Shown here piece after piece: positions 1 to 64,000 of a stretch of 64,000 nucleotides of DNA. Made by a program: the position numbers and the translations under genes. Origin of the DNA: Actinomyces trachealis (GTDB lineage Bacteria > Actinomycetota > Actinomycetes > Actinomycetales > Actinomycetaceae); NCBI RefSeq assembly GCF_015711475.1, contig NZ_CP065027.1:248001-312000 (forward strand). Direction: 5' to 3'. The notes under the pieces were generated by a model. That model was not told the DNA's origin. It saw nothing but the letters and a program-made list of their open reading frames with translations, and did no database searches. Every line of letters starts with the position of its first letter. The stretch's first letter is position 1.

Positions 1-426
1 CTGTCCTGGGAGCAGGTCTCCTCATTAGCGGCAGCCCATCTGCGGGACGGTAGCCTCGCTGCGGCCAAGGCGGTTACCGGAGTGAAGCTCCAGCAGGTTG
101 AGGGCGGGACGCCGGACTCCTTGCTGGTGGTGGTTAACGTGCTGGTAGCAACCTTCGAAGCGAAGGGCACCCTGTCTGTCAACCAGCTGGGGGACCTGGT
201 GCTGAGCCTGTCTGAGGTGGAGGTCAGCAGCGGCCCGCTCCCGGCTGTGGGGGTTCCCGACGACGATGCCTTCCTGGAGACGGTCGGCGTGCCGCAGACG
301 ATGACAGTGCTCCCGGCGAGTGATCTGCCTGAAGGGCTGAAGGTGGAGTCGGTGGAGACCTCAACAGCGGGCGTGACAGTGGTGCTCAGCGGGCAGGACC
401 TGGCTCTGGACAGCCTGGGAAAGTAG
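1..426 (+). CDS. LmeA-like (DUF2993) phospholipid-binding protein, C-terminal part
   Basis: The frame is open from the first base of the window, so this is the last 141 codons of a gene that begins outside. The C-terminal pattern 'LPEGLKVESVETSTAGVTVV' followed by LSGQDLAL resembles the end of DUF2993/LmeA proteins. Those are envelope-associated lipid-binding proteins of actinobacteria that handle phospholipids during cell-wall lipoglycan assembly. The alternating hydrophobic pattern fits a beta-rich fold. The signal peptide or lipobox that would show export is not in view. It lies 165 bases upstream of the MoxR operon on the same strand, but that gap is long enough for a separate promoter. 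The family call rests on pattern recognition of a partial protein. Confidence 0.6.
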   Translation: MSWEQVSSLAAAHLRDGSLAAAKAVTGVKLQQVEGGTPDSLLVVVNVLVATFEAKGTLSVNQLGDLVLSLSEVEVSSGPLPAVGVPDDDAFLETVGVPQTMTVLPASDLPEGLKVESVETSTAGVTVVLSGQDLALDSLGK

Positions 427-590
427 TTCTTGCGGCTGCGCTTCGGCCAGACCGTGCGAGGTGCGCAGGTACCCGCCCAGGTAGCACCCCTGTACATGGG
501 GTGTGCTGCCCGCGACTGTCTTGTGTTCTGGGCAGTAATGTCGCCTATCCTGCGTGGGGCACCCCCTAGCCCCATCCTTGAGGAGCGCTG

Positions 591-1868
591 ATGACCATCC
601 CGCCACATCCGACCAGCAGTGGACAGCCTGCCCACCGCTTCCCGCCCGTGGCCCCGGCAGCTTCGGGTGCGACGACGCAGCCGGATACGGAACGGACGAC
701 CGTGCTTCCTAGCCGCGTCTCCTCAGGGCGCTCTGCGCAGCCTGCCGTGCCTTCGGCCCCGGTAGTGCCTACCGCGCCCGCCGTGCCTTCAGTGCCCGCT
801 GCCTCCCCCCACCCCCAGTCCTCCGCACAGCACGGCGCCCCCCGGCTCTCGCGCAAGGACCTGAAGGACCCCAAGGGCAAGGACTCTGCCCCCACCCCGG
901 AAGACCTGTCCCGGGCCAAAGATCTCCTGGGCCGAGTCACCAAAACCTTTGCCGAGCGCGTCGTAGGGCAGGACCAGTTGCGCATCGCGATGGTCTCCAC
1001 CCTCATCGCTGGCGGACACATCCTGCTGGAGTCCGTGCCCGGGCTGGCCAAGACCACCGCCGCCCAAACTCTCGCGGCCGCCGTCTCCGGTTCCTTCCAC
1101 CGCATCCAGTGCACCCCCGACCTGATGCCCAACGACATTATCGGCACCCAGATCCTCAACTACGCCTCCGGAGAGATGACCACCCAGCTGGGGCCGGTCC
1201 ACGCCAACCTGGTCCTCCTAGACGAGATCAACCGCTCCTCCGCCAAAACCCAGTCCGCCATGCTGGAGGCCATGCAGGAGCGCCAGACCTCCATCGGCGG
1301 CGTCGTCTACCCTCTGCCCAAGCCCTTCATGGTCCTGGCCACCCAGAACCCGATCGAGGAGGAAGGCACCTACATCCTGCCTGAGGCGCAGATGGACCGC
1401 TTCCTTATGAAAGAGGTCCTGACTTACCCCCGGCCCGCAGAGGAGGCCGTCGTCCTGGACCGCGTCTCCAAGGGCACCTTCAACACCCCTATCACCACCA
1501 CCCCCATCACCACGGAGGACGTGCTCTGGCTACAGGCCACGGTGGACCGCGTCTGGGTGGACCCGGTCATCAAGCAGTACATCGTGGCCCTGGTTAACAC
1601 CTCCCGCGGGGGCGGCCCCCGCCCAGTGCCCGGCATCGACCGGCACGTGCGCGTCGGCGCCTCCCCGCGTGGCGGCATCGCCCTGATGAAGGTGGCCCAG
1701 GCGATCGCCCTGCAGGCTGGCCGCACCTACGTCACCCCTGACGACATTGGCCTGCTGCGCCACTCCGTGCTGCGCCACCGCCTGGTCCGCACCTACGACG
1801 CCCTGGCCGACGACGTCGCCCCCGAGTCCATCATCGACGCGATCTTCGCGGCCGTCCCAACACCCTGA
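591..1868 (+). CDS. MoxR-family AAA+ ATPase
   Basis: A MoxR-type AAA+ ATPase, a chaperone-like enzyme thought to act on von Willebrand A proteins encoded beside it. The first ~105 residues are a Pro/Ala/Ser-rich extension not usual in the family. The AAA core follows, with Walker A 'ESVPGLAKT' near residue 150 and Walker B 'LVLLDEINR' near residue 208. Downstream are the conserved '[12 protein letters not shown]' and 'PEAQMDRF' stretches (sensor 1 and arginine-finger regions). The lid domain ends the protein at 425 residues, long for MoxR because of the extension. The start follows GAGGAGCGCTG. It is the first gene of a co-directional run to 6522, and the next gene starts 20 bases downstream. 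The family is secure; the client is inferred from neighbours. Confidence 0.93.
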
Positions 1869-1888
1869 GTTCAAGCAGACCCAGCCGC

Positions 1889-2905
1889 ATGAGCCCTGAA
1901 GTGCCTCCATTGCCGCACCCACGCGAGACGCCACCCCTGCCTGGTGAGCCCATCTCGCGTGGCTCCCGGCTGGCCCGGGCGCGTGGACGCCTGACCCTAC
2001 CGACCCTGCGCCGCGCCACCGGCCTGCTGGACGGGCGCCACAAGTCAGTGTTCGTGGGCCACGGCCAAGACTTTGACGACCTCTCCCAATACCGCCCTGG
2101 TGACGACGTCACCGACATTGACTGGAAGGCCTCCGCCCGCTCCGGCCAGCCCATCATCAAGCGCTACCAGCGGGAATCCAACCTGCCCCTAGTGCTCGCC
2201 GTGGACACTGGCCGCACCATGGCCGCCCAAACCCCTACGGGTGAGGACAAGCGCACCCTGGCGCTGGCCGTCGCTGAGATTTTCTCCTACTTGGCCCGCA
2301 TGCGGGGGGACACGGTGGCCCTGGTAGCTGGCGACTCCCAGCGCCTGATCACCCGCCCGCCGCGCTCCGGCGCCGAGCACGCGGAGATGCTGCTGTCCAT
2401 CCTGGCCCGCGCCTGGGCCGAGTTGGAGGCCCCGGCCACGGACGCTGAACGTCTGCCGGACTTGCGCCCCGACGCCCCGGTCTCGGACGTGCGCCAGCTG
2501 CTGGGGCGGGTCATCACCTGGCATCCGCACCGCTCACTGGTGATCCTGCTCACCGACACCTCCCACCCGGATGAGACCGCCGTAGACCAGTTGCGCCGCC
2601 TGTCCGCCCAGCACGAACTGGTGGTGGTGCAGGTGGCCGATGACGTCGCCGTGCGCCCCGGTGCGGGACGCGCCCGTGACGTGGAAATGTCCGCTGAGCT
2701 GCCCGCCTTCCTGCGGGAGGATGCCTCCCTGGCCAAGACCCTGGAGCAGGAGGTCATGGGCCGCCGCCAAGCCGTGGCGCAGCTGCTGGACCGCCGCCAC
2801 ATTGAGCACGTGACCGTGGAGTCCGAGGACACGCTCATCGATTCCCTAGCGGACCTGCTGGAGCGTCAGCGCCGCCTGGCCGCCGTCGGACGCGGGAGGC
2901 GCTGA
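1889..2905 (+). CDS. DUF58 domain-containing protein
   Basis: A DUF58 protein, a von Willebrand A-like family almost always found beside MoxR ATPases. The hallmark 'RPGDDVTDIDWKASARSG' lies near residues 68-85, followed by KRYQRE and 'LVLAVDTGRTM', a degenerate metal-site loop in which DxSxS is replaced by DTGRT. No membrane segment or signal is evident, so a cytoplasmic location is likely. The first ~35 residues are Pro/Arg-rich. It sits 20 bases after the MoxR gene and 2 bases before the next gene, consistent with one transcript. The biochemical role of the family is not established; a part in assembling surface or metal-dependent complexes is inferred from context. Confidence 0.9.
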   Translation: MSPEVPPLPHPRETPPLPGEPISRGSRLARARGRLTLPTLRRATGLLDGRHKSVFVGHGQDFDDLSQYRPGDDVTDIDWKASARSGQPIIKRYQRESNLPLVLAVDTGRTMAAQTPTGEDKRTLALAVAEIFSYLARMRGDTVALVAGDSQRLITRPPRSGAEHAEMLLSILARAWAELEAPATDAERLPDLRPDAPVSDVRQLLGRVITWHPHRSLVILLTDTSHPDETAVDQLRRLSAQHELVVVQVADDVAVRPGAGRARDVEMSAELPAFLREDASLAKTLEQEVMGRRQAVAQLLDRRHIEHVTVESEDTLIDSLADLLERQRRLAAVGRGRR

Positions 2906-2907
2906 GC

Positions 2908-3435
2908 ATGACGATCTCCTTTGACCCGCCCGTCGGCATGCCCCTGTGGATGGTCATCATCCCAATCATCGTGCTGCTACTGGTTGCCGCCTGGCTGATC
3001 GGCTCCTTCATTTCCACGCGCCGCGACCGCTCGCTGAGCTACGGGGATATTCCTATGGCCCCCACTGTCCGCGACCAGTGGATCACCAAGATCGACGCCG
3101 TCGAGGCCCGCTTCCGTACCGGTGAACTGGACCTGCGGGCCCTGCACCTGGAACTGGCCTCCATACTGCGTGGCTTCGCGGGGGCCCGCTCAGGGGCGGA
3201 TATTGAGTCCTCCACCGTGTTGGAGATCTTGGACATTGCCGACACTGCGGGACCCCGCTCACCAATTGCCCGCCTGTTGTGGGTGCGTGCTGTCGGCCGT
3301 CCCCTGGACACGAACCCGCTCGGGCATGTGGGTGAGCTATTGGCGGTGTGGGAGCAGCCCTCCTTTGACCGGGAGCCGCGCGCAGCGGCGGAGCGTTCCC
3401 TGACTTCTGCGCGAGAGGTGGTCACGCGATGGTAA
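2908..3435 (+). CDS. Membrane-anchored protein of MoxR operon
   Basis: A 175-residue protein with a single strong membrane segment near residues 12-34 followed by a soluble, mostly helical domain. The position, between the DUF58 gene and the first von Willebrand A gene, is the one occupied by DUF4381-type proteins in Bacteroides aerotolerance-like (Bat) operons. I cannot confirm that family from motifs. The start lies 2 bases after the upstream stop and the end overlaps the next start by 7 bases, so translation is probably coupled. A structural or adaptor part in a membrane complex with the two VWA proteins is inference. Confidence 0.75.
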   Translation: MTISFDPPVGMPLWMVIIPIIVLLLVAAWLIGSFISTRRDRSLSYGDIPMAPTVRDQWITKIDAVEARFRTGELDLRALHLELASILRGFAGARSGADIESSTVLEILDIADTAGPRSPIARLLWVRAVGRPLDTNPLGHVGELLAVWEQPSFDREPRAAAERSLTSAREVVTRW

Positions 3436-4490
3436 TGCCCTGGATGCCCTGGCTGATCGGGCTGGTGGCCGTGGTTGTGGTGGTGCTGGCGCTGCTGACC
3501 GGAAAGCGGCACGCCACCGGCAAGCTGCAAGGCGGCAAGCTGCGCCGGGTCGCCAACTCTGCCCCCTTCCTGCGTTCGCAGGCTGTGCGTGACCGGATCG
3601 TCCGCCGTCGCTTCCTGAACGCGGGGCTGGCGCTGCTGTCAGTGGCCGGGCTGGTCGCTGCCGGTATCACCGCCGGGCGTCCCGCCAACGTCTCCATCCG
3701 CTCTGAGAAGCTGGCCAGCCGAGACATTGTGCTCTGCCTAGACGTCTCCTCCTCCATGTTTCAGGTGGACCAGGAGGTCCTGAAGGCCTTCGACAAGCTG
3801 CTGAACAGTTTCCAGGGTGAGCGCGTGGCCCTGGTGGCCTGGAACAGTACCGCGCAGACCATGGTGCCGCTGACCGACGACTATGACCTCCTGCGGAAAC
3901 AGTTCGACATCGCCCGCGAGGCCCTGGACTACACCCCTACCTTCCGCCACACCCCGGAAGACGACCGCTACCAAGAGGTGTTCGGCGGCACCCTGTCTGA
4001 AGCCACAGGGAACGCCTACTCCCTAGCCGGTGACGGCCTAGCCTCCTGCAGCTTGGTCTTTGACCAGACCGAGGCAAAAGACCGTTCCCGCTCAATCGTG
4101 CTGGCCACAGACAACGTGGTGCTGGACCGCAGTCATATGCAGATCTACAGCCTGGCGCAGGCCGGTGAGCTAGCCGCTTCCCGCAAGATCCAGCTGTTTT
4201 CCCTGTTCGGCTTCGACAAGTACCAGGGAGGCGGCGTGAACTACCAGCTGGACCCTGCGCCCTACCGTCAGGAGTTGAAGAACGTCACGGAGATACACGG
4301 CGGTCTGTTCTACGACGTCACCGACCCCAAGGCCACTGAAGGCATCGTGAACCGCCTGCAGCAGGATCAGGCACAGATCCTGGAGGGCGACATCCAAACC
4401 GTATTCACGGATATCCCCGAGCAGGCGGTGACGACCCTGGTGGTCTTCCTGCTGCTCCTCCTGGGGCTGGCCGCCTGGAGGCGCGCATGA
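3429..4490 (+). CDS. BatA-like von Willebrand A membrane protein
   Basis: A membrane VWA protein of the BatA type. It has membrane segments near residues 5-23 and 60-78. The VWA domain opens with the intact metal-ion-dependent adhesion site 'DVSSSM' (Asp105, Ser107, Ser109), and a last membrane segment lies near residues 333-350. This arrangement resembles Bat proteins, in which the VWA domain lies between flanking helices. The start at 3429 overlaps the previous gene, and the 3' end overlaps the next by 4 bases (ATGA). The intact site suggests real Mg-dependent binding of a partner, unlike the altered loop of the DUF58 protein. The partner is unknown. Confidence 0.88.
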   Translation: MVMPWMPWLIGLVAVVVVVLALLTGKRHATGKLQGGKLRRVANSAPFLRSQAVRDRIVRRRFLNAGLALLSVAGLVAAGITAGRPANVSIRSEKLASRDIVLCLDVSSSMFQVDQEVLKAFDKLLNSFQGERVALVAWNSTAQTMVPLTDDYDLLRKQFDIAREALDYTPTFRHTPEDDRYQEVFGGTLSEATGNAYSLAGDGLASCSLVFDQTEAKDRSRSIVLATDNVVLDRSHMQIYSLAQAGELAASRKIQLFSLFGFDKYQGGGVNYQLDPAPYRQELKNVTEIHGGLFYDVTDPKATEGIVNRLQQDQAQILEGDIQTVFTDIPEQAVTTLVVFLLLLLGLAAWRRA

Positions 4491-5539
4491 GACTGAACCC
4501 CATGGTGCCGTGGTGGTTGCTGATCGTGCTGGCGCTCGCGGTCTGCGGCCTGCTGCTCTGGTCCAGCCGCTGGTTGCTGCGCGCCGACGCCGACCGGGGC
4601 TCCCGCCGCACCCTGCTGCGCCGTGGCCTGCTGGCCACAGTGGTGTTGCTGATGGTGGCTGGCCCATCCGTGCCGATGCGCAGCGGGCAAACCTCCAGCA
4701 ATGTGGAGGTCTACCTGCTGGTGGACCGCACCGGGTCTATGGCCGCCGAGGATTGGAATGGCGGTGAGCCCAGGCTCAACGGGGTACGCCAGGACATCTT
4801 GGCTATTCGCGACGCCCTCCCCCAGGCACGCTTCTCTATCCTGGCCCTAGACTCCACTGCCGCCCGCGAACTGCCGTTGACCAGTGACCTGGACGCCGTC
4901 GGCGCCTGGGCCAACGCGCTCACGCAGGAGCTGAGCGCCAAGTCCACCGGCTCCTCCCTGGAGCGGGGCATGCCGCTGCTGGCCCGTTCACTGGTGCGCG
5001 CCCATGAGAACGACCCCGGGGATGCGCGCATCGTCTACCTGCTGTCTGACGGTGAGCCCACCGACGATGGCCAAGCCGCCAGGGAGGTCGCCGCCGCTGG
5101 GCTCAGCTGGGAGACGATCAAGCCACTGGTCGACGGCGGGGCCGTGCTCGGCTACGGCACCGCCGAGGGCGGCAAGATGCGCGAGTTTAACGGCAGCGCC
5201 GACTCCGGGGCTGGCAGCAGCGCCCCGTACCTCAAGGACGGGGCCACCGGCCAGGACGGCGTCTCCAAGATTGACGAGAACGCGTTGAACGGTGCCGCCA
5301 CCGGCTTAGGCTTGCCTTATGTCCACCGCACGGCGCCGGGCGGGGTTGAGAGCTTCACCAAGCTGGATGTGCAGACGATCCTCAAGGACAGGCGTGGCAA
5401 ACGCTCCCACCACAGCTACCTGGTGTGGCCCCTGGCGCTGGTCGCCTCCGGTCTGATCATCTGGGAGCTGGCAGCCTTAGCGCAGGCTGAAGGGAAGCTG
5501 CGCCGTCTGGCCCCGAGTACCAGGAGCATCCGCCCATGA
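4487..5539 (+). CDS. BatB-like von Willebrand A membrane protein
   Basis: A second membrane VWA protein. Two hydrophobic segments occur in the first ~65 residues, a VWA fold begins with 'VDRTGSM' (Asp80), and a C-terminal membrane segment lies near 308-330. The adhesion-site loop reads DRTGS rather than DxSxS, so the second position is changed while the third Ser is kept. Threonine and aspartate residues expected later are plausible ('LSDGEPTDD'). It overlaps the preceding VWA gene by 4 bases and the following gene by 4 bases, so the three are almost certainly translated together. By analogy with Bat operons the two VWA proteins may form a complex; that is inference. Confidence 0.87.
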   Translation: MRLNPMVPWWLLIVLALAVCGLLLWSSRWLLRADADRGSRRTLLRRGLLATVVLLMVAGPSVPMRSGQTSSNVEVYLLVDRTGSMAAEDWNGGEPRLNGVRQDILAIRDALPQARFSILALDSTAARELPLTSDLDAVGAWANALTQELSAKSTGSSLERGMPLLARSLVRAHENDPGDARIVYLLSDGEPTDDGQAAREVAAAGLSWETIKPLVDGGAVLGYGTAEGGKMREFNGSADSGAGSSAPYLKDGATGQDGVSKIDENALNGAATGLGLPYVHRTAPGGVESFTKLDVQTILKDRRGKRSHHSYLVWPLALVASGLIIWELAALAQAEGKLRRLAPSTRSIRP

Positions 5540-6522
5540 GCAGTCCTGAGGTACCCGAGGTTTCCGCCGCGCCCGGCACGGTTGTCCCGGACCCGGCCGG
5601 TGACCCGCGCTTTGACCGTGGGCAGATGAGCGAGCAGGCCATTGAGTCCTACACGCAGACCGTCAACGTGGGTGGGTCGGAGTCAGAGCTGGCCCCGGAG
5701 GACCCCGCCACCAAGGCGGCCCGCCTGCGACGCCGTCGCCGCCTGCTGGCTATTGGAACCGCGCCCGCCGCCCTGGCGACGCTGGTTTGCATCTGGCTGC
5801 TGACCATTGCCGGCCTGACCTTCTCCGGCAGCCACGCCGACCAGAAAGGCAACTACGACGTGGCGGTTTCGCGCTTCGCCACGGTCGAGTGGTTGGACCC
5901 GTGGCTGGTGCGCTGGCGCGTGCTCTACAACCTGGGCACGGCTGAGGCACTGGCCAACCGTGGCGATGACGCGGTGGCGCACCTGACCCAGGCGGTCGAG
6001 CTGGTGCCCAAAGGTAAGCAGTCCACCGGTGCGGACGGGCAGCTGGTTACTGACCCGTACAGTGACGAGTGCAAGGTGCGGCGTAACCTCTACGCCGCCT
6101 ATTTTGTCATGGGGCAGCACTCCTCCCAACCCATGAACCCTGAGGACGTGAAGGCACGCGCCGAAGCGGCGCTCGGCAACTGCCAGCCACCCGCGCAGGA
6201 CAATCAGAACCAGCCGTCACCCGCGCCCAATCCGACATCAACCCCGCCCGACACGCCCAGTGCGAGCCCTTCGCAGACAGCCTCGGAGCAGTCCAGCCAG
6301 GACCCGTCAGCGACGCCAAGCTCCAGTGCCAGCCCGTCCCAAGACCCCTCGGCCACAGCTAGCCCCTCGGCAGAGTCGACGGCCACCGGCTCCGCCTCAC
6401 CCAGCCCCAGTCCTAGCCCAGAGTCTTCACCTGACCCGCAGGCCACCTCCTTGGCTAGCCGGAACGCGGACGCCAACAGGGAAGAAGGCGGCGGCAAGAC
6501 GCAGCCCAACCGTCCTTGGTGA
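5536..6522 (+). CDS. BatC-like TPR membrane protein with Pro/Ser tail
   Basis: The last gene of the MoxR operon. One membrane segment lies near residues 71-96. Two TPR-like helical repeats follow: 'NYDVAVSRFATVEWLDPWLV' and then LYNLGTAEALANRGDDAVAHLTQ in the same region. From about residue 215 the protein is a ~95-residue low-complexity tail of Pro, Ser and Thr that would be extended and probably exposed. TPR proteins with one anchor (BatC/BatE type) commonly close such operons. The start overlaps the upstream VWA gene by 4 bases. The tail resembles cell-wall-spanning linkers in actinobacteria, suggesting the C-terminus lies outside the membrane. No sorting signal ends it. Confidence 0.8.
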   Translation: MSSPEVPEVSAAPGTVVPDPAGDPRFDRGQMSEQAIESYTQTVNVGGSESELAPEDPATKAARLRRRRRLLAIGTAPAALATLVCIWLLTIAGLTFSGSHADQKGNYDVAVSRFATVEWLDPWLVRWRVLYNLGTAEALANRGDDAVAHLTQAVELVPKGKQSTGADGQLVTDPYSDECKVRRNLYAAYFVMGQHSSQPMNPEDVKARAEAALGNCQPPAQDNQNQPSPAPNPTSTPPDTPSASPSQTASEQSSQDPSATPSSSASPSQDPSATASPSAESTATGSASPSPSPSPESSPDPQATSLASRNADANREEGGGKTQPNRPW

Positions 6523-6598
6523 GTTGCTTAACTGAACTGAGCCAGGCACTGGGCTGGCGGGGGCTTGGTCAGCTTGTCGCTTCCCACTCGCTGACAGC

Positions 6599-7282
6599 TC
6601 AGGTCAGAGCGCGCAGAGCGTTGACTTGCTGGCTGGCGTACTTCTCGGCGTCGGGCAGTAGCTTGAGCGAGGGCACCTCGTGGTCAGCGGGAGCGGAGCC
6701 GACGGCGCGCAACACATAGGCGTCCAAGGCCGCCAGAAAGGCCTCGCGTTCCTCAACATCGGTGGGCGTGGGGCGCCCGCCCATGACAGTGGCGTGGATC
6801 AGCGGGATGACCAAGCGCGGGTCCTGGCGGGGGATCAGGCCCTGGTCCATGGCCTCTGTGAGGATCTGGGCGAGCATCTGCAGCATCATGGCGGCGTGAG
6901 CGCGCAGACGGGCGGCGGTAGGCCGGGAGACGGAGGAGGCGAGCGGACCGGTGGTGGGGAAGTGGTAGTTGCGCTTCACCAGAGCCTGCTGGCGCACGTA
7001 TAGGCGCAGGCGGTCGATCGGGTCTGGCGTCTGCGCGGTGGCGCGGGCCAACTCGGCGGCGTGCAGCTGGGTCTCATAGTCCATAAAGGCCAGCAGGAGG
7101 TCTTCTTTGTCACTGAAGTGGTTGTAGACGGCAGTGCGGCCCACGCCCGCACGGTTGGCGACGTCGGACAGCGTGATTTTGTCGAAGGTGCGCTGAGAGA
7201 GCAGGGTAGATAGGGCATCGAACAGGGCGGTGCGAGTGCGCTCGCGGTGCTCGGCTAGGTTGGCTCCCATAATCTTCGGCAT
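6599..7282 (-). CDS. TetR-family transcriptional regulator
   Basis: A TetR repressor. The N-terminal helix-turn-helix reads 'TLSDVANRAGVGRTAVYNHF', followed by SDKEDLLLAFM, the usual recognition helix and start of the ligand domain. The C-terminal ~170 residues are the variable ligand-binding part. Three starts are possible (GTG 7291, ATG 7282, ATG 7270). ATG 7282 is preferred because GGGTGA lies just upstream. A palindrome covers this start region, suggesting self-repression. The gene converges on the MoxR operon and diverges from the M50 protease gene, its most likely target by position. The ligand cannot be guessed. Confidence 0.9.
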   Translation of the reverse strand: MPKIMGANLAEHRERTRTALFDALSTLLSQRTFDKITLSDVANRAGVGRTAVYNHFSDKEDLLLAFMDYETQLHAAELARATAQTPDPIDRLRLYVRQQALVKRNYHFPTTGPLASSVSRPTAARLRAHAAMMLQMLAQILTEAMDQGLIPRQDPRLVIPLIHATVMGGRPTPTDVEEREAFLAALDAYVLRAVGSAPADHEVPSLKLLPDAEKYASQQVNALRALT

Positions 7283-7302
7283 GTAGGTCACCCTAACCTA
7301 CA
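7282..7302. promoter_or_regulatory. Candidate TetR operator (palindrome)
   Basis: TGTAGGT and its exact inverse ACCTACA are separated by 7 bases. The sequence lies on the start codon and ribosome site of the tetR gene and in the gap to the divergent protease gene. Size and position fit a TetR-family operator used for self-control. The assignment is by position only. Confidence 0.5.
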
Positions 7303-7519
7303 AAATGACGTTGCACGAGTATCTGTCACCTCCCACCCCACCCCCACGCTCTCCCCTCACCAGGATTGGTCGCGTTTACCAATGACCGGTGCTGCCAGGC
7401 GTTTAGCGCATCTCACGGTGGTGGGCGTGCCGACGGGATCGCTGGGTGAGGCCAGCCCGGCGGCGTTGGTGCGCCTGGTTCACCCTGGGGCGGCGTCAGT
7501 AAGCTGGCAGACTGCTCTC

Positions 7520-8251
7520 ATGGACGGCACCGCTCCCAACACCTGGCAGCAGATCTGGCAAGCCGTGGTGGACCACTCCGTCCACACCAACCCGCCTACG
7601 CCCGGCTCTCTGTGGCCCGTGATTGTCCTGGTGGTGCTGGTGATCGCCGTCCCGCAGGCTCGGCGTTGGGGCCGCGCGTTGGGCACGATCGTCCATGAGG
7701 CCGGCCACGCCGTCGTCGGCCTGGCCGTCGGGCGCCGTTTTCATGGTTTCACCGTGGCCCGCGATCTCTCCGGCACCGCTGTCACCAGCGGTCCCGAACG
7801 TGGCGTTGGTCGGGCGCTGACCAGCTGGTCCGGCTACCCTGCCCCCGCGTTCCTGGGAGCGGTGCTGACCGCTACCGCCCTGCGCGGCTGGGTTGGCGCC
7901 TCCCTGGCGGGGTTGACACTGAGCCTGCTGCTCCTGCTGCTCATGTCCCGTTCTTTGCGCACGCTCGGAATGGTGGGCTTGGTGGCGCTGCTCACGCTGA
8001 CATTGTGGTGGTGGGGCGACGCCGTCGTGCCGCTGCGTGGCGGCGTGGTTGCCGGGATAGGGGTAGTGCTGCTGTTGGGGGCCTGGGACGCCCTGCTCGA
8101 CGTTGCCCACTCCCACGACTCCAGCCAGGACCACCGCACGCTGGCACGAATCACCTTCCTGCCAGCCTGGTTCTGGCTGGGCACCTGGGTGGTGGTTTGC
8201 GCCGCCTGCACCTGGGTGGTGGTGCGTGCTGGATCCGGTGTCCTATGGTGA
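7520..8251 (+). CDS. M50-type membrane metallopeptidase
   Basis: An integral membrane protein with the zinc-protease motif HEAGH (His59 to His63) between the first and second hydrophobic segments, as in the M50B (SpoIVFB/RseP-like) families of actinobacteria. About six membrane helices are visible, with runs of leucine such as 'LTLSLLLLLLMSRSL'. The likely third zinc ligand is in the C-terminal third ('GAWDALLDVAHSH'). The frame is open back to an ATG at 7382, but the extra 46 residues lack family character, so ATG 7520 is preferred. Neither start has a strong ribosome site. Cleavage of membrane-embedded substrates is the family role; the substrate is unknown. It is followed by mobile-element debris. 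Confidence 0.8.
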   Translation: MDGTAPNTWQQIWQAVVDHSVHTNPPTPGSLWPVIVLVVLVIAVPQARRWGRALGTIVHEAGHAVVGLAVGRRFHGFTVARDLSGTAVTSGPERGVGRALTSWSGYPAPAFLGAVLTATALRGWVGASLAGLTLSLLLLLLMSRSLRTLGMVGLVALLTLTLWWWGDAVVPLRGGVVAGIGVVLLLGAWDALLDVAHSHDSSQDHRTLARITFLPAWFWLGTWVVVCAACTWVVVRAGSGVLW

Positions 8252-8340
8252 ACGACCGGGTCTGCGTGGCACCCTCGTTGGGCAAATGGATGCGCTCTCC
8301 GGTCAACACCGAGTGACAACCAGCATCTTGAGAACGGGTG

Positions 8341-8418
8341 CTGTGGGCAAGCTTGATCGGCGCCAACAATGAATTTCAGGCCTGCCTCGTCCAGGGCGGT
8401 GAGGTTTGGTCTGCCATA
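8341..8418 (-). pseudogene. IS1634-like transposase scrap
   Basis: On the minus strand a short stretch reads 'NLTALDEAGLKFIVGAD', a pattern seen in the catalytic core of IS1634/IS4-type transposases. Nothing recognisable continues on either side: the IS3 element begins 2 bases away. It is a tiny remnant with no function. The assignment rests on about 25 residues. Confidence 0.4.
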
Positions 8419-8452
8419 GGTTTTGTGGACAGTGATGAAAATCATGTTTGAT

Positions 8453-9355
8453 TTAGGCTGCTGTCTGGTTGCTGTACCATTCATTGTGGACTTTGTTCGG
8501 GGTTTTGTAGCCCAGTGTTGAATGGAGTCTGGTTTGATTGTAACAGGTTTCTATCCAGTGTGTCGCATCCTTGATTGCTTTGTCGCGGGTGGGGTAGATT
8601 TTCCGGTTGACTAGTTCTTTCTTCAGGGCGGCGTTGAAGGATTGAGCGGCGGCGTTGTCGTAACAGCTTCCCGTGCGTCCCAGTGATGGCTGGATGCCGT
8701 GTCGGGCCATGGCTTGGGCGTATTCTTCTGAGGTGTACTGGGATCCTTTGTCGGAATGGAAGATCGTGTGACCGGGTTCGGTCGGGCAGTTGCGTGTGGC
8801 CATGTCGAGAGCTTGAGTGACCAAACTGGTGCGCATGTAGGACGCGATGGCGTATCCGATGATCTTGCGTGAGTAGCAGTCCATCACCGTGGCCAGGTAG
8901 GCATGTCCGTCCCAGGTGGGGATGCAGGTGATATCACCGACCCACTTGTGTCCTGATGCCTGGGCAGTGAAGTCCCGCTGGACCAGATCAGGACGCGTCT
9001 GGATGCCCGTGGCCAGGATCGTGGTGCGGGGACGGGGCTGGCAGGCCACCAGTCCTTCCTGGAGCATGATCTTGCGGACCAGCTCCGACCCCACCTCAAT
9101 GCCGTTGCGGACCAGCATCGCGTGGATCCTGCGCTACCCGTAGGCCTGTTGTGACTGGTCGAAGAAGTGCCGGATCAGCACGATGAGTTCGTCTCGTCGT
9201 TTCTGCTGCTCGGAGAGTCCCCGACGCCACCACGCGTAGTAGCCCGACCTGGACACATCAGCCCATCTGCACATCAGGTACACCGGGTAATTGCCTTCTT
9301 CGCGATGAAGGCAGACGTACTTGAGGCTACCGGGACTCCCAGGCGAAGAAGGCCG
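8453..9355 (-). pseudogene. IS3-family transposase OrfB, nonsense mutation
   Basis: The DDE integrase domain of an IS3 transposase. The reading frame holds 'YLMCRWADVSRSGYYAWWRR' and the catalytic region: GDITCIPT (first Asp), 'HSDKGSQYTSEEY' (second Asp) and NAALKKEL (Glu). It ends in HSTLGYKTPNKV. An in-frame TAG at 9134-9136 replaces the tyrosine expected in YGYRRIHAML. The remaining open part (8453-9118) keeps the DDE residues but lacks the N-terminal helix-turn-helix half. Expression would need the usual programmed frameshift from orfA, which is itself stopped early. No other disabling change is seen, so inactivation looks recent. Confidence 0.9.
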
Positions 9356-9614
9356 CTACTTTTTTCAGGAACTCGATCTCCATCTGGGCTTCCCGCAATT
9401 AGGCCTTGACCTTCCTCAATCCCGCCAGCTCAGCAGAAGTGAGTTCTTCTCCACTGCTGTCTAGATGAGTCCTGCACCACTTGTTCACCCAGCTCCCCGC
9501 GGTCTGGGGAACCAGCCCGTACGCTTTCGCGACCTCACTAACCGGACGCAACTTCTCGATCACCTCCACCACGATCTGTTCCTTAAACTCACCGCTGTAC
9601 TTTAATCCTGCCAT
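9327..9614 (-). pseudogene. IS3-family OrfA, nonsense mutation
   Basis: OrfA of the same element, the DNA-binding partner. 'YSGEFKEQIVVEVIEKLRPV' and the following SEVAKAYGLVPQTAGSWVNKW form the helix-turn-helix. The frame is interrupted by TAA at 9399-9401, probably once GAA, since reading continues as 'LREAQMEIEFLKKVAAFFA', the leucine-zipper-like end typical of the family. The natural stop is at 9327-9329. The truncated product would have 71 residues instead of 95 and would lose the zipper and the frameshift region needed to make the fused transposase. Confidence 0.88.
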
Positions 9615-9676
9615 AACACCGATTTTACCCCACCTGCTCGAAATGAATCAGAATCTTCATCGGTGCCCACAAAACA

Positions 9677-9940
9677 TGTAGCAGTCCAGCCGACTACGAC
9701 CAAGCCCTTGCCGACTACCGGCAAGCCGAGACCGACCTAACCGACTTGCGGGAACGAGCCGCGAAATACCGCCACTACCAACAAACCCTCAAACGCCTCG
9801 AGGGGCAAGACGCCGTAGAGTTCACGCCGGTGCTATGGCGGACCCTCATTAAACACGCCACCATCCACACTGACGGCACCATGGTCTTCACCCTCAACGA
9901 TGGACACACCATCTCAATGCCAATCCCTGAAACGAACTAG
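9677..9940 (+). pseudogene. Serine recombinase C-terminal remnant
   Basis: The frame is open from the edge of the IS3 element to the stop at 9938-9940. It reads like the end of a large serine recombinase: a coiled-coil-like segment ('TDLTDLRERAAKYRHYQQTL') and then the closing pattern 'TIHTDGTMVFTLNDG'. Catalytic and zinc-ribbon parts are missing. An internal ATG at 9746 could start a 64-residue peptide, but this is most likely a dead tail of a phage or integrative-element recombinase. The other half is not found on the left side of the insertion sequence, so the gene was truncated before or during IS insertion. Confidence 0.6.
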
Positions 9941-10006
9941 CCACCCAGCCAGACAGCACCGGAACCTACTATGACACCTTTGGTGTTCTAGCCTGTTGGT
10001 TTACAT

Positions 10007-10051
10007 CCCACCCACACCGCAATCCATGCGGAGATAACGGGTGGATTTTTT
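10007..10051 (+). terminator. Rho-independent terminator
   Basis: CCACCC pairs with GGGTGG (10008-10013 with 10039-10044), and inside it CCGC pairs with GCGG. The structure is followed by ATTTTTT, one of the few T-tracts in the window. It lies 67 bases after the recombinase remnant. Apart from this hairpin I see nothing recognisable between 9941 and the tRNA. Confidence 0.55.
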
Positions 10052-10160
10052 CGTTGAAAGACAAGGGAGGGAAACTGGCTAACCCGCTCGAGTGAAAAAC
10101 GACCCATTTTGAGCCTAACCCCGGAGAAAGCACCCCGTTGTATCCAAATGCCTCAACAAG

Positions 10161-10234
10161 TGGAGCGGGTGACGGGAATCGAACCCGCGCTGTCAGCTTG
10201 GGAAGCTGAAGTTCTACCATTGAACTACACCCGC
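10161..10234 (-). tRNA. tRNA-Gly (anticodon CCC)
   Basis: On the minus strand the sequence folds as a cloverleaf. The acceptor arm starts GCGGGTG and pairs with CACCCGC. The D arm is around AGTTCAATGGTAGAAC, and the anticodon stem TCAGC/GCTGA holds the loop TTCCCAA, giving anticodon CCC. The T arm contains GGTTCGATTCC. A 3' CCA is encoded. It reads GGG codons. Nearby recombinase and transposase debris suggests this locus has received mobile DNA, but no duplicate of the tRNA end was found in the window. Confidence 0.95.
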
Positions 10235-10262
10235 GTGCTCACACGAGGTGAGGTGCCCGAGC

Positions 10263-10293
10263 AGTATACCCCACCGGCGCTGGGCTCCCGCAA
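10263..10293 (-). promoter_or_regulatory. Probable tRNA-Gly promoter
   Basis: Read on the minus strand, TTGCGG and TATACT are separated by 19 bases, with TATACT about 28 bases upstream of the tRNA 5' end. The -10 matches the consensus closely, but the spacing is slightly long. Confidence 0.45.
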
Positions 10294-10427
10294 TCCGAGT
10301 GTGTGAGCCTTACCCCAGGACGGTTAGGTGGGCAGACACCACGGGGCTCGTCGGCGCTTTGGGATAGCCTGGGTGAAGTGTCTCTAAACCGCTGCTGTCA
10401 TTCGCCCACCAACTCGTTAGGCCCACA

Positions 10428-10907
10428 ATGTCAACATCTGATCCCAACGGCAGTCACTACGGCAACTCGGCGTACTCCAGCCCCTCGGCCGACGCCGCCG
10501 CCCAGCCAGGCGGGTACCCGGGCGACAACGCCGTCTATCCCCGGCTACCCGCAGGCTCTGCCGGTGCCTACCAGCAGCCCGACCCACAGGGCGCCGCCTT
10601 CCAGGGGGGATACTGGGACCCGAATGCGGCTGCCATCGCGCAGGCCGCAGCCATGGGACGCAGCCCCAAGTCCAAGGTGGCCGCTGGCGTGATGGCGCTG
10701 CTTATCGGCTCCCTAGGCATCCACAACTTCTACCTTGGGAACACGGGTCGAGGCGTGGCTCAGCTGCTTATCTCCCTGCTCTCCTGCGGCATACTCGCCG
10801 GGTTCGTTGCCATCTGGGGCATCGTGGAGGGCGTCTTGATCCTCACCGCGGTACCTGGGACCGTACCCTGGGGTGTTGATGCCGAGGGCGTCCCGCTGAC
10901 CAGCTGA
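10428..10907 (+). CDS. TM2 domain-containing protein
   Basis: A small membrane protein of 159 residues. About 75 residues rich in Pro, Gly, Tyr, Ala and Ser precede a TM2 domain: '[20 protein letters not shown]' followed by [21 protein letters not shown], then [11 protein letters not shown]. The GIHNFYLG turn between two membrane helices is the signature of the family. TM2 proteins are widespread and mostly of unknown function. A second, separate TM2 protein occurs at 61945. The ATG at 10428 has no strong ribosome site. It stands alone between the tRNA and the dCTP deaminase gene. Confidence 0.88.
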
Positions 10908-11022
10908 CCGGGTGGACTGGCCCCCAGCGTCGCACTCTCTACTTACTTTCTACTCACTCTCTGCCCAGCCTGAACCGCGGGCGCAAGACGCGCCGTCGCC
11001 TGGATCGTGCCACAATCGCCCT

Positions 11023-11691
11023 GTGCTGCTATCTGACCGTGACATTCGCGCCGAGCTTGAAGCCGGTCGCGTGGTTCTGGACCCACTGGACCTCAGTATG
11101 GTCCAGCCCGCCTCGATCGATGTGCGCCTGGACCGCTGCTTCCGCCTGTTTGACAACCACCGCTACCCGGTCATTGACCCGGCCGCCGCACAGGAGGGCC
11201 TGACCCACCTGGTCGACGTCGGCCCGGACGAGCCCTTCGTCCTGCACCCTGGTGAGTTCGTCTTGGGCGCCACCTACGAGCGCATTACGCTTCCCGACGA
11301 CGTCGCCGCCCGCCTGGAAGGCAAATCGAGTCTGGGGCGCCTGGGACTGCTCACCCACTCCACCGCTGGCTTCATTGACCCGGGCTTCACCGGGCACGTC
11401 ACCTTAGAGCTGTCCAACACCGCGACCATGCCGATCAAGCTGTGGCCCGGCATGAAGGTGGGCCAGCTATGTTTCTTCCGCCTTTCTAGCCCAGCTGAGC
11501 GGCCCTACGGCCAGGGCGCCTCAGGATCGCGCTACCAGGGGCAGCGCGGCCCCACAGAATCCCGCTCGCACCTGTCCTTCCACCGTGTGCGCATTGAGGC
11601 TGTGCCCGCTTCACAGGCTGCTGGGCAGGATGCCGTCGCCGCCCCACCCAGCCCTGCCACCCGGGCCAGTTGCCGGGAGGCTCGCTTATGA
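11023..11691 (+). CDS. dcd: dCTP deaminase
   Basis: Converts dCTP to dUTP (in many actinobacteria directly to dUMP) for thymidylate supply. From the GTG at 11023 the product starts [17 protein letters not shown], the usual N-terminus. It continues with '[20 protein letters not shown]' and [17 protein letters not shown], which carry the catalytic Glu and the nucleotide-binding residues, and the C-terminal '[14 protein letters not shown]' loop that closes over the substrate. About 25 extra residues rich in Ala/Pro follow, giving 222 residues against a usual ~190. An upstream in-frame start at 10912 would add unrelated residues. The last bases overlap the next gene's ATG. Confidence 0.94.
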
Positions 11692-12770
11692 GCGCCGACT
11701 CCTACCACACAGACCCGGCCTTGGCGCTGCCGATGGACCTGGGGGCGCCGTCGATGAGTGACGGCTTCCCGGCCGGGATGATGGCTGATCACCACCTCCT
11801 GCTGTTGGCCGACGACGTCACTGCCGATGAGGTTGAGGCCCTGACCCTGTCCATGGATCTGCACTCTGGTTGGGTTAGCGCTGGGCGGCTGCAGCTGGCC
11901 CCGGGGGCCTGCCTGTTGGGCCCTTGGCAGATCCCTGACGGTACGCACCAAGCCATTGGCCTGCCCGTCTGGGTCAGCCAGGTGATGGTGTTGGACTGCC
12001 CGCCTGAACGTTCTGGCCCGCTACCCCAGTGCATGCTGGGCCATGACCCGCTCATGGACTGCTTCCCGCAGGCGCAGCCCACCGGCCTGGAGCTGTTGGC
12101 CCTGCGTCGCCTGCGGGATATTGCTCGGCGTCTAGCTGGCGGTATCCGCGTGGCTCCTGGCGGTCAAGTGGTCACGCCTGACCCGGAGCGCTCCACCATG
12201 CTGGCGGTCTACTCCCCAGTTTGGTTGACGCCGGAGGCTGCTGAGGTGCTGTTGTCTCGCTTCTCCCTGGGGGTTGCTATGGGCGTGCATGTGGCAGCGG
12301 AGTCACGGGAGCAGATCGCGGCACAGACGGCGCAAGTGGACTTCAGTTCTCTGGCTGGTGTTGTGAGCCGCATTGAGATGGAGGCTGCTCAGGCGAAGGT
12401 ACGGGAGGATGCACTGCGTTCGGCGAATGAGGCTGCCGAGGCGGAACTGGATGGCTTCAGCATTGTCGTGCCGGTGGATCGCAGTCGTTCTGGCTGGGGT
12501 ACGGTTGATTTGCGGGTGCGTGGGGTGACGCAGCTGCCCTTGGCGGTGCTGGGTGAGTCGTGGGCTGGTGGCGAGGGCGCTATCTGCTACACGCTCACTT
12601 GGCAGCCGGTTGAGCCGGGTGAGGCTTTCGCGGAGGCACTGCCGGTTGGGCGGGCGGAGGAACGTCAGGCGGCCCGGGTGCTGATTGAGCGTCTGGCTTC
12701 GGCCGTGTATGGCGCGGTCGGTGGGGTGACCGTGGACGACTGCGGCTTCCTGGTCTCCCTGGAGGACTGA
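11688..12770 (+). CDS. Unknown protein coupled to dcd
   Basis: A 360-residue protein I do not recognise. The start ATG overlaps the dcd stop (ATGA), so the two are translated together. There is no signal peptide or membrane helix, and it looks cytoplasmic. Visible features are an acidic, Met-rich N-terminus and a stretch from about residue 215 that reads as a helix with heptad-like spacing ('[20 protein letters not shown]'), followed by a beta-rich C-terminal domain. No catalytic motif, zinc site or nucleotide-binding loop is evident. Coupling to a nucleotide-pool enzyme is the only clue to function. Base composition shifts toward GT-rich third positions in the second half. Confidence 0.8.
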
Positions 12771-12962
12771 GCCGACGGTGTGGCCCGGCGGCCCTGCGGC
12801 TGCGGTGGAAAGTGTCTGTGCGCCGGGCGGTTGCTACCCGGCTGGCGGTCTAGGTAGGCCTAAGTAGGGCTGGACGGGCCTGTAGGGCTGTGGCGTGGTC
12901 GTCAAGATCTTGCGGGAATCTGGTATCGATTCAGACACGGCTCTCAGATACAGTGCGGGTGT

Positions 12963-12985
12963 TGTCAGACGTCACACGTCTGACA
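12963..12985. promoter_or_regulatory. Palindromic operator candidate upstream of sialidase
   Basis: TGTCAGACGT and ACGTCTGACA form a perfect 10-base inverted repeat with 3 bases between, 49 bases before the sialidase start. The region has no gene and this is its only strong symmetry. It shares the half-site CGTCTGA with the palindrome upstream of the beta-galactosidase gene. A regulator is not encoded beside it. Confidence 0.5.
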
Positions 12986-13034
12986 GGCTGCCGACGAGGA
13001 AGCCGGTAGTTCCCCAATCCCATTGGAGCTTCGT

Positions 13035-16000
13035 ATGAGAACACAGAAGTCTCTGTGGCGCAGGACCATGGTAGGCACCTTCAGCGCCTTGGCGTTGGCG
13101 GGTGCGGTGTTCACGGTTCCCGCCACAACTGCCTCGGCCGTCCCCACCACGGACGGGCTGATGGACATCACGATCACGCAGGTGGACCCGCGGGCCGATG
13201 GTGTTTACGCCGTCGGTGAGACCCTCACCTATGACATCACCATTACCAATACCACCAACGAGGCGCACTCCTACGAGCTGGCCAGCACCAACCTTAGTGG
13301 TGGGGTCGCTAAGTGCAAGTGGCGTGAGATTGCGCCAGGGGGCACCAAGACTGACTGCGCTCGTCTGGCCACGCACAAGGTTACTGCCGAGGACATTGCG
13401 GCAGGCGGTTTTACCCCGGCGATCGCCTACTACGTGAAGGCCCCGCAGTATGTGGGGGCTGCTCTGAACCCCCAGCCGGAGACCATCAACGGTGAGAAGA
13501 CCGTGGTCAAGAGGGCAGCCGTCAGCGTTGAGTCGATTACGGTCTCCCCGGTAAAGGATTCCTATGACGTCGGCGATACCATCACCCTGACTCCCCGGAT
13601 TCGTTCGTTGTGGGACGCTAACACGACTATCTCTGTGCCTGAGTCGAACTTCGGTGTGACCACGGAGTGCAACTGGCGGAACCTGGGCACTGGCACGGGT
13701 GCTGTCTACAACTGCAAACCCGTCACCTACACGATCAAGCAGGCCGACGCCGAGTCTGGCTCCTGGACGCCGTCCCTCACCGTGAGGTCGGTGCTTGCCT
13801 CAGACAACTCCGAGCTGCACACCCTGACCTACAGGGGCGCGGCTCTGAAGGTGGTGGGCTCCTGGCCGCAGGCCCAGCCCGGCACCGCCCCCAGCGTGGA
13901 TGACACCCGGCCTGCCTCCCTGAGCGAGGCACAGGCCCTGGTGCGCAGCAGCGCCACAGACAACTACCGCATCCCTGCGATCGCCGTGGCCACCAACGGG
14001 GACCTGCTGGCCGCCTACGACGAGCGTCCCAAGGACAACGGCAACCATGGTGGTGACTCGCCGAACCCCAACCACATCATGCAGCGCCGCTCCAAGGACA
14101 ACGGCCGCACCTGGGAGGACCCGACCTACATCCACCAGGGCATTGAGACAGGCGCCAAGGAGGGCTACTCCGACCCCTCCTACGTGGTGGACTACACCAC
14201 TGGCAAGATCTTCAACTTCCACGTGAAGTCCTACGACGCCGGCTGGCCCCAGCCCAAGGCTGGCACCGACGCCAACGACCGTAGGGTCATGCACGCTGAG
14301 GTCTCCGTCTCCACCGACAACGGCTACACCTGGACCCACCGGGACATCACCGCTGAGGTGGACCAGGGCATCAACGCCCTCGCTCGTTTCGCGGCCTCCG
14401 GCCAGGGCATCCAGATCAAGAACGGCACGCACGCCGGGCGCCTGGTGCAGCAGTACACCGTCCGCCGGGCTGACGGCACTTTCCAGGCCGTCTCCCTGTT
14501 CTCCGACGACCACGGTGACACCTGGCAGGTCGGCACCCCGGTGGGCGTCGGCATGGACGAGAACAAGGTGGTCGAGCTGTCTGATGGCTCGCTGCTGATG
14601 AACTCCCGTGACTCCAAGAACAGCGGCTTCCGCAAGGTGGCGCACTCCACTGACGGCGGTCGCACCTGGGGGGAGGTGCGCGTGGATCGCAACCTGCCTG
14701 ACTCCACCAACAACGGCCAGATCATCCGCGCCTACCCCAACGCCGCCTCCTCCGACCCCAAGGCCCAGGTGCTGCTGTTCAGCAACGCTCCTGGCTCTGG
14801 CCGCACCCGGGGGACCATCTCCCTGTCCTGCAACAACGGAGACAGCTGGGTGCAGCGCAAGGTGTTCAACCAGGCCTTCACCGGCTACTCCACCATCGCG
14901 GTCCAGGCTGACGGCAGTATCGGTCTGCTGTCTGAGGACCAGGGCTACGGCGGTATCTTCTACCGCAACCTGTCCATGGCCTGGGTGGGGCAGGATTGCA
15001 CCCAGCCGAACGCTTCTGCTGCTGCCGCCGACAACACGGTCTACCCGGGTACCGGCACCACGGTGACCGTGACCGTGAAGAACCCGACCGGTACCGAGCT
15101 GACCGGTCTGAACGTGGCGGCACCCACCTCCGAAACGGTCACGGTGACCGCTACCGGTGATGTGCCGACGACGGTGCCCGCCCAGGGCCAGGCCGTCCTG
15201 ACCTTCTCCGTGCAGGCCAAGGGCGTGGGACCGGCCGAGCTGGTCTTCCCAGTCACCTACAACGGCGGCACCCTTCAGGCGTCTGTGAACCTGACCGCCA
15301 CGCGCGGCCCGGACGTCAGCCCGGAGGCGGTGGCCGCAGACTCCCAGGAGCTGACCGGTGAGACCCCTCCCAACGGCCCGGCCTCTGCGGCGGTTGACGG
15401 CGACCCCAACACCTTCTGGCATACCCAGTGGAAGAACCAGGCTCCTGGTTTTGACCCGAGCACGGGCCACTGGATCGACCTAAAGGTCAAGGAATCTGAC
15501 GTCCCGGCGGACCAGACCCCGCACGTCGTCGGCCTGAACTACACGGCGCGTCAGAACGCCAACATGGGCCGGGCTAAGGACTACAAGATCTTCACCTCTG
15601 CTGACGGTCAGATCTGGTCCGAGCAGCCGGTGGCCACCGGCACTCTGGCGGACACCGACACCCTGCAGCGCATTCCGCTGGACGTCAATGCCCGTTACGT
15701 GCGCTTCATGGCCATGAACAACTACTCCACCGGGAACGACGCCAAGTTCCTGGTGGCTGGTGAGATCAGCTTGACTCTGGACCGGAGCGCCCCGCAGCCG
15801 ACCCCGACCCCGGCTCCGACGTCGACGCCGGAGCCTGTGCCGACGGGTACTGGTGTGCCGGTGCCGGTGCCTGTGGTGATGCCTGCTTATGTGGCTAAGG
15901 TGCAGGCCAGCTCATCTGGGTTGGTACTCAAGGGTGATTGGGATGGTGATGGCAAGGACACTTATGCGGTGCGTGTGGGTACTCGGGTGGTGTTCTACAA

Positions 16001-16238
16001 CGAGAACCGTATTGATGCTCCGGTGTATGCCTCGATCTCGATTGGGCGTGGTGGTGACCAGGTGTTGGTTGGTGATTGGGATGGTGATGGCAAGGACACG
16101 TTGGCGTTGCGTCGTGGTAAGGCGGTGTTCTACCAGACCAGTTTGACTGGTACGGCTACCACCAAGGAGGTGTTGGGGTCTGGTGCGGTCAAGGTTGTCA
16201 CTGAGGGTGGCAGGGACAAGGTCGTGCTGACTAAGTGA
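13035..16238 (+). CDS. nanH: Secreted multidomain sialidase (GH33-like)
   Basis: A 1067-residue exo-sialidase releasing sialic acid from host glycans. A signal peptide is cleaved after about residue 35 (TASA). Two Ig-like domains follow. The catalytic beta-propeller begins at about residue 300 with the RIP motif (Tyr-Arg312-Ile-Pro). It holds five Asp-boxes: 'SKDNGRTW', 'STDNGYTW', 'SDDHGDTW', 'STDGGRTW' and a degenerate 'CNNGDSW', at about residues 353, 426, 490, 538 and 599. Next come an NPCBM/NEW3-like domain (655-745), a CBM32-type domain (765-915), a Pro/Thr linker and a C-terminal module with two DWDGDGKDT loops (949-1067). No LPXTG signal is present. ATG 13035 is preferred over 13023 because GGAG lies 7 bases upstream. 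Confidence 0.95.
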   Translation: MRTQKSLWRRTMVGTFSALALAGAVFTVPATTASAVPTTDGLMDITITQVDPRADGVYAVGETLTYDITITNTTNEAHSYELASTNLSGGVAKCKWREIAPGGTKTDCARLATHKVTAEDIAAGGFTPAIAYYVKAPQYVGAALNPQPETINGEKTVVKRAAVSVESITVSPVKDSYDVGDTITLTPRIRSLWDANTTISVPESNFGVTTECNWRNLGTGTGAVYNCKPVTYTIKQADAESGSWTPSLTVRSVLASDNSELHTLTYRGAALKVVGSWPQAQPGTAPSVDDTRPASLSEAQALVRSSATDNYRIPAIAVATNGDLLAAYDERPKDNGNHGGDSPNPNHIMQRRSKDNGRTWEDPTYIHQGIETGAKEGYSDPSYVVDYTTGKIFNFHVKSYDAGWPQPKAGTDANDRRVMHAEVSVSTDNGYTWTHRDITAEVDQGINALARFAASGQGIQIKNGTHAGRLVQQYTVRRADGTFQAVSLFSDDHGDTWQVGTPVGVGMDENKVVELSDGSLLMNSRDSKNSGFRKVAHSTDGGRTWGEVRVDRNLPDSTNNGQIIRAYPNAASSDPKAQVLLFSNAPGSGRTRGTISLSCNNGDSWVQRKVFNQAFTGYSTIAVQADGSIGLLSEDQGYGGIFYRNLSMAWVGQDCTQPNASAAAADNTVYPGTGTTVTVTVKNPTGTELTGLNVAAPTSETVTVTATGDVPTTVPAQGQAVLTFSVQAKGVGPAELVFPVTYNGGTLQASVNLTATRGPDVSPEAVAADSQELTGETPPNGPASAAVDGDPNTFWHTQWKNQAPGFDPSTGHWIDLKVKESDVPADQTPHVVGLNYTARQNANMGRAKDYKIFTSADGQIWSEQPVATGTLADTDTLQRIPLDVNARYVRFMAMNNYSTGNDAKFLVAGEISLTLDRSAPQPTPTPAPTSTPEPVPTGTGVPVPVPVVMPAYVAKVQASSSGLVLKGDWDGDGKDTYAVRVGTRVVFYNENRIDAPVYASISIGRGGDQVLVGDWDGDGKDTLALRRGKAVFYQTSLTGTATTKEVLGSGAVKVVTEGGRDKVVLTK

Positions 16239-16410
16239 TCATCTGATCGTGGTTCTAGGCCGCGGGTAGTGGCTGGGCTGACGGCCCGGGCTGACGGCCC
16301 GGGCTGACAGCTCTTAACCACAAACAACCACCTGGGCCCGGTGAGTCTCCCCCCAACCAAGGGCAAACCCACCGGGCCCAACCGCTATGGTCAACACATG
16401 ACCACCACCG
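15798..16410 (+). repeat. 613-base near-identical repeat, copy 1
   Basis: This copy covers the sialidase linker, its C-terminal module, the stop, the downstream intergenic region and the first four codons of a nitroreductase-like gene. It matches copy 2 (25342-25954) at a constant offset of 9544 bases with no insertion or deletion and only about half a dozen substitutions. Similarity drops sharply at 16410. Copy 1 holds the orphan gene start, so copy 2 is the likely source. Confidence 0.95.
16333..16380 (+). terminator. Sialidase terminator hairpin
   Basis: TGGGCCCGGTG pairs with CACCGGGCCCA over 11 bases around a ~26-base loop, about 95 bases after the sialidase stop. There is no T-tract. 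The same hairpin lies after the hexosaminidase gene inside copy 2 of the repeat. Confidence 0.5.
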
Positions 16411-16421
16411 CGAGCAGGTGA
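16398..16421 (+). pseudogene. Orphan 5' scrap of nitroreductase gene
   Basis: ATG ACC ACC ACC is identical to the start of the nitroreductase gene at 25942. The frame then runs off the repeat into unrelated sequence and stops at TGA after seven codons (MTTTASR). The promoter-like TATGGT in front is copied too, so a short transcript may still be made. Confidence 0.75.
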
Positions 16422-16510
16422 CCGTGAGTGCGCCCCCCCTGTTAGGGCAAGGTGCAGCTCCCCGGGCAAGCGCTGGGCGCTTGGTTGTCTGAACGAGGGG
16501 GAGTCAAGTC

Positions 16511-17269
16511 TCACTGGGCCCGGTGCCGCACATGCGGCGGGCGACGGCGCAGCAGTCCCGCCTGCGCCAGAGCGGCCGCCTCATCCCAGGACCAGCCCAC
16601 CAAACCGGCAGCAGCCTCCAACCCGGCCGCCCAAGGCTCCTGATCGCCCCGCTCAGCGGCCACCATCAGGTAGTGGCGCAGCAGCCCGGCGCTGGCGCGG
16701 GCGTCGTTGAGAGCAGTGTGGTGCTGTGCCAGCCGCACCCCCGCCACCTCACAACAGCACACCAAGGAGCACGATGGCGTCATCATGAAGCTCCGCGCTG
16801 AGCGCATCGTGCACACCTGCGGCAGCTCAGTACCCTCCTCAAGCCATCCGCCCGCCACCAGCGTAGGCACCAGGAACCCCAGGTCAAAGCGCGTGTTGTG
16901 TGCCACGAGCACTCGCCCAGCCAGGCTGCGCGCCAACAGGTCAGAGACTGACGCGAGCGTCGGCGCCCCGCGCAGGTACTCCAGCTCGATTCCGTGGATG
17001 TGCTTAGGGTCCACATCCTCCAGATCAGGTACACCTATCAGTGAGGTCCAGGCGTACTCCTCACGCCCGCAGGGGTCCAGCAGCACCAGCCCCACCTCGA
17101 TCACGTGGTCACGCTGGGGGGACAGGCCCGTGGTCTCTACGTCAACGACGGCGTAGCCGTGCCGCCCTGTGCCTGCGGCCTGTGGAAGGCGGCCTGGATC
17201 TGGACCCGAAGCTGTGAACATCGTCTGGATCGTAGGCCATAGGTCCGTTAAGTAAAGAAGAGTCCGCAA
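16511..17269 (-). CDS. DnaQ-like 3'-5' exonuclease
   Basis: A DEDDh-family exonuclease. Visible are motif I 'VVDVETTGLS' (Asp43, Glu45), 'AHNTRFDLGFLVPTL' (motif II Asp) and 'HHTALNDARASAGLL' (motif III His and Asp). All five catalytic positions are present. It resembles the epsilon proofreading subunit of DNA polymerase III, but the central region is Cys-rich ('SCSLVCCCEVAGVRLAQ') and there is no extra domain. A stand-alone repair or RNA-trimming nuclease is equally possible. It diverges from the beta-galactosidase gene across a 197-base gap. The start could also be the internal ATG at 17221; the longer form is kept without a strong ribosome-site argument. Confidence 0.85.
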   Translation of the reverse strand: MRTLLYLTDLWPTIQTMFTASGPDPGRLPQAAGTGRHGYAVVDVETTGLSPQRDHVIEVGLVLLDPCGREEYAWTSLIGVPDLEDVDPKHIHGIELEYLRGAPTLASVSDLLARSLAGRVLVAHNTRFDLGFLVPTLVAGGWLEEGTELPQVCTMRSARSFMMTPSCSLVCCCEVAGVRLAQHHTALNDARASAGLLRHYLMVAAERGDQEPWAAGLEAAAGLVGWSWDEAAALAQAGLLRRRPPHVRHRAQ

Positions 17270-17332
17270 GATCTGGTTATGGCTCTATAACATGAGCGCA
17301 ACTGGTGGTAGATTCGCCAAGCGTGCAGAACA

Positions 17333-17358
17333 GATCAGATGCGACGGTGCGTCTGATC
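17333..17358. promoter_or_regulatory. Palindromic operator candidate upstream of GH35
   Basis: GATCAGATGCG and GTGCGTCTGATC form an imperfect 26-base inverted repeat in the gap between the exonuclease and beta-galactosidase genes, about 108 bases before the latter's start. The outer arms GATCAGA/TCTGATC are exact. The half-site CGTCTGA also occurs in the sialidase palindrome. Confidence 0.45.
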
Positions 17359-17466
17359 GACTGCTTTCCCCGATATCTCGCTGGTTCGCGCCTTTGAAGG
17401 CCTCTTGCGCCCAAAAGCGCTTGCCAGCGTCCGATAACTCCCCATCCATGACCCGGAGGTGTGACA

Positions 17467-20400
17467 ATGCCGTCCCCCAACCCAGCCACCTCAAGCCAGG
17501 CAGGTCGTCGGCGTAATCGACGCCGATCCGCAGGAGTCACCCTGGCGCTGGTTAGTGCCCTCGCCTTCACCGGCGCGGGGCTGCCAACCGCCACCGCCGC
17601 GCCTACCGGGGATGCCGCCGCTCACCCTGGCCTGGCCGCCGTGAACCGCTACACCCCTGCCAACATCAGCTTCCCCGGCAACGACGGCAAAGCCCACACC
17701 GTCACCTATGACAAGAACTCCTTCATGATCGACGACCAGCGGCTGTCCATCTGGTCTGGGGAGATCCACTACTGGCGTCTGCCTGACGTCAACGGCTGGC
17801 GGGACATCTTCCAAAAGATGCGCGCCAACGGCTACAACGCCGTCTCCCTCTACATGTTCTGGGGCCTGCACCAGAGCGAGGAGAACGGGGCCTTCGACTT
17901 CAGCCCTGGCACCATCAAGGACCTGGACCTCTTGCTGACCCTGGCTGAGGAGGAGGGTCTCTACGTCATCGCCCGCCCTGGCCCCTACGTCAACGCCGAG
18001 ATCTCCATGGGCGGCCTACCCGCCTACATGAGCAACTATGGCGGCGGCCTGCGCTCCATGGACGCCAAGGCCCTGGCTGCCTCCAAGTCCTGGCTGACCG
18101 CCGCCAACGAGATCATTGCCAAGCACCAGGTCACCACTGGTGGTGGCTCCGTGCTGGTCTACCAGGTAGAGAACGAGCTGGTGGACGGCAACAACCAAGA
18201 CTATCAGTTCCTTGCCGAACTCACCAAGCACGTCAAGAGCACCGGCATCACCGTGCCCCTGTTCCACAATGACTGGAACCTGGCTGGCCGCCTAAAGGAC
18301 ACTAACCGCACCGGCCTGAACTTCTACGCCTACGACGCCTACCCCGTGGGCTTCAACTGCTCTGCCGCTCGCAATCAGATCGGTGACTCCGAGACCACCT
18401 TCCACACCTACTCGCCCAACTCGCCCAACTTCATCACCGAGTCCCAGGGTGGCGCCTTTACCCCCTGGGGTGCCAGCTACAACGCTTCAGACTGCTACGC
18501 CTACACTGACGAGGCCTTCACCCGGCAGTGGGGCGTGAACAACATCGGCAACGGCGTCACCGCTTTCAACTCCTACATGGCCTACGGTGGCACCAACTGG
18601 GGCTGGACCGGTTCCCCGGCCTCCGGCTTCACCTCCTACGATTACGGCGCAGGCATTACCGAGGATCGCAAGCTCACCCCCAAGGCCTCCGTCCAGAAGG
18701 AGATCGGCTACTACCAGCGTGCCGTCCCACAGGTCGCCTCCATGGACGCGGTGGCAGCCCCCCGGGCCTCTGTCAGCTCGGGCGGCAGCGTCAAGGCCTA
18801 CCAGCGGCAGGCCACTGACAAGGCCTCCTCCGCTACCGGCAACGGCTCGCGCACCATCGCCCTGCGCTTGGATAATTCCAACGACACCAGGGAGACCGCC
18901 TTCACCATCCCGCTGAACCTGGGAGCCTCCCAGATTGCGTCACCCACCGGCTTCAGCCACGACGACCGTGACGCCGCCATCAAGTACACCGGCACCTGGA
19001 GCCAGGTGGAGGACAGCACCGCCGCTAAAGGCACGGTCACTCGCTCCACTACGGTGGGGGACACCGCCAGCTTCCAGTTCCAGGGCACGGGCGTGGCACT
19101 GTTGGTGGCTACCGGCACGGACCACGGCTCCTTTGAGGTGAGCATTGACGGTGGCGCTCCCACCACCGTTACCAGTGCCACCGTTGCTACAGAGCAGAAC
19201 AAGCCCACCCAGTTCAAGGCTTTCGAGGTTAAGGACCTGGGTGCTGGCTCGCACACCATCACAGTCAAGAACCTCGGCGGGGCTACCGGCAATGTCCTAG
19301 ACATTGACGCCTTCGACGTCGTGGCTCCGGCCGCCAGCAAGCCGGTCGAAATTAACGACGCCGACACCAGCACCATCACCTACACCGGCAGTTGGGAGCA
19401 CGCCTCCGGCAAGCCTTGGACTGCCGGGGACATCAACCAGGACGAGTCCTTCTCCAAGGTGGCTGGCGACTCCTACACCTTCACCTTCACCGGCGTCGGT
19501 TTTGACCTGGTGGCCCCCTACTCCGTCAACCACGGCTCCGCCACCGTCACCGTAGACGGCGTGGAAGTTGGCAAGACCCAGGAGCAGGTGACCGGGAATC
19601 CCGCCCCACAGAAGACCATCTTCTCTTGGCGTGCCGCAGACACCTCCACTCCCGCGAGCCACACCGTCAAAGTGACCGTGGACGGCATCGCCTTCCCCGG
19701 TTCCGAGGACGTGTACGTGCCGCTCGACGCCGTGCGCTACTACCCGGACGCCACCTCCCTGCCCTCTGACCCCGGTACCGTTCCCTCAGGCACCATCGGC
19801 TGGAGTCGCATCCCGCAGAAGGAAGGCACCAGCCTCACGCTGCATGGCCGTGACGCCCTCCTACTCACCGCCGACACCAAGGTTGCTGGGCACGAGTTGT
19901 ACTACACCACCTCTCAGCTCTTCGCTGAGCCCATCGCCATGGACACCGCCACCGTCCAGTATCTAGTAGGTGCCGACGGCGACGCCGGGGAGACCGTGCT
20001 GCACTACGCCGCCGAGCCCACCGTTAACGCCCCCAGCGGCGTCGAAAAGACCTGGGACGCGGCGCGTGGAGAGCTGCGGCTGAACTACACCCACGGCGCC
20101 GAGCCGCAGGACGTCACCATCACCGCCGCAGGCAAGAACCCACTGACCCTGCGCCTGATCAACCGCACCACGGCCCAGACCACCTGGATGCTCACTGCCA
20201 TGAAGGACGGCAAGGCGACGCCGGTGGCTGTCGAGGGCGTAGAACTGGCCCGCACCGCCACCTTTGAAGGCACCAAGCTGGCGCTGACTGGATCGGTTTC
20301 CCAGGCCTCCAACCTGCGGGTCCTGGCCCCGGCTGGCACCACCGCAGTCACCTGGAACGGTGCTGACTTGGGGGCCCTCACGCAGGGCGTGAGCACCTCC

Positions 20401-21924
20401 AGCCTGACTGGCCCGGCTGCTGTGGCCGAGCAGACGCTGTCCTTCGTCAAGCAGGAGGACAACGCCTACGCCGCCGTAGACTACGACGACTCCGCCTGGA
20501 CCACCGCTGACGACACCGCCTCCAAACAGTCTGAGGACTATCAGGGCATCATCCGCTACGCCAACCGTGATCGGAACCAGCAGGGTCCAGGTGAGGCAGG
20601 CGTAGTCCTGGACTCCAACCACTACGGCTTCCACAACGGCTCGGTCTGGTACCGCGCCCACTACACCGCCGCTACTAACGACCCAACCTTGAGCATCAAG
20701 GCCACCGCTTCCAATGGCGCGCCCGGTCAGGGCAAGAACCCTGGCTTCGCTCAGGTCTGGGTTAACGGCAAGTACGCCGGTGCTGTCTCCGCCAAGGGTG
20801 GTTGGGAACGCGTCCAGTCTCCAGCTGGCTCAGTGAAGGCTGGGCAGCCCGTGGTGGTGGCTGTACTGGTCAACAACCTGGGAATCAGCCTGGACTGGAA
20901 CAACGGTGCTTGGGGATCCGCCTCCCAGTCCAAGGAGAACCGAGGACTCTACGACGCCAGGCTCAATGCCTCCGGTCCCGTGACCTGGAAGATCATGGGC
21001 GCCCCCACCACCTCTGCCAAGGACCCGGCCAACCCCTCAGGCACCATCTACAACAACGGTGGCCTTCAAGGTGAGAAGGCTGGCTGGTACGGCAGAACCT
21101 TCGATGACTCCGCCTGGGCGCCTGCCACAGACCTGCACGCCGCCACCCCCGGCGTCACCTGGTACCGCGCCAAGGTCAACCTGGATGTTCCAGAGGGGCA
21201 GGACACGGCCTTCCGCCTGAACCTGAACTCCGCGAGCTTCGCCTCCCGGGCGGACCACTCACAGGCGACGATCTTCGTCAATGGCTGGAACACCGGCGTG
21301 TACATCGGGGACATGGGCCCGCAGAACTCCTTCACCGTTCCGCAGGGCTTCCTGAACCTCAAGGGCGAGAACACGATCGCCATCGCCGTGGCCTCCAAGG
21401 AGGCCGGTGCGGGGCCGGACTCGGTGACGCTCACCGCCGTCCACTCCACCACCATGCCGCAGGTCAAGGCCGCGCCTGAGCCGGATCCGGGGCAGCCCAC
21501 CGCTACTCCAAGCTCTGCGCCAACCGCTACTCCAACCGTCAACCCGGAGCCGCCGACGGGAACCATGCCGGCCTATGTTGCCAGCCTCAAGGGCAATGAC
21601 AAGGCCCAGTTGCTGCTGGGTGACTGGAACGGTGACGGTACCAAGACCTATGCGGCCCGCGTGGGCACCCGCGTGGTCTTCTACAACGAGAACCGCACGG
21701 ACGCCCCCGTCTACGCCTCCATCTCGATTGGCCGTTCCACGGACAAGGTCTACGTGGGTGACTGGGACGGCGACCACAAGGACACCTTGGCCCTACACCG
21801 TGGCACCTCGGTGTACTACCAGACCCACCTGACAGGCACGGCTACGACGAAGGGTGCCGCTCCCGGCCGCGGCCCCCTGAAAGTCGTCCGGGAAGGTGAC
21901 AAGGACGTGCTCACCGCCCAGTGA
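17467..21924 (+). CDS. Secreted GH35 beta-galactosidase, multidomain
   Basis: A 1485-residue secreted beta-galactosidase that would remove galactose exposed after desialylation. ATG 17467 follows GGAGGT with good spacing. An Arg-rich start and hydrophobic segment form a signal peptide ending near TATAAP. The GH35 barrel holds 'SGEIHYWRLPD' and 'RPGPYVNAE'. It also holds 'YQVENELVDG', with Glu237 the likely acid/base, and 'FITESQGG', with Glu325 the likely nucleophile. About 900 residues of beta-sandwich domains follow, including galactose-binding-like folds. A Pro/Thr linker and a C-terminal DWNGDG/DWDGDH module close the protein. This module is homologous to that of the sialidase and GH20 enzymes but clearly diverged in DNA. 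No anchor signal is seen. Confidence 0.93.
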   Translation: MPSPNPATSSQAGRRRNRRRSAGVTLALVSALAFTGAGLPTATAAPTGDAAAHPGLAAVNRYTPANISFPGNDGKAHTVTYDKNSFMIDDQRLSIWSGEIHYWRLPDVNGWRDIFQKMRANGYNAVSLYMFWGLHQSEENGAFDFSPGTIKDLDLLLTLAEEEGLYVIARPGPYVNAEISMGGLPAYMSNYGGGLRSMDAKALAASKSWLTAANEIIAKHQVTTGGGSVLVYQVENELVDGNNQDYQFLAELTKHVKSTGITVPLFHNDWNLAGRLKDTNRTGLNFYAYDAYPVGFNCSAARNQIGDSETTFHTYSPNSPNFITESQGGAFTPWGASYNASDCYAYTDEAFTRQWGVNNIGNGVTAFNSYMAYGGTNWGWTGSPASGFTSYDYGAGITEDRKLTPKASVQKEIGYYQRAVPQVASMDAVAAPRASVSSGGSVKAYQRQATDKASSATGNGSRTIALRLDNSNDTRETAFTIPLNLGASQIASPTGFSHDDRDAAIKYTGTWSQVEDSTAAKGTVTRSTTVGDTASFQFQGTGVALLVATGTDHGSFEVSIDGGAPTTVTSATVATEQNKPTQFKAFEVKDLGAGSHTITVKNLGGATGNVLDIDAFDVVAPAASKPVEINDADTSTITYTGSWEHASGKPWTAGDINQDESFSKVAGDSYTFTFTGVGFDLVAPYSVNHGSATVTVDGVEVGKTQEQVTGNPAPQKTIFSWRAADTSTPASHTVKVTVDGIAFPGSEDVYVPLDAVRYYPDATSLPSDPGTVPSGTIGWSRIPQKEGTSLTLHGRDALLLTADTKVAGHELYYTTSQLFAEPIAMDTATVQYLVGADGDAGETVLHYAAEPTVNAPSGVEKTWDAARGELRLNYTHGAEPQDVTITAAGKNPLTLRLINRTTAQTTWMLTAMKDGKATPVAVEGVELARTATFEGTKLALTGSVSQASNLRVLAPAGTTAVTWNGADLGALTQGVSTSSLTGPAAVAEQTLSFVKQEDNAYAAVDYDDSAWTTADDTASKQSEDYQGIIRYANRDRNQQGPGEAGVVLDSNHYGFHNGSVWYRAHYTAATNDPTLSIKATASNGAPGQGKNPGFAQVWVNGKYAGAVSAKGGWERVQSPAGSVKAGQPVVVAVLVNNLGISLDWNNGAWGSASQSKENRGLYDARLNASGPVTWKIMGAPTTSAKDPANPSGTIYNNGGLQGEKAGWYGRTFDDSAWAPATDLHAATPGVTWYRAKVNLDVPEGQDTAFRLNLNSASFASRADHSQATIFVNGWNTGVYIGDMGPQNSFTVPQGFLNLKGENTIAIAVASKEAGAGPDSVTLTAVHSTTMPQVKAAPEPDPGQPTATPSSAPTATPTVNPEPPTGTMPAYVASLKGNDKAQLLLGDWNGDGTKTYAARVGTRVVFYNENRTDAPVYASISIGRSTDKVYVGDWDGDHKDTLALHRGTSVYYQTHLTGTATTKGAAPGRGPLKVVREGDKDVLTAQ

Positions 21925-21934
21925 GCGCCTGAGC

Positions 21935-21982
21935 GGGATGCGGCCCTGCGTCCTCCCCAGCGCAGGGCCGCCCCCGCATCCC
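21935..21982 (+). terminator. Hairpin between GH35 and GH20 genes
   Basis: CGGCCCTGCG (21941-21950) pairs exactly with CGCAGGGCCG (21961-21970). An alternative outer pairing joins GGGATGCGG with CCGCATCCC. It starts 11 bases after the beta-galactosidase stop. No T-tract follows, so partial read-through into the GH20 gene 99 bases away is possible. Confidence 0.55.
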
Positions 21983-22023
21983 AAAACTCCCCAACCCCAA
22001 CTCCAGGAAGTGAGGAAGGAACA

Positions 22024-25000
22024 ATGAAGATCCGACCCACCAGCCGTCTGGCCCGCTTCTGCGCGGTCACGGCAGCCCTAGCTATGAGCGGACTGGGGGT
22101 GAGCGCAACCGTCCCCGGTCTGGTATCTCAGGCCGCTGCAGCAGAGGCCGCCAACGTCGCCCTGGCCTCGGCAGGAGCCACGGTCACCGCCTCCGGCACT
22201 GAGGTAGCAGGTAAATGGCAACCCGGCGCCGCCATTGACGGCAGTGCCTCCAAAGATTCCCGTTGGTCCTCCGAACACAGCGACCATGCCTGGATCGCCG
22301 TCCAGCTGGCCCAGCCCACCACCATTGATCATGTGACCATCCGTTGGGAGGAGGCCTGCGCCGCCAAATACCACCTAGAGGTCTCCAACGACGGCCAGGC
22401 TTGGACCCGTGCCACGGACACCATCAGTCCTACCTGTGGCAGCAAGGACGTCCAGACCCTCAAGGCGGAAGTCGCCTCCCAGCAGTGGAAGTACGTAAAG
22501 ATGCAGGCCGAGGCCCGCACCTTTGTGGCTGGCGGCTACTGGGGCGTCTCCCTGTACGAGCTGGAGGTGTGGAACGGGGCTGAGACGGTCCCCGTCCCCA
22601 GCAACGTGAATCTGTTGCCCTTGCCCGTCAACCTCACGGACAACTCCGCCACCCAGCAGCCTTTCACCCTCAAGCCCACTTCACGTGTGGTGGTCACTGG
22701 GGCACAGGGCGGCCCCGCCGCGAAGATCCTGGCTGCTGAGCTAAGTGCCGCCACCGGCTACAGCATCCAGGTGGCAGAAGGCGGTACACCTACGGCCGAC
22801 GACGTCGTCCTGGCTACCGGTGCCGTAGAGATCAACACCGGTCGCGCTGAGGAAGCCTACTCCCTGACCACTAGCAGCACGGGTGCCGTCATCACCGCCA
22901 ACACTGAGAAGGGCATGTTCTATGGCACCCGCACCCTCAAACAGCTGTTTCCCGCAGCCATTGAGTCGCCCACTGCCGTGAGCCAGGCCTGGGTCGCGCC
23001 CGCCGTCGCCGTCACCGACGCGCCGCGCTACGAGTACCGTTCGCTGATGCTCGACCCCGCCCGCTCCTTCCTGACAGTGGAAGAGGTCAAGAAGATCATT
23101 GACGAGATCTCTGACCTCAAAATGAGCTCTCTGCACCTGCACTTGGCCGACGACCAAGGCTGGCGCATCGAGATCACCAACGAGGGTCGCGAGGCCGGTG
23201 ACACCATCGACTACACCAAGCTCACCGAGATCTCCGGCAAGACGGCCATGAACATGCATGACCACGCCCCCGCCAACGAGCTTGGCCGCACCGGCTACTA
23301 CACCCAGGCACAGTACCGGGACCTGGTGGCCCACGCCTCCGCCAAGCACGTCACCGTGATCCCCGAGATCGACCTGCCCGGCCACACCAACGCTGCCCTG
23401 CACGCCATTCCCGAGCTCAACACCGCCGGGTCCTCCCACCCAGGTACCGCTGAGGAGCCCACGGCCCCCGCCAACGGCACCGGCGCCGTCGGCTACTCAT
23501 ATCTGGACCCCAACTCCCCAGCGGCCGACGCCTTCATCAAGCACGTGCTCAAGCAGGTCGCTGACATGACCACCGGCCCGTACATTCACGTTGGTGGGGA
23601 CGAGTCCCACAGCTTCGTGGAACGCTACGGCGTGAACGCCTTCAACCAGTACGTCGCGAAGATTGGTGGTTTCCTCAAGGAGACCGGCAAGCACCGCATC
23701 GGCTGGAACGAGATCGCCTCCAGCACCCTGGAGAACGGCGACGGCGTCCAGTACTGGGTTGGTAACACCGCCAACGTCAGGCGCGCCGTCGCCCAGGAAG
23801 GCGCTAAAGTCCTCATGTCCAAGGGCAACGCTGCCTACCTGGACCAGAAGTACACACCAAAGACACCGATCGCCCTGAACTGGGCCTGCTCCGGTGACTG
23901 TGATGTACGGCACTACTATGACTGGGATCCCGCCACGGTCATCCCCGGCGTCACGGACGCCAACATCCTTGGTCCGGAGGGTCCGCTGTGGTCTGAGACC
24001 CAGCGCGGTGCTGACCAAACGGAGTTCCTTATGTGGGGCCGCCTGGCCAGCCACGCCGAGATCGGGTGGTCTGAGCAGGCTGACCGCAATGTGGATGACT
24101 TTGTGGGCCGCCTGGCTGCCCAGGGGGCTCGTTGGAACTTTGAGAACTCCAACTTCTACGACTCGCCACAAGTGACCTGGGGCTTCGACCTGGCAGGCAC
24201 CGCCGGCCTGACCCTGGCTACCGGCGCGGAAGCCACCGTGCCAGTGGGCGTGCTCGCGGCTCCCGGCACCAAGACTGACGGCGGCTCAATTTCTGTGGAC
24301 TCCGTTAACGACGCCGACGGTGCCTCTGCCTCAGCGGTGCCTGCAGGCTCTAAGGTGACCATCAACTGGGGTGACGGCAGTGCCCCCACCGAGGCCACCA
24401 TCAGTGCCCGCACGCCCCGTGACGCCTACAACGCCGCTGGCCTCTACACCCTGGCTGGCACCCACCGTTACGCCACCGCAGGCGACTTCGACGTCACCCT
24501 CACTTTCGCGGGCAAGACTGTGACCACCAAGGCGCATGTGGTTGACGGGGCTTCCTCCACCCCGCTGCCTCCCAGCTGGGACTCCTCGGTGCAGGCTGCC
24601 GCTGATGTGCCGGACACTGATTTCGCCGTCGGGGACCGGGTGCCCATGGGTATCACTGGCTTCCCGCCGAACAGCTTCGTCACCATCAAGATCGGTGACA
24701 CCCTGCTGGGCACCTTCCGCACCGACGCCAATGGTGAGCGCACCGGCCAGTTCGTGAACATCCCAGCGACGGTTACCAGCGGGCAGGGTCAGGACCTGAC
24801 TTTCACCGCTGGTGACCGGGTGGTGACGATTAAGGTCAATGTCACCGGTGGCCGGGTGGCGCTGGACAACCCGCTGCCGACCGGCAGTCTTACGCTCGCC
24901 GACTACGACTCTGAGGAGAAAACGGGCGAGACCGCGCCAAATGGTCTTGCAAGCTCTGCCATAGACGGCAACCCAGCCACCTTCTGGCACACCAAGTGGC

Positions 25001-25782
25001 AGGGGGACGCGGATTCCTTCCCGCACTACATCTCCTTGGGCCTGCCCCAGGACAAGACCTGCAAGGTAACCGGCTTCGAGTACACCGGGCGCGCGGGCAA
25101 CCCCAACACCCGTGTCAAGGACTATGAGCTGCAGGTCTCGGTGGATGGGCAGAAGTGGACAACAGTCCACACTGACACGCTGGCGAACCACGATGTTCCG
25201 CAGGCCGTGAACCTCCCGGCTGACAAGCAGCAGACAGCGAAGTTCGTGAAGATGGTCCAGAAGAACTCCCACAACGGTGACGCCTTCGGCGGTGCCGCGG
25301 AGATCCGCGTGGGCGCCATCTGCACCGAAGGGACGCCGGCCCCGACCCCGACCCCGGCCCCGACGCCGACGCCGGAGCCTGTGCCGACGGGTACTGGTGT
25401 GCCGGTGCCGGTGCCTGTGGTGATGCCTGCTTATGTGGCTAAGGTGCAGGCCAGCTCATCTGGGTTGGTACTCAAGGGTGATTGGGATGGTGATGGCAAG
25501 GACACTTATGCGGTGCGTGTGGGTACTCGGGTGGTGTTCTACAACGAGAACCGTATTGATGCTCCGGTGTATGCCTCGATCTCGATTGGGCGTGGTGGTG
25601 ACCAGGTGTTGGTTGGTGATTGGGATGGTGATGGCAAGGACACGTTGGCGTTGCGTCGTGGTAAGGCGGTGTTCTACCAGACCAGTTTGACTGGTACGGC
25701 TACCACCAAGGAGGTGTTGGGGGCTGGTGCGGTCAAGGTTGTCACTGAGGGTGGCAGGGACAAGGTCGTGCTGACCAAGTGA
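22024..25782 (+). CDS. Secreted GH20 beta-N-acetylhexosaminidase, multidomain
   Basis: A 1252-residue secreted enzyme removing terminal GlcNAc/GalNAc. A signal peptide (to about residue 40) precedes a CBM32-like domain (45-195), a GH20b domain (200-335) and the catalytic barrel (340-700). The barrel holds the motif 'YIHVGGDESHSF', in which Asp526 and Glu527 are the catalytic pair of substrate-assisted hydrolysis, together with 'HLADDQGWRIE' and 'VIPEIDLPGHTNAAL'. A PKD-like domain (~755-840), an Ig-like segment, a second CBM32 (~955-1095), a Pro/Thr linker and the DWDGDGKDT module (1135-1252) complete it. The linker and module are copy 2 of the repeat shared with the sialidase. A strong GAGGAAGG ribosome site precedes ATG. 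Confidence 0.95.
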   Translation: MKIRPTSRLARFCAVTAALAMSGLGVSATVPGLVSQAAAAEAANVALASAGATVTASGTEVAGKWQPGAAIDGSASKDSRWSSEHSDHAWIAVQLAQPTTIDHVTIRWEEACAAKYHLEVSNDGQAWTRATDTISPTCGSKDVQTLKAEVASQQWKYVKMQAEARTFVAGGYWGVSLYELEVWNGAETVPVPSNVNLLPLPVNLTDNSATQQPFTLKPTSRVVVTGAQGGPAAKILAAELSAATGYSIQVAEGGTPTADDVVLATGAVEINTGRAEEAYSLTTSSTGAVITANTEKGMFYGTRTLKQLFPAAIESPTAVSQAWVAPAVAVTDAPRYEYRSLMLDPARSFLTVEEVKKIIDEISDLKMSSLHLHLADDQGWRIEITNEGREAGDTIDYTKLTEISGKTAMNMHDHAPANELGRTGYYTQAQYRDLVAHASAKHVTVIPEIDLPGHTNAALHAIPELNTAGSSHPGTAEEPTAPANGTGAVGYSYLDPNSPAADAFIKHVLKQVADMTTGPYIHVGGDESHSFVERYGVNAFNQYVAKIGGFLKETGKHRIGWNEIASSTLENGDGVQYWVGNTANVRRAVAQEGAKVLMSKGNAAYLDQKYTPKTPIALNWACSGDCDVRHYYDWDPATVIPGVTDANILGPEGPLWSETQRGADQTEFLMWGRLASHAEIGWSEQADRNVDDFVGRLAAQGARWNFENSNFYDSPQVTWGFDLAGTAGLTLATGAEATVPVGVLAAPGTKTDGGSISVDSVNDADGASASAVPAGSKVTINWGDGSAPTEATISARTPRDAYNAAGLYTLAGTHRYATAGDFDVTLTFAGKTVTTKAHVVDGASSTPLPPSWDSSVQAAADVPDTDFAVGDRVPMGITGFPPNSFVTIKIGDTLLGTFRTDANGERTGQFVNIPATVTSGQGQDLTFTAGDRVVTIKVNVTGGRVALDNPLPTGSLTLADYDSEEKTGETAPNGLASSAIDGNPATFWHTKWQGDADSFPHYISLGLPQDKTCKVTGFEYTGRAGNPNTRVKDYELQVSVDGQKWTTVHTDTLANHDVPQAVNLPADKQQTAKFVKMVQKNSHNGDAFGGAAEIRVGAICTEGTPAPTPTPAPTPTPEPVPTGTGVPVPVPVVMPAYVAKVQASSSGLVLKGDWDGDGKDTYAVRVGTRVVFYNENRIDAPVYASISIGRGGDQVLVGDWDGDGKDTLALRRGKAVFYQTSLTGTATTKEVLGAGAVKVVTEGGRDKVVLTK

Positions 25783-25954
25783 TCATCTGATCGTGGTTCT
25801 AGGCCGCGGGTAGTGGCTGGGCTGACGGCCCGGGCTGACGACCCGGGCTGACAGCCCTTAACCACAAACAACCACCTGGGCCCGGTGAGTCTCCCCCCAA
25901 CCAAGGGCAAACCCACCGGGCCCAACCGCTATGGTCAACACATGACCACCACCG
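25342..25954 (+). repeat. 613-base near-identical repeat, copy 2
   Basis: Second copy of the repeat at 15798-16410. Here it runs from the GH20 linker through the module, intergenic region and hairpin into the first codons of a complete nitroreductase gene, so this is probably the donor copy. Within the module the third codon positions favour T (GGT GAT), unlike the C-rich GH20 body. Confidence 0.95.
25877..25924 (+). terminator. GH20 terminator hairpin
   Basis: The same 11-base stem (TGGGCCCGGTG with CACCGGGCCCA) as behind the sialidase, placed 18 bases before the nitroreductase start. It may both end the GH20 transcript and lie inside the nitroreductase promoter region. Confidence 0.5.
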
Positions 25955-26733
25955 ACCTCAGGACCCCGAACCGCGCCCCCTTGGACAACCCCACCATCCG
26001 TACCCAGATGGCTCACCGCACCATCCGGGCCTACACCGATGAGCCGCTGGCTGACGACGTCGTTACCACGCTCCTGGAGGTGGCCCGCCACGCTGCTACC
26101 TCCTCTTTCAAGCAACAGCTGACCATCATCCGCGTGCTTGACCCGACCGTGCGCGAGCAGATCCACGCCGCCTCCGGTCAGCCCTACGTCGGCGGCACCG
26201 CTGGGGAACTCTTCGTCCTAGTGGCGGACCTGCACCGCAACGCCTGGCTGCGTGAGCGCGCTGGTGCGGACCTTGCTCCCTTGGAGACCACCAACCTCTT
26301 CCTGGCCGCTGTGGAGGACGTGCTGCTGGCCGCCCAGAATATGGTGCTTGCTGCTGAGTCCCTGGGGCTGGGCACCTGCTACCTGGGCTCGATCCTGGCC
26401 AACCCCAGACTGGTTATCTCCGCGCTCGGCCTACCGGAGCGGACCTTCCCGGTGCTGGGCCTGCTGGTGGGCCACAGCGCTGAGGAGCCCCAGTACAAGC
26501 CGCGACTGCCCTTGTCCGTGACCACCAGCATCGACACCTACCCGGACCCAGCCGCCCACGCGGAGGAGATCACTGCCTACGACCAGGTGGTGCAGCAGTA
26601 CTACGACCTGCGTGACACCAATCAGCGCCTGGACTCCTTCACCCACCAGATCATCACAGCACTCGGCAAAGGGCCTGCCGAACGAACCCCGCTGCTGGGA
26701 GTGCTGCACGAGCAACGCCTCTGCTTGCGCTGA
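25942..26733 (+). CDS. Nitroreductase-family FMN oxidoreductase
   Basis: A 263-residue nitroreductase (NfsA/FRP-like). Near the N-terminus 'HRTIRAYTDEPLADDVVTTL' is the family's FMN-phosphate-binding start. 'AAQNMVLAAESLGLGTCYLG' and the PERTFPVLGLLVGH stretch are the second conserved region. These enzymes reduce nitroaromatics, quinones or flavins with NAD(P)H. The frame is open to 25885, but ATG 25942 gives the expected N-terminus. TATGGT 6 bases before this ATG suggests a leaderless transcript, since no ribosome site is visible. The first four codons belong to the duplicated segment. The next gene starts 1 base after the stop. Confidence 0.88.
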   Translation: MTTTDLRTPNRAPLDNPTIRTQMAHRTIRAYTDEPLADDVVTTLLEVARHAATSSFKQQLTIIRVLDPTVREQIHAASGQPYVGGTAGELFVLVADLHRNAWLRERAGADLAPLETTNLFLAAVEDVLLAAQNMVLAAESLGLGTCYLGSILANPRLVISALGLPERTFPVLGLLVGHSAEEPQYKPRLPLSVTTSIDTYPDPAAHAEEITAYDQVVQQYYDLRDTNQRLDSFTHQIITALGKGPAERTPLLGVLHEQRLCLR

Positions 26734-26734
26734 C

Positions 26735-27613
26735 ATGCTTGCCATGAACAACGACGCCGCAGCCGCACCCGGGGTCGCACAGGTCCCGACCCTCGCGCAG
26801 TTCGGCTTTCCGGTGGCCTTGGTGGTTACCAGCGGCGGCCGCACCATCCTGTCTGCGGGGCGTGTGACGGAGGTCTTTCCTTTTGCCTCAGTGACCAAAC
26901 CGATCGTGGCGTGGTCGGCGTTGGTGGCGGTGGAACGTGGGCTGCTGCGCTTGGATGACCCGGTCGGGGGGCCGTCGTCGCCGCTTGGGGAAGCGACTGT
27001 CCGCCATCTGCTGGCCCATGCCTCCGGCCTGGCCTTTGACGGTCCGGCCCCGGACGGCACCGAGCTGCTGCGGGCGGTGCCGGGGGTGCGGCGGATCTAC
27101 TCCAACCGCGGCATAGAGGTGCTGGGGGAGCGGCTGGAAGCGGCGACGGCGACGCCCCTAGAAGCCTGGGTGGAGCAGACCGTGCTGGAGCCCCTGGGCA
27201 TGGCGAGTGTGATGGTGCCTGGTTCCCCAGCGCACTCCGGTGAGGGCAATGCGGAGGATCTGGCGCGATTCGCCCAGGAGCTGGCGGCGCCGACGCTGGT
27301 GTCTGCGGCCCTGGCGCGCGAGGCCTGCCAGGTGGTCTTCCCGGAGCTGGACGGTGTGGTGCCCGGCTACGGGATGCACAGACCGAACGACTTTGGGCTG
27401 GGTGTGGAGGTGCGAGGCAGTAAGCACCCGCACTGGACCGGCAGCGGCAATAGCCCGCAGACTTTCGGGCACTTTGGGCAGGCGGGGTCCTTCCTGTGGG
27501 TGGACCCGGTGGCTGGTCGGCAGGCCGTGTTCCTGGGGGCACAGCCGTTTGCGGAGGTGCACCGGCGTCTGTGGCCTGCGCTCAACGACGAGGTGTTGGC
27601 TTTAGCGGGCTGA
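26735..27613 (+). CDS. Beta-lactamase-like serine hydrolase
   Basis: A serine hydrolase of the class C beta-lactamase/penicillin-binding fold, 292 residues. The catalytic tetrad 'SVTK' (Ser52, Lys55) and the second motif Tyr122-Ser-Asn are clear. A C-terminal 'HFGQAGSFLW' holds the HxG-like third motif. There is no signal peptide, so it is probably cytoplasmic and an esterase or peptidase rather than a true beta-lactamase. The start lies 1 base after the nitroreductase stop, suggesting coupling. The 3' end overlaps the convergent exonuclease III gene by 12 bases. Confidence 0.85.
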   Translation: MLAMNNDAAAAPGVAQVPTLAQFGFPVALVVTSGGRTILSAGRVTEVFPFASVTKPIVAWSALVAVERGLLRLDDPVGGPSSPLGEATVRHLLAHASGLAFDGPAPDGTELLRAVPGVRRIYSNRGIEVLGERLEAATATPLEAWVEQTVLEPLGMASVMVPGSPAHSGEGNAEDLARFAQELAAPTLVSAALAREACQVVFPELDGVVPGYGMHRPNDFGLGVEVRGSKHPHWTGSGNSPQTFGHFGQAGSFLWVDPVAGRQAVFLGAQPFAEVHRRLWPALNDEVLALAG

Positions 27614-28432
27614 GGCGCAGGGGCAGTCGATGGTGACGATCACAGGGGCGTGGTCTGAAGCGCCCTTTCCTTTGCGTTCAAAGCGGTCGATCGCGGCGGT
27701 GCTGATCCGCGCGGCCAGGGTCGGTGAGGCTTGCACGAAGTCGATCCGCATGCCCTCGTTACGCGGGAACCGTAGCTTTTGGTAGTCCCAGTAGGTGTAG
27801 CCGTCCACGAGTTCCCGGGTGACCTCGCGCATGCCTACCTGCTCGAAAGCCGCGAAGGCGGCGCGCTCGGGGGCTGACACGTGCGTGGCTCCGGCAAAGG
27901 CCTCCATGTCCCACACGTCCTCGTCCAGCGGGGCAACGTTCCAGTCTCCCACCAGGGCCAGCGCCAGCTCGGGCTTGGTGGCGAGCCACTGCCCGGTGGC
28001 CTGCCGCAGCGCCTCCAGCCACTCCAGTTTGTAGGTGTAGTGCGGGTGGTTTAGTTCGCGGCCGTTGGGTACGTACAGGCTCCACAGCCGCACTGGCTCG
28101 CCGTCACCTTTGGTGCCCACGGTTGTTCCTAGCGCTCGCGCCTCGACGACGGCGTCGGCCTGCGGCGACTTGGCCCAGGTGGGCTGCCCCGGGAAGCTGG
28201 TGGACACCTCTTCCAAGCCCACGCGGGAGGCGATAGCCACCCCGTTCCACTGGTCCAGGCCGTGCACCGCCAGCTCGTAGCCAGCGGCCTCCAGTGCCTG
28301 GCGCGGGAACTGCTCAGGTTTGCACTTGATCTCTTGCATGGCCAGGACGTCAACGTTCTCCCGCTCCAGAAAGGCAGCAACGCGGTCTATGCGGGTGCGG
28401 ATCGAGTTCACGTTCCAGGTGGCCAGGCGCAT
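27602..28432 (-). CDS. xth: Exodeoxyribonuclease III
   Basis: An AP endonuclease/3'-exonuclease of base excision repair, 276 residues. The N-terminus 'MRLATWNVNSIRTRIDRVAA' carries the catalytic Asn, and 'VLAMQEIKCKPEQFP' the metal-binding Glu. Also present are 'VPNGRELNHPHYTYKLEWL', 'LVGDWNVAP' (Asp-Asn pair) and the closing 'DRFERKGKGASDHAPV' (SDHAP motif). All key parts of the EEP fold are present and the length is normal. It is convergent with the serine hydrolase and divergent from the sugar ABC operon. Confidence 0.96.
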   Translation of the reverse strand: MRLATWNVNSIRTRIDRVAAFLERENVDVLAMQEIKCKPEQFPRQALEAAGYELAVHGLDQWNGVAIASRVGLEEVSTSFPGQPTWAKSPQADAVVEARALGTTVGTKGDGEPVRLWSLYVPNGRELNHPHYTYKLEWLEALRQATGQWLATKPELALALVGDWNVAPLDEDVWDMEAFAGATHVSAPERAAFAAFEQVGMREVTRELVDGYTYWDYQKLRFPRNEGMRIDFVQASPTLAARISTAAIDRFERKGKGASDHAPVIVTIDCPCASAR

Positions 28433-28534
28433 GCATGCAGCCTACCGGCTCGCCAAGTATGCAGAATGTGCAGAGCTGTGCCAGGTAGTGGACTCAGGCT
28501 GCGCGAAGTTGATTGGATCGAAGATTGAAACTGG

Positions 28535-28563
28535 TTGACGAGGTCTGGACGACCCCTTAAACT
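28535..28563 (+). promoter_or_regulatory. Promoter of first sugar ABC operon
   Basis: TTGACG and TAAACT are separated by exactly 17 bases, the best sigma-70-type match in the window, giving a leader of about 75 bases before the lipoprotein gene. Between promoter and gene a short inverted repeat ATTGC/GCAAT occurs. No clear LacI-type operator is seen. Confidence 0.6.
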
Positions 28564-28646
28564 TTGAGTGGAGTCAATTGCTTACCCCGGCAATCGATCA
28601 GGACCGAGCAGCGGAGCTCGGCTCAAGGACTCATCAGGAGAGATTC

Positions 28647-30020
28647 ATGAAGACCACACTTTCTGTCACTCGCCGCCAGGTTCTCGCTGGAGGTGTCGCC
28701 ACCGCGACCGTCGCCACGCTCGCCGCCTGCGGCAGCTCCAAGACCACCGACGTTAAGACCGCCAAGCCTTCTGCTGGCGCCGCTTCCAGCGCCCCCGCCG
28801 CTGACGGTGACGTCGTCACCCTCAAGTACTGGCACCGCCTGCCTGACGGCGAGGGCATGACCAAGGTTGCCGACATCGTTGCCAAGTGGAACAAGGACAA
28901 CCCCAAGATCCAGGTTGAGGCCACCAAGTTCGATGGCAAGGCTGACGAGTCCTACGCCAAGATCGCCCAGGCTGTGAAGACCGGCGAAGCTCCCGACCTC
29001 GCCCAGGTCAACCTCGGCCACGTCGCCTCCCAGTTCATCGCTGGCAACCTGGAGGATGTCGCCAAGGAGATCAAGGAAGGTGGCTACGCCGCCCACTTCG
29101 CTGCTGGCCTCATGAGCCAGTGCACGCTCGGCGAGGTCGTCGTTGGCCTCCCGCAGGACTCCGGCCCGCTCGTCTACGTCTACGACAAAGCCGCCTTCGA
29201 CGCCCTGGGCATTACCGTCCCCACCACCTGGGACGAGCTCAAGACGGCTGCTGCCACCGCTAAGGAGCAGGGCAAGTACATCATGACCTGGCAGGGTGAC
29301 GAGGCTGGCAACATGCTGCCCGGCCTGGCCGCCGCCGCCGGAGCCACCTGGTTCTCCGTTGAGAACGGAGACTCCTGGAAGGTCAACATCGACTCTCCGG
29401 AGACTGCCAAGGTCTCCACCATCCTGCAGGGCCTGATCGATGAGGGACTGTGCCTGTTGCTCTCCGATGGCCGCTGGGGCAAGGAGTGGGGCGCCAAGCT
29501 CACCGACGGCACCATCATCGGTACCGTCGCCGCCGGTTGGGAGCCCGCCTTCATGCTGGGTGACCTCAAGAAGGAAGAGACCCAGTGGCAGGTCGCCAAG
29601 CTCCCCAAGTTCGGCGACCAAGACATGACCGGCCCCGACGGCGGTTCCGCCGTCTGCGTCATCAAGGGCTGCAAGCACAAGGCTGAGGCCGTCAAGTTCC
29701 TCGACTGGTTCAACACCCAGGTTCCGGACCTCGTCAGCCAGGGTCTGGTGGTGGCCACCACTACCGGCAAGCCCGCCACCCCCGACGCCATGAAGAAGCT
29801 GTGGGGCGGCCAGGATGTCTACTCCTTCCTCGCTGAGGCCAACGCCACCATGAACCCCAACTTCCCCTTCTCCCCGACGTGGGCCTCCACCTCGGACAAG
29901 ATGAAGGAGGCAGGCGGCCAGGTAACCACTGGCGCGGGCAAGGTTGCCGACGTCTTCACCGCGGGCCAGACCGAGGCCGTCGACTCGCTCAAGAAGGCTG
30001 GACTCAAGGTCGTGGAGTGA
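28647..30020 (+). CDS. Sugar ABC transporter substrate-binding lipoprotein (1)
   Basis: The extracellular receptor of a carbohydrate importer, 457 residues. ATG 28647 follows AGGAG. The first residues include a twin-arginine-like RRQ, a hydrophobic run and the lipobox LAAC, so the mature protein is lipid-anchored at the Cys. Family 1 solute-binding features include 'LKYWHRLPDGEGMTKVADIV' and 'LPQDSGPLVYVYDKAAFDAL', the hinge/ligand-pocket segment. Trp/Tyr-rich stretches suit sugar stacking. A hairpin and two permease genes follow, and there is no ATPase gene. The sugar is not identifiable. Location downstream of the glycosidases suggests glycan-derived sugars, which is inference. Confidence 0.93.
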   Translation: MKTTLSVTRRQVLAGGVATATVATLAACGSSKTTDVKTAKPSAGAASSAPAADGDVVTLKYWHRLPDGEGMTKVADIVAKWNKDNPKIQVEATKFDGKADESYAKIAQAVKTGEAPDLAQVNLGHVASQFIAGNLEDVAKEIKEGGYAAHFAAGLMSQCTLGEVVVGLPQDSGPLVYVYDKAAFDALGITVPTTWDELKTAAATAKEQGKYIMTWQGDEAGNMLPGLAAAAGATWFSVENGDSWKVNIDSPETAKVSTILQGLIDEGLCLLLSDGRWGKEWGAKLTDGTIIGTVAAGWEPAFMLGDLKKEETQWQVAKLPKFGDQDMTGPDGGSAVCVIKGCKHKAEAVKFLDWFNTQVPDLVSQGLVVATTTGKPATPDAMKKLWGGQDVYSFLAEANATMNPNFPFSPTWASTSDKMKEAGGQVTTGAGKVADVFTAGQTEAVDSLKKAGLKVVE

Positions 30021-30059
30021 CCCTCCACCTGCAGCTCACTCAGTGAGCCGCTGATTGTT

Positions 30060-30092
30060 CGGTGGGTGGTGCCTTTACTGCACCACCCACCG
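30060..30092 (+). terminator. Intra-operon hairpin after binding protein 1
   Basis: GGTGGGTGGTGC pairs with GCACCACCCACC (13-base stem counting an outer C-G pair, 7-base loop), 40 bases after the lipoprotein gene and 124 bases before the first permease. Such a structure usually gives more binding protein than permease by partial termination or by protecting the upstream mRNA. Confidence 0.7.
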
Positions 30093-30215
30093 GAGCTCCT
30101 TTTCCGGTCGCGCCGCAATGTGCTGACCAAACCCGCCACGCAACGTGGCTGTAGTCCTCTCGCCCCAACGCGGCGCCTCTCCACGGCACTACTCCTCTGA
30201 GCAAGGACCCAACGC

Positions 30216-31187
30216 ATGATCAGAAAGACGGCGCAACCATCAGAGGCTGCCAGCCTCGCGGAGCCATACACGCCAACCGAGGCGAACCTGCGTGCCATGC
30301 GTGCCCGCCGACGCCGCAACAGCCTGTTCGGCTGGACCTTCGCGGCCCCCTTCATGCTGTTTTTCGCCGCAACCTTCCTTGTGCCGATCATCGTTTCTAT
30401 TCAGCAGTCCTTCTACCAGTCGAAAATCTCCGGAGGCGGCCCCTACGGCGGGGGCGAGCGAGTCACCAGCTTCGTGGGCCTAGAGAACTACGTCGAGGTG
30501 GTTAAGAACTCCACCTTCTGGACCGGTATCGGCCGCGTGGTTCTGTACGCAGCCTTCCAGATCCCCGTCATGATCGGCGCCGCACTAGTCCTGGCGCTGA
30601 TCCTGGACTCTTATCTGGTCAAGCGGGTCACCGTCTTCCGTCTCGGCTTCTTCCTGCCCTACGCCATCCCTGGCGTCGTGGCCGCGATGGTTTGGCTCTA
30701 CATCTACAGTCCGCAACTCTTCCCCCTGTCTGACCTGCTAGGTGTCAACTTCTTCTCCAAGAACACGATCTTGGCCTCTATGGCCAATATGACCACCTGG
30801 ACTTTCACCGGCTACAACATGCTGGTTTTCCTAGCCGCCTTGCAGGCCATCCCGCAGGAACTCTATGAGGCCGCTCGGCTCGATGGCGCCTCTGGTTTCC
30901 AGGTGGCCACCAAGATCAAGATCCCAATGGTCTCCGGTGCGGCCCTACTGACTGTACTGCTGTCCATCATCGGCACCATCCAGCTTTTCAACGAGCCAAC
31001 GGTCATGGCTTCCGGCCAAGCCTGGATGGGTAACTCCTATACGCCCATGATGATGGCCTACAACACCATGGTGAGTTCACCAGGAGATCAGCACATGGCC
31101 TCCGCCATCTCTATAGTCATGGCTCTGATCGCCGGCCTGCTAGCCACGGTCTACGGCCTCGTCCAGCTCAAGCTCAACAAGAAGTGA
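30216..31187 (+). CDS. Sugar ABC transporter permease, MalF-type (1)
   Basis: A 323-residue inner-membrane permease with six predicted helices after a ~45-residue cytoplasmic start. The loop 'LYEAARLDGASGFQVATKIK' is the EAA motif contacting the ATPase. It is the first of two permeases downstream of the binding protein. Its stop overlaps a possible GTG of the next gene, but the real next start lies 11 bases later. No ATPase gene follows, so a shared MsmK-type ATPase elsewhere in the genome is expected. Confidence 0.93.
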   Translation: MIRKTAQPSEAASLAEPYTPTEANLRAMRARRRRNSLFGWTFAAPFMLFFAATFLVPIIVSIQQSFYQSKISGGGPYGGGERVTSFVGLENYVEVVKNSTFWTGIGRVVLYAAFQIPVMIGAALVLALILDSYLVKRVTVFRLGFFLPYAIPGVVAAMVWLYIYSPQLFPLSDLLGVNFFSKNTILASMANMTTWTFTGYNMLVFLAALQAIPQELYEAARLDGASGFQVATKIKIPMVSGAALLTVLLSIIGTIQLFNEPTVMASGQAWMGNSYTPMMMAYNTMVSSPGDQHMASAISIVMALIAGLLATVYGLVQLKLNKK

Positions 31188-31198
31188 GGGGACCGGAA

Positions 31199-32143
31199 AT
31201 GAGCGCCGCAACTGTATCCACCGCCAACACCCGGCCTGGTCGCAAGGTGGCCAAGCTGCCCGATGGCCGTGAGTATTACCCCTCCAAATCGGACCACGCC
31301 CAGTCCCTGGAGCCCTCAACCCTGGCGAAGGTCATTACCCATGTAGTGCTGATAATGGTACTGCTGTACTTCATTGTGCCGATCTACTGGGTAGTGGTCT
31401 CCTCCACCAAGTCCAATGGCGACCTGGCCAATACCAACGGCTTCTGGTTCGCCGAGGACTCGATCGCCACCAACTACAGGTCCCTCATGGAGTGGACCGG
31501 CGGCCAGTTCTGGCGCTGGGTGGCTAACTCCGTCTTTTACTCGACGGCGGCCGGTGTGGTGGGCACCCTCATCTCTGTGATGGCTGGCTACGGCATGAGC
31601 AAGTTCAAGTTTCGTGGCTCCAACGTCCTGCAGGGCGCCGTGATGGTGGGGCTGCTGCTGCCCATCTCTTTGCTGACCATCCCGCTGTATATCGTCATGC
31701 ACTCTCTGGGACTGACGGACACTATCTGGTCCATCATCATCCCGTCCTGTGTGAGTCCCTTCGGTGTGTTCCTGGGCCGCATGTACGCGGCGGCCTCCGT
31801 GCCTGACGAGCTGCTGGAGGCTGCCCGGATCGACGGTGCTGGTGAGTTCCGTATCTTCTTCACTATGGTGATGCGCCTGCTGGCCCCTGCGATGGTGACG
31901 ATTTTCTTGTTCATCTTTGTGGCGACCTGGAACAACTTCCTGCTGCCGCTGATGATGGTGACGAACAACGTGCAGCTTAAGCCTGTCACCCTGGGTCTGT
32001 ACGGCATGATGACCTACTTCAACCCAGTGTACGGCGCAGTGCTGCAAGGTGCGCTCTTCGGGGTGCTGCCGCTGATCGTCCTGTTCCTGATGCTGCAACG
32101 CTTCTGGCAGGCTGGTCTGGCTGCGGGCGCGGTCAAGGGCTGA
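31199..32143 (+). CDS. Sugar ABC transporter permease, MalG-type (1)
   Basis: The second permease subunit, 314 residues, with six helices and the EAA loop 'LLEAARIDGAGEFRIFFTMV' followed by MRLLAPAM. The C-terminus 'AGLAAGAVKG' is the ending typical of this subunit. ATG 31199 is chosen over a GTG at 31184 because GAGGGG lies 8 bases before it. It pairs with the MalF-type subunit to form the channel. The operon appears to end here, with a hairpin 19 bases downstream. Confidence 0.93.
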   Translation: MSAATVSTANTRPGRKVAKLPDGREYYPSKSDHAQSLEPSTLAKVITHVVLIMVLLYFIVPIYWVVVSSTKSNGDLANTNGFWFAEDSIATNYRSLMEWTGGQFWRWVANSVFYSTAAGVVGTLISVMAGYGMSKFKFRGSNVLQGAVMVGLLLPISLLTIPLYIVMHSLGLTDTIWSIIIPSCVSPFGVFLGRMYAAASVPDELLEAARIDGAGEFRIFFTMVMRLLAPAMVTIFLFIFVATWNNFLLPLMMVTNNVQLKPVTLGLYGMMTYFNPVYGAVLQGALFGVLPLIVLFLMLQRFWQAGLAAGAVKG

Positions 32144-32161
32144 GGTGCCGCACAGCCTCCA

Positions 32162-32199
32162 GGGACGCCTTCGGTGATGCATGAGCACCGACGCGTCCC
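32162..32199 (+). terminator. Terminator of first sugar ABC operon
   Basis: GGGACGC pairs with GCGTCCC, and inside it TCGGTG pairs with CACCGA. TCTTTTC follows shortly after. It lies 19 bases after the MalG-type gene and 40 bases before the SDR gene. Confidence 0.6.
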
Positions 32200-32238
32200 G
32201 GCGTCTTTTCGACTTATGGGGGCCGTTAGTCTTGGTTC

Positions 32239-33090
32239 ATGGGTACAGCTTTGATTACCGGAGCAAGCGCGGGACTTGGTGAGGAGTTTGCCTGGCATCT
32301 CGCCACAGCCGGGCATGATCTGGTCCTGGTGGCTCGCAACGAGCAGCGCCTGAACACCCTGGCCGCAGAGATGAGCCAGGCCGCAGGAGTGGGCGTTCAG
32401 GTGCTTGCGGCGGATCTTTCCACCCCCGAGGGCCTGGAGCGGGTGACTGAGAGGCTGCGCACGGGCACCGCGCTGGGGGAGCGGGACCAGCTTGCTTCCG
32501 GCGGCGCTCCCTGCGAGACCGTGCCTCACACGGCTGAGGACGTGGCGGGCCGCTGCGTGGACCTGCTGGTGAACAACGCGGGCTTCGCCGTTGGCCAGGC
32601 TTTTGTTGGTGGAGATCTGGAGCAGGAACTGCGTGCCTTGGAGGTGATGGTGCGCGCCGTGCTGGTGTTGACCCACGCGGCGGTGCCGGGGATGGTTGAG
32701 CGCGGGCATGGTGCGGTCCTGAACGTCTCCTCCATGGTCGCCCTGACCGCCATGGGTACCTACGCCGCCCACAAGGCCTGGGTGCGCACTTTCACTGAGG
32801 CTCTGGCTTCAGAGCTGCACGGTACCGGCGTCACCGCCACTTCCGTGCATCCGGGGCTCACTCGCACCGAGTTCCATGAGCGCGCAGGCATGTCGGAGGA
32901 GAACTGGCCTGACCTCGTATGGCTGGAGGCTGAGCAAGTTGTGGAGGAGGCGCTCGCCGCTGTGCGGCGGGGGCAGGTGCTGTGCACGCCTAGCCTGCGC
33001 TACCGCAGTGCTAATGCTGCCTTGCGGATGGCGCCGCGCTGGATAGTGCGCCGGGTGTCCGGGCACGGCTCCCAACGCACACAGTACTGA
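32239..33090 (+). CDS. Short-chain dehydrogenase/reductase
   Basis: A classical SDR oxidoreductase, 283 residues. The dinucleotide loop 'TALITGASAGLGEEFA' lies at residues 3-18, 'LLVNNAGFAVGQ' is the central NNAG motif, Ser165 falls in 'LNVSSMVAL', and the catalytic Tyr175 and Lys179 sit in 'YAAHKAW'. About 30 residues between the second and fourth strands are longer than usual (rich in Gly, Ala and acidic residues), so substrate access may differ. NADP preference is suggested by 'LVARNEQRL'. The substrate cannot be named. It is a single gene after the ABC operon terminator, on the same strand as tpx. Confidence 0.9.
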   Translation: MGTALITGASAGLGEEFAWHLATAGHDLVLVARNEQRLNTLAAEMSQAAGVGVQVLAADLSTPEGLERVTERLRTGTALGERDQLASGGAPCETVPHTAEDVAGRCVDLLVNNAGFAVGQAFVGGDLEQELRALEVMVRAVLVLTHAAVPGMVERGHGAVLNVSSMVALTAMGTYAAHKAWVRTFTEALASELHGTGVTATSVHPGLTRTEFHERAGMSEENWPDLVWLEAEQVVEEALAAVRRGQVLCTPSLRYRSANAALRMAPRWIVRRVSGHGSQRTQY

Positions 33091-33163
33091 GGTGCGGGCA
33101 GGCACTGGGAGCCCACCGAATTGGCCTCTGGTGCGCCACTGATTCAGCCGTCATGATAGGCGC

Positions 33164-33661
33164 ATGGCTGAGATTCTTATTGATGGCGCTCCTGTCCACA
33201 CGCTAGGCAACCTTCCTGCAACTGGGAGTAAAGCCCCCGCCTTTGGGCTAGTGGGTGCGGATCTGGCGCCGGTCACCAGCCAGTCCCTGGCTGGCCGCCG
33301 CGTAGTGCTCAACATTTTCCCGTCTATCGACACCGGCGTCTGCGCCATGAGCGTGCGCGAGTTCAACGCGCGCGCCGCCGCGCTGGAGAACACCACGGTC
33401 TTGTGCGTCTCCATGGACCTGCCTTTCGCTGCCGCGCGGTTCTGCGGCGCGGAGGGGCTTGACGGCGTGGTGGTGGCTTCCGCCTTCCGCTCCACCTTCG
33501 GTAAGGACTACGGCGTCATCATGACTGACGGCCCGCTGGAGGGGCTACTGTCCCGGTGCGTGGTGGTGCTGGACACCGACAGCACCGTCCTGTATCAGCA
33601 GCAGGTGGGGGATATCGTCCAGGAGCCAGATTACGAGGCTGCGGTGGCCGCACTGGCCTGA
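33164..33661 (+). CDS. tpx: Thiol peroxidase Tpx
   Basis: An atypical 2-Cys peroxiredoxin that reduces peroxides using thioredoxin. 'DTGVCAMSVREFN' carries the peroxidatic Cys60 with the Thr and Arg partners, and Cys94 in 'ARFCGAEGL' is the resolving cysteine typical of the Tpx subfamily. At 165 residues the length is normal, and 'SAFRSTFGKDYGVIM' is the characteristic Tpx stretch. It is probably monocistronic. The 126-base gap to pyrE holds nothing clear. Confidence 0.96.
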   Translation: MAEILIDGAPVHTLGNLPATGSKAPAFGLVGADLAPVTSQSLAGRRVVLNIFPSIDTGVCAMSVREFNARAAALENTTVLCVSMDLPFAAARFCGAEGLDGVVVASAFRSTFGKDYGVIMTDGPLEGLLSRCVVVLDTDSTVLYQQQVGDIVQEPDYEAAVAALA

Positions 33662-33787
33662 GATTGAGGGCTTAATCGCGGGCATGGCGGCTGGGTGAGA
33701 GGCGGTCGCCACCATTCAGCATGGTTGCGGCCTAGACGGCAGCCTGGTGTTACAGCCACAGGTCAGGGCAGCCGCTAGCCTGGACTT

Positions 33788-34357
33788 GTGAGCGCCAACG
33801 ATTCCCCACGCGTCCGCCTAGCCGAGCTGGTTAATGAGCTGGTGGTGGTCCGCGGTCAGGTGACTCTTGCCTCCGGGCTAGAGTCCGATTTCTACGTGGA
33901 TATGCGGCGGGCCACCCTGCACCATGAGGCTGCCCCGCTGATCGGCCACGTCATGCTGGACCTGCTGGAGGAGGCGGGGCTGTGGCCGGAGGAGGTCACG
34001 GCCGTGGGAGGCCTGACCATGGGGGCGGACCCGGTGGCTACCGCCATGCTGCACGCGGCCGCCTCCCGGGGTCTGGATTTGGACGCTTTCGTGGTGCGTA
34101 AGGCCGCCAAGGACCACGGCATGAAGCGGCGCATCGAGGGGCCTGAGGTGGCTGGCCGCCAGGTGGTGGTCCTGGAGGATACCTCCACCACCGGGGGCTC
34201 GCCGCTGGAGGCGGTGGCGGCCCTGCGGGAGGCGGGCGCCCAGGTGCTGGCGGTGGCGGTGGTGGTGGACCGGGACACCGGCGCCCGGGAGCGCGTGGAA
34301 GCTGTTGGTCTGCCCTACTACGCCGCCCTGGGCCTGGGGGACCTGGGCCTGGGCTGA
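33788..34357 (+). CDS. pyrE: Orotate phosphoribosyltransferase
   Basis: Joins orotate to PRPP to make OMP in pyrimidine synthesis. The PRPP-binding loop 'VVVLEDTSTTGGSPLEAV' is clear, and the Lys-rich loop 'FVVRKAAKDHGMKRRIEG' carries the catalytic lysines. At 189 residues the length is normal. It starts with GTG 33788. The stop overlaps the ATG of the methyltransferase gene (TGATG), so the two are co-translated. No other pyrimidine gene is present in the window. Confidence 0.96.
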   Translation: MSANDSPRVRLAELVNELVVVRGQVTLASGLESDFYVDMRRATLHHEAAPLIGHVMLDLLEEAGLWPEEVTAVGGLTMGADPVATAMLHAAASRGLDLDAFVVRKAAKDHGMKRRIEGPEVAGRQVVVLEDTSTTGGSPLEAVAALREAGAQVLAVAVVVDRDTGARERVEAVGLPYYAALGLGDLGLG

Positions 34358-35061
34358 TGTTCGTTAGTGAGCTGGCGGGCGGGGCGGCGGGGGAGAGCGG
34401 CGGTGGCCCGCTTCCGCCGGAGGTGGACACCCCCGCTGACGTGCGGGAGGTCGGCGTCGGCCCCTGGCCGGGCGGAGAGGCCGCCTGGCCCACCGACCCC
34501 CGCTACGACCGTGAGTTACTACGCGACGGCGACCGGCGCAACGTCGTCGACCAGTACCGCTACTGGACGGTGGCGGCGATCCGTGCGGACCTGGCCGTCC
34601 GCGCACACCCGCTGCACATAGCCATCGAGAACGTCTCCCAGGACCTGAACATCGGCTCCATTGTGCGTAGCGCCAACGCCTTCAACGTGGCCGGGGTGCA
34701 TATCGTGGGTAGACGGCGCTGGAACAAGCGGGGGGCTATGGTCACCAACCGCTACCTGGACGTGCGTCACCACCCCGAGCCCGCTGGGCTGCTGGACTGG
34801 GCGCAGTTGGGCGGCTACGAGGTGGTGGCCATCGACAACGGGCCAGGTGCCGGGCTGCTGGAGCGCGCCGAGCTGCCGGAGCGCTGCCTGATGGTCTTCG
34901 GCTCCGAGGGGGCGGGGGTCAGCGCCGAACTGCTGGCCGGGGCCAGTCGGCTGCTGCGCATCGGCCAGTACGGCTCTACCCGCTCCATAAACGTCGCGGC
35001 GGCTGCCGCCGTCGCCATGCACACCTGGGTGCTGCGTCATGGTGGCGAGCCCAGTTCCTGA
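34357..35061 (+). CDS. TrmH-family (SpoU) RNA methyltransferase
   Basis: A SPOUT-class 2'-O-methyltransferase acting on tRNA or rRNA with S-adenosylmethionine. After a ~70-residue acidic, Gly-rich N-terminus the catalytic domain begins with 'ENVSQDLNIGSIVRSANAFN' (motif 1). It continues with 'LMVFGSEGAGVS' (motif 2) and 'RIGQYGSTRSINVAAAAAVA' (motif 3, the knot binding SAM). All three motifs are intact. The target base is not evident. It overlaps the pyrE stop by 1 base, and this pairing of pyrE with a SpoU gene is seen in other actinobacteria. Confidence 0.93.
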   Translation: MFVSELAGGAAGESGGGPLPPEVDTPADVREVGVGPWPGGEAAWPTDPRYDRELLRDGDRRNVVDQYRYWTVAAIRADLAVRAHPLHIAIENVSQDLNIGSIVRSANAFNVAGVHIVGRRRWNKRGAMVTNRYLDVRHHPEPAGLLDWAQLGGYEVVAIDNGPGAGLLERAELPERCLMVFGSEGAGVSAELLAGASRLLRIGQYGSTRSINVAAAAAVAMHTWVLRHGGEPSS

Positions 35062-35155
35062 AGGGCGGGACCATCAGCCGTGCTCACGCGGCGCGGAAAC
35101 GTGAAACAATCAGGCACGCATCACTGCAACTAAACCCACTACCAGGAGGCACCCA

Positions 35156-36178
35156 GTGGCTATCGCAACCCAGGAGACCTACAACGACATGCTTGACCGC
35201 GCCAAGGCCGGTAAGTACGCCGTCCCCGCGATCAACGTCACCTCGTCCCAGACCCTGTCGGCCGCCCTAAAGGGCTTCGCTGACGCCGAGTCTGACGGCA
35301 TCATCCAGATCTCCAACGGTGGTGCCGCCTACTGGTCCGGCTCCTCCCGCCTGGACCGCGTGAAGGGCTCCATCGCCTTCGCCGCATACGCCCGCGCCGT
35401 GGGGGACCTCTACCCCGGCGTCGTCGGCCTGCACACTGACCACTGCCCCAAGAAGCTCCTGGCTGACTGGATCCACCCGCTGCTGGAGATCGAGGCCGAG
35501 CAGGCCAAGCGTGGCGAGCAGCCGATGTTCAACTCCCACATGTGGGACGGCTCCGCCGAGACCCTGGAGGACAACATCGCCATCGCCGTGGACATGCTGG
35601 CCCGCTCCAAGGCTGCCACCACCGTGCTGGAGATCGAGATCGGCGCGGTCGGTGGTGAGGAGGACGGCATCACCGGGGAGATCAACGAGAACCTTTACAC
35701 CACCCCGGAGGCCGCCAAGGCCGCTGTGGACGCCCTGGGCCTGGGTGAGAACGGCCGTTACATCACCGCTTTGACCTTCGGCAACGTGCATGGCTCCTAC
35801 AAGCCGGGCTTCGTGAAGCTGCGTCCCGAGATCCTGGGTGACATCCAGGTCAAGGTTGGCGAGCAGGTCGGCAAGGACATGCCCTTCGACCTGGTCATGC
35901 ACGGTGGCTCCGGCTCTACCGACGAGGAGATCGCCACCGCAGTGCGCAACGGCGTCATCAAGATGAACGTTGACACGGACACCCAGTACGCCTTCACCCG
36001 CCCGATCGTGGACCACATGTTCAAGAACTATGACGGCGTACTGAAGGTCGACGGCGAGGTCGGCAACAAGAAGACCTACGACCCGCGCGCCTGGGGCAAG
36101 GCCGCTGAGGAGGGCATGGCTGCCCGCGTGGTCGAGGCTTGCGAGCGCCTCGGCTCCGTCGGCTCCGCCCGCCGCTGA
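35156..36178 (+). CDS. fba: Class II fructose-bisphosphate aldolase
   Basis: Cleaves fructose-1,6-bisphosphate in glycolysis using a zinc ion. 'VVGLHTDHCPKKLL' holds the catalytic Asp and a zinc His, 'EIEIGAVGGEEDG' the Glu region, and 'TFGNVHGSYKPG' and 'LVMHGGSGST' the other zinc and phosphate-binding parts. It is a single-domain actinobacterial form of 340 residues. The start is GTG 35156 behind a perfect AGGAGG. Heavy use of preferred codons suits a highly expressed gene. It follows the methyltransferase gene by 94 bases with its own likely promoter. Confidence 0.97.
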   Translation: MAIATQETYNDMLDRAKAGKYAVPAINVTSSQTLSAALKGFADAESDGIIQISNGGAAYWSGSSRLDRVKGSIAFAAYARAVGDLYPGVVGLHTDHCPKKLLADWIHPLLEIEAEQAKRGEQPMFNSHMWDGSAETLEDNIAIAVDMLARSKAATTVLEIEIGAVGGEEDGITGEINENLYTTPEAAKAAVDALGLGENGRYITALTFGNVHGSYKPGFVKLRPEILGDIQVKVGEQVGKDMPFDLVMHGGSGSTDEEIATAVRNGVIKMNVDTDTQYAFTRPIVDHMFKNYDGVLKVDGEVGNKKTYDPRAWGKAAEEGMAARVVEACERLGSVGSARR

Positions 36179-36361
36179 GCCTCCAATGGCGCCGCGCTGC
36201 GGCGTCGGATCGCCGAGCCTCTGGGTTCAGACAGTAGTAGGGTCGGCCTCGGTGTCCTGGGGATGCCGGGGCTGACCCTGCGTTCTGGTGGTGAGGCCCT
36301 GTATGAGGACATGCGTTAGCTGACGATCTGCGACACAATGGAGTGTGGCGGGCCACAGGCG

Positions 36362-36374
36362 TGCAAACTTTGCA
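36362..36374. promoter_or_regulatory. LacI-type operator candidate
   Basis: TGCAAA C TTTGCA is a perfect palindrome of the kind bound by LacI/GalR repressors, 120 bases before the second sugar-binding lipoprotein gene. The rest of the 315-base gap (36179-36493) shows a weak GC hairpin just after fba and the AAGGAGG ribosome site at the right edge. No gene is seen in it. No LacI gene is encoded nearby. Confidence 0.5.
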
Positions 36375-36493
36375 GCAAGGTTCAGGAAGGTGTGCAAGAA
36401 TGGAAGTGGCACCGCACTTCGGCGCTCGGCCACCATCCGGCGCCCACACGTATTCCCCATCACGTGCCAACGGATGTCCAAAGGAGGACACTC

Positions 36494-37867
36494 ATGCAAC
36501 TTATGTCCCGTCGAATGATGCTGGGTGGAACTGCTGCAATGGCAGTCGCCGCAACCCTGGCTGCCTGCTCTAAGTCGGCTGACAAGATGTCGGACGGCGG
36601 CGACACCGCACAGAGTGGCGGCGCGGCAGCATCCGGCTCGGTCTACTTCCTGAACTTCAAGCCGGAGGCCGAGGAGGCGTTCAAGACTATCGCCGAGGCA
36701 TACACCAAGAAGACCGGCGTGCCGGTCAAGGTCTTCACCGCTGCCTCCGGCAACTACGAGCAGACCCTGACCTCCGAGGTCGCCAAGTCTGAGGCGCCGA
36801 CCCTGTTCAACATCAACGGCCCGGTCGGCTTGGCCAACTGGCAGGAGAACGCCTCTGACCTCACGAACTCTAAGGCCGTCAAGGCCTTGACGGACCCGTC
36901 TTTCGCGCTCAAGGGTCAGGACGGCAAGATCTATGGTGTGCCGCTGGCCACCGAGGGCTACGGCTTGATCTACAACAAGGCCATTCTGGACAAGTACTTC
37001 GCCATGGCTGACGCCAAGGCCAAGAGCGTCGACGAGATCAAGGGCTTCGCCAAGCTCAAGGAGGTCGCCGAGGATATGCAGGCCAAGAAGGCCGACCTTG
37101 GTATTGACGGCGTCTTCGCTGCCACCTCCCTGGCTCCCGGTGAGGACTGGCGCTTCCAGACCCACCTGGCCAACTACCCGGTCTACTACGAGTACCGTGA
37201 CCTGAAGGCGACGGACGCCAAGGAGCTCAAGCTCACCTACTCGGACAACTACAAGCAGATCTTCGACCTGTACCTCAACAACTCCACCATCAACCCCGCT
37301 GAGACTTCCGGCAAGGCCGTCACCGACTCCATGGCTGAGTTCGCCCTGGGCAAGGTCGCCTTCGTGCAGAACGGTAACTGGGCCTGGTCCCAGATCTCCG
37401 AGGTTGAGGGCAACACCGTCAAGGAGGAGGACATCCATTTCATGCCCATCTACGTGGGCGTTGAGGGTGAGGACAAGTCCGGCATCGCGGTAGGTACCGA
37501 GAACTACCTGACGATTAACGCTGAAGCCTCCGAGGACAACCGCAAGGCCACCCAGGACTTCCTGGACTGGCTGTTCACCGACGCTGAGGGTGCCAAGATG
37601 CTGGTGGACAAGTCGGTCGTCTCCGTGGCTCCGTACAAGGCCTTCGCTGACCTCAAACCGGCTGACCCGCTGGGCAAGGAGGTCCTGGAGTACATCAACA
37701 AGGCCGACCTCTACCCCGTGAACTGGGTGTTCCAGACCTTCCCGAGCCAGGACTTCAAGGACCAGCTCGGCCAGCACCTGGCCCAGTACGCCTCCGGCAA
37801 GGAGGACTGGAACGCGGTGAAGGACTACTTCGTCTCGAACTGGGCCTCTGAGAAGAGCAAGCTCTGA
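36494..37867 (+). CDS. Sugar ABC transporter substrate-binding lipoprotein (2)
   Basis: The receptor of a second carbohydrate importer, 457 residues. ATG 36494 lies 6 bases after AAGGAGG. A short signal with SRR and the lipobox LAAC gives a lipid-anchored product. Family 1 features are 'SVYFLNFKPEAEEAFKTIAE', 'YGVPLATEGYGLIYNKAIL' and 'LGKVAFVQNGNWAWSQI'. It is only distantly like the first binding protein, so a different sugar is likely. A strong hairpin, two permeases and a DUF624 gene follow. The upstream palindrome suggests LacI-type control. Confidence 0.93.
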   Translation: MQLMSRRMMLGGTAAMAVAATLAACSKSADKMSDGGDTAQSGGAAASGSVYFLNFKPEAEEAFKTIAEAYTKKTGVPVKVFTAASGNYEQTLTSEVAKSEAPTLFNINGPVGLANWQENASDLTNSKAVKALTDPSFALKGQDGKIYGVPLATEGYGLIYNKAILDKYFAMADAKAKSVDEIKGFAKLKEVAEDMQAKKADLGIDGVFAATSLAPGEDWRFQTHLANYPVYYEYRDLKATDAKELKLTYSDNYKQIFDLYLNNSTINPAETSGKAVTDSMAEFALGKVAFVQNGNWAWSQISEVEGNTVKEEDIHFMPIYVGVEGEDKSGIAVGTENYLTINAEASEDNRKATQDFLDWLFTDAEGAKMLVDKSVVSVAPYKAFADLKPADPLGKEVLEYINKADLYPVNWVFQTFPSQDFKDQLGQHLAQYASGKEDWNAVKDYFVSNWASEKSKL

Positions 37868-37895
37868 GGAGGCAGCCCCTAAGCCGATAGGCCCT

Positions 37896-37933
37896 ACCGA
37901 TGGCGCCCGGCAGCTTGTCCGGGCGCCATCGGT
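37896..37933 (+). terminator. Intra-operon hairpin after binding protein 2
   Basis: ACCGATGGCGCCCGG pairs with CCGGGCGCCATCGGT (15-base perfect stem, 8-base loop), between the binding-protein and first permease genes. This is exactly the position of the hairpin in the first ABC operon, with a different sequence. A role in favouring binding-protein output is likely. Confidence 0.75.
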
Positions 37934-38003
37934 CACCATCCCCTAAACTCCAGCGAAATCGGTTCCTGACTCGGCAACGAGGCCGGGAACAGTAAGAGGC
38001 ATT

Positions 38004-38849
38004 ATGAACAGCGCTCTGAAAAAGTACTTCCCAATATTCGCGGGCCCAACTATCCTGGCGTTCCTTATCGCCTTCGTGGTCCCGTTCTTCATGGGACTCT
38101 ATCTGTCTTTCACTAAGTTCAAGAACCTGAACAACGCAAAGTGGGTGGGTGGTGCGAACTACGCGGCCGCCCTGCGCTCGGAGTCCGGCTTCGTCTCCGC
38201 CTTGGGCTTTACCACTGTCGTCTCAGTCATCTCTATCATCACGGTCAACATCGGTGCCTTCACCTTGGCCTACCTGCTCACCCGCAAGCTCAAGGGCACG
38301 AACTTCTTCCGTTCGGTGTTCTTTATGCCGAACCTCATCGGCGGAATCGTTCTGGGCTTCACCTGGCAGGTCATGCTCAACGCTGTACTCAAGTACTGGA
38401 ACCAGACCATCGTCAATGACTGGCGTCTGGGCCTGGCTGGTTTAATCCTGTTGGTTAACTGGCAGCTAATGGGATACATGATGATCATCTACATCGCTGG
38501 TCTGCAGAACGTGCCACCGGAACTCACTGAGGCTGCCCAGATCGATGGCGCCGGCAAGTGGATGACGCTGCGCAACGTGACCATCCCGATGATCATGCCT
38601 TCCATCACCATCTGTCTGTTCCTGACCCTGGCCAACACCTTCAAGATGTTTGACCAGAACCTGGCGCTAACCAACGGCGCTCCGCTGAAGCAGACACAGA
38701 TGGCGGCGCTGAACATCTTCGACACGATGTACGTGCTCAGGAACCAGCGTGGTGTGGCGCAGGCTGAGGCCGTCATCTTCTTCCTGATCGTCTCGGTGAT
38801 CGCGTTGATCCAGCTGCGCGTCACCCGCTCGAAGGAGGTTGACGCGTGA
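38004..38849 (+). CDS. Sugar ABC transporter permease, MalF-type (2)
   Basis: A 281-residue permease with six helices and a very short cytoplasmic N-terminus ('MNSALKKYFPIFAGPTILAF'). The EAA loop is 'ELTEAAQIDGAGKWMTLRNV'. It overlaps the next permease by 4 bases (GTGA), a sign of equal production of the two subunits. It lies downstream of the hairpin that follows the binding-protein gene. Confidence 0.93.
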   Translation: MNSALKKYFPIFAGPTILAFLIAFVVPFFMGLYLSFTKFKNLNNAKWVGGANYAAALRSESGFVSALGFTTVVSVISIITVNIGAFTLAYLLTRKLKGTNFFRSVFFMPNLIGGIVLGFTWQVMLNAVLKYWNQTIVNDWRLGLAGLILLVNWQLMGYMMIIYIAGLQNVPPELTEAAQIDGAGKWMTLRNVTIPMIMPSITICLFLTLANTFKMFDQNLALTNGAPLKQTQMAALNIFDTMYVLRNQRGVAQAEAVIFFLIVSVIALIQLRVTRSKEVDA

Positions 38850-39763
38850 GCACCTCCAGTACTACCGCGACCACCCCTGCTACTGGAGACAAGATGCCTT
38901 CCTCCACCGCTATCGCCAAGCCCTCCGGTAACCGCAAGGCCGGGCAGAACCTCCTGGTAGGAACGCTGGGCATCCTCTCGCTGATCTGGCTGGTGCCGCT
39001 GGCCTTCATCCTGCTCAACTCCTTCAAAGGCAGGCTCTACATTTCCAACAGCCCCTTCGCCCTGCCCACCGGAGACCTGTTCGCTGGCTTCAGCAACTAC
39101 TCCACCGGGCTGCAGCTCTCCGGCTTCGCACGGGCTATCGGCTGGTCTCTGTTCATCACCATCGGTTCGGTGGCGGTGATCGTATTCCTCACGGCGATGA
39201 CCGCCTACTACATCACCCGAGTGAAGACCTGGTGGACCTCGGTGATCTACTACCTCTTCGCTTTCTCCATGATCGCCCCCTTCCAGCTGGTCATGTTCCC
39301 CACCTCCAAGGTGGCTGACCTGCTGGGCCTGGCCACCCCGTGGGGCATGATCGTGCTCTACCTGGGTTTTGGCGGAGCGCTATCCGTGTTCCTCTTCGCG
39401 GGCTTCATCAAGTCGATCCCCTTGGAGATTGAGGAGGCCGCCTACATGGACGGCTGCTCACCGTTGCAGACCTACTTCCGGGTGGTTATGCCGCTGCTCA
39501 AGCCCACCGCCGTGACTGTGGCCATCCTCAACACCATGTGGGTGTGGAACGACTACCTCCTGCCCTACCTGGTTATCGGCAACGACGAGCGCTTCAAGAC
39601 GATCCCGATCGTCATCCAGGCGCTCACCGGCTCCAACGGAAACAAGGACCTGGGTGCCCAGATGGCCATGCTGGTCCTGGCGATTATCCCGATCGTGATC
39701 TTCTACCTGTTCAGCCAGAAGCACATCATTGAGGGTGTCGCGGCTGGCGCCGTGAAGGGCTGA
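38846..39763 (+). CDS. Sugar ABC transporter permease, MalG-type (2)
   Basis: A 305-residue permease starting at GTG 38846. About 40 polar residues precede the first helix. The EAA loop is 'LEIEEAAYMDGCSPLQTYFR' and the ending 'EGVAAGAVKG' is typical. It completes the channel with the gene before it. No ATPase gene follows; the next gene, after a hairpin, is a DUF624 protein. Confidence 0.93.
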   Translation: MSTSSTTATTPATGDKMPSSTAIAKPSGNRKAGQNLLVGTLGILSLIWLVPLAFILLNSFKGRLYISNSPFALPTGDLFAGFSNYSTGLQLSGFARAIGWSLFITIGSVAVIVFLTAMTAYYITRVKTWWTSVIYYLFAFSMIAPFQLVMFPTSKVADLLGLATPWGMIVLYLGFGGALSVFLFAGFIKSIPLEIEEAAYMDGCSPLQTYFRVVMPLLKPTAVTVAILNTMWVWNDYLLPYLVIGNDERFKTIPIVIQALTGSNGNKDLGAQMAMLVLAIIPIVIFYLFSQKHIIEGVAAGAVKG

Positions 39764-39779
39764 TGCCCAGATCTGCTGC

Positions 39780-39830
39780 GAAGGCTGCCCGCCGTGGTGC
39801 GTAGGGGCGCGCGCCCGGCGGGCAGCCTTC
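39780..39830 (+). terminator. Hairpin after second permease pair
   Basis: GAAGGCTGCCCGCC pairs exactly with GGCGGGCAGCCTTC (14-base stem) around a GC-rich 23-base loop. It lies 16 bases after the permease stop and 42 bases before the DUF624 gene, which may be reached by read-through or by its own promoter. Confidence 0.65.
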
Positions 39831-39872
39831 TGCATACTGTCCTAGCCCCCAGAGCTGACGGAGAATCTGTCC

Positions 39873-40517
39873 ATGTCCCGACTGCTGAACCTGGAGTCGC
39901 CCTTCTACCGCGCCTACAGTGCTGCCGCTGACCTGGTGATCCTCAACAGCCTGACCATCCTGGGCTGCCTGCCGGTAGTGACTGCGGGGGCCTCCCTGAC
40001 GGCCTGCGCCCGGGTGGTCTCCGGCATGGTACGGGAGGAGGAAGGCTACCTGCTGCGCACTTGGTGGAAGGCCTTCCGGGGGGCGCTGCGCCAGTCCCTG
40101 GGCTGGTGGCTGCCGGTGCTGGGCCTGGGGGCCTTGGGCCTGTGGGAGTCCCAGCTGCTGGGGGCGACGTCGTCGGCGACACTCGGGGGTGGCCTGACCG
40201 GCCTGCTGCTGGCGGGGCTGTTGGTGATGCTGGGGGTGCTGCTGTGGCTGGTGCCGCTGACGGCGGTCTTTGAGAACACGCTGCGCTCACACCTGGGCAA
40301 TGCTCTGCGCCTGGCGGTGGGGCGGCTGGATCTGACTGTGGCCTGCCTGCTGGTGCTGGCCGCTCCGGTGGCGCTGGCTGGGCTGGTGCCAGGTGTCCGG
40401 GCCGCGGTGGCCTGGTTCATGGTGATCCTGGGAGTGGCCTTCGCGAGCTACCTGGTGGCGCTGTTGCAGCGCGGCATCATGGCCAGGCTGCGTGAAGGCG
40501 TTGACATTCCTCAGTAG
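39873..40517 (+). CDS. DUF624/YesL-like membrane protein
   Basis: A 214-residue membrane protein of the DUF624 (YesL) family, which accompanies sugar ABC importers in many Gram-positives. The conserved N-terminal pattern is 'LNLESPFYRAYSAAADLVIL', then LTILGCLPVVTAGASLTAC with the Gly-Cys-Leu-Pro core. Five to six helices can be seen. Its job is unknown; a scaffold or sensor for the importer is often suggested. It follows the second ABC set and precedes a two-component system. ATG 39873 has GGAGAAT upstream. Confidence 0.85.
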   Translation: MSRLLNLESPFYRAYSAAADLVILNSLTILGCLPVVTAGASLTACARVVSGMVREEEGYLLRTWWKAFRGALRQSLGWWLPVLGLGALGLWESQLLGATSSATLGGGLTGLLLAGLLVMLGVLLWLVPLTAVFENTLRSHLGNALRLAVGRLDLTVACLLVLAAPVALAGLVPGVRAAVAWFMVILGVAFASYLVALLQRGIMARLREGVDIPQ

Positions 40518-40737
40518 GTACGCGAGTGGATTACTGGTGCCGGTAAGAGGAGTGTTGTGTTCTCAAGTAGGAATCAGCGCTGTGCTGCGTGTGATTTCGA
40601 TGGCGACGGTGACGCTGGTGAGTGCCTGGACCGGGGTGTCTGCGGCTGGTCCCAGTGGGATGCTGGGACAGCGAGGCTTCTTGGTGCAGGACTACGAGAA
40701 TGTGCAGGATTGCTCCGTTTCGCTCTTACTGCCGCAG

Positions 40738-41916
40738 ATGAACGCGTCTTTTCCTAGGGGGTCGCGCAGATGGCACCTGCCGCAGGCGGGGGCCGTGTAC
40801 GCGTTGGTGACACTGCTGCTGCTGACGGTTGACGTCCTGTACTGGAGCCAGGTCCAACCGGGTGCCTTGACCGTACTGGTTACCTTCGGCGCGGCCGGTG
40901 CGGGACTGTTGCTGGGGCGATTCCCTTTCCTGGCCGGGTGCGTTGTGATTCTCGCGAGCATCATCGACACAATTTGTGCCGCTCATCTCGGAGCCATGAC
41001 TTTGGTGATTGTGCTGCCTCTGATCGACTGGATAGTCCGGCGTTGGTGGTGGTCCGCCGCGATCGGGATGTCGGTCAACACCGGCGCCAGCCTGGTTATG
41101 GCAAGTGACCGTGTTGGGGCAGTTTCATTGTTGCTTCTGTTATACCTGCTGGTCGTCAGTGTCGGGGGAGGGATGGGCGCCTACAGGTCACAGGTGCATG
41201 CAGCCACGCTGCGCTCGCAGGTCCTTGAGGCGCGCTTGTCTGAACAGGAAAGCCGTATCCGTGCTCGACTCTCGCTGCTGCTGCATGACTCGCTGGCCAC
41301 AGATTTGGCTCAGACTATCGTGTACGCGAACCTGTTGGTGCAAGAGTCCCAGGATGAGCAGGTTAGGGAACGGGCGCAGACGGTTCTGAACTCCGCAGAG
41401 TCCGGCATGAGACAGCTGCGGGCGCTTATGCAGGGACTGTGGGAGCACAACCGTGCTTTAGAAGTAGTCTCCACGAGCCAGGGCCTATGTGATGTGCCCG
41501 CAGTTTTGGAGGCTAGTCGGCAGATGCTCGGCAGGCGCTGCATTACTCTCCAGGGCGGACTGGGTGAGGATGATGTAGTGCTGGGGCGCATAGATAATGC
41601 GCAGACAGAACTGCTGGGGCTTACGCTTCAAGAAGCCTGTTTAAACGCGTTCAAGTACGCTCCGCCTAGGTCCGTGGTAAACCTGGAAGCAGGCGTGCAA
41701 GGCGGGATGCTGTCTCTAGAGGTTGCCTCTGACCTGAGCGAGTCGGATACGTCTGGGCGCCGCTCGGGTGCGGGCTTGGTCGGGCTGCAGGGTGGCTTGG
41801 GGCTGGTGGGGCTCAGCCTGCGGGCGGAACGGCTTGGGGGCAGAGTTATAGCGGGTCCCGTCGGAACGCGTTGGCTCTTGAGCCTGTCCCTTCCGCTGGA
41901 CCGTACCGGAGGGTGA
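40738..41916 (+). CDS. Sensor histidine kinase (NarL/HisKA_3 type)
   Basis: A membrane histidine kinase. From ATG 40738 it has 392 residues: about six helices in the first ~130 residues, then a coiled segment. The phospho-acceptor motif is 'LLLHDSLATDLAQ' (His183). An HATPase domain follows, with the N-box 'LQEACLNAFKYAPP' and a Gly-rich 'GLGLVGLSLRAERLGG'. The absence of an extracellular loop suggests it senses the membrane or an ABC partner. The frame is open back to 40492 inside the previous gene; GTG 40582 and ATG 40600 are other possible starts, and none has a convincing ribosome site. The response-regulator gene follows after 4 bases. Confidence 0.88.
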   Translation: MNASFPRGSRRWHLPQAGAVYALVTLLLLTVDVLYWSQVQPGALTVLVTFGAAGAGLLLGRFPFLAGCVVILASIIDTICAAHLGAMTLVIVLPLIDWIVRRWWWSAAIGMSVNTGASLVMASDRVGAVSLLLLLYLLVVSVGGGMGAYRSQVHAATLRSQVLEARLSEQESRIRARLSLLLHDSLATDLAQTIVYANLLVQESQDEQVRERAQTVLNSAESGMRQLRALMQGLWEHNRALEVVSTSQGLCDVPAVLEASRQMLGRRCITLQGGLGEDDVVLGRIDNAQTELLGLTLQEACLNAFKYAPPRSVVNLEAGVQGGMLSLEVASDLSESDTSGRRSGAGLVGLQGGLGLVGLSLRAERLGGRVIAGPVGTRWLLSLSLPLDRTGG

Positions 41917-41920
41917 GCGG

Positions 41921-42583
41921 ATGAACGAGACTAGCCCGCTGAAGTTGCTGCTTGCGGAGGACGACGACGCCCTACGCAAGGGCTATGCGGAGCTGTTGAG
42001 TCGCAACCCTGGTGTCGAGCTGGTGGGTGTTGCAGAAGATGGCTGCCAAGCACTGGCAGTCATGGCTGAGCACTTGGTTGACGTGGCCCTACTGGACGTG
42101 GAGATGCCCCGGATGGACGGTATACAGGCCGCGGCTCAGATCGTGCGCCAGTACCCAAGTACCGCGGTCGTGATGTTCACAGCCTTCGACGCCCCGGAGC
42201 GGGTGGAGCAGGCGCTACGGGCTGGTGCGCGCGGATTCCTCACCAAGGACCTGGGGCCGGAGCAGATCGTGGACTCACTGCGTCAAGCGGTACGTGGTGT
42301 GACGGTATTGGGGGCTAGGCCGATGGAGACGGTTGTCCTCCGTTTAGGAGGAGGTGAGGCGAGCGAGCTGAGAGCGCTGGCTGAGGCGATCGACACGCTG
42401 CCATCGCGGCTGCTACCGGTCCTGCGGGAGGTGGCGCTGGGAAAGAACAACAAGGAGATTGCGGCGGCTCTGTCAATTAGCGAGGGGACGGTACGCACCT
42501 ACGTCACGGAGCTACTCAGGCGCTGCGGCTGCGCCTCACGCACGGAGCTGGCGGTCAAGACCATCAGGGCTGGAAAGGAATGA
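41921..42583 (+). CDS. NarL-family response regulator
   Basis: A 220-residue response regulator. The receiver domain has the acidic pair in 'LLAEDDDALRKGY', the phosphorylated Asp59 in 'VALLDVEMPRMDG' and the Lys in 'GFLTKD'. It is followed by a LuxR-type helix-turn-helix: 'NNKEIAAALSISEGTVRTYV' and TELLRRCG. It is the partner of the upstream kinase. The obvious candidate targets are the following genes (small secreted protein, lipoprotein, exporter), 140 bases downstream. Confidence 0.95.
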   Translation: MNETSPLKLLLAEDDDALRKGYAELLSRNPGVELVGVAEDGCQALAVMAEHLVDVALLDVEMPRMDGIQAAAQIVRQYPSTAVVMFTAFDAPERVEQALRAGARGFLTKDLGPEQIVDSLRQAVRGVTVLGARPMETVVLRLGGGEASELRALAEAIDTLPSRLLPVLREVALGKNNKEIAAALSISEGTVRTYVTELLRRCGCASRTELAVKTIRAGKE

Positions 42584-42722
42584 AACAGTCTCAGGTTGCT
42601 GGGTGAGACAGGCAGGGGTACGCAGATTGTTGACATTCCTCGATGTCTTGGAAGGGGGTTGTCAGGCTAGCCTTGTGAGTGCAGGGCAACGAGGCCCTAC
42701 TTTGAAACAGAGGTTGGTCATC

Positions 42723-43124
42723 ATGAGGAAGATGTTGGTGGGGCTGGCTGTAGGGTTGGCTGCGCTGGGGGTGACTGCGCCTGCTAGCGCTTCAGCCTAC
42801 TGCGAGAAAGGGTATACTTGCGTGTATCAGGATGCGTATTACTCGAACGGCCAGCTTGACTTCTCAAGGTTCATTCCGCAGTTTACAGAATGGCACTTCG
42901 AGGGGCAGGTTCTCCGTAATGCCTCGAACAAGGCATCGTCAGTTTGGAACAATGGCCGCTACGAGAGCTCGTTCCTGTATGATCACGCTTGGGGGCGGGG
43001 CAGGTGCTTAGGTGTGGCAAGAGGTTCATGGGTTGATGACCTCAACACGAAGGGCTTTAATGATATAACGTCCTCCGGATATTTTGACACCTATGCGCCT
43101 AGGACCTCGGACTGCCGGTGGTGA
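42723..43124 (+). CDS. Secreted I36-like (crystallin-fold) small protein
   Basis: A secreted protein of 133 residues. A clear signal peptide (MRKMLVGLAVG... ending PASASA, residues ~1-25) precedes a mature domain starting 'YCEKGYTCVYQDAYYSNGQL' and ending 'FDTYAPRTSDCRW'. Four cysteines (CEKGYTC near the start, two later) probably form two bonds. The CxxGYTCxYxD start with Trp/Asn-rich repeats resembles peptidase inhibitor family I36 / beta-gamma-crystallin-like proteins of actinobacteria. An inhibitor, an envelope-binding role or an antimicrobial role is possible. The stop overlaps the next gene. The base composition is less GC-rich than its neighbours, which may indicate transfer. Confidence 0.75.
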   Translation: MRKMLVGLAVGLAALGVTAPASASAYCEKGYTCVYQDAYYSNGQLDFSRFIPQFTEWHFEGQVLRNASNKASSVWNNGRYESSFLYDHAWGRGRCLGVARGSWVDDLNTKGFNDITSSGYFDTYAPRTSDCRW

Positions 43125-43999
43125 AGTGGAGGCATTTTCTGGCCCCAGTGCTCATGGTGGGAGTAATGGTGCTGGGGGCGTGCTCAGGGGAGGCGGACTC
43201 ATCCTCCGCGACTGCTGACGGCGTGCAGCAGGACATTGATAGCTGGGCGCTGCCTGGAGACCGCTATCAGGAGGTGGACTCATCCTTAAGGCATAGCGCT
43301 GAACAGGTCAGGATGTCGCAGTGCATGAAGGGGTCCGGGTATGAGTTCGAGCCCCTGGTGTATGACTGGAACGAGCCCAGATCTCCTATCAGCAACCATG
43401 TAGGGCGCCGCCTGTTCAATGAGCAGATAGCTTCCCAGTACGGTTACCACACAGGGCCGGCCTCCCCCTATAAGCTGAAAATGCGTGCGCAGCTCGACTC
43501 CTTCGCCGCCCAGTCCCAGAGGTGGGTGGAGCAGTGGGACAGTTGCTCAGCACAGGTTTTCGCTGAGGAACCGTTCTCCTCAATGTACAGCTCCAGCGGC
43601 GTTTACTTTACCTCGAATGTCACCAATGATGAGGTCGAACAGGCCGTGGGTAAGTGGCGTGAGTGCATGGCGCCGCTAGGAGTGTCAGACCTGCCTGATT
43701 CCCCCGAGGACATGCCCTCCGACTCATTGGCGCAGAAATTCGGGTTGGATGCCGCTGACCCGGTTAACGGCATTGAATCTACATCGGTTAGTGGTGAGGA
43801 GATTAAGACCGCCATCCACGATGCGCGCTGCCAGCAATCCTCCGGATACCGGCAAGCCTACTATCAGGCGGAGTGGGACTCAGACCAGGCGATAGTCAGC
43901 GGCAACAAGGATGCGTTGGAGGCCAGGCGGCAACAGGTCCAGACTAATACTGAGGAACTGAAGAAGATCATCACCGACTACATCAAAGGAAACTCGTGA
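43118..43999 (+). CDS. Lipoprotein of unknown function
   Basis: A 293-residue lipoprotein: short signal with lipobox 'VMVLGACSGE', then a mostly helical, acidic domain with several cysteines ('MSQCMKGSGYEFEP', 'WDSCSAQVF', 'KWRECMAPLG', 'HDARCQQSSGYRQAYYQ'). The paired QCMKGSGYE and RCQQSSGYR segments suggest a duplicated motif. GTG at 43118 or 43121 starts it, overlapping the secreted-protein gene. It overlaps the adaptor gene by 4 bases. Lipoproteins of this shape often precede adaptor plus MacB-like genes in Actinomyces relatives. No enzymatic motif is seen. Confidence 0.8.
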   Translation: MVKWRHFLAPVLMVGVMVLGACSGEADSSSATADGVQQDIDSWALPGDRYQEVDSSLRHSAEQVRMSQCMKGSGYEFEPLVYDWNEPRSPISNHVGRRLFNEQIASQYGYHTGPASPYKLKMRAQLDSFAAQSQRWVEQWDSCSAQVFAEEPFSSMYSSSGVYFTSNVTNDEVEQAVGKWRECMAPLGVSDLPDSPEDMPSDSLAQKFGLDAADPVNGIESTSVSGEEIKTAIHDARCQQSSGYRQAYYQAEWDSDQAIVSGNKDALEARRQQVQTNTEELKKIITDYIKGNS

Positions 44000-45285
44000 A
44001 CCGGGTTTTGCGGTTTCTCCTGGCCACTGCGCTGGCAGCCACCCTGGTGGTCATCACCTGGGTGGCTGCGGTCCGTTTCCAGGCTCCAGCTCAGAAAGAG
44101 GCCGCCGCTCAGCCTCCGGTCGCCCAGCCAGTTCTAGCTGACATCACCAGAGGTGACCTGACCCAGCAAACCACGCTCAATGCGACTGCTGCCCCAGCCA
44201 AGAGTGTAGATACCCCCCTCCACCTGCCCGGCGGCCTGGCCGTCGTCACCGCCTCCGAGGCGGCCCCACGCAGCCTGCTGGCCAACGGCCAGGTGGTCAC
44301 CTGGATCAACGACCGCCCGGTTATCGCCTTCAAAGGAGACTTCCCCCTCTACCGCGACCTTGCGGAGGGAGACCAGGGAGCAGACGTGCTTCTACTCCAA
44401 GAAGCTCTACTGGATCAAGGTTGCAGCGTGACCCTGGACGGCCATTTTGGGGCCGGTACGGCAAACTGCCTACAGCAACTCTACCGGAACCATGGTGTCA
44501 CACCTGCCACCCGCACGGTGGATGCCACTGGCCCAAGTAGCGCGGATAACCCCAAATCAGCCCCCGGAAAACCTGACTCAGCCCAGCGCCAGGACGGGGG
44601 CGCCGCGGACGGACGCCAGGGTGCCAAGGACTCCACTGGCAACCAGAAGCCCCTCACCCAGCTCTACCTGCCCTTGACCGAGGTCGTCGTCGTAGCCGAC
44701 CTGCCCGCCCAGATAGAAAAGTCGCCTGCTGTCGGTGCCGTACTGACCGCTGAGAACGCCACCATCACCCTGTCTAAAGGCGGCACCTTGTTGAATGCCA
44801 GCATCCCTGGCAGTGTCGCAACTAAGTTGAGTGAAGGCACCAAAGGCATAGCCACCCTGGGTACCGAGCAGGTCCCCGTCCGCATCACATCCGTAAGCTC
44901 CAGGCAAGGCACCACTGGCGCCGCAGGAGAACAAGACCATGCACAAGGCGGGACCGGGATAGCAGCAGGCACAGAAACTAATGCCATGTCAACCATCACT
45001 CTGGTGGAGGACAGCGGTACCTTTCCCCCCACCTGGGCCGGACACCAGGACATCCTGGTGACCATCAACCTCACCGAGCCTCTGACCGGGGTCCTGAAAG
45101 TCCCTCAAAGGGCAGTCGCCTCCGCAGCGGACGGCACATCCAGCATCCTGGTGCAGACCCAGGCCGGGGCCTTCGAGCAGGTGGGCGTCACCCCAACCTC
45201 CTGCGTGGAAGGAGTCTGCGCCCTGGCAGAACCAAGCTCCTCACCCCTCATAGTTGAAGGCGCGAAGGTCCGGGTGGACCGGTAA
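43996..45285 (+). CDS. Membrane adaptor with peptidoglycan-binding domain
   Basis: A 429-residue exporter adaptor (HlyD/MacA-like) for the MacB-type protein that follows. An N-terminal membrane segment (residues ~5-27) is followed by a beta-rich region. A peptidoglycan-binding type 1 domain comes next ('GDQGADVLLLQEALLDQG', then DGHFGAGTANCLQQLYRNHG, ~115-165). A low-complexity Ala/Pro/Ser/Asp stretch precedes a beta-barrel/membrane-proximal part ('VPQRAVASAADGTSSILVQT'). In a monoderm cell such an adaptor would reach into the wall. The GTG start overlaps the lipoprotein gene (GTGA), and the stop overlaps the next ATG (TAATG). Strong translational coupling argues for one complex. Confidence 0.83.
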   Translation: MNRVLRFLLATALAATLVVITWVAAVRFQAPAQKEAAAQPPVAQPVLADITRGDLTQQTTLNATAAPAKSVDTPLHLPGGLAVVTASEAAPRSLLANGQVVTWINDRPVIAFKGDFPLYRDLAEGDQGADVLLLQEALLDQGCSVTLDGHFGAGTANCLQQLYRNHGVTPATRTVDATGPSSADNPKSAPGKPDSAQRQDGGAADGRQGAKDSTGNQKPLTQLYLPLTEVVVVADLPAQIEKSPAVGAVLTAENATITLSKGGTLLNASIPGSVATKLSEGTKGIATLGTEQVPVRITSVSSRQGTTGAAGEQDHAQGGTGIAAGTETNAMSTITLVEDSGTFPPTWAGHQDILVTINLTEPLTGVLKVPQRAVASAADGTSSILVQTQAGAFEQVGVTPTSCVEGVCALAEPSSSPLIVEGAKVRVDR

Positions 45286-47195
45286 TGCCCCAGCTGCAGC
45301 TAAAGGGCATCTGCCGCACCTACGCTGGCCCCAGCCCGGTACATGCCCTGGCAGACGTCAACCTCACTGTGGAGCAAGGTGACTACCTGGCGATCGTGGG
45401 TCCCTCCGGGTCCGGTAAATCCACCCTGCTCAACCAGATAGCCCTGCTAGATACCCCCACCAATGGGGAGTACCAGATAGACGGCAAACCCACCACCGGG
45501 CTCAACGATGCCCAGCGTGCCCGACTACGCTCACAGCACTTTGCCTTCATCTTCCAGTCCTTCCACCTGCTGGAAGGGCGCACTGTGCTGGACAACGTCG
45601 CCATGGGCACCTTCTACCGTGGCCTGCCCACCAGAAGACGGCAACAGCTCGCAGGCCAGGCCCTCAGCTTCGTCGGCCTGAAAGACAAAGAGATGCAACG
45701 CGCGCAAGTGCTCTCCGGAGGCGAGCAGCAGCGCGTCGCGATCGCCCGAGCCATCGCCTCCAGCGCCCCCGTCGTCGTGGCCGACGAACCCACCGGGAAC
45801 CTTGACCGTGCCAACGGGCAGCTAGTTATGGACACCCTGGAACGCATGCACGCCCAGGGCGCCACCCTCATCGTCGTGACCCACGACCCGCAGATCGCGG
45901 CCCGGGCCGACCGGCGCCTGAGCGTGCTGGACGGACACGTCAAGGAGGAGCCGACCCACCAGGCCCCAGAAGAAAAGGCGGCACCACAAAACGTGCCATC
46001 CCCAGAAGGGCGGCCAGCGCGCGCACGATTCCTGGACATCCTGGCCGACATATGGAAGGGCATGTGGAGCAAGAAGTCCCGGGTGCTGCCCCTGGTGACC
46101 GCAGTCGCTCTGGGGGTAGGTCTGGCACTGACGACCGCAGGCCTTGCCACCACTGCCCGCTACCAGGTCTCAGACATCTTTGACGCCGTGCGCAACCGGC
46201 GCGTCGCCATGGCCTTCGCCCCAGCGGCGGATTCCAGCCAGGCTTTGGAAACGGTCATCTCCAGCCAGTCACTGCAACGCATCCGCTCCCTGGCGGGGCT
46301 GGAGGACGCGGTCGTGCTGGTCAACCACGGTTCCGTTCTCGTGTCCACCAGCAGCGTCCCCCACGTCGCCACGGTCACAGAACTGAATACCATGGTCTGT
46401 GTAGACAACCATTTGCCCGCAGGGCTCATGACGGTAGACACACAAGGTCCCCCACGCACCAGCCTGGCAGCGGATGAAGTGATCGTTGGAGCCTACGCCG
46501 CTAAACAGCTGAACCTAGGCCCACTGCTTGCCTCTCCCGTCATCTGGGTCAATGGCCTGCCGCACCGAGTGGTCGGGGTGCTCACAGACTCCGGGCTACA
46601 GGTGTCAGCCCTTGAATCCGTGATACTCAGCCAAGACTCAGCCGCTCGACCCGCGACCGTGACCCAGGTAGTGGCGGAACTGCGCGTGCAACCAGGCGCC
46701 GCCCAGCAGGTCGCGGGCCAGGCACCTATCGCCTGGGCACCCAACGAGCCGGAGAAGATAAAGGTAGACGCTCCCCCCGATCCAGTCGGCCTACGCGACA
46801 GCATCGAGTCCAACCTGGCCACCATGCTGCTTACGCTCACCGTCGTGGCATTTCTGGGAGCGGTCCTGTCCCTGACGAACTCCATGACCGCAGCAGTTTT
46901 CCAACGAACTGGTGAGTTTGGGCTGCGGCGGGCGATTGGTGCCCGGCGCTCACACATCACCGTGCTGGTGATGCTTGAGTCCCTGGTGATAGGCCTGCTG
47001 GGCGGCGTTGTAGGTGCTTACAGCTCCATGCTGGCCATACTCGGCGTGACACTCGCCCGCCAGTGGCAGCCAGTGTTCAACCCAGCGCTACTGCCTATGG
47101 GCGTAGCCGGTGGAGTGCTAGTCGGTGTACTTGGAGGGGCGCTCGCCACTTGGCGCGCCTCCAAGGTTGAGCCCTCAGATGCGCTGCGTGGCTGA
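45285..47195 (+). CDS. MacB-like ABC exporter, ATPase fused to permease
   Basis: A 636-residue ATPase-permease fusion. The ATPase has Walker A 'GPSGSGKST' near residue 42, signature 'LSGGEQQR' near 143, Walker B 'VVVADEPTGNLD' and H-loop 'VVTHD'. After a charged linker the permease has a first helix (~268-290), a large extracytoplasmic domain (~290-510) and three C-terminal helices with the FtsX/MacB core ('GEFGLRRAIGARRSHITVLV'). This is a mechanotransmission-type transporter that drives peptides or lipids out of the membrane through its adaptor. Fusion in the order ATPase then permease is opposite to many peptide exporters. It is the last intact gene of the run from 42723. Confidence 0.93.
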   Translation: MPQLQLKGICRTYAGPSPVHALADVNLTVEQGDYLAIVGPSGSGKSTLLNQIALLDTPTNGEYQIDGKPTTGLNDAQRARLRSQHFAFIFQSFHLLEGRTVLDNVAMGTFYRGLPTRRRQQLAGQALSFVGLKDKEMQRAQVLSGGEQQRVAIARAIASSAPVVVADEPTGNLDRANGQLVMDTLERMHAQGATLIVVTHDPQIAARADRRLSVLDGHVKEEPTHQAPEEKAAPQNVPSPEGRPARARFLDILADIWKGMWSKKSRVLPLVTAVALGVGLALTTAGLATTARYQVSDIFDAVRNRRVAMAFAPAADSSQALETVISSQSLQRIRSLAGLEDAVVLVNHGSVLVSTSSVPHVATVTELNTMVCVDNHLPAGLMTVDTQGPPRTSLAADEVIVGAYAAKQLNLGPLLASPVIWVNGLPHRVVGVLTDSGLQVSALESVILSQDSAARPATVTQVVAELRVQPGAAQQVAGQAPIAWAPNEPEKIKVDAPPDPVGLRDSIESNLATMLLTLTVVAFLGAVLSLTNSMTAAVFQRTGEFGLRRAIGARRSHITVLVMLESLVIGLLGGVVGAYSSMLAILGVTLARQWQPVFNPALLPMGVAGGVLVGVLGGALATWRASKVEPSDALRG

Positions 47196-47229
47196 AAAGC
47201 CTGCCGAGAACACGACAAGGAAGGCATCT

Positions 47230-47539
47230 ATGGTGGAGTTCCCTCCACCTCCCACGAGGGCGCGACTCCTAGAGGTGGAGAGACTCGCCTTCGCCTACCC
47301 CGGAAAACCTGTGCTGGACGACGTGAGCCTGACTGTCCATGCAGGAGAAATGGAAAACACCATACCGCCCGCCCTCATCACGGGAACACCTGGTGCCCAG
47401 GCCCACCAACGCGCCACCACTTTGCTCGAAGAGCTGGGCATAGGCCACCTGGAGCAGCCCGTCCGTAGACTCCCTGTTAGGAGGTGAGCAGCAGCGTGTC
47501 GCTATCGTCCGAGCACTCATCAACTCTCCAAGCCTTTGG

Positions 47540-47560
<21 letters not shown>
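47230..47560 (+). pseudogene. ABC ATPase pseudogene
   Basis: The frame from ATG 47230 reads 'LLEVERLAFAYPGKPVLDDV' and SLTVHAGE, a normal ABC ATPase start. It then jumps to MENTIPPALI, lacking the Walker A region (internal deletion). It resumes with 'LLEELGIGHLEQPVRRL', and a frameshift near 47480 moves the signature LLGGEQQRVAIVRALINSP into another frame. Walker B and the rest are absent. The product cannot bind ATP. It was probably a second, stand-alone ATPase for the neighbouring export locus. Confidence 0.8.
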
Positions 47561-49839
<2,279 letters not shown>

Positions 49840-49993
49840 GCCGCCGCTGAAGGCCGATAGGGAGCAGGAGGGCCGGGGTAAGTCGGCACAGCGATGAGCG
49901 CGGAAGGAGCCTTTTCACCGCAGCGTATCTACGGCTTCCAACGCGATTAGAAGGGGCGCTGTATACGCCGGTATTACGGCGCACTGCGAGACA

Positions 49994-50030
49994 CTGAGGG
50001 GGGCGCCTGCAGCGCAAGCGCCCCCCTCAG
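49994..50030. terminator. Bidirectional terminator purA / LppM gene
   Basis: CTGAGGGGGGCGC pairs exactly with GCGCCCCCCTCAG (13-base stem, 11-base loop) between convergent genes. The 243-base gap (49840-50082) otherwise shows no gene. Confidence 0.7.
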
Positions 50031-50082
50031 GGTTACGCGCAGCCTGGCGCTTGAACCGCGCCGTGGCCCCGAAACCTTAGGC

Positions 50083-51009
50083 TCAGTAGCCCTGGTTGGG
50101 GTTGTGCGGCTGGGTGCCGGGCTGGCCGTAACCAGTCTGCTGGTAAGGCTGGTCTGAAACTGGCGCCTGCTGCGGTGGCACCTGGGGGGCCTGCGGGGCC
50201 AGGCCGGGCTGCTGGTAGGGCTGCTGTACGGGGGCGTAGCCGCCAGGAGCCGGTGGCTGGGTGCCGGGCGTCGGGTAGCCGCCGGGAGCTGGTGGCTGGG
50301 TGCCGGGCGTCGGGTAGCCGCCAGCCAGCGCCACCTGCTTCTTCTTGCGGCCCGAGAGGGCCACGGCCAGGATGATGCCTCCAGCGACCAGCAGCAGGAA
50401 CAGCACGCCCAGGATCAGCCAGAGCATGAAGCTGGAGGAACTTTCGGAGGCCTCAGCGGACAGGGCTTCGCCGGACTTGGGGTTGGTCCAGGTCACCTTG
50501 TTGTCGCTGATCTTACCGTTAGCTGAGGCCTGGGTGACAGTGCCGGGGAAGACCACAGTCATCGTTGAGGTGAAACCGGGGATAGTGCCGTCACCGCTGC
50601 TGCCTGGGCCTATCTTGTTGCCCCGAGTCTCAAAGTAGTACTTCCCGCCCTCGTGGCGGATCTTCATGCCAGCGCCCTCGTTGGCCTTACTGAGGCTGGC
50701 GCCAGTGGCTTTCATAACGCAGGTGCCGTCAACCACCTCAGCAGAGGCCTTAATGCCTGCCTTGTCATCCATGAAGCCGGTGTTGCAGTAAGTTGAGGGG
50801 TCAATCCTCCCGATCTTGCTCTTGTAGGTCACGTCAACCGTGTCGTTCTTGTGGATGACAAGCTCAAGGTCGATCGAGCCCGTGCCAAGGCCTCCGAAGT
50901 CTTCAGCGAAGGCTGTAGGCCCTTGCCCGCAGGCCATGCCCAGGGCCAAGGCGGGAAGTAAAGCGGCCGTTGCTAGGTGGCGGAGCAATGGGCGTGATGT
51001 GATTCTCAT
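50083..51009 (-). CDS. LppM-type secreted/membrane protein with Pro-Gln tail
   Basis: A 308-residue envelope protein. The N-terminus is a signal with a Cys in 'LALGMACGQG', a poor lipobox, so lipidation is uncertain. The ~150-residue domain that follows ('LELVIHKNDTVDVTYKSKIG', 'STMTVVFPGTVTQASANGKI', 'DNKVTWTNP') resembles the LppM domain of actinobacterial lipoproteins. A membrane helix near 197-220 and RKKK precede a tail rich in Gly, Tyr, Pro and Gln, presumably cytoplasmic, with an exact internal duplication. A neighbour at 51066 has the same domain order without the tail. Its function is unknown; mycobacterial LppM is linked to phagosome handling. Confidence 0.75.
   Translation of the reverse strand: MRITSRPLLRHLATAALLPALALGMACGQGPTAFAEDFGGLGTGSIDLELVIHKNDTVDVTYKSKIGRIDPSTYCNTGFMDDKAGIKASAEVVDGTCVMKATGASLSKANEGAGMKIRHEGGKYYFETRGNKIGPGSSGDGTIPGFTSTMTVVFPGTVTQASANGKISDNKVTWTNPKSGEALSAEASESSSSFMLWLILGVLFLLLVAGGIILAVALSGRKKKQVALAGGYPTPGTQPPAPGGYPTPGTQPPAPGGYAPVQQPYQQPGLAPQAPQVPPQQAPVSDQPYQQTGYGQPGTQPHNPNQGY
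50246..50323. repeat. Two 39-base tandem repeats in LppM-gene tail
   Basis: A 39-base unit containing GGTGGCTGGGTGCCGGGCGT occurs twice in a row (50246-50284, 50285-50323) with about two differences, coding GGYPTPGTQPPAP twice. It is in frame, so copy number could vary without breaking the protein. Confidence 0.85.
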
Positions 51010-51065
51010 GCCGCGAGTCTAATCTAACCGACGCTCACGCACTTGTAGAGCACGTTCTTGGGCCG

Positions 51066-51893
51066 TCATTCCTGGGCCGTCTTGCGTCTGCTGCCCCGCT
51101 GGTTCCGCCGCACCAGCCCTACCGCCAGCACAATCACCGTCAGGAACGCCCCCGCAGTGATCCAGTGCTTGAAACGGTCCCAGAAGCCCAACCCGGCATT
51201 CTCTTGCGCCAGGCCAGAGGCCTGCACCCCCTCAGAGATGACATCTGGGTCGGTCCAGGTGACTGTGCGGCCATCCACCTGACCACCCCCGCCGTCCACC
51301 ACAGCCCCAGGGAAAGTGATCTGCAGGTGTGCCGTCACCAGACCTGACAGAGAGGTGGGCGACGGCGGGGCGGCGGTAGCCGCAGGCGGACCGGTGGGGA
51401 GGGGCGGACCGGCTAAGCCACCCGCCTCTGGGGTGGCGGTGGGTGTCGGCTCTGGTGAGGTGAGGGGCGGCAGCTTCACGGTGAACTTATCGCCGTTGCG
51501 CGTCACCAATGGCTGGCTCCCGCCTTCACCGTCTGAGCTGGGTCCATCGGCCACGGGAACCTCGCTGATACGCACCAGGCAGCCTGAACCGTCAGCCCCG
51601 GTCAACTTGCTTGCGGTGACCTGAGCGCTGCCAATCTGCGTGAGCCCCAGGGCCTGCGGGCTACTCATGGAAGAGCAGTCCGGGTCTGCCTCAAAGACTG
51701 TGCCGGTGGTGTCCCGCATCTCGACTACGGCATCGAAAGTGCCGGTGGCCTTGATGTCCATGTCCAGCTTGGCGGTGCACCCGGCCAGGAGGGGCGCCCC
51801 CAGCAGCGCCACGGACAAGGCCCAGGGGCGGGTACGCAGCAACCGCCGACGACGGCCTGCCGTCTGTTCTACCGGTGCCGGTGGGAGGCTCAT
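51066..51893 (-). CDS. LppM-type lipoprotein
   Basis: A 275-residue lipoprotein. Arg-rich start, hydrophobic segment and lipobox 'LLAGC' (Cys near residue 33), then an LppM-like domain ('LDMDIKATGTFDAVVEMRDT', later 'AHLQITFPGAVVDGGGGQVD' and GRTVTWTDP). A Pro/Thr/Ala-rich insertion lies in the middle. A C-terminal helix follows near 240-258 and then Arg/Lys residues. ATG 51893 (MSLPPAP) gives a normal signal; the frame is open upstream. It is divergent from pckG and 56 bases upstream of the other LppM gene on the same strand. The two share the pattern FPG..V...G..V.WT.P and look like paralogues. Confidence 0.75.
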   Translation of the reverse strand: MSLPPAPVEQTAGRRRRLLRTRPWALSVALLGAPLLAGCTAKLDMDIKATGTFDAVVEMRDTTGTVFEADPDCSSMSSPQALGLTQIGSAQVTASKLTGADGSGCLVRISEVPVADGPSSDGEGGSQPLVTRNGDKFTVKLPPLTSPEPTPTATPEAGGLAGPPLPTGPPAATAAPPSPTSLSGLVTAHLQITFPGAVVDGGGGQVDGRTVTWTDPDVISEGVQASGLAQENAGLGFWDRFKHWITAGAFLTVIVLAVGLVRRNQRGSRRKTAQE

Positions 51894-52072
51894 AGAGGCA
51901 CCGTACAGGGCGCCGCTTAGGAGAAGCTTGGGTAAGGCGCAACGACCACCGGTGTGAGGAGGGCAACAACCGCATGCTGGGACCAAAGAAGAGTGCATCT
52001 CAGCCGCGAATGGGGGAGGATATAGGGCGACCGAACAAGTTCGTCACCGAAGACCCCAAGAAAGGGACTCAC

Positions 52073-53917
52073 ATGACCGTGACCGAGAAGGATGTCCGCG
52101 CTGCCGCGCCGGCTAACGCTCCTGAGGACGTCATTGCCTTCGCTATCCGTATGGCGGAGCTTGGCAAGCCTGAGAACGTCCACTTCTGCGATGGCTCCGA
52201 CGCTGAGTGGGACCGCCTGACCTCCGAGATGGTCGAGTCGGGCATGTTCACCCGCCTTAACCCCGAGAAGCGCCCCAACTCCTTCCTGGCCCGCTCCCTG
52301 CCGAGCGACGTCGCCCGCGTGGAGTCCCGCACCTTCATCTGCTCCGAAAAGGAGGAGGACGCCGGCCCGACCAACCACTGGTACGCCCCGGCCGAGATGA
52401 AGGAGATCCTAAACAAGAAGTTCGACGGCACCTACGCCGGTCGCACCATGTACGTGATCCCCTTCTCCATGGGACCCCTGGGTGGCCCCATCTCCCAGCT
52501 GGGCATTGAGATCACCGACTCCCCGTACGTCGTCGTGAACATGCGGATCATGACCCGTATGGGTGCCAAAGCCATGGACCTCATCAACGAGGGTCGTCCG
52601 TGGGTTCCGTGCTCCCACTCCGTGGGCGCCCCCCTCGCCGAGGGGCAGGCCGACACTGCGTGGCCCTGCAACGACGAGAAGTACATCACCCACTTCCCCG
52701 AGACCAACGAGATCTGGTCCTATGGTTCCGGCTACGGTGGCAACGCCCTGCTGGGCAAGAAGTGCTACGCGCTGCGTATCGCCTCCACCATGGCCCGCCG
52801 CGACGGCTGGATGGCCGAGCACATGCTCATCCTGCGCCTGACCGAGGAGAAGTCCGGCAAGCAGTACCACGTCACCGCCGCCTTCCCAAGCGCCTGCGGC
52901 AAGACCAACCTGGCCATGCTCCAGCCCACGATCCCTGGCTACAAGGTCGAGACCGTTGGTGACGACATCGCCTGGATGCGCCCCGGCACTGACGGCCGCC
53001 TGCGCGCCATCAACCCTGAGGCTGGCTTCTTTGGCGTCGCCCCCGGCACGTCCTACAAGACCAACCCGATGGCCATGGACACCATGCGTGAGAACACCAT
53101 CTTCACCAACGTCGCGCTGACTGACGACGGCGACGTCTGGTGGGAGGGCATCGACGCCGAGCTGCCTGAGCACCTGATCGACTGGCAGGGCAACGACTAC
53201 ACCCCGGCGGACGCCGCTGCGGGTAAGAAGGCCGCCCACCCGAACTCCCGCTTCACCACCCCCGCGGCGCAGTGCCCGATCATCTGCCCCGACTGGGAGG
53301 CTCCTGAGGGTGTCGCCATCGACGCGATTCTCTTCGGTGGCCGCCGCGCCACCAACGTGCCGCTGGTTGCCGAACAGTACAGCCCCGCCCACGGCGTCTT
53401 CATCGGCTCCTCCGTGGCTTCTGAGGTCACCGCTGCCGCCACCGACGTCAAGGCAGGCTCCCTGCGCCACGACCCCTTCGCCATGCTGCCCTTCTGTGGC
53501 TACCACATGGCTGACTACTGGGGTCACTGGCTGGAGATGCAGGAGACCCTCGGCGAGAACTTCCCGAAGGTCTACCAGGTCAACTGGTTCCGCAAGGACG
53601 AGGACGGCAACTTCCTCTGGCCGGGCTACGGTGACAACAGCCGTGTCCTGGACTGGATCGTGCGCCGCGCCGGTGGCGAGGTTGAGGCTATCGAGGGCGT
53701 GACGGGTCTGTACCCCAAGCGTGAGGACTTCAACCTTGAGGGTTCCGGTGTCTCCGAGGAGGACTGGGACAAGATGTACGACATCGACCCTGACGCCTGG
53801 GCCGCTGAGATGGACAGCACCGAGGAGTACTACAAGCAGTTCGGTGACAAGGTCCCCGCTGCGATCCTTGAGGAGTTGGCCAAGTTCCGTGAGCGCATCG
53901 CCGCCGCCAAGGCCTGA
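52073..53917 (+). CDS. pckG: Phosphoenolpyruvate carboxykinase (GTP)
   Basis: Interconverts oxaloacetate and PEP with GTP/GDP. The GTP-type signature '[12 protein letters not shown]' with the reactive Cys275 in the P-loop is present. Also seen are '[20 protein letters not shown]' (metal/substrate loop) and '[20 protein letters not shown]' (nucleotide clamp). At 614 residues the length is normal for actinobacteria. ATG 52073 follows AAAGGGACTC; the frame extends 99 bases upstream without family residues. In host-associated Actinomyces relatives it commonly works in the carboxylating direction to fix CO2 into oxaloacetate. That direction is family knowledge, not visible here. Confidence 0.98.
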
Positions 53918-53958
53918 GCGATGACAGCGCCTCACCTTTGTGAGTGAAAGCGACTCCA

Positions 53959-53996
53959 GCGGGGGCCCGGACCGTCTCGACGGTCCGGGCCCCCGC
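53959..53996 (+). terminator. pckG terminator
   Basis: GCGGGGGCCCGGACCGT pairs perfectly with ACGGTCCGGGCCCCCGC around a CTCG loop, followed by TCGTTCTT. It starts 42 bases after the pckG stop and is the most compact hairpin in the window. Confidence 0.88.
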
Positions 53997-54095
53997 TCGT
54001 TCTTGTGTCCGCCGGGTCGGGGCGCCGGGCGTGTGGGCTGTTTGGGGGTGCCGGTGGCTGGGCCCGACGCACCCTGTGCCCCGGTCGTTCCGTCA

Positions 54096-54310
54096 GTGTC
54101 GGATCCTCGAAGGTGTGGCCAGGCCGCGCGCCACCTCCCGGACGATCTTGCCCGAGCGCACGTCGTTGCTGGTGAAGCGCAGCACGGTGTAGCCCTGGTA
54201 CGCCAGTTCACGATCACGCCGTCGGTCGTTATTAACGGTCCACGGGTCTGAGTAGAACTCGAAGCCGTCCAGCTTGATGCCATCCAGCCGTCGACCAGCA
54301 GGTCCACCTC
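54096..54310 (-). pseudogene. DUF559-type endonuclease remnant
   Basis: Minus-strand pieces of a DUF559/Vsr-like nuclease domain. One frame has GGEVDLLVDGW. After a frameshift another reads 'LDGFEFYSDPWTVNNDRRRD' and then RELAYQGYTVLRFTSNDVRS to a stop. The remains of the catalytic core (E-x-VDLL...LDG-EFH-like) are recognisable, but the 5' two thirds are missing, cut at the purD promoter. It fills most of the 430-base gap between pckG and purD. Such genes are common, frequently lost cargo in actinobacteria. Confidence 0.6.
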
Positions 54311-54347
54311 CCCACCCCCGGGATGACGACGCCGTTAGGCTGGGTGC

Positions 54348-55601
54348 GTGAAGATCCTGCTCTTGGGCTCCGGCGCGCGCGAGCACGCCCTGGCCCGTGC
54401 TCTCGCCTCAGACCCCGCTACCACCGAACTCGTCGTCGCCCCAGGGAACCCGGGGACCGCCGCGATTGCCACGAACCTCCTCATCGACCCGACTGCCCCG
54501 GAGGAGGTGGTCGAGCTGGCCACTCAGATGGGTGCGGACCTGGTGGTGGTCGGCCCCGAGGCCCCACTGGTTGCGGGCGTCGCCGACACCTTGCGTCAGG
54601 CTGGCATCCCCACCTTCGGCCCAGGCGCGGAAGCATCCCGTCTGGAAGGTTCCAAAGCTTTCGCCAAGGAGGTCATGGCTGCCGTGGGTGTGCCCACAGC
54701 CGAGGTCGCCGTTTGCACCACCCGCGAGGAGCTGGAAGTCGCCCTAGACCGCTTCGGCGCGCCGCACGTCGTCAAGGACGATGGCCTAGCTGCCGGTAAG
54801 GGCGTCGTCGTCACCTCTGAGCGTGCCGCCGCCCTGGAGCACGGCCTAGCCTGCCTGGCCAAGGAGGGCGGGCGGGTCGTCGTCGAGGACTATCTGGACG
54901 GCCCGGAGGTCTCCCTGTTCTGCGTCTGCGACGGCGCCACGGTGCGCCCTCTGGCCCCGGCCCAGGACTTCAAGCGCCTGGGCGACGGCGACGCTGGCCC
55001 CAACACCGGCGGCATGGGCTCCTACACGCCTCTGACGTGGGCGCCCGAGGACCTGAGTGAGCAGGTCGTCCGTGAGATCGCCCAGCCCGTGGTGGACGAG
55101 CTAGCCCGCCGCGGCACCCCCTTTACTGGACTGCTCTACTGCGGCCTGGCGCTGACCAGCAAGGGCCTGCGCGTCGTGGAGTTCAACGTGCGCTTCGGCG
55201 ACCCCGAAACCCAGGCCGTGCTCGCGCGCCTGACCTCCTCCCTGCCCGAGCTGCTCCACGCCGCCGCCACCGGGCACCTAGCCGACACCCCCGGCCCCAC
55301 CTGGTCCCAGCAGGCCGCCGTCGACGTCGTCCTGGCGGCCCCCGGCTACCCCGGCACGGTCACCACCGGTGGCGTCATCACGGGGGTTGAGGCGGCCGAG
55401 GCTGTGGAAGGCGTGCACGTCCTGCACGCGGGCACGGGTCTGAGTGACGACGGCGACCTGGTGGCCACGGGCGGGCGCGTACTGTCCATTGTGGCGCTGG
55501 GCGACGACGTCGCGCAGGCCCGCCAGCGCGCCTACGAGGCCGTCTCGCGCCTGCACCTGGACGGCGCTCAGTACCGCACGGATATCGCCGCCGGTCGCTG
55601 A
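54348..55601 (+). CDS. purD: Phosphoribosylamine-glycine ligase
   Basis: Second step of purine synthesis, joining glycine to phosphoribosylamine with ATP. The N-terminus 'MKILLLGSGAREHALARALA' is diagnostic. Also present are 'PTFGPGAEASRLEGSKAFAK', the ATP-grasp 'PHVVKDDGLAAGKGVVV', and 'NTGGMGSYTP' and 'VEFNVRFGDPETQAVL'. At 417 residues the length is normal. It starts with GTG 54348, without a ribosome site. TAGGCT just upstream (ending 8 bases before the GTG) could be a -10 box for a leaderless transcript. Confidence 0.97.
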   Translation: MKILLLGSGAREHALARALASDPATTELVVAPGNPGTAAIATNLLIDPTAPEEVVELATQMGADLVVVGPEAPLVAGVADTLRQAGIPTFGPGAEASRLEGSKAFAKEVMAAVGVPTAEVAVCTTREELEVALDRFGAPHVVKDDGLAAGKGVVVTSERAAALEHGLACLAKEGGRVVVEDYLDGPEVSLFCVCDGATVRPLAPAQDFKRLGDGDAGPNTGGMGSYTPLTWAPEDLSEQVVREIAQPVVDELARRGTPFTGLLYCGLALTSKGLRVVEFNVRFGDPETQAVLARLTSSLPELLHAAATGHLADTPGPTWSQQAAVDVVLAAPGYPGTVTTGGVITGVEAAEAVEGVHVLHAGTGLSDDGDLVATGGRVLSIVALGDDVAQARQRAYEAVSRLHLDGAQYRTDIAAGR

Positions 55602-55717
55602 GCAGGCGGGATGCCCGCACCCGCCAATTGGTTTGGGACGCACCCTAGGGGCGTCCCCATGCGGGCTCCGTTTCCAGCAAATGACGGGCTCGCATAGGCC
55701 AGTGGCAGGATGAAGGC

Positions 55718-56641
55718 ATGAGCGATGCCGCCAAGCCCGTACCTCCTACCGCTGTCACCGTCCCTGGCTGGACCCACGTGTCCTCCGGGAAGGTCCGCGA
55801 CGTCTACGCCCCCGCCGACGACGCCCCCTGGGCCAGCAAGGACGTGCTGCTGGTGGTGGCCTCCGACCGCATCAGCGCCTACGACTACATCCTGACCACA
55901 CCGGTGCCGGACAAGGGCAAGGTGCTCACGGCGATGTCGGCCTGGTGGTTCGAGCAGCTGGCGGACATCGTGCCGAACCACATGGTCTCGGTGACGGACG
56001 TGCCTGCTGAGGTGGCCGGGCGCGCCATGATATGCCAGCGCCTGAGCATGTACCCGGTGGAGTGTGTGGCCCGCGGCTACCTCACCGGCTCCGGCCTAGC
56101 CGAGTACCGCCAGCACGGCACCGTCTGCGGCCTACCTCTACCTGAGGGCCTCACCGAGGCATCCCGCCTGCTCGAGCCCATCTTCACCCCCGCCGCCAAA
56201 GCGGAGCTGGGCGACCACGACGAGAACGTCTCCTTCGAGCGGGTGGTCGAGATGGTCGGTGAGCTGACGGCGACGGCCCTGCGCGAGGTGACGCTCGCCC
56301 TCTACTCGCGGGCGGCCGAGATCGCGCGCGAGCGCGGCATCATCCTGGCGGACACGAAGTTCGAGCTGGGTGCGGGCGCAGACGGCGCCCTGGTGCTGGG
56401 CGATGAGGTGCTGACCCCGGACTCCTCGCGGTTCTGGCCTGCCGACGAGTGGGCCCCGGGCCAGGTGACGCCGTCCTTCGACAAGCAGTTCGTGCGCGAC
56501 TGGCTGACCAGCCCGGCCTCGGGCTGGGACCGGGCCTCGGGCAAGGAGCCGCCGACGCTGCCAGAGCAGGTGGTCGAGCGCACGCGCGCCCGCTACCTGG
56601 AGGCCTACGAGCGCCTGACGGGCGAGCCGCTGGGGCTGTGA
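55718..56641 (+). CDS. purC: SAICAR synthetase
   Basis: Joins CAIR and aspartate in purine synthesis. It has '[17 protein letters not shown]', '[13 protein letters not shown]', '[20 protein letters not shown]' (substrate site), '[20 protein letters not shown]' and '[11 protein letters not shown]', all family hallmarks. At 307 residues it is of the longer actinobacterial/fungal type. A good ribosome site (AGGATGAAGG) precedes ATG 55718. It lies 116 bases after purD on the same strand and is probably partly co-transcribed. Confidence 0.97.
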
Positions 56642-56720
56642 GAGCGGGGGCTGTGAGTCAGAGCCGCCGCCGGGGCTGCGGGCCGACTGGTCGCGCAGCC
56701 GACCCGACTGGCGGCATGCC

Positions 56721-58121
56721 CTACTGGTAGCGCAGCACCACCGGCAGGACGAGGGCAACGATGAGGCACCACGCGCTGAAGACGGGCACGGCGAGGCACT
56801 GCCAACGCGCCAGTGCCAGCGACGTGCGGGAGCGGTGGATGACGCCCACGTAGTGCCAGGCGGAGCCCGCCAGGTGGAGGAGCAGGAGGAGGTTGAGCCC
56901 GAGGGTCGCCACCTTGTTGGGGGTCGCGCCCCACACGAGCAGCCGCTCGGACATCGCCCACAGCATGATGAGGTCGACGGCGAGGGCGGCGAGGATCATC
57001 GCCAGGTGCATCCGCTCCAGCAGCCCGGCGCGGGCCTCGGGGGCGCGCGCGGAGACGGTGAACAGGACGATCCCGGCGACGACGACGAGGAGCAGGTCGA
57101 AGCCGATGAGGGTGCCGCGTTCGACGTTCCGCGGCCCACCGCTGATAACGACGACGAGGAGGAACCCGAGCAGGGCGAGGGTGAGGAAGGGGGTGAGGAC
57201 GGCGGTGAGCACCGGCGCCATGTTCTCCATGGCGCTGCGCTTGAGGGTCACGAGCCACGCGACGACGAGGACGGCGCCAGCGGCGCACACGGGGATGACC
57301 CAACTGAGTGCGGTGTCGAGGACCGAATAGTCCCACACAGTGAGGAAGGCGGCGCCGAGGAGTGCGACGAGTGCGCCGCCCGCCATGGCGATGAGGACGT
57401 AGTAGATGACGGACTCCCCGAGGAATCGCAGCCAGTCCATCCACGCCTCGACCCGCAGCCAGCGGCCGCCAAGGTAGGCGGCGCCGGTGAGCAGGAGCAG
57501 CGCTACGGGCAGGTGGACAGTGGTGAGCAGGAGGCTCTGCGACTGATCGTCCAGCGGCAGGACATTGACGACGACGGCGCTGATGACGCCGGTGACGGCC
57601 AGGGCGATGAGCCCGCCGCGACCTGCGGGGCTGTGCCACGCCCGGGAGCGGATGGCGAGGTAGGCGGCGAGGAAGGGCAGGACGAGGAAGGAGATGTTGA
57701 GGGCGTAGAAGACATCTAGATCGGGCAGGTGCAGCTCGGCGGGCAGACGCACGGCCAGCCCGGCACCGAGTCCGAGAAGGATCGCGAGCCAGGGCCCGCG
57801 GGCGGTCGGCCCGGCCTGCGCCTCGCCGTCGGCGGTGGAGCGGGCGACGGCGAGGCGGTGCCACAGACGCTCGGCGTGAATCTGGGCGTACTCACGGGCG
57901 ACGGCGTCCTGTTCGCCCAGCCGTCGCATAGCGATGAGGAAGGCCTCGTCCTCGGTGAGGCCGACGGCGCGCAGGTCCGCAGCCTGGTCGAGCAGGTGGC
58001 TCTCAAGCTCGGCGACGTCGTCGGCGGTCATGGCGGGGCGCGCGAGCATGAGGGTGCGCCAGGCGGCGAGCTGCTCGGCGGCCGTCTCCGGTGAGGCTGG
58101 GGGAGTGGATGGGGTGCTCAT
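56721..58121 (-). CDS. Polytopic membrane protein with HAAS/permease-prefix domain
   Basis: A 466-residue protein. The first ~90 residues form a helical domain ('TADDVAELESHLLDQAADLR' with LTEDEAFLIAMRRLGEQDAVA) typical of the HAAS or permease-prefix domain found with PadR regulators. About eleven hydrophobic helices with short loops follow. ATG 58121 overlaps the padR stop by 4 bases. The pair is a known arrangement: PadR represses, and the membrane protein acts in an unknown way on a partner or the envelope. No ATPase is encoded with it. It converges on purC. Confidence 0.82.
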   Translation of the reverse strand: MSTPSTPPASPETAAEQLAAWRTLMLARPAMTADDVAELESHLLDQAADLRAVGLTEDEAFLIAMRRLGEQDAVAREYAQIHAERLWHRLAVARSTADGEAQAGPTARGPWLAILLGLGAGLAVRLPAELHLPDLDVFYALNISFLVLPFLAAYLAIRSRAWHSPAGRGGLIALAVTGVISAVVVNVLPLDDQSQSLLLTTVHLPVALLLLTGAAYLGGRWLRVEAWMDWLRFLGESVIYYVLIAMAGGALVALLGAAFLTVWDYSVLDTALSWVIPVCAAGAVLVVAWLVTLKRSAMENMAPVLTAVLTPFLTLALLGFLLVVVISGGPRNVERGTLIGFDLLLVVVAGIVLFTVSARAPEARAGLLERMHLAMILAALAVDLIMLWAMSERLLVWGATPNKVATLGLNLLLLLHLAGSAWHYVGVIHRSRTSLALARWQCLAVPVFSAWCLIVALVLPVVLRYQ

Positions 58122-58549
58122 GCTCTCTCTTTCGGGCGAGGCCCTGGGGTGGGGGCGGTTGACGAGGGGGCGCCCGGGGTGGCGCTCGGGACAGTGGCGT
58201 GGGCGGGGGTGGCGGCAGCGCTCGCGGCCTTGCGCAGGGCGCTGATGGTCCGGGCGGCGAGGCGCCACTGGGCCTCGAAGGAGGCGAGTTCGGCGGCGCC
58301 GTCGGGGCTAAGGGCGTAGTACTTGCGTCGCCGACCGGAGTCGGCCACACCCCACTGGGCGGTGATGTGCCCGGCGCGCTCAAGGCGGTGGAGGAGAGGG
58401 TAGAGGAGTCCCTCGGACCACTCAAGCTGGCCGTCGGAAGCCTCGGCGATGCGGCGCAGGATCGAGTAGCCGTAGTCGGGGCCGGTGGATAGCACGAGCA
58501 AGACCATCGGGGTTGCCGAGGCGGCGACGAGGTCCTTGGACAGCTTCAT
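58118..58549 (-). CDS. PadR-family transcriptional regulator
   Basis: A 143-residue PadR repressor. The winged helix-turn-helix is 'YGYSILRRIAEASDGQLEWS' with EGLLYPLLHRLERAGHI, and the wing is 'RRRKYYALSPDGAAELASF'. ATG 58549 sits behind GGAGGTGATC, a near-perfect ribosome site. A further ATG upstream at 58573 is less likely. A low-complexity Ala/Pro/Thr tail ends the protein. A near-symmetrical stretch TACCTAATATCACTAGGTAT in the promoter region (58580-58599 read on the minus strand) could be its operator. Confidence 0.92.
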   Translation of the reverse strand: MKLSKDLVAASATPMVLLVLSTGPDYGYSILRRIAEASDGQLEWSEGLLYPLLHRLERAGHITAQWGVADSGRRRKYYALSPDGAAELASFEAQWRLAARTISALRKAASAAATPAHATVPSATPGAPSSTAPTPGPRPKERA

Positions 58550-58579
58550 GATCACCTCCGGTCGGACGGACACGCCAAT

Positions 58580-58599
58580 ACCTAGTGATATTAGGTATC
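58580..58599 (-). promoter_or_regulatory. Candidate PadR operator/promoter
   Basis: ATACCTAGTGATATTAGGTAT (58579-58599) holds the inverted arms ATACCTA and TAGGTAT with 7 bases between, about 30 bases before the padR start. It is AT-rich in a GC-rich setting, so it may also include the promoter -10. PadR operators often have such arms. Confidence 0.5.
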
Positions 58600-58706
58600 G
58601 GCAACTCAGAAGTGCAAAGTCTGCGCGTCAACACCGGTGGGCGCACCCGCCGCCACGCACGGGTAGAGTCGTGCCCGTACCCCCACCCGCCCACCCAGGA
58701 GTACTG

Positions 58707-58964
58707 ATGGGACGCATCATCGTCGAGGTCATGCCCAAGCCTGAGATCCTTGACCCCCAGGGCAAGGCCGTTGTGGGGAGCCTGCCGCGGCTTGGCTTCG
58801 ACCAGTTCACCGCCGTGCGCCAGGGCCGCCGCTTCGAGCTGACGGTGGAGGGGCCGGTGACCGACGAGCACCTGGCCGCCGCGACGGAGGCCGCCGGGAA
58901 ACTCCTGTCCAACCCCATCATTGAGGACGTCGTGTCCGTGCGGGCCGACAGCGAGGAGTCCTGA
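58707..58964 (+). CDS. purS: FGAM synthase subunit PurS
   Basis: The small bridging subunit of formylglycinamide ribonucleotide amidotransferase, which helps ammonia pass from PurQ to PurL. It has 85 residues. '[20 protein letters not shown]' and then [20 protein letters not shown] is the conserved N-terminal half. ATG 58707 lies 6 bases after AGGAG. The stop overlaps the purQ start (TGATG), coupling the two. Confidence 0.96.
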
Positions 58965-59662
58965 TGGCCCGCATCGGCGTCATCACCTTCCCCGGCACGC
59001 TGGACGACGTCGATGCCCTGCGCGCGGTGCGCCTGGCCGGGGCTGATCCCGTCTCGCTGTGGCACAAGGACGCAGACCTGCACAGTGTCGACGCCGTCGT
59101 CGTGCCCGGCGGCTTCTCCTACGGCGACTACCTGCGCTGCGGCGCCATCGCCCGCTTCGCCCCCGTCATGGACGAGGTCATCGCCGCCGCTGAGAAGGGC
59201 ATGCCCGTACTCGGTATCTGCAATGGCTTCCAAGTGCTCACCGAAGCTCACCTTCTGCCTGGTGCCCTGATTCGCAACGACCACCAGAAGTTCATCTGCC
59301 GTGAGCAGCGTCTGCGCGTGGAGTCCACCAGCACCGCCTGGACCGCCGACTTCACCGAGGGTGAGGAGATCACCGTCCCCATGAAGAACGGGGAAGGCAA
59401 CTTCATCGCCTCTGACGCCGAGCTTGACCGCCTGGAGGGTGAGGGTCTGGTGGTCTTCCGCTACCTGGGTGGCAACCCCAACGGCTCTGCCCGAGACATC
59501 GCTGGTGTGCGCAACGCGCACGGCAACGTGGTCGGCCTGATGCCCCACCCTGAGCACGCCGTGGAACCCGGTTTCGGCCCCGACTCCGCCGCTGGCCCAC
59601 GCACCGGCGTGGATGGCCTCAAGGTCTTCACTTCGGCACTGCACTCACTGCTCACTGTCTGA
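58964..59662 (+). CDS. purQ: FGAM synthase subunit PurQ
   Basis: The glutaminase subunit releasing ammonia for PurL. The class I amidotransferase nucleophile Cys86 lies in '[13 protein letters not shown]', and His/Glu of the triad in '[10 protein letters not shown]'. '[20 protein letters not shown]' is the usual PurQ stretch. At 232 residues the length is normal. It is coupled to purS. purL does not follow directly but lies 2.8 kb downstream, beyond a DnaA-box region, an opposite-strand glycosyltransferase and a TM2 gene. Confidence 0.97.
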
Positions 59663-59677
59663 ACTCCAGCAGCACCG

Positions 59678-59721
59678 CTCGCGCGACCCCGCCACCAAGC
59701 CCGGTGGCGGGGTCGCGCGAG
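59678..59721 (+). terminator. purQ terminator
   Basis: A perfect 19-base stem (59678-59696 with 59703-59721, starting CTCGCGCGACCCCGCCACC) with a 6-base loop, 15 bases after the purQ stop. It is the longest perfect stem in the window. The first perfect DnaA box starts at the next base. Confidence 0.85.
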
Positions 59722-60110
59722 TTATCCACACCTCTCCTTGCGGTCTTGATAAGCAGTGCTTGTGCTTGTGGAGAACTTGCCGGTTTCGTGATCTTGCCGT
59801 TACTTTTTGTCCGCCTCGCCGAGGCCGTACGTGGCCCGTGTGACTTCTGTGTGCGGATGAGTTGACTGGGGCATAGCGTCGCCCGTCATGATCAGTGAGA
59901 TCCACACGGCTAACTAATCAACCGCGAAATTTCAAGGATTAGGTCCGGTGGTGTGGCCGTGGTAGTGCCTCAGTAGGCTCACTGGATCGCCCCAACGCAG
60001 ACCACTCAAGCCCATGAGCGGAGTTCCGAAGCGCTTCACACAGAGCAACCGGTGTAATCCCTTCAGTGTTTGCACCTGTGCACAAGGGTGTGGACAGAAC
60101 CTGTGGATAA
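59722..60110. other. DnaA-box-like cluster in convergent gap
   Basis: The gap 59663-60249 between convergent genes holds two perfect DnaA boxes in opposite directions: TTATCCACA at 59722-59730, and its inverse TGTGGATAA at 60102-60110. Weaker matches are TGTGGAGAA (59767-59775, one mismatch), TGTGGACAG (60089-60097) and TGTGCACAA (60077-60085). Between them lies a more AT-rich stretch (59910-59942). No gene fits in the gap. The pattern suits DnaA binding (titration site or control). It is not beside dnaA/dnaN, so calling it the chromosomal origin is not supported. Confidence 0.5.
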
Positions 60111-60249
60111 CTGTCACCAATGGGTGAGCGTAGCAGCCCTTACCGGCCTACCCAAACGCGGTGCCGCCCTGCAAACCAAAAGATCTGCAAGGCGGCACCG
60201 TTACCAGTCTGCGGCCCGGGCTGACGCCCGGCCTGGCCCTCCGCGCGAC

Positions 60250-61674
60250 CTATTCAAGCAGACCCCCCAGGGCATCCAGCACTGCCAGCAGGTGACGGTC
60301 AGGCAGGAACTCGCGACGCACCGCCTCGTGCGCCGCCAGCCCCAGCTCACTCGCCCGCTCCGGCAGGCTCAGCACGTCAGCCACAGCGCTGCCCCATTCG
60401 GCCGCGTCGTTCGGGTCCACCAGCACGCCGGTGACACCATCCGCAATCTGGTCCTGAATACCGCCGACCGCAGAGGCCACCACCGGCAGTTTCTTCCACA
60501 TGGCCTCAGCCACCGTCAGACCAAAGGCCTCAACCAGCGAACGCTGCGTAACCACATCGCTGACGCGCTGCACCGCGTTGACCACGGTGGCATTGACCTC
60601 GCGGTCCCGCGCCGGGACACCCATCACATGAATGCGACTGGCGGCGTGTGGCGGCAAGGTAGAGACCCGCTCAATGATCTGGTCCATCACCGCCTTAGCA
60701 GCAGGCTCCTTGTCCGGGTTCGGGGTGGGGCCGACCAGCAGCAGGTGGGCGTTGCTGGGCAGCTGCTCCGTCTGTGCCGCGAAAGCCTCCACCAACTCCA
60801 AACCACCCTTGAGACGGTCCCACCGCTGTACCTGCGTGATGGTGCGGGCACCCTCTGGCACCTTGCCGCCCACAACCACGAGTTCCTTGTCATCTAGCCC
60901 CCGGAACGCGTCCATGCGGCCGTCCTCCCGCAACAGGGGTACGGCGTCGAAAGGCGGCTTGCCCTCGAACAGGCCCGCCAGGCGCGCCACCGTCCACGAC
61001 TCGTCCAGATCCAGCACCCGGTTCTTGGGGCTCTCCGGGTTGATCGACGGCGCGATGAAGGCGGCGTCATCCGGCGCCACAAAAGCAGGCAGATAGTTGG
61101 GTCGGGACACGATCACCAGGTCCACGTCCTCCAGGTAGCGGTCCAGGAAGGCCCAAGCGATCTGGGCTGCCTCCCCAGGGGAGTCCGTACCTAAGTGGCA
61201 GCGCCACACGACTTTCGCGCCAGCCTGCTTAAACGCCCGGGCCAGACCCGCAGTGGGCGGATCCTCCAGAATCACGACGTCGCCCTCACGCACGTCCTCA
61301 ATGACGTTGTCCGCGTTGGAGGCCAGCACGTGCTCGTAGATGTCCCGCTGCTTGTCCGCGAGTTTCCCGCCGTCGCCATCCTGTCCGTGGATATTCGCGT
61401 GCAGACGCTCCGCGATCTCCCGGAATTCCGCCGGGGCGTCCAGCGTCAGCCAGTGGGTGGTTAGTCCCAGGCCGCGCGCGTAGCCCACGAGCGGGGCCAC
61501 GGTCTCGGCCACACCAGAGCTGGCTGCAGCTGACGGCGTAACCACCCAGATGGTACGCGCGTCCAACAACCCATGGGCCGCATGGACGCCTTCACGCAGG
61601 CGGCGGGTAGCCACCTCATCCAGGTGGCTCTCCAGGTCCGATAGAGGCAGAGGGGCGACGTCGATGGTTCTCAT
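60250..61674 (-). CDS. GT4-family glycosyltransferase, TreT-like
   Basis: A 474-residue GT-B glycosyltransferase. The N-terminal half has 'VVTPSAAASSGVAETVAPLV' and 'GDVVILEDPPTAGLARAFKQ'. The C-terminal GT4 core has 'QRWDRLKGGLELVEAFAAQT', 'DVVTQRSLVEAFGLTVAEAM' (the E-x7-E donor region) and 'LPVVASAVGGIQDQIADGVT'. The order and the 'WRCHLGTDSP' stretch resemble trehalose synthases of the TreT type, which join a nucleotide-glucose to glucose. Another sugar acceptor is possible. AGGAT lies about 8 bases before ATG 61674. It is alone on its strand between purine genes. Confidence 0.75.
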   Translation of the reverse strand: MRTIDVAPLPLSDLESHLDEVATRRLREGVHAAHGLLDARTIWVVTPSAAASSGVAETVAPLVGYARGLGLTTHWLTLDAPAEFREIAERLHANIHGQDGDGGKLADKQRDIYEHVLASNADNVIEDVREGDVVILEDPPTAGLARAFKQAGAKVVWRCHLGTDSPGEAAQIAWAFLDRYLEDVDLVIVSRPNYLPAFVAPDDAAFIAPSINPESPKNRVLDLDESWTVARLAGLFEGKPPFDAVPLLREDGRMDAFRGLDDKELVVVGGKVPEGARTITQVQRWDRLKGGLELVEAFAAQTEQLPSNAHLLLVGPTPNPDKEPAAKAVMDQIIERVSTLPPHAASRIHVMGVPARDREVNATVVNAVQRVSDVVTQRSLVEAFGLTVAEAMWKKLPVVASAVGGIQDQIADGVTGVLVDPNDAAEWGSAVADVLSLPERASELGLAAHEAVRREFLPDRHLLAVLDALGGLLE

Positions 61675-61765
61675 GTAATGATCCTGCCCCGAAATTCTGT
61701 GATGCGAGGCGCTTTCGCTATACTTGTTAGTGCCGCTCGCGCGGCCCTCCTCCTCCCCCCCCGGT

Positions 61766-61795
61766 GACTTGCAGAGACTTGCAGAGACTTGCAGA
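61766..61795. repeat. Three tandem GACTTGCAGA decamers
   Basis: GACTTGCAGA occurs three times in a row (61766, 61776, 61786), with degenerate echoes TCTGCAGAG and CGCAGACTTG just after. They lie in the 270-base gap between divergent genes, 150 bases before the TM2 start. A TATACT stretch lies about 50 bases before the repeats. They may be spaced binding sites (one helical turn each) or slippage product. Confidence 0.8.
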
Positions 61796-61944
61796 TGATC
61801 TGCAGAGCCCCGCAGACTTGTTCGCAGGCATGGGGAGTTAAGCCCTTTGGCAAATTCACCGAAAATCAGGGATGCTGGTACAGGCTACGGCCCATCCTCT
61901 AGGCGCTTCCCACGCCGAGCAGACCACAGATAGGAGACATTTCC

Positions 61945-62349
61945 ATGAGCTACGATCCTTACGGCCAGCCCACCCAGCAGCCCGCGCCCTACCAGCAGGC
62001 CGGTTACGCGGCCAGCCCCTACGCCGCTGGGGTGGCCCCCAAATCCAAGACCACCGCCGCCCTGCTCGCCTTCTTCCTGGGGGGTTTCGGGGCGCACAAC
62101 TTCTACCGGGGTCAGAAGGGGCGCGGCATCGGCCACATTGTCCTCGCTGCCGTCGGCTTCATCATCATGATTATCGCGATCGTCGGTGCTGCCTCCCAGA
62201 TTGACGCAGCAGGCGACATCTCGGACAGCGCTGCTGCTAGCGTAGGCCTAGGCGTTATGGTGGGTTACTTCTTCCTCATCGTCAACGGTATCTGGGCCTT
62301 CGTTGAGTTCATCATGATCCTGATGTCTAACGACGGCTCCCTGCGCTGA
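61945..62349 (+). CDS. TM2 domain-containing protein (second)
   Basis: A 134-residue membrane protein. About 30 residues rich in Gln, Pro, Tyr and Ala ('MSYDPYGQPTQQPAPYQQAG') precede the TM2 pair: 'KSKTTAALLAFFLGGFGAHN' and FYRGQKGRGIGHIVL, with the GAHNFYRG turn. A further helix lies at the end ('LIVNGIWAFVEFIMILM'). AGGAGA lies 9 bases before ATG. It is more distant from the first TM2 protein than simple duplication would give. A strong hairpin follows, separating it from purL. Confidence 0.9.
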   Translation: MSYDPYGQPTQQPAPYQQAGYAASPYAAGVAPKSKTTAALLAFFLGGFGAHNFYRGQKGRGIGHIVLAAVGFIIMIIAIVGAASQIDAAGDISDSAAASVGLGVMVGYFFLIVNGIWAFVEFIMILMSNDGSLR

Positions 62350-62367
62350 GCTAGCGCACAGGCTCCT

Positions 62368-62401
62368 CCGGTCGGCGTCACCTTTGGTTGACGCCGACCG
62401 G
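62368..62401 (+). terminator. Terminator before purL
   Basis: CCGGTCGGCGTCA pairs perfectly with TGACGCCGACCGG (13-base stem, 8-base loop), followed by GCCGTTTTG. It starts 19 bases after the TM2 stop and 63 bases before purL, so purL probably has its own promoter within or after it. Confidence 0.82.
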
Positions 62402-62463
62402 GCCGTTTTGCCCGGGTATCCTCGGCAACGGCCCCCTCCCCTCCGAGCCACAGGAGCCGCCGC

Positions 62464-64000
62464 ATGGCCACCGAGCCGCTTGAGTCAAGCAACCTCACCA
62501 GCACCGATGCCCCCCAGCCGGTGGAGCATCCGGACACGATCCAGGAAGCCGCCGCGACCCCCGACCAGGAGATGCCCTACCGCCAGCTCGGCCTCAAGGA
62601 CGACGAGTACGCCTCCATCAAGGAACTCCTGGGCCGCCGCCCCACCAACGCCGAGCTCGCCATGTACTCCGTCATGTGGTCCGAGCACTGCTCCTACAAG
62701 TCCTCCAAGATCCACCTCAAGCAGTTTGGCACCAAGGTGACCCCCGAGATGAAGCAGCACCTGCTCGTCGGCATGGGGGAGAACGCTGGCGTCGTCGACA
62801 TCGGAGACGGCTGGGCCGTCACCTACAAGGTCGAGTCCCACAACCACCCCAGCTTCGTTGAGCCCTACCAGGGCGCCGCCACCGGCGTCGGCGGCATCGT
62901 GCGCGACATCATCTCCATGGGTGCGCGCCCCGTCGCCGTCATGGACCAGCTGCGCTTCGGGGCCGTGGATCACCCAGACACTGCGCGCGTCGTGCACGGC
63001 GTGGTGGCCGGTGTGGGTGGCTACGGCAACTGCCTGGGCCTGCCCAACATCGGCGGCGAGACCGAGTTCGACCCCTCCTACCAGGAGAACCCCCTCGTCA
63101 ACGCCCTATGCGTAGGCGTGCTGCGCCACGACGCCATCCACCTGGCCAACGCCACCGGCACCGGCAACAAGGTGGTGCTCTTCGGCGCGCGCACCGGCGG
63201 TGACGGCATCGGCGGCGCCTCCATCCTCGCCTCGGAGTCCTTCGAGGACGGCATGCCCGCCAAGCGCCCCAGCGTGCAGGTCGGTGACCCCTTCATGGAA
63301 AAGGTCCTCATCGAGTGCTGCCTGGACCTGTTCAACGCGGACCTAGTGCTCGGCATCCAGGACCTGGGCGCCGCCGGCATCTCCTGCGCCACCAGCGAGC
63401 TGGCCTCCAACGGCGACGGCGGCATGCACGTGGACCTGGAAAAGGTCCTCCTGCGCGACCCCACCCTCACCGCTGGCGAGATCCTCATGAGCGAGTCCCA
63501 GGAGCGCATGATGGCCGTCGTCGCCCCCGACAGGCTCGACGCTTTCATGGAGATCATTCGCAAGTGGGACGTGGAGGCCGCCGTCATCGGGGAGGTCAAC
63601 GGCTCCGGCCGCCTGACCATCGACCACTTCGGGGAGCGGATCGTGGACGTGGACCCCAAGACGGTCGCCCACGAGGGCCCCACGTACCAGCGCCCCTACG
63701 CCCGGCCCGCCTGGCAGGACGCGCTCAACGCGGACTCCTCCGACCGCCTGGCGCGCCCGGCCACGGCAGCCGAGCTCACCGAGCAGGTGCGTGCCGTCGT
63801 CACTAGCCCCAACCAGGCCTCCAGCGCCTGGGTCACCAACCAGTACGACCGCTTCGTGCGCGGCGACACCGCCCTGGCCCAGCCCGACGACGCCGGTGTC
63901 ATCCGCGTCGATGAGACCACCGGCCGCGGCGTGGCCATCTCCACGGACGCCAACGGCCGCTTCACCAAGCTCGACCCGGCCACCGGGGCCGCCCAAGCCC
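62464..64000 (+). CDS. purL: FGAM synthase subunit PurL (3' end outside window)
   Basis: The catalytic subunit of formylglycinamide ribonucleotide synthase of the small, PurS/PurQ-dependent type. 512 codons are present and the frame is open at the window edge, so roughly a third is missing. After a ~35-residue acidic extension it shows '[20 protein letters not shown]', '[20 protein letters not shown]', '[20 protein letters not shown]' and '[20 protein letters not shown]', the ATP- and FGAR-binding motifs. It is separated from purSQ by 2.8 kb, unlike the common contiguous order. Confidence 0.97.

Follow-up and report, generated by a model that had tools for sequence, protein, structure and literature searches.

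Why should two genes for different glycosidases, a sialidase and a hexosaminidase, end in almost the same DNA, and why should that DNA run on past both stop codons into the first codons of a third gene? The question arises from a 64 kb window (the whole stretch of DNA analysed here, 64,000 nucleotides of the Actinomyces trachealis genome; Table 1), in which two segments of 613 bases, 15798-16410 and 25342-25954, give a gapless alignment at an offset of 9544, with 99.0% identity. The alignment has 6 mismatches, in agreement with the half a dozen or so changes reported in a preliminary description of the locus, and the contents of the repeat are in the order given there: linker, C-terminal module, stop, hairpin, TATGGT and ATGACCACCACC, the first codons of the nitroreductase gene. 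The copying takes in both coding and flanking DNA, as that description held. The hairpin has a folding energy of -30.5 kcal/mol (z -4.3), and between GH33 and GH20a the tail codons show two differences, one synonymous and the other non-synonymous. Behind the sialidase the start codons lead nowhere, as had also been noted: positions 16398-16421 read ATG ACC ACC ACC GCG AGC AGG TGA (MTTTASR-stop). This GH33/GH20a family is the sole repeat family of at least 40 nt in the window (seed 16), and the GH35 gene between the two copies carries a diverged version at 21484-21783 (60% without gaps).

Table 1. Features of the window, and copies of the repeat elsewhere in the genome (positions with the prefix C1)
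Feature	Position	Strand	Remarks
GH33-type sialidase gene	13023..16238	+	signal-peptide-like start, F5/8C domain, C-terminal tail; Pfam BNR_2, BNR_3, F5_F8_type_C
Sialidase Pro/Thr linker and tail module, first repeat copy	15798..16238	+	module proper 15882-16238
Copied 3' untranslated stretch behind sialidase	16239..16384	+	13-base repeats (CCCGGGCTGACGR); terminator-like hairpin, stem 16333-16380
Orphan start	16385..16421	+	TATGGT 16386-16391; seven-codon mini-ORF 16398-16421; copied part stops at 16410
Exonuclease-like gene	16511..17269	-	behind GH33 in all four compared genomes
GH35 beta-galactosidase gene	17461..21924	+	tail diverged, non-homogenised, about 21568-21924
GH20 hexosaminidase gene (GH20a)	22024..25782	+	Pfam
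GH20a linker and tail module, second repeat copy	25342..25782	+	module proper 25426-25782
GH20a 3' untranslated stretch and terminator-like hairpin	25783..25929	+	stem 25877-25924
TATGGT and nitroreductase gene	25930..26733	+	TATGGT 25930-25935; start ATG 25942; homologs behind GH20a in four compared genomes
GH20b copy	C1:1619333-1619918	-	
GH29 (fucosidase) copy	C1:2102432-2102994		
GH84-type enzyme copy	C1:1825805-1826417		

The two copies are part of a larger set. Five near-identical copies (94-100%) are present in the genome (2,526,250 bases, one contig), in the genes for GH33, GH20a, GH20b, GH29 and a GH84-type enzyme; the three outside the window are 94-98% identical to the GH20a copy, and the enzyme types are backed by Pfam. 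The sialidase is presumably a GH33 enzyme, judging from its BNR_2, BNR_3 and F5_F8_type_C matches; the labels GH13, GH101, GH85, GH33 and GH20c, and likewise LPXTG, CWB2, GW-type repeat and transposase, are those that we take to fit from sequence or similarity. At the protein level the tail occurs 12 times, in 11 intact genes (the GH35 gene of the window included) and one fragment. The 11 enzymes are apparently secreted and mostly glycosidases; one is a non-glycosidase of the GDSL-lipase/laminin-G type, and the GH16 Pfam match lies under its cut-off.

The tail is built of a Pro/Thr linker and a module of ~118 residues, followed by the stop and often by a terminator hairpin. The predicted structure (pLDDT 97) is a 2.5-blade piece of a beta-propeller of the VCBS/PVL-lectin type, with two four-stranded blades and a hairpin in one chain, a DxDxDG loop (here DWDGDG, within the widely conserved motif GDWDGDG) and PVL as the best structural match; the single-chain model falls short of a closed propeller of 5-7 blades. 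FG-GAP_3 (PF13517) matches 9 of 10 tail members weakly (best E-value among members 3e-4) and below its gathering score (16.6 bits for the first member vs 26.9). No Pfam or NCBIfam model covers the tail above cut-off, and NCBIfam and PDB sequence searches with the tail gave no match.

Among 49 genomes of the genus (source genome included), 17 have tail matches at an E-value of 0.001, and the single C-terminal form is found in quantity in three sister species, G033 (10 matches), G012 (8) and G016 (7), each a different species represented by one genome. Together with the source genome (G000) these hold 37 tail matches, of which 33 were compared; the G012 GH35 tail and two G016 tails, all three missed by the pattern, and the decayed G000 fragment were left out. 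Across the four genomes the host parts of the tail genes pair by orthology, whereas the tails do not. The host parts of GH33, GH20a and GH20b share 66-83% identity with the orthologs in G033 and G012, and the orthologous tails of these genes are 64-74% identical among G000, G033 and G012. Within genomes, by comparison, tail codons are 98.6-100% identical for five genes in G000, 87-98% for four genes in G033, 97.8% for two genes in G012 (with a third at 88-89%) and 97.4% for two genes in G016. In a tree of the tails, the AU test rejects orthologous grouping for GH33 (p 7e-49), GH20a (2e-47) and GH20b (2e-6). GH13 and GH101 are intermediate cases: ortholog monophyly is rejected for GH13 (p 0.0014), whose G012 member is a mosaic, and marginally for GH101 (p 0.047). 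The GH85 tails group by orthology (100/97). Four species thus have overlapping sets of unrelated glycosidases with mutually homogenised tails and 3' flanks. Paralogous tails of one genome are closer than orthologous tails of different species, and silent and untranslated sites are homogenised too, both of which are marks of concerted evolution.

These comparisons change the picture given in the preliminary description, which had proposed the shuffling of a module between two genes. The mutually homogenised set has five members rather than two, and the sister species have homogenised sets with sequences of their own. In G033, G012 and G016 the sialidase ends in a homologous, diverged version of the tail, so that the event replaced a homologous tail and the sialidase did not acquire a foreign module. 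The expectation that relatives would have a different tail version and no orphan start at this gene was borne out, in sister species rather than in strains. It could be argued that the likeness of the tails is due to purifying selection acting only on the protein, with no exchange of DNA, given that the tail proteins are nearly identical and that GDWDGDG is so widely kept. Synonymous sites and about 145 untranslated bases are nearly identical as well, however, and orthologous tails have diverged at the DNA level. Because the silent and untranslated DNA is identical, we consider this explanation refuted and give it practically no credence.

The direction of copying can be read from the far 3' end. 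The order GH33, opposite-strand exonuclease-like gene, GH35, GH20a, nitroreductase is conserved in G000, G033, G012 and G016 (the G016 GH20a homolog, 62% identical across 1022 residues, is split between reading frames). The nitroreductase gene lies behind GH20a in 4/4 genomes, and a minus-strand gene, which we take from its sequence to be exonuclease-like, lies behind GH33 in 4/4. ATGACCACCACC follows 3 of the 33 tail genes at a distance of up to 400 nt, namely G000 GH20a, G000 GH33 and G033 GH20a. As synteny is kept, the nitroreductase start behind the sialidase is derived, and it was from behind GH20a that the far 3' end of the repeat came. The preliminary description thus gave the right direction, GH20a to GH33, as far as the last 25 bases are concerned. 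This may not hold for the whole repeat: at site +74 GH33 agrees with GH29 and GH84 and differs from GH20a and GH20b, so that GH20a need not be the source of all 613 bases. GH33 also has private changes at -59, -6 and +59.

We think it very probable that the repeat is one case of segmental concerted evolution by recurrent ectopic gene conversion. Homologous recombination between tails at different loci would overwrite one tail with another, in tracts extending mostly from linker to terminator, the limits of homology, and five different enzymes of the source genome would thereby have come to share one tail sequence. The same process would operate in the three sister species with other sequences. 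One tract would have continued 25 bases beyond the terminator, bringing the nitroreductase promoter and first codons from GH20a to the sialidase, and the tail would also have been grafted onto genes apparently new to the lineage, GH29 and probably GH84. The machinery would presumably be recombination of the RecA type.

Mosaics with internal breakpoints, a mark of gene conversion, were found in two genomes, G033 and G012. In the G033 sialidase tail, the first 60 columns are 100% identical to the adjoining GH35 tail and later windows are 88-98% identical to GH20a. In G012 the GH13 tail matches GH20a at 100% along a stretch of about 210 columns and resembles it at neither end. When the longest shared runs were compared with permutations (all pairs of the four genomes, with counts uncorrected for multiple testing), none of 1000 equalled those of G033 GH33/GH35, G033 GH33/GH20c and G012 GH13/GH20a; the counts were 6 of 1000 for G033 GH33/GH20b and 4 of 1000 for G012 GH13/GH20b, and G033 GH33/GH20a did not fall within the limit of 10 per 1000. 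In G000 only GH35/GH101 (0) and GH85/GH16 (10) did. The test gave no signal among the homogenised G000 pairs and none in G016, uniformly similar pairs being unable to produce one.

In G000, 9 of the 10 pairs of homogenised copies share DNA from -423 to -450 through the end of the terminator hairpin. This end lies at +145 to +147 in GH33, GH20a and GH20b, at +132/+134 in GH29 and at +170/+172 in GH84, the last two differing because the number of 13-base repeats varies. The final 25 bases, which reach +172, are common only to GH33/GH20a among the 10 pairs. In G033 likewise, GH33/GH20a share DNA well past the terminator, to +188/+209 (vs +86 to +88 in four other aligned pairs of the homogenised set); shared DNA extends to +436/+414 in G012 GH20a/GH20b and to +79/+74 in G016 GH33/GH35. 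A genome search placed nearly complete copies of the 3' flank downstream of the five tails and nowhere else; apart from these there were two short weak matches, one of them behind GH101. A free mobile 3' repeat was rejected on the basis of this confinement.

The common boundaries of the 9 pairs and the confinement of the flank would also fit a recent spread in which each of the five genes received one copy of a tail-plus-terminator unit, in an insertion-like manner and without ongoing conversion. The added look of the tail on GH29 and GH84, genes not found in the three sisters, points the same way. Four observations argue against such a spread. First, GH33, GH20a and GH20b have orthologously placed tails in sister genomes. 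Second, G033, G012 and G016 have homogenised sets of their own. Third, G033 and G012 contain the mosaics described above. Fourth, among the five G000 copies site +126 is incompatible with -255 and +74 on one tree, as would be expected from repeated exchange, although a change at a single site may also arise twice by chance. Inspection of the alignments by eye showed neither terminal inverted repeats nor target duplications. We regard a single round of copying as improbable, and it is already largely refuted by the sister genomes. Recurrent conversion has difficulties of its own. When the copied 3' flank first came to a locus, the tract must have ended outside homology, and plain gene conversion would not produce such an end; the rejected ortholog grouping of GH13 and, marginally, of GH101 also counts against it.

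GH29 was found in 1 of 49 genus genomes (E-value 1e-60) and, at the level of the order, in 7 of 396 (E-value 1e-50), the source genome being included in both counts. GH84 was found in 11 of 49 genus genomes and in 0/3 sisters, and its nearest homolog (50%) ends in a LAKTG-type signal. Four GH29 homologs from seven other loci were examined. All have the same short last domain, which is followed by wall-binding-like repeats in L223 and by an LPXTG-like end in L225, and is itself the end in L226 and L227. As all four share that domain, we rejected the possibility that the tail truncates the end of the GH29 protein. True grafting of the tail onto GH29 and GH84 is likely on these comparisons. An arrival of all five enzymes together, by whole-gene transfer from a donor with a shared tail, would agree with the foreign look of GH29 and GH84 relative to the sister species and with a tail GC3 below that of the host parts, but it is contradicted by the GH33, GH20a and GH20b host parts, with their 66-83% identity to orthologs, and by the conserved order of the GH33-GH35-GH20a cluster, orthology being broken in the tails only. 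We judge it very improbable.

What stands at this place in other genomes may hint at what the tail does. GH33 is present in 25 of the 49 genus genomes. The genes at 10 of 19 other GH33 loci end in sortase-type signals; 2 have repeats there and 3 the tail studied here (4 were unread). The genome has sortases (3 matches). Because homologs carry sortase-type or wall-binding-like ends where the tail stands, we infer that it may be a cell-surface or glycan-binding attachment module.

The homogenised tails also differ in base composition. Mean GC3 is 69% in 14 homogenised tails vs 88% in the other 19, and at third codon positions of the exchanging copies T and G replace C. The coding strand of the homogenised tails is GT-rich: within genomes they exceed the other tails by 0.14 on average (0 of 10,000 permutations), and the host parts show no such difference. 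The permutation count overstates this support, as rows within sets are near-copies and G000 and G033 may have one origin: the tree (drawn open) groups their homogenised sets at 83/99, so that the GT-rich donor may be common to both. The homogenised set ranks first for GT in 4/4 genomes, with a small difference in G012 (0.06); with each set counted as one, the chance of this is 1/7 x 1/7 x 1/5 x 1/4. RecA prefers GT-rich strands, and such strands resemble Chi sites. GT-richness as a sufficient cause was rejected, since segment 12463-12762 of the window is about equally GT-rich yet unique in the genome. Another GT-rich segment, 8445-8744, lies inside a transposase-like gene.

A more speculative and, in our estimation, unlikely idea is that the tail serves as a recombinogenic universal plug: its GT-rich codons would form an exchange hot spot, and the tails of different enzymes might jointly close a propeller, as each has only 2.5 blades. 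If so, the hot spot would keep the attachment part uniform across enzymes and graft it onto newly acquired ones, and joint closure would yield mixed enzyme assemblies in which identical tails are rewarded.

Homogenisation was rejected as a general property of the tail family, because the multi-blade tails of Actinotignum match better between genomes (best matches 88-95%) than within a genome (67-72%; tails only, pairs of at least 150 nt, among the matches listed per genome). In other genera, within-genome pairs of at least 150 nt are 67-81% identical among the matches listed, the exceptions there being neighbouring copies in Georgenia (91-93%) and Oceanitalea (90%). Two Clostridiales pairs among the matches listed (86.7% over 645 nt and 98% over 213 nt) may be further cases. 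The locus thus has a broader meaning than the preliminary description gave it: recurrent conversion among different glycosidases, of a known kind, segmental concerted evolution. It illustrates how a bacterium can keep an attachment-like part identical across its enzymes and fit newcomers with it, apparently by homologous recombination inside the tail rather than by a mobile element, and it marks out a tail where relatives have sortase or wall-binding-like ends. Four species and the Actinotignum contrast make up a natural replicated system for studying ectopic conversion tracts, their borders and the link to base composition.

In the portions of the literature that our search covered, we found no account of the tails studied here, nor of different glycosidases with homogenised tails. 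The original work on concerted evolution of the Helicobacter pylori bab genes is reportedly that of Pride and Blaser in 2002. According to the sections consulted of a later study, segment 3 of babA/babB and homA/homB is homogenised within a strain by intragenomic gene conversion and segment 1 is orthologous (PMC2795765), and bab chimeras are described in part of another (PMC4552749). As in babA/babB, so far as those sections go, only the 3' segment of the genes is homogenised in one genome and the rest is orthologous. The bab and hom genes, however, are paralogs of one outer-membrane family, whereas the host genes here are different enzymes sharing a tail (some also share the F5/8C domain), up to five genes are involved, and the tract takes in the terminator and once the start of the next gene. 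Like the VCBS-type propellers, the tail has the DxDxDG loop, four-stranded blades, PVL as structural match and a weak FG-GAP_3 match. The members treated in the pages seen of PMC8023676, which deals with VCBS-type beta-propellers, "VCBS actinolectins" and the PVL lectin family (PF13517), are full propellers, in contrast to a 2.5-blade C-terminal piece on enzymes with a Pfam score below cut-off. Long-lasting concerted evolution in prokaryotes has been described, in the extract of PMC6053082 at hand, for 26 genes, 22 of them in stable complexes. Those cases, as presented there, resemble ours in that paralogs are closer within than between species in several lineages, with synteny as proof; they concern genes, and here it is a C-terminal module together with untranslated DNA that evolves in concert.

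Past the stop codon, all five near-identical tails of the A. trachealis genome carry 13-base units (CCCGGGCTGACGR), the number of which differs between copies, being lowest behind the GH29 gene and highest behind the GH84 gene. In the GH20a copy, the segment containing these units has a strong predicted fold (-47.4 kcal/mol, z -4.4). Further downstream, both window copies include a promoter-like TATGGT separated by six bases from an ATG. This spacing suggests that the nitroreductase transcript is leaderless, and the promoter copy downstream of the sialidase gene might still be active. A decayed tail fragment without an enzyme was also observed elsewhere in this genome, inside a 108-codon frame. 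A gene that we take to encode an IS3-like transposase lies in a part of the window where base skew is among the strongest.

Positions of the features described
Feature	Location	Strand
Transposase-like gene	window 8453-9118	minus
13-base units, GH33	window 16280-16309	
TATGGT and ATG behind sialidase	window 16386-16400	
13-base units, GH20a	window 25824-25853	
TATGGT and ATG, nitroreductase	window 25930-25944	
Decayed tail fragment	G000:C1:1488807-1488944 (loci L014 4646-4972 and L027)	
GH20a homolog, sister species G016	locus L100 14822-18633	

In the sister-species genome G012, a 117-base stretch (97% identity) is common to the DNA downstream of GH20a (L094) and GH13 (L095); it lies beyond the tail tract, at a different distance from each gene. 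DNA 200-400 bases past the GH101 stop codon (L097) is very GT-rich (GT fraction 0.71-0.81) and in this respect resembles the DNA that follows the G012 genes GH20a and GH20b. The GH20a homolog of G016, located between GH35 and nitroreductase genes, is broken across reading frames at two places, the start and ahead of the tail, which may reflect either decay or sequence error.

Two pairs of multi-blade tails of Clostridiales MAGs are also similar within genomes (L166 and L171, 86.7% identity; L119 and L126, 98% over 213 bases), and are possibly a second case of tail homogenisation, in a different phylum.
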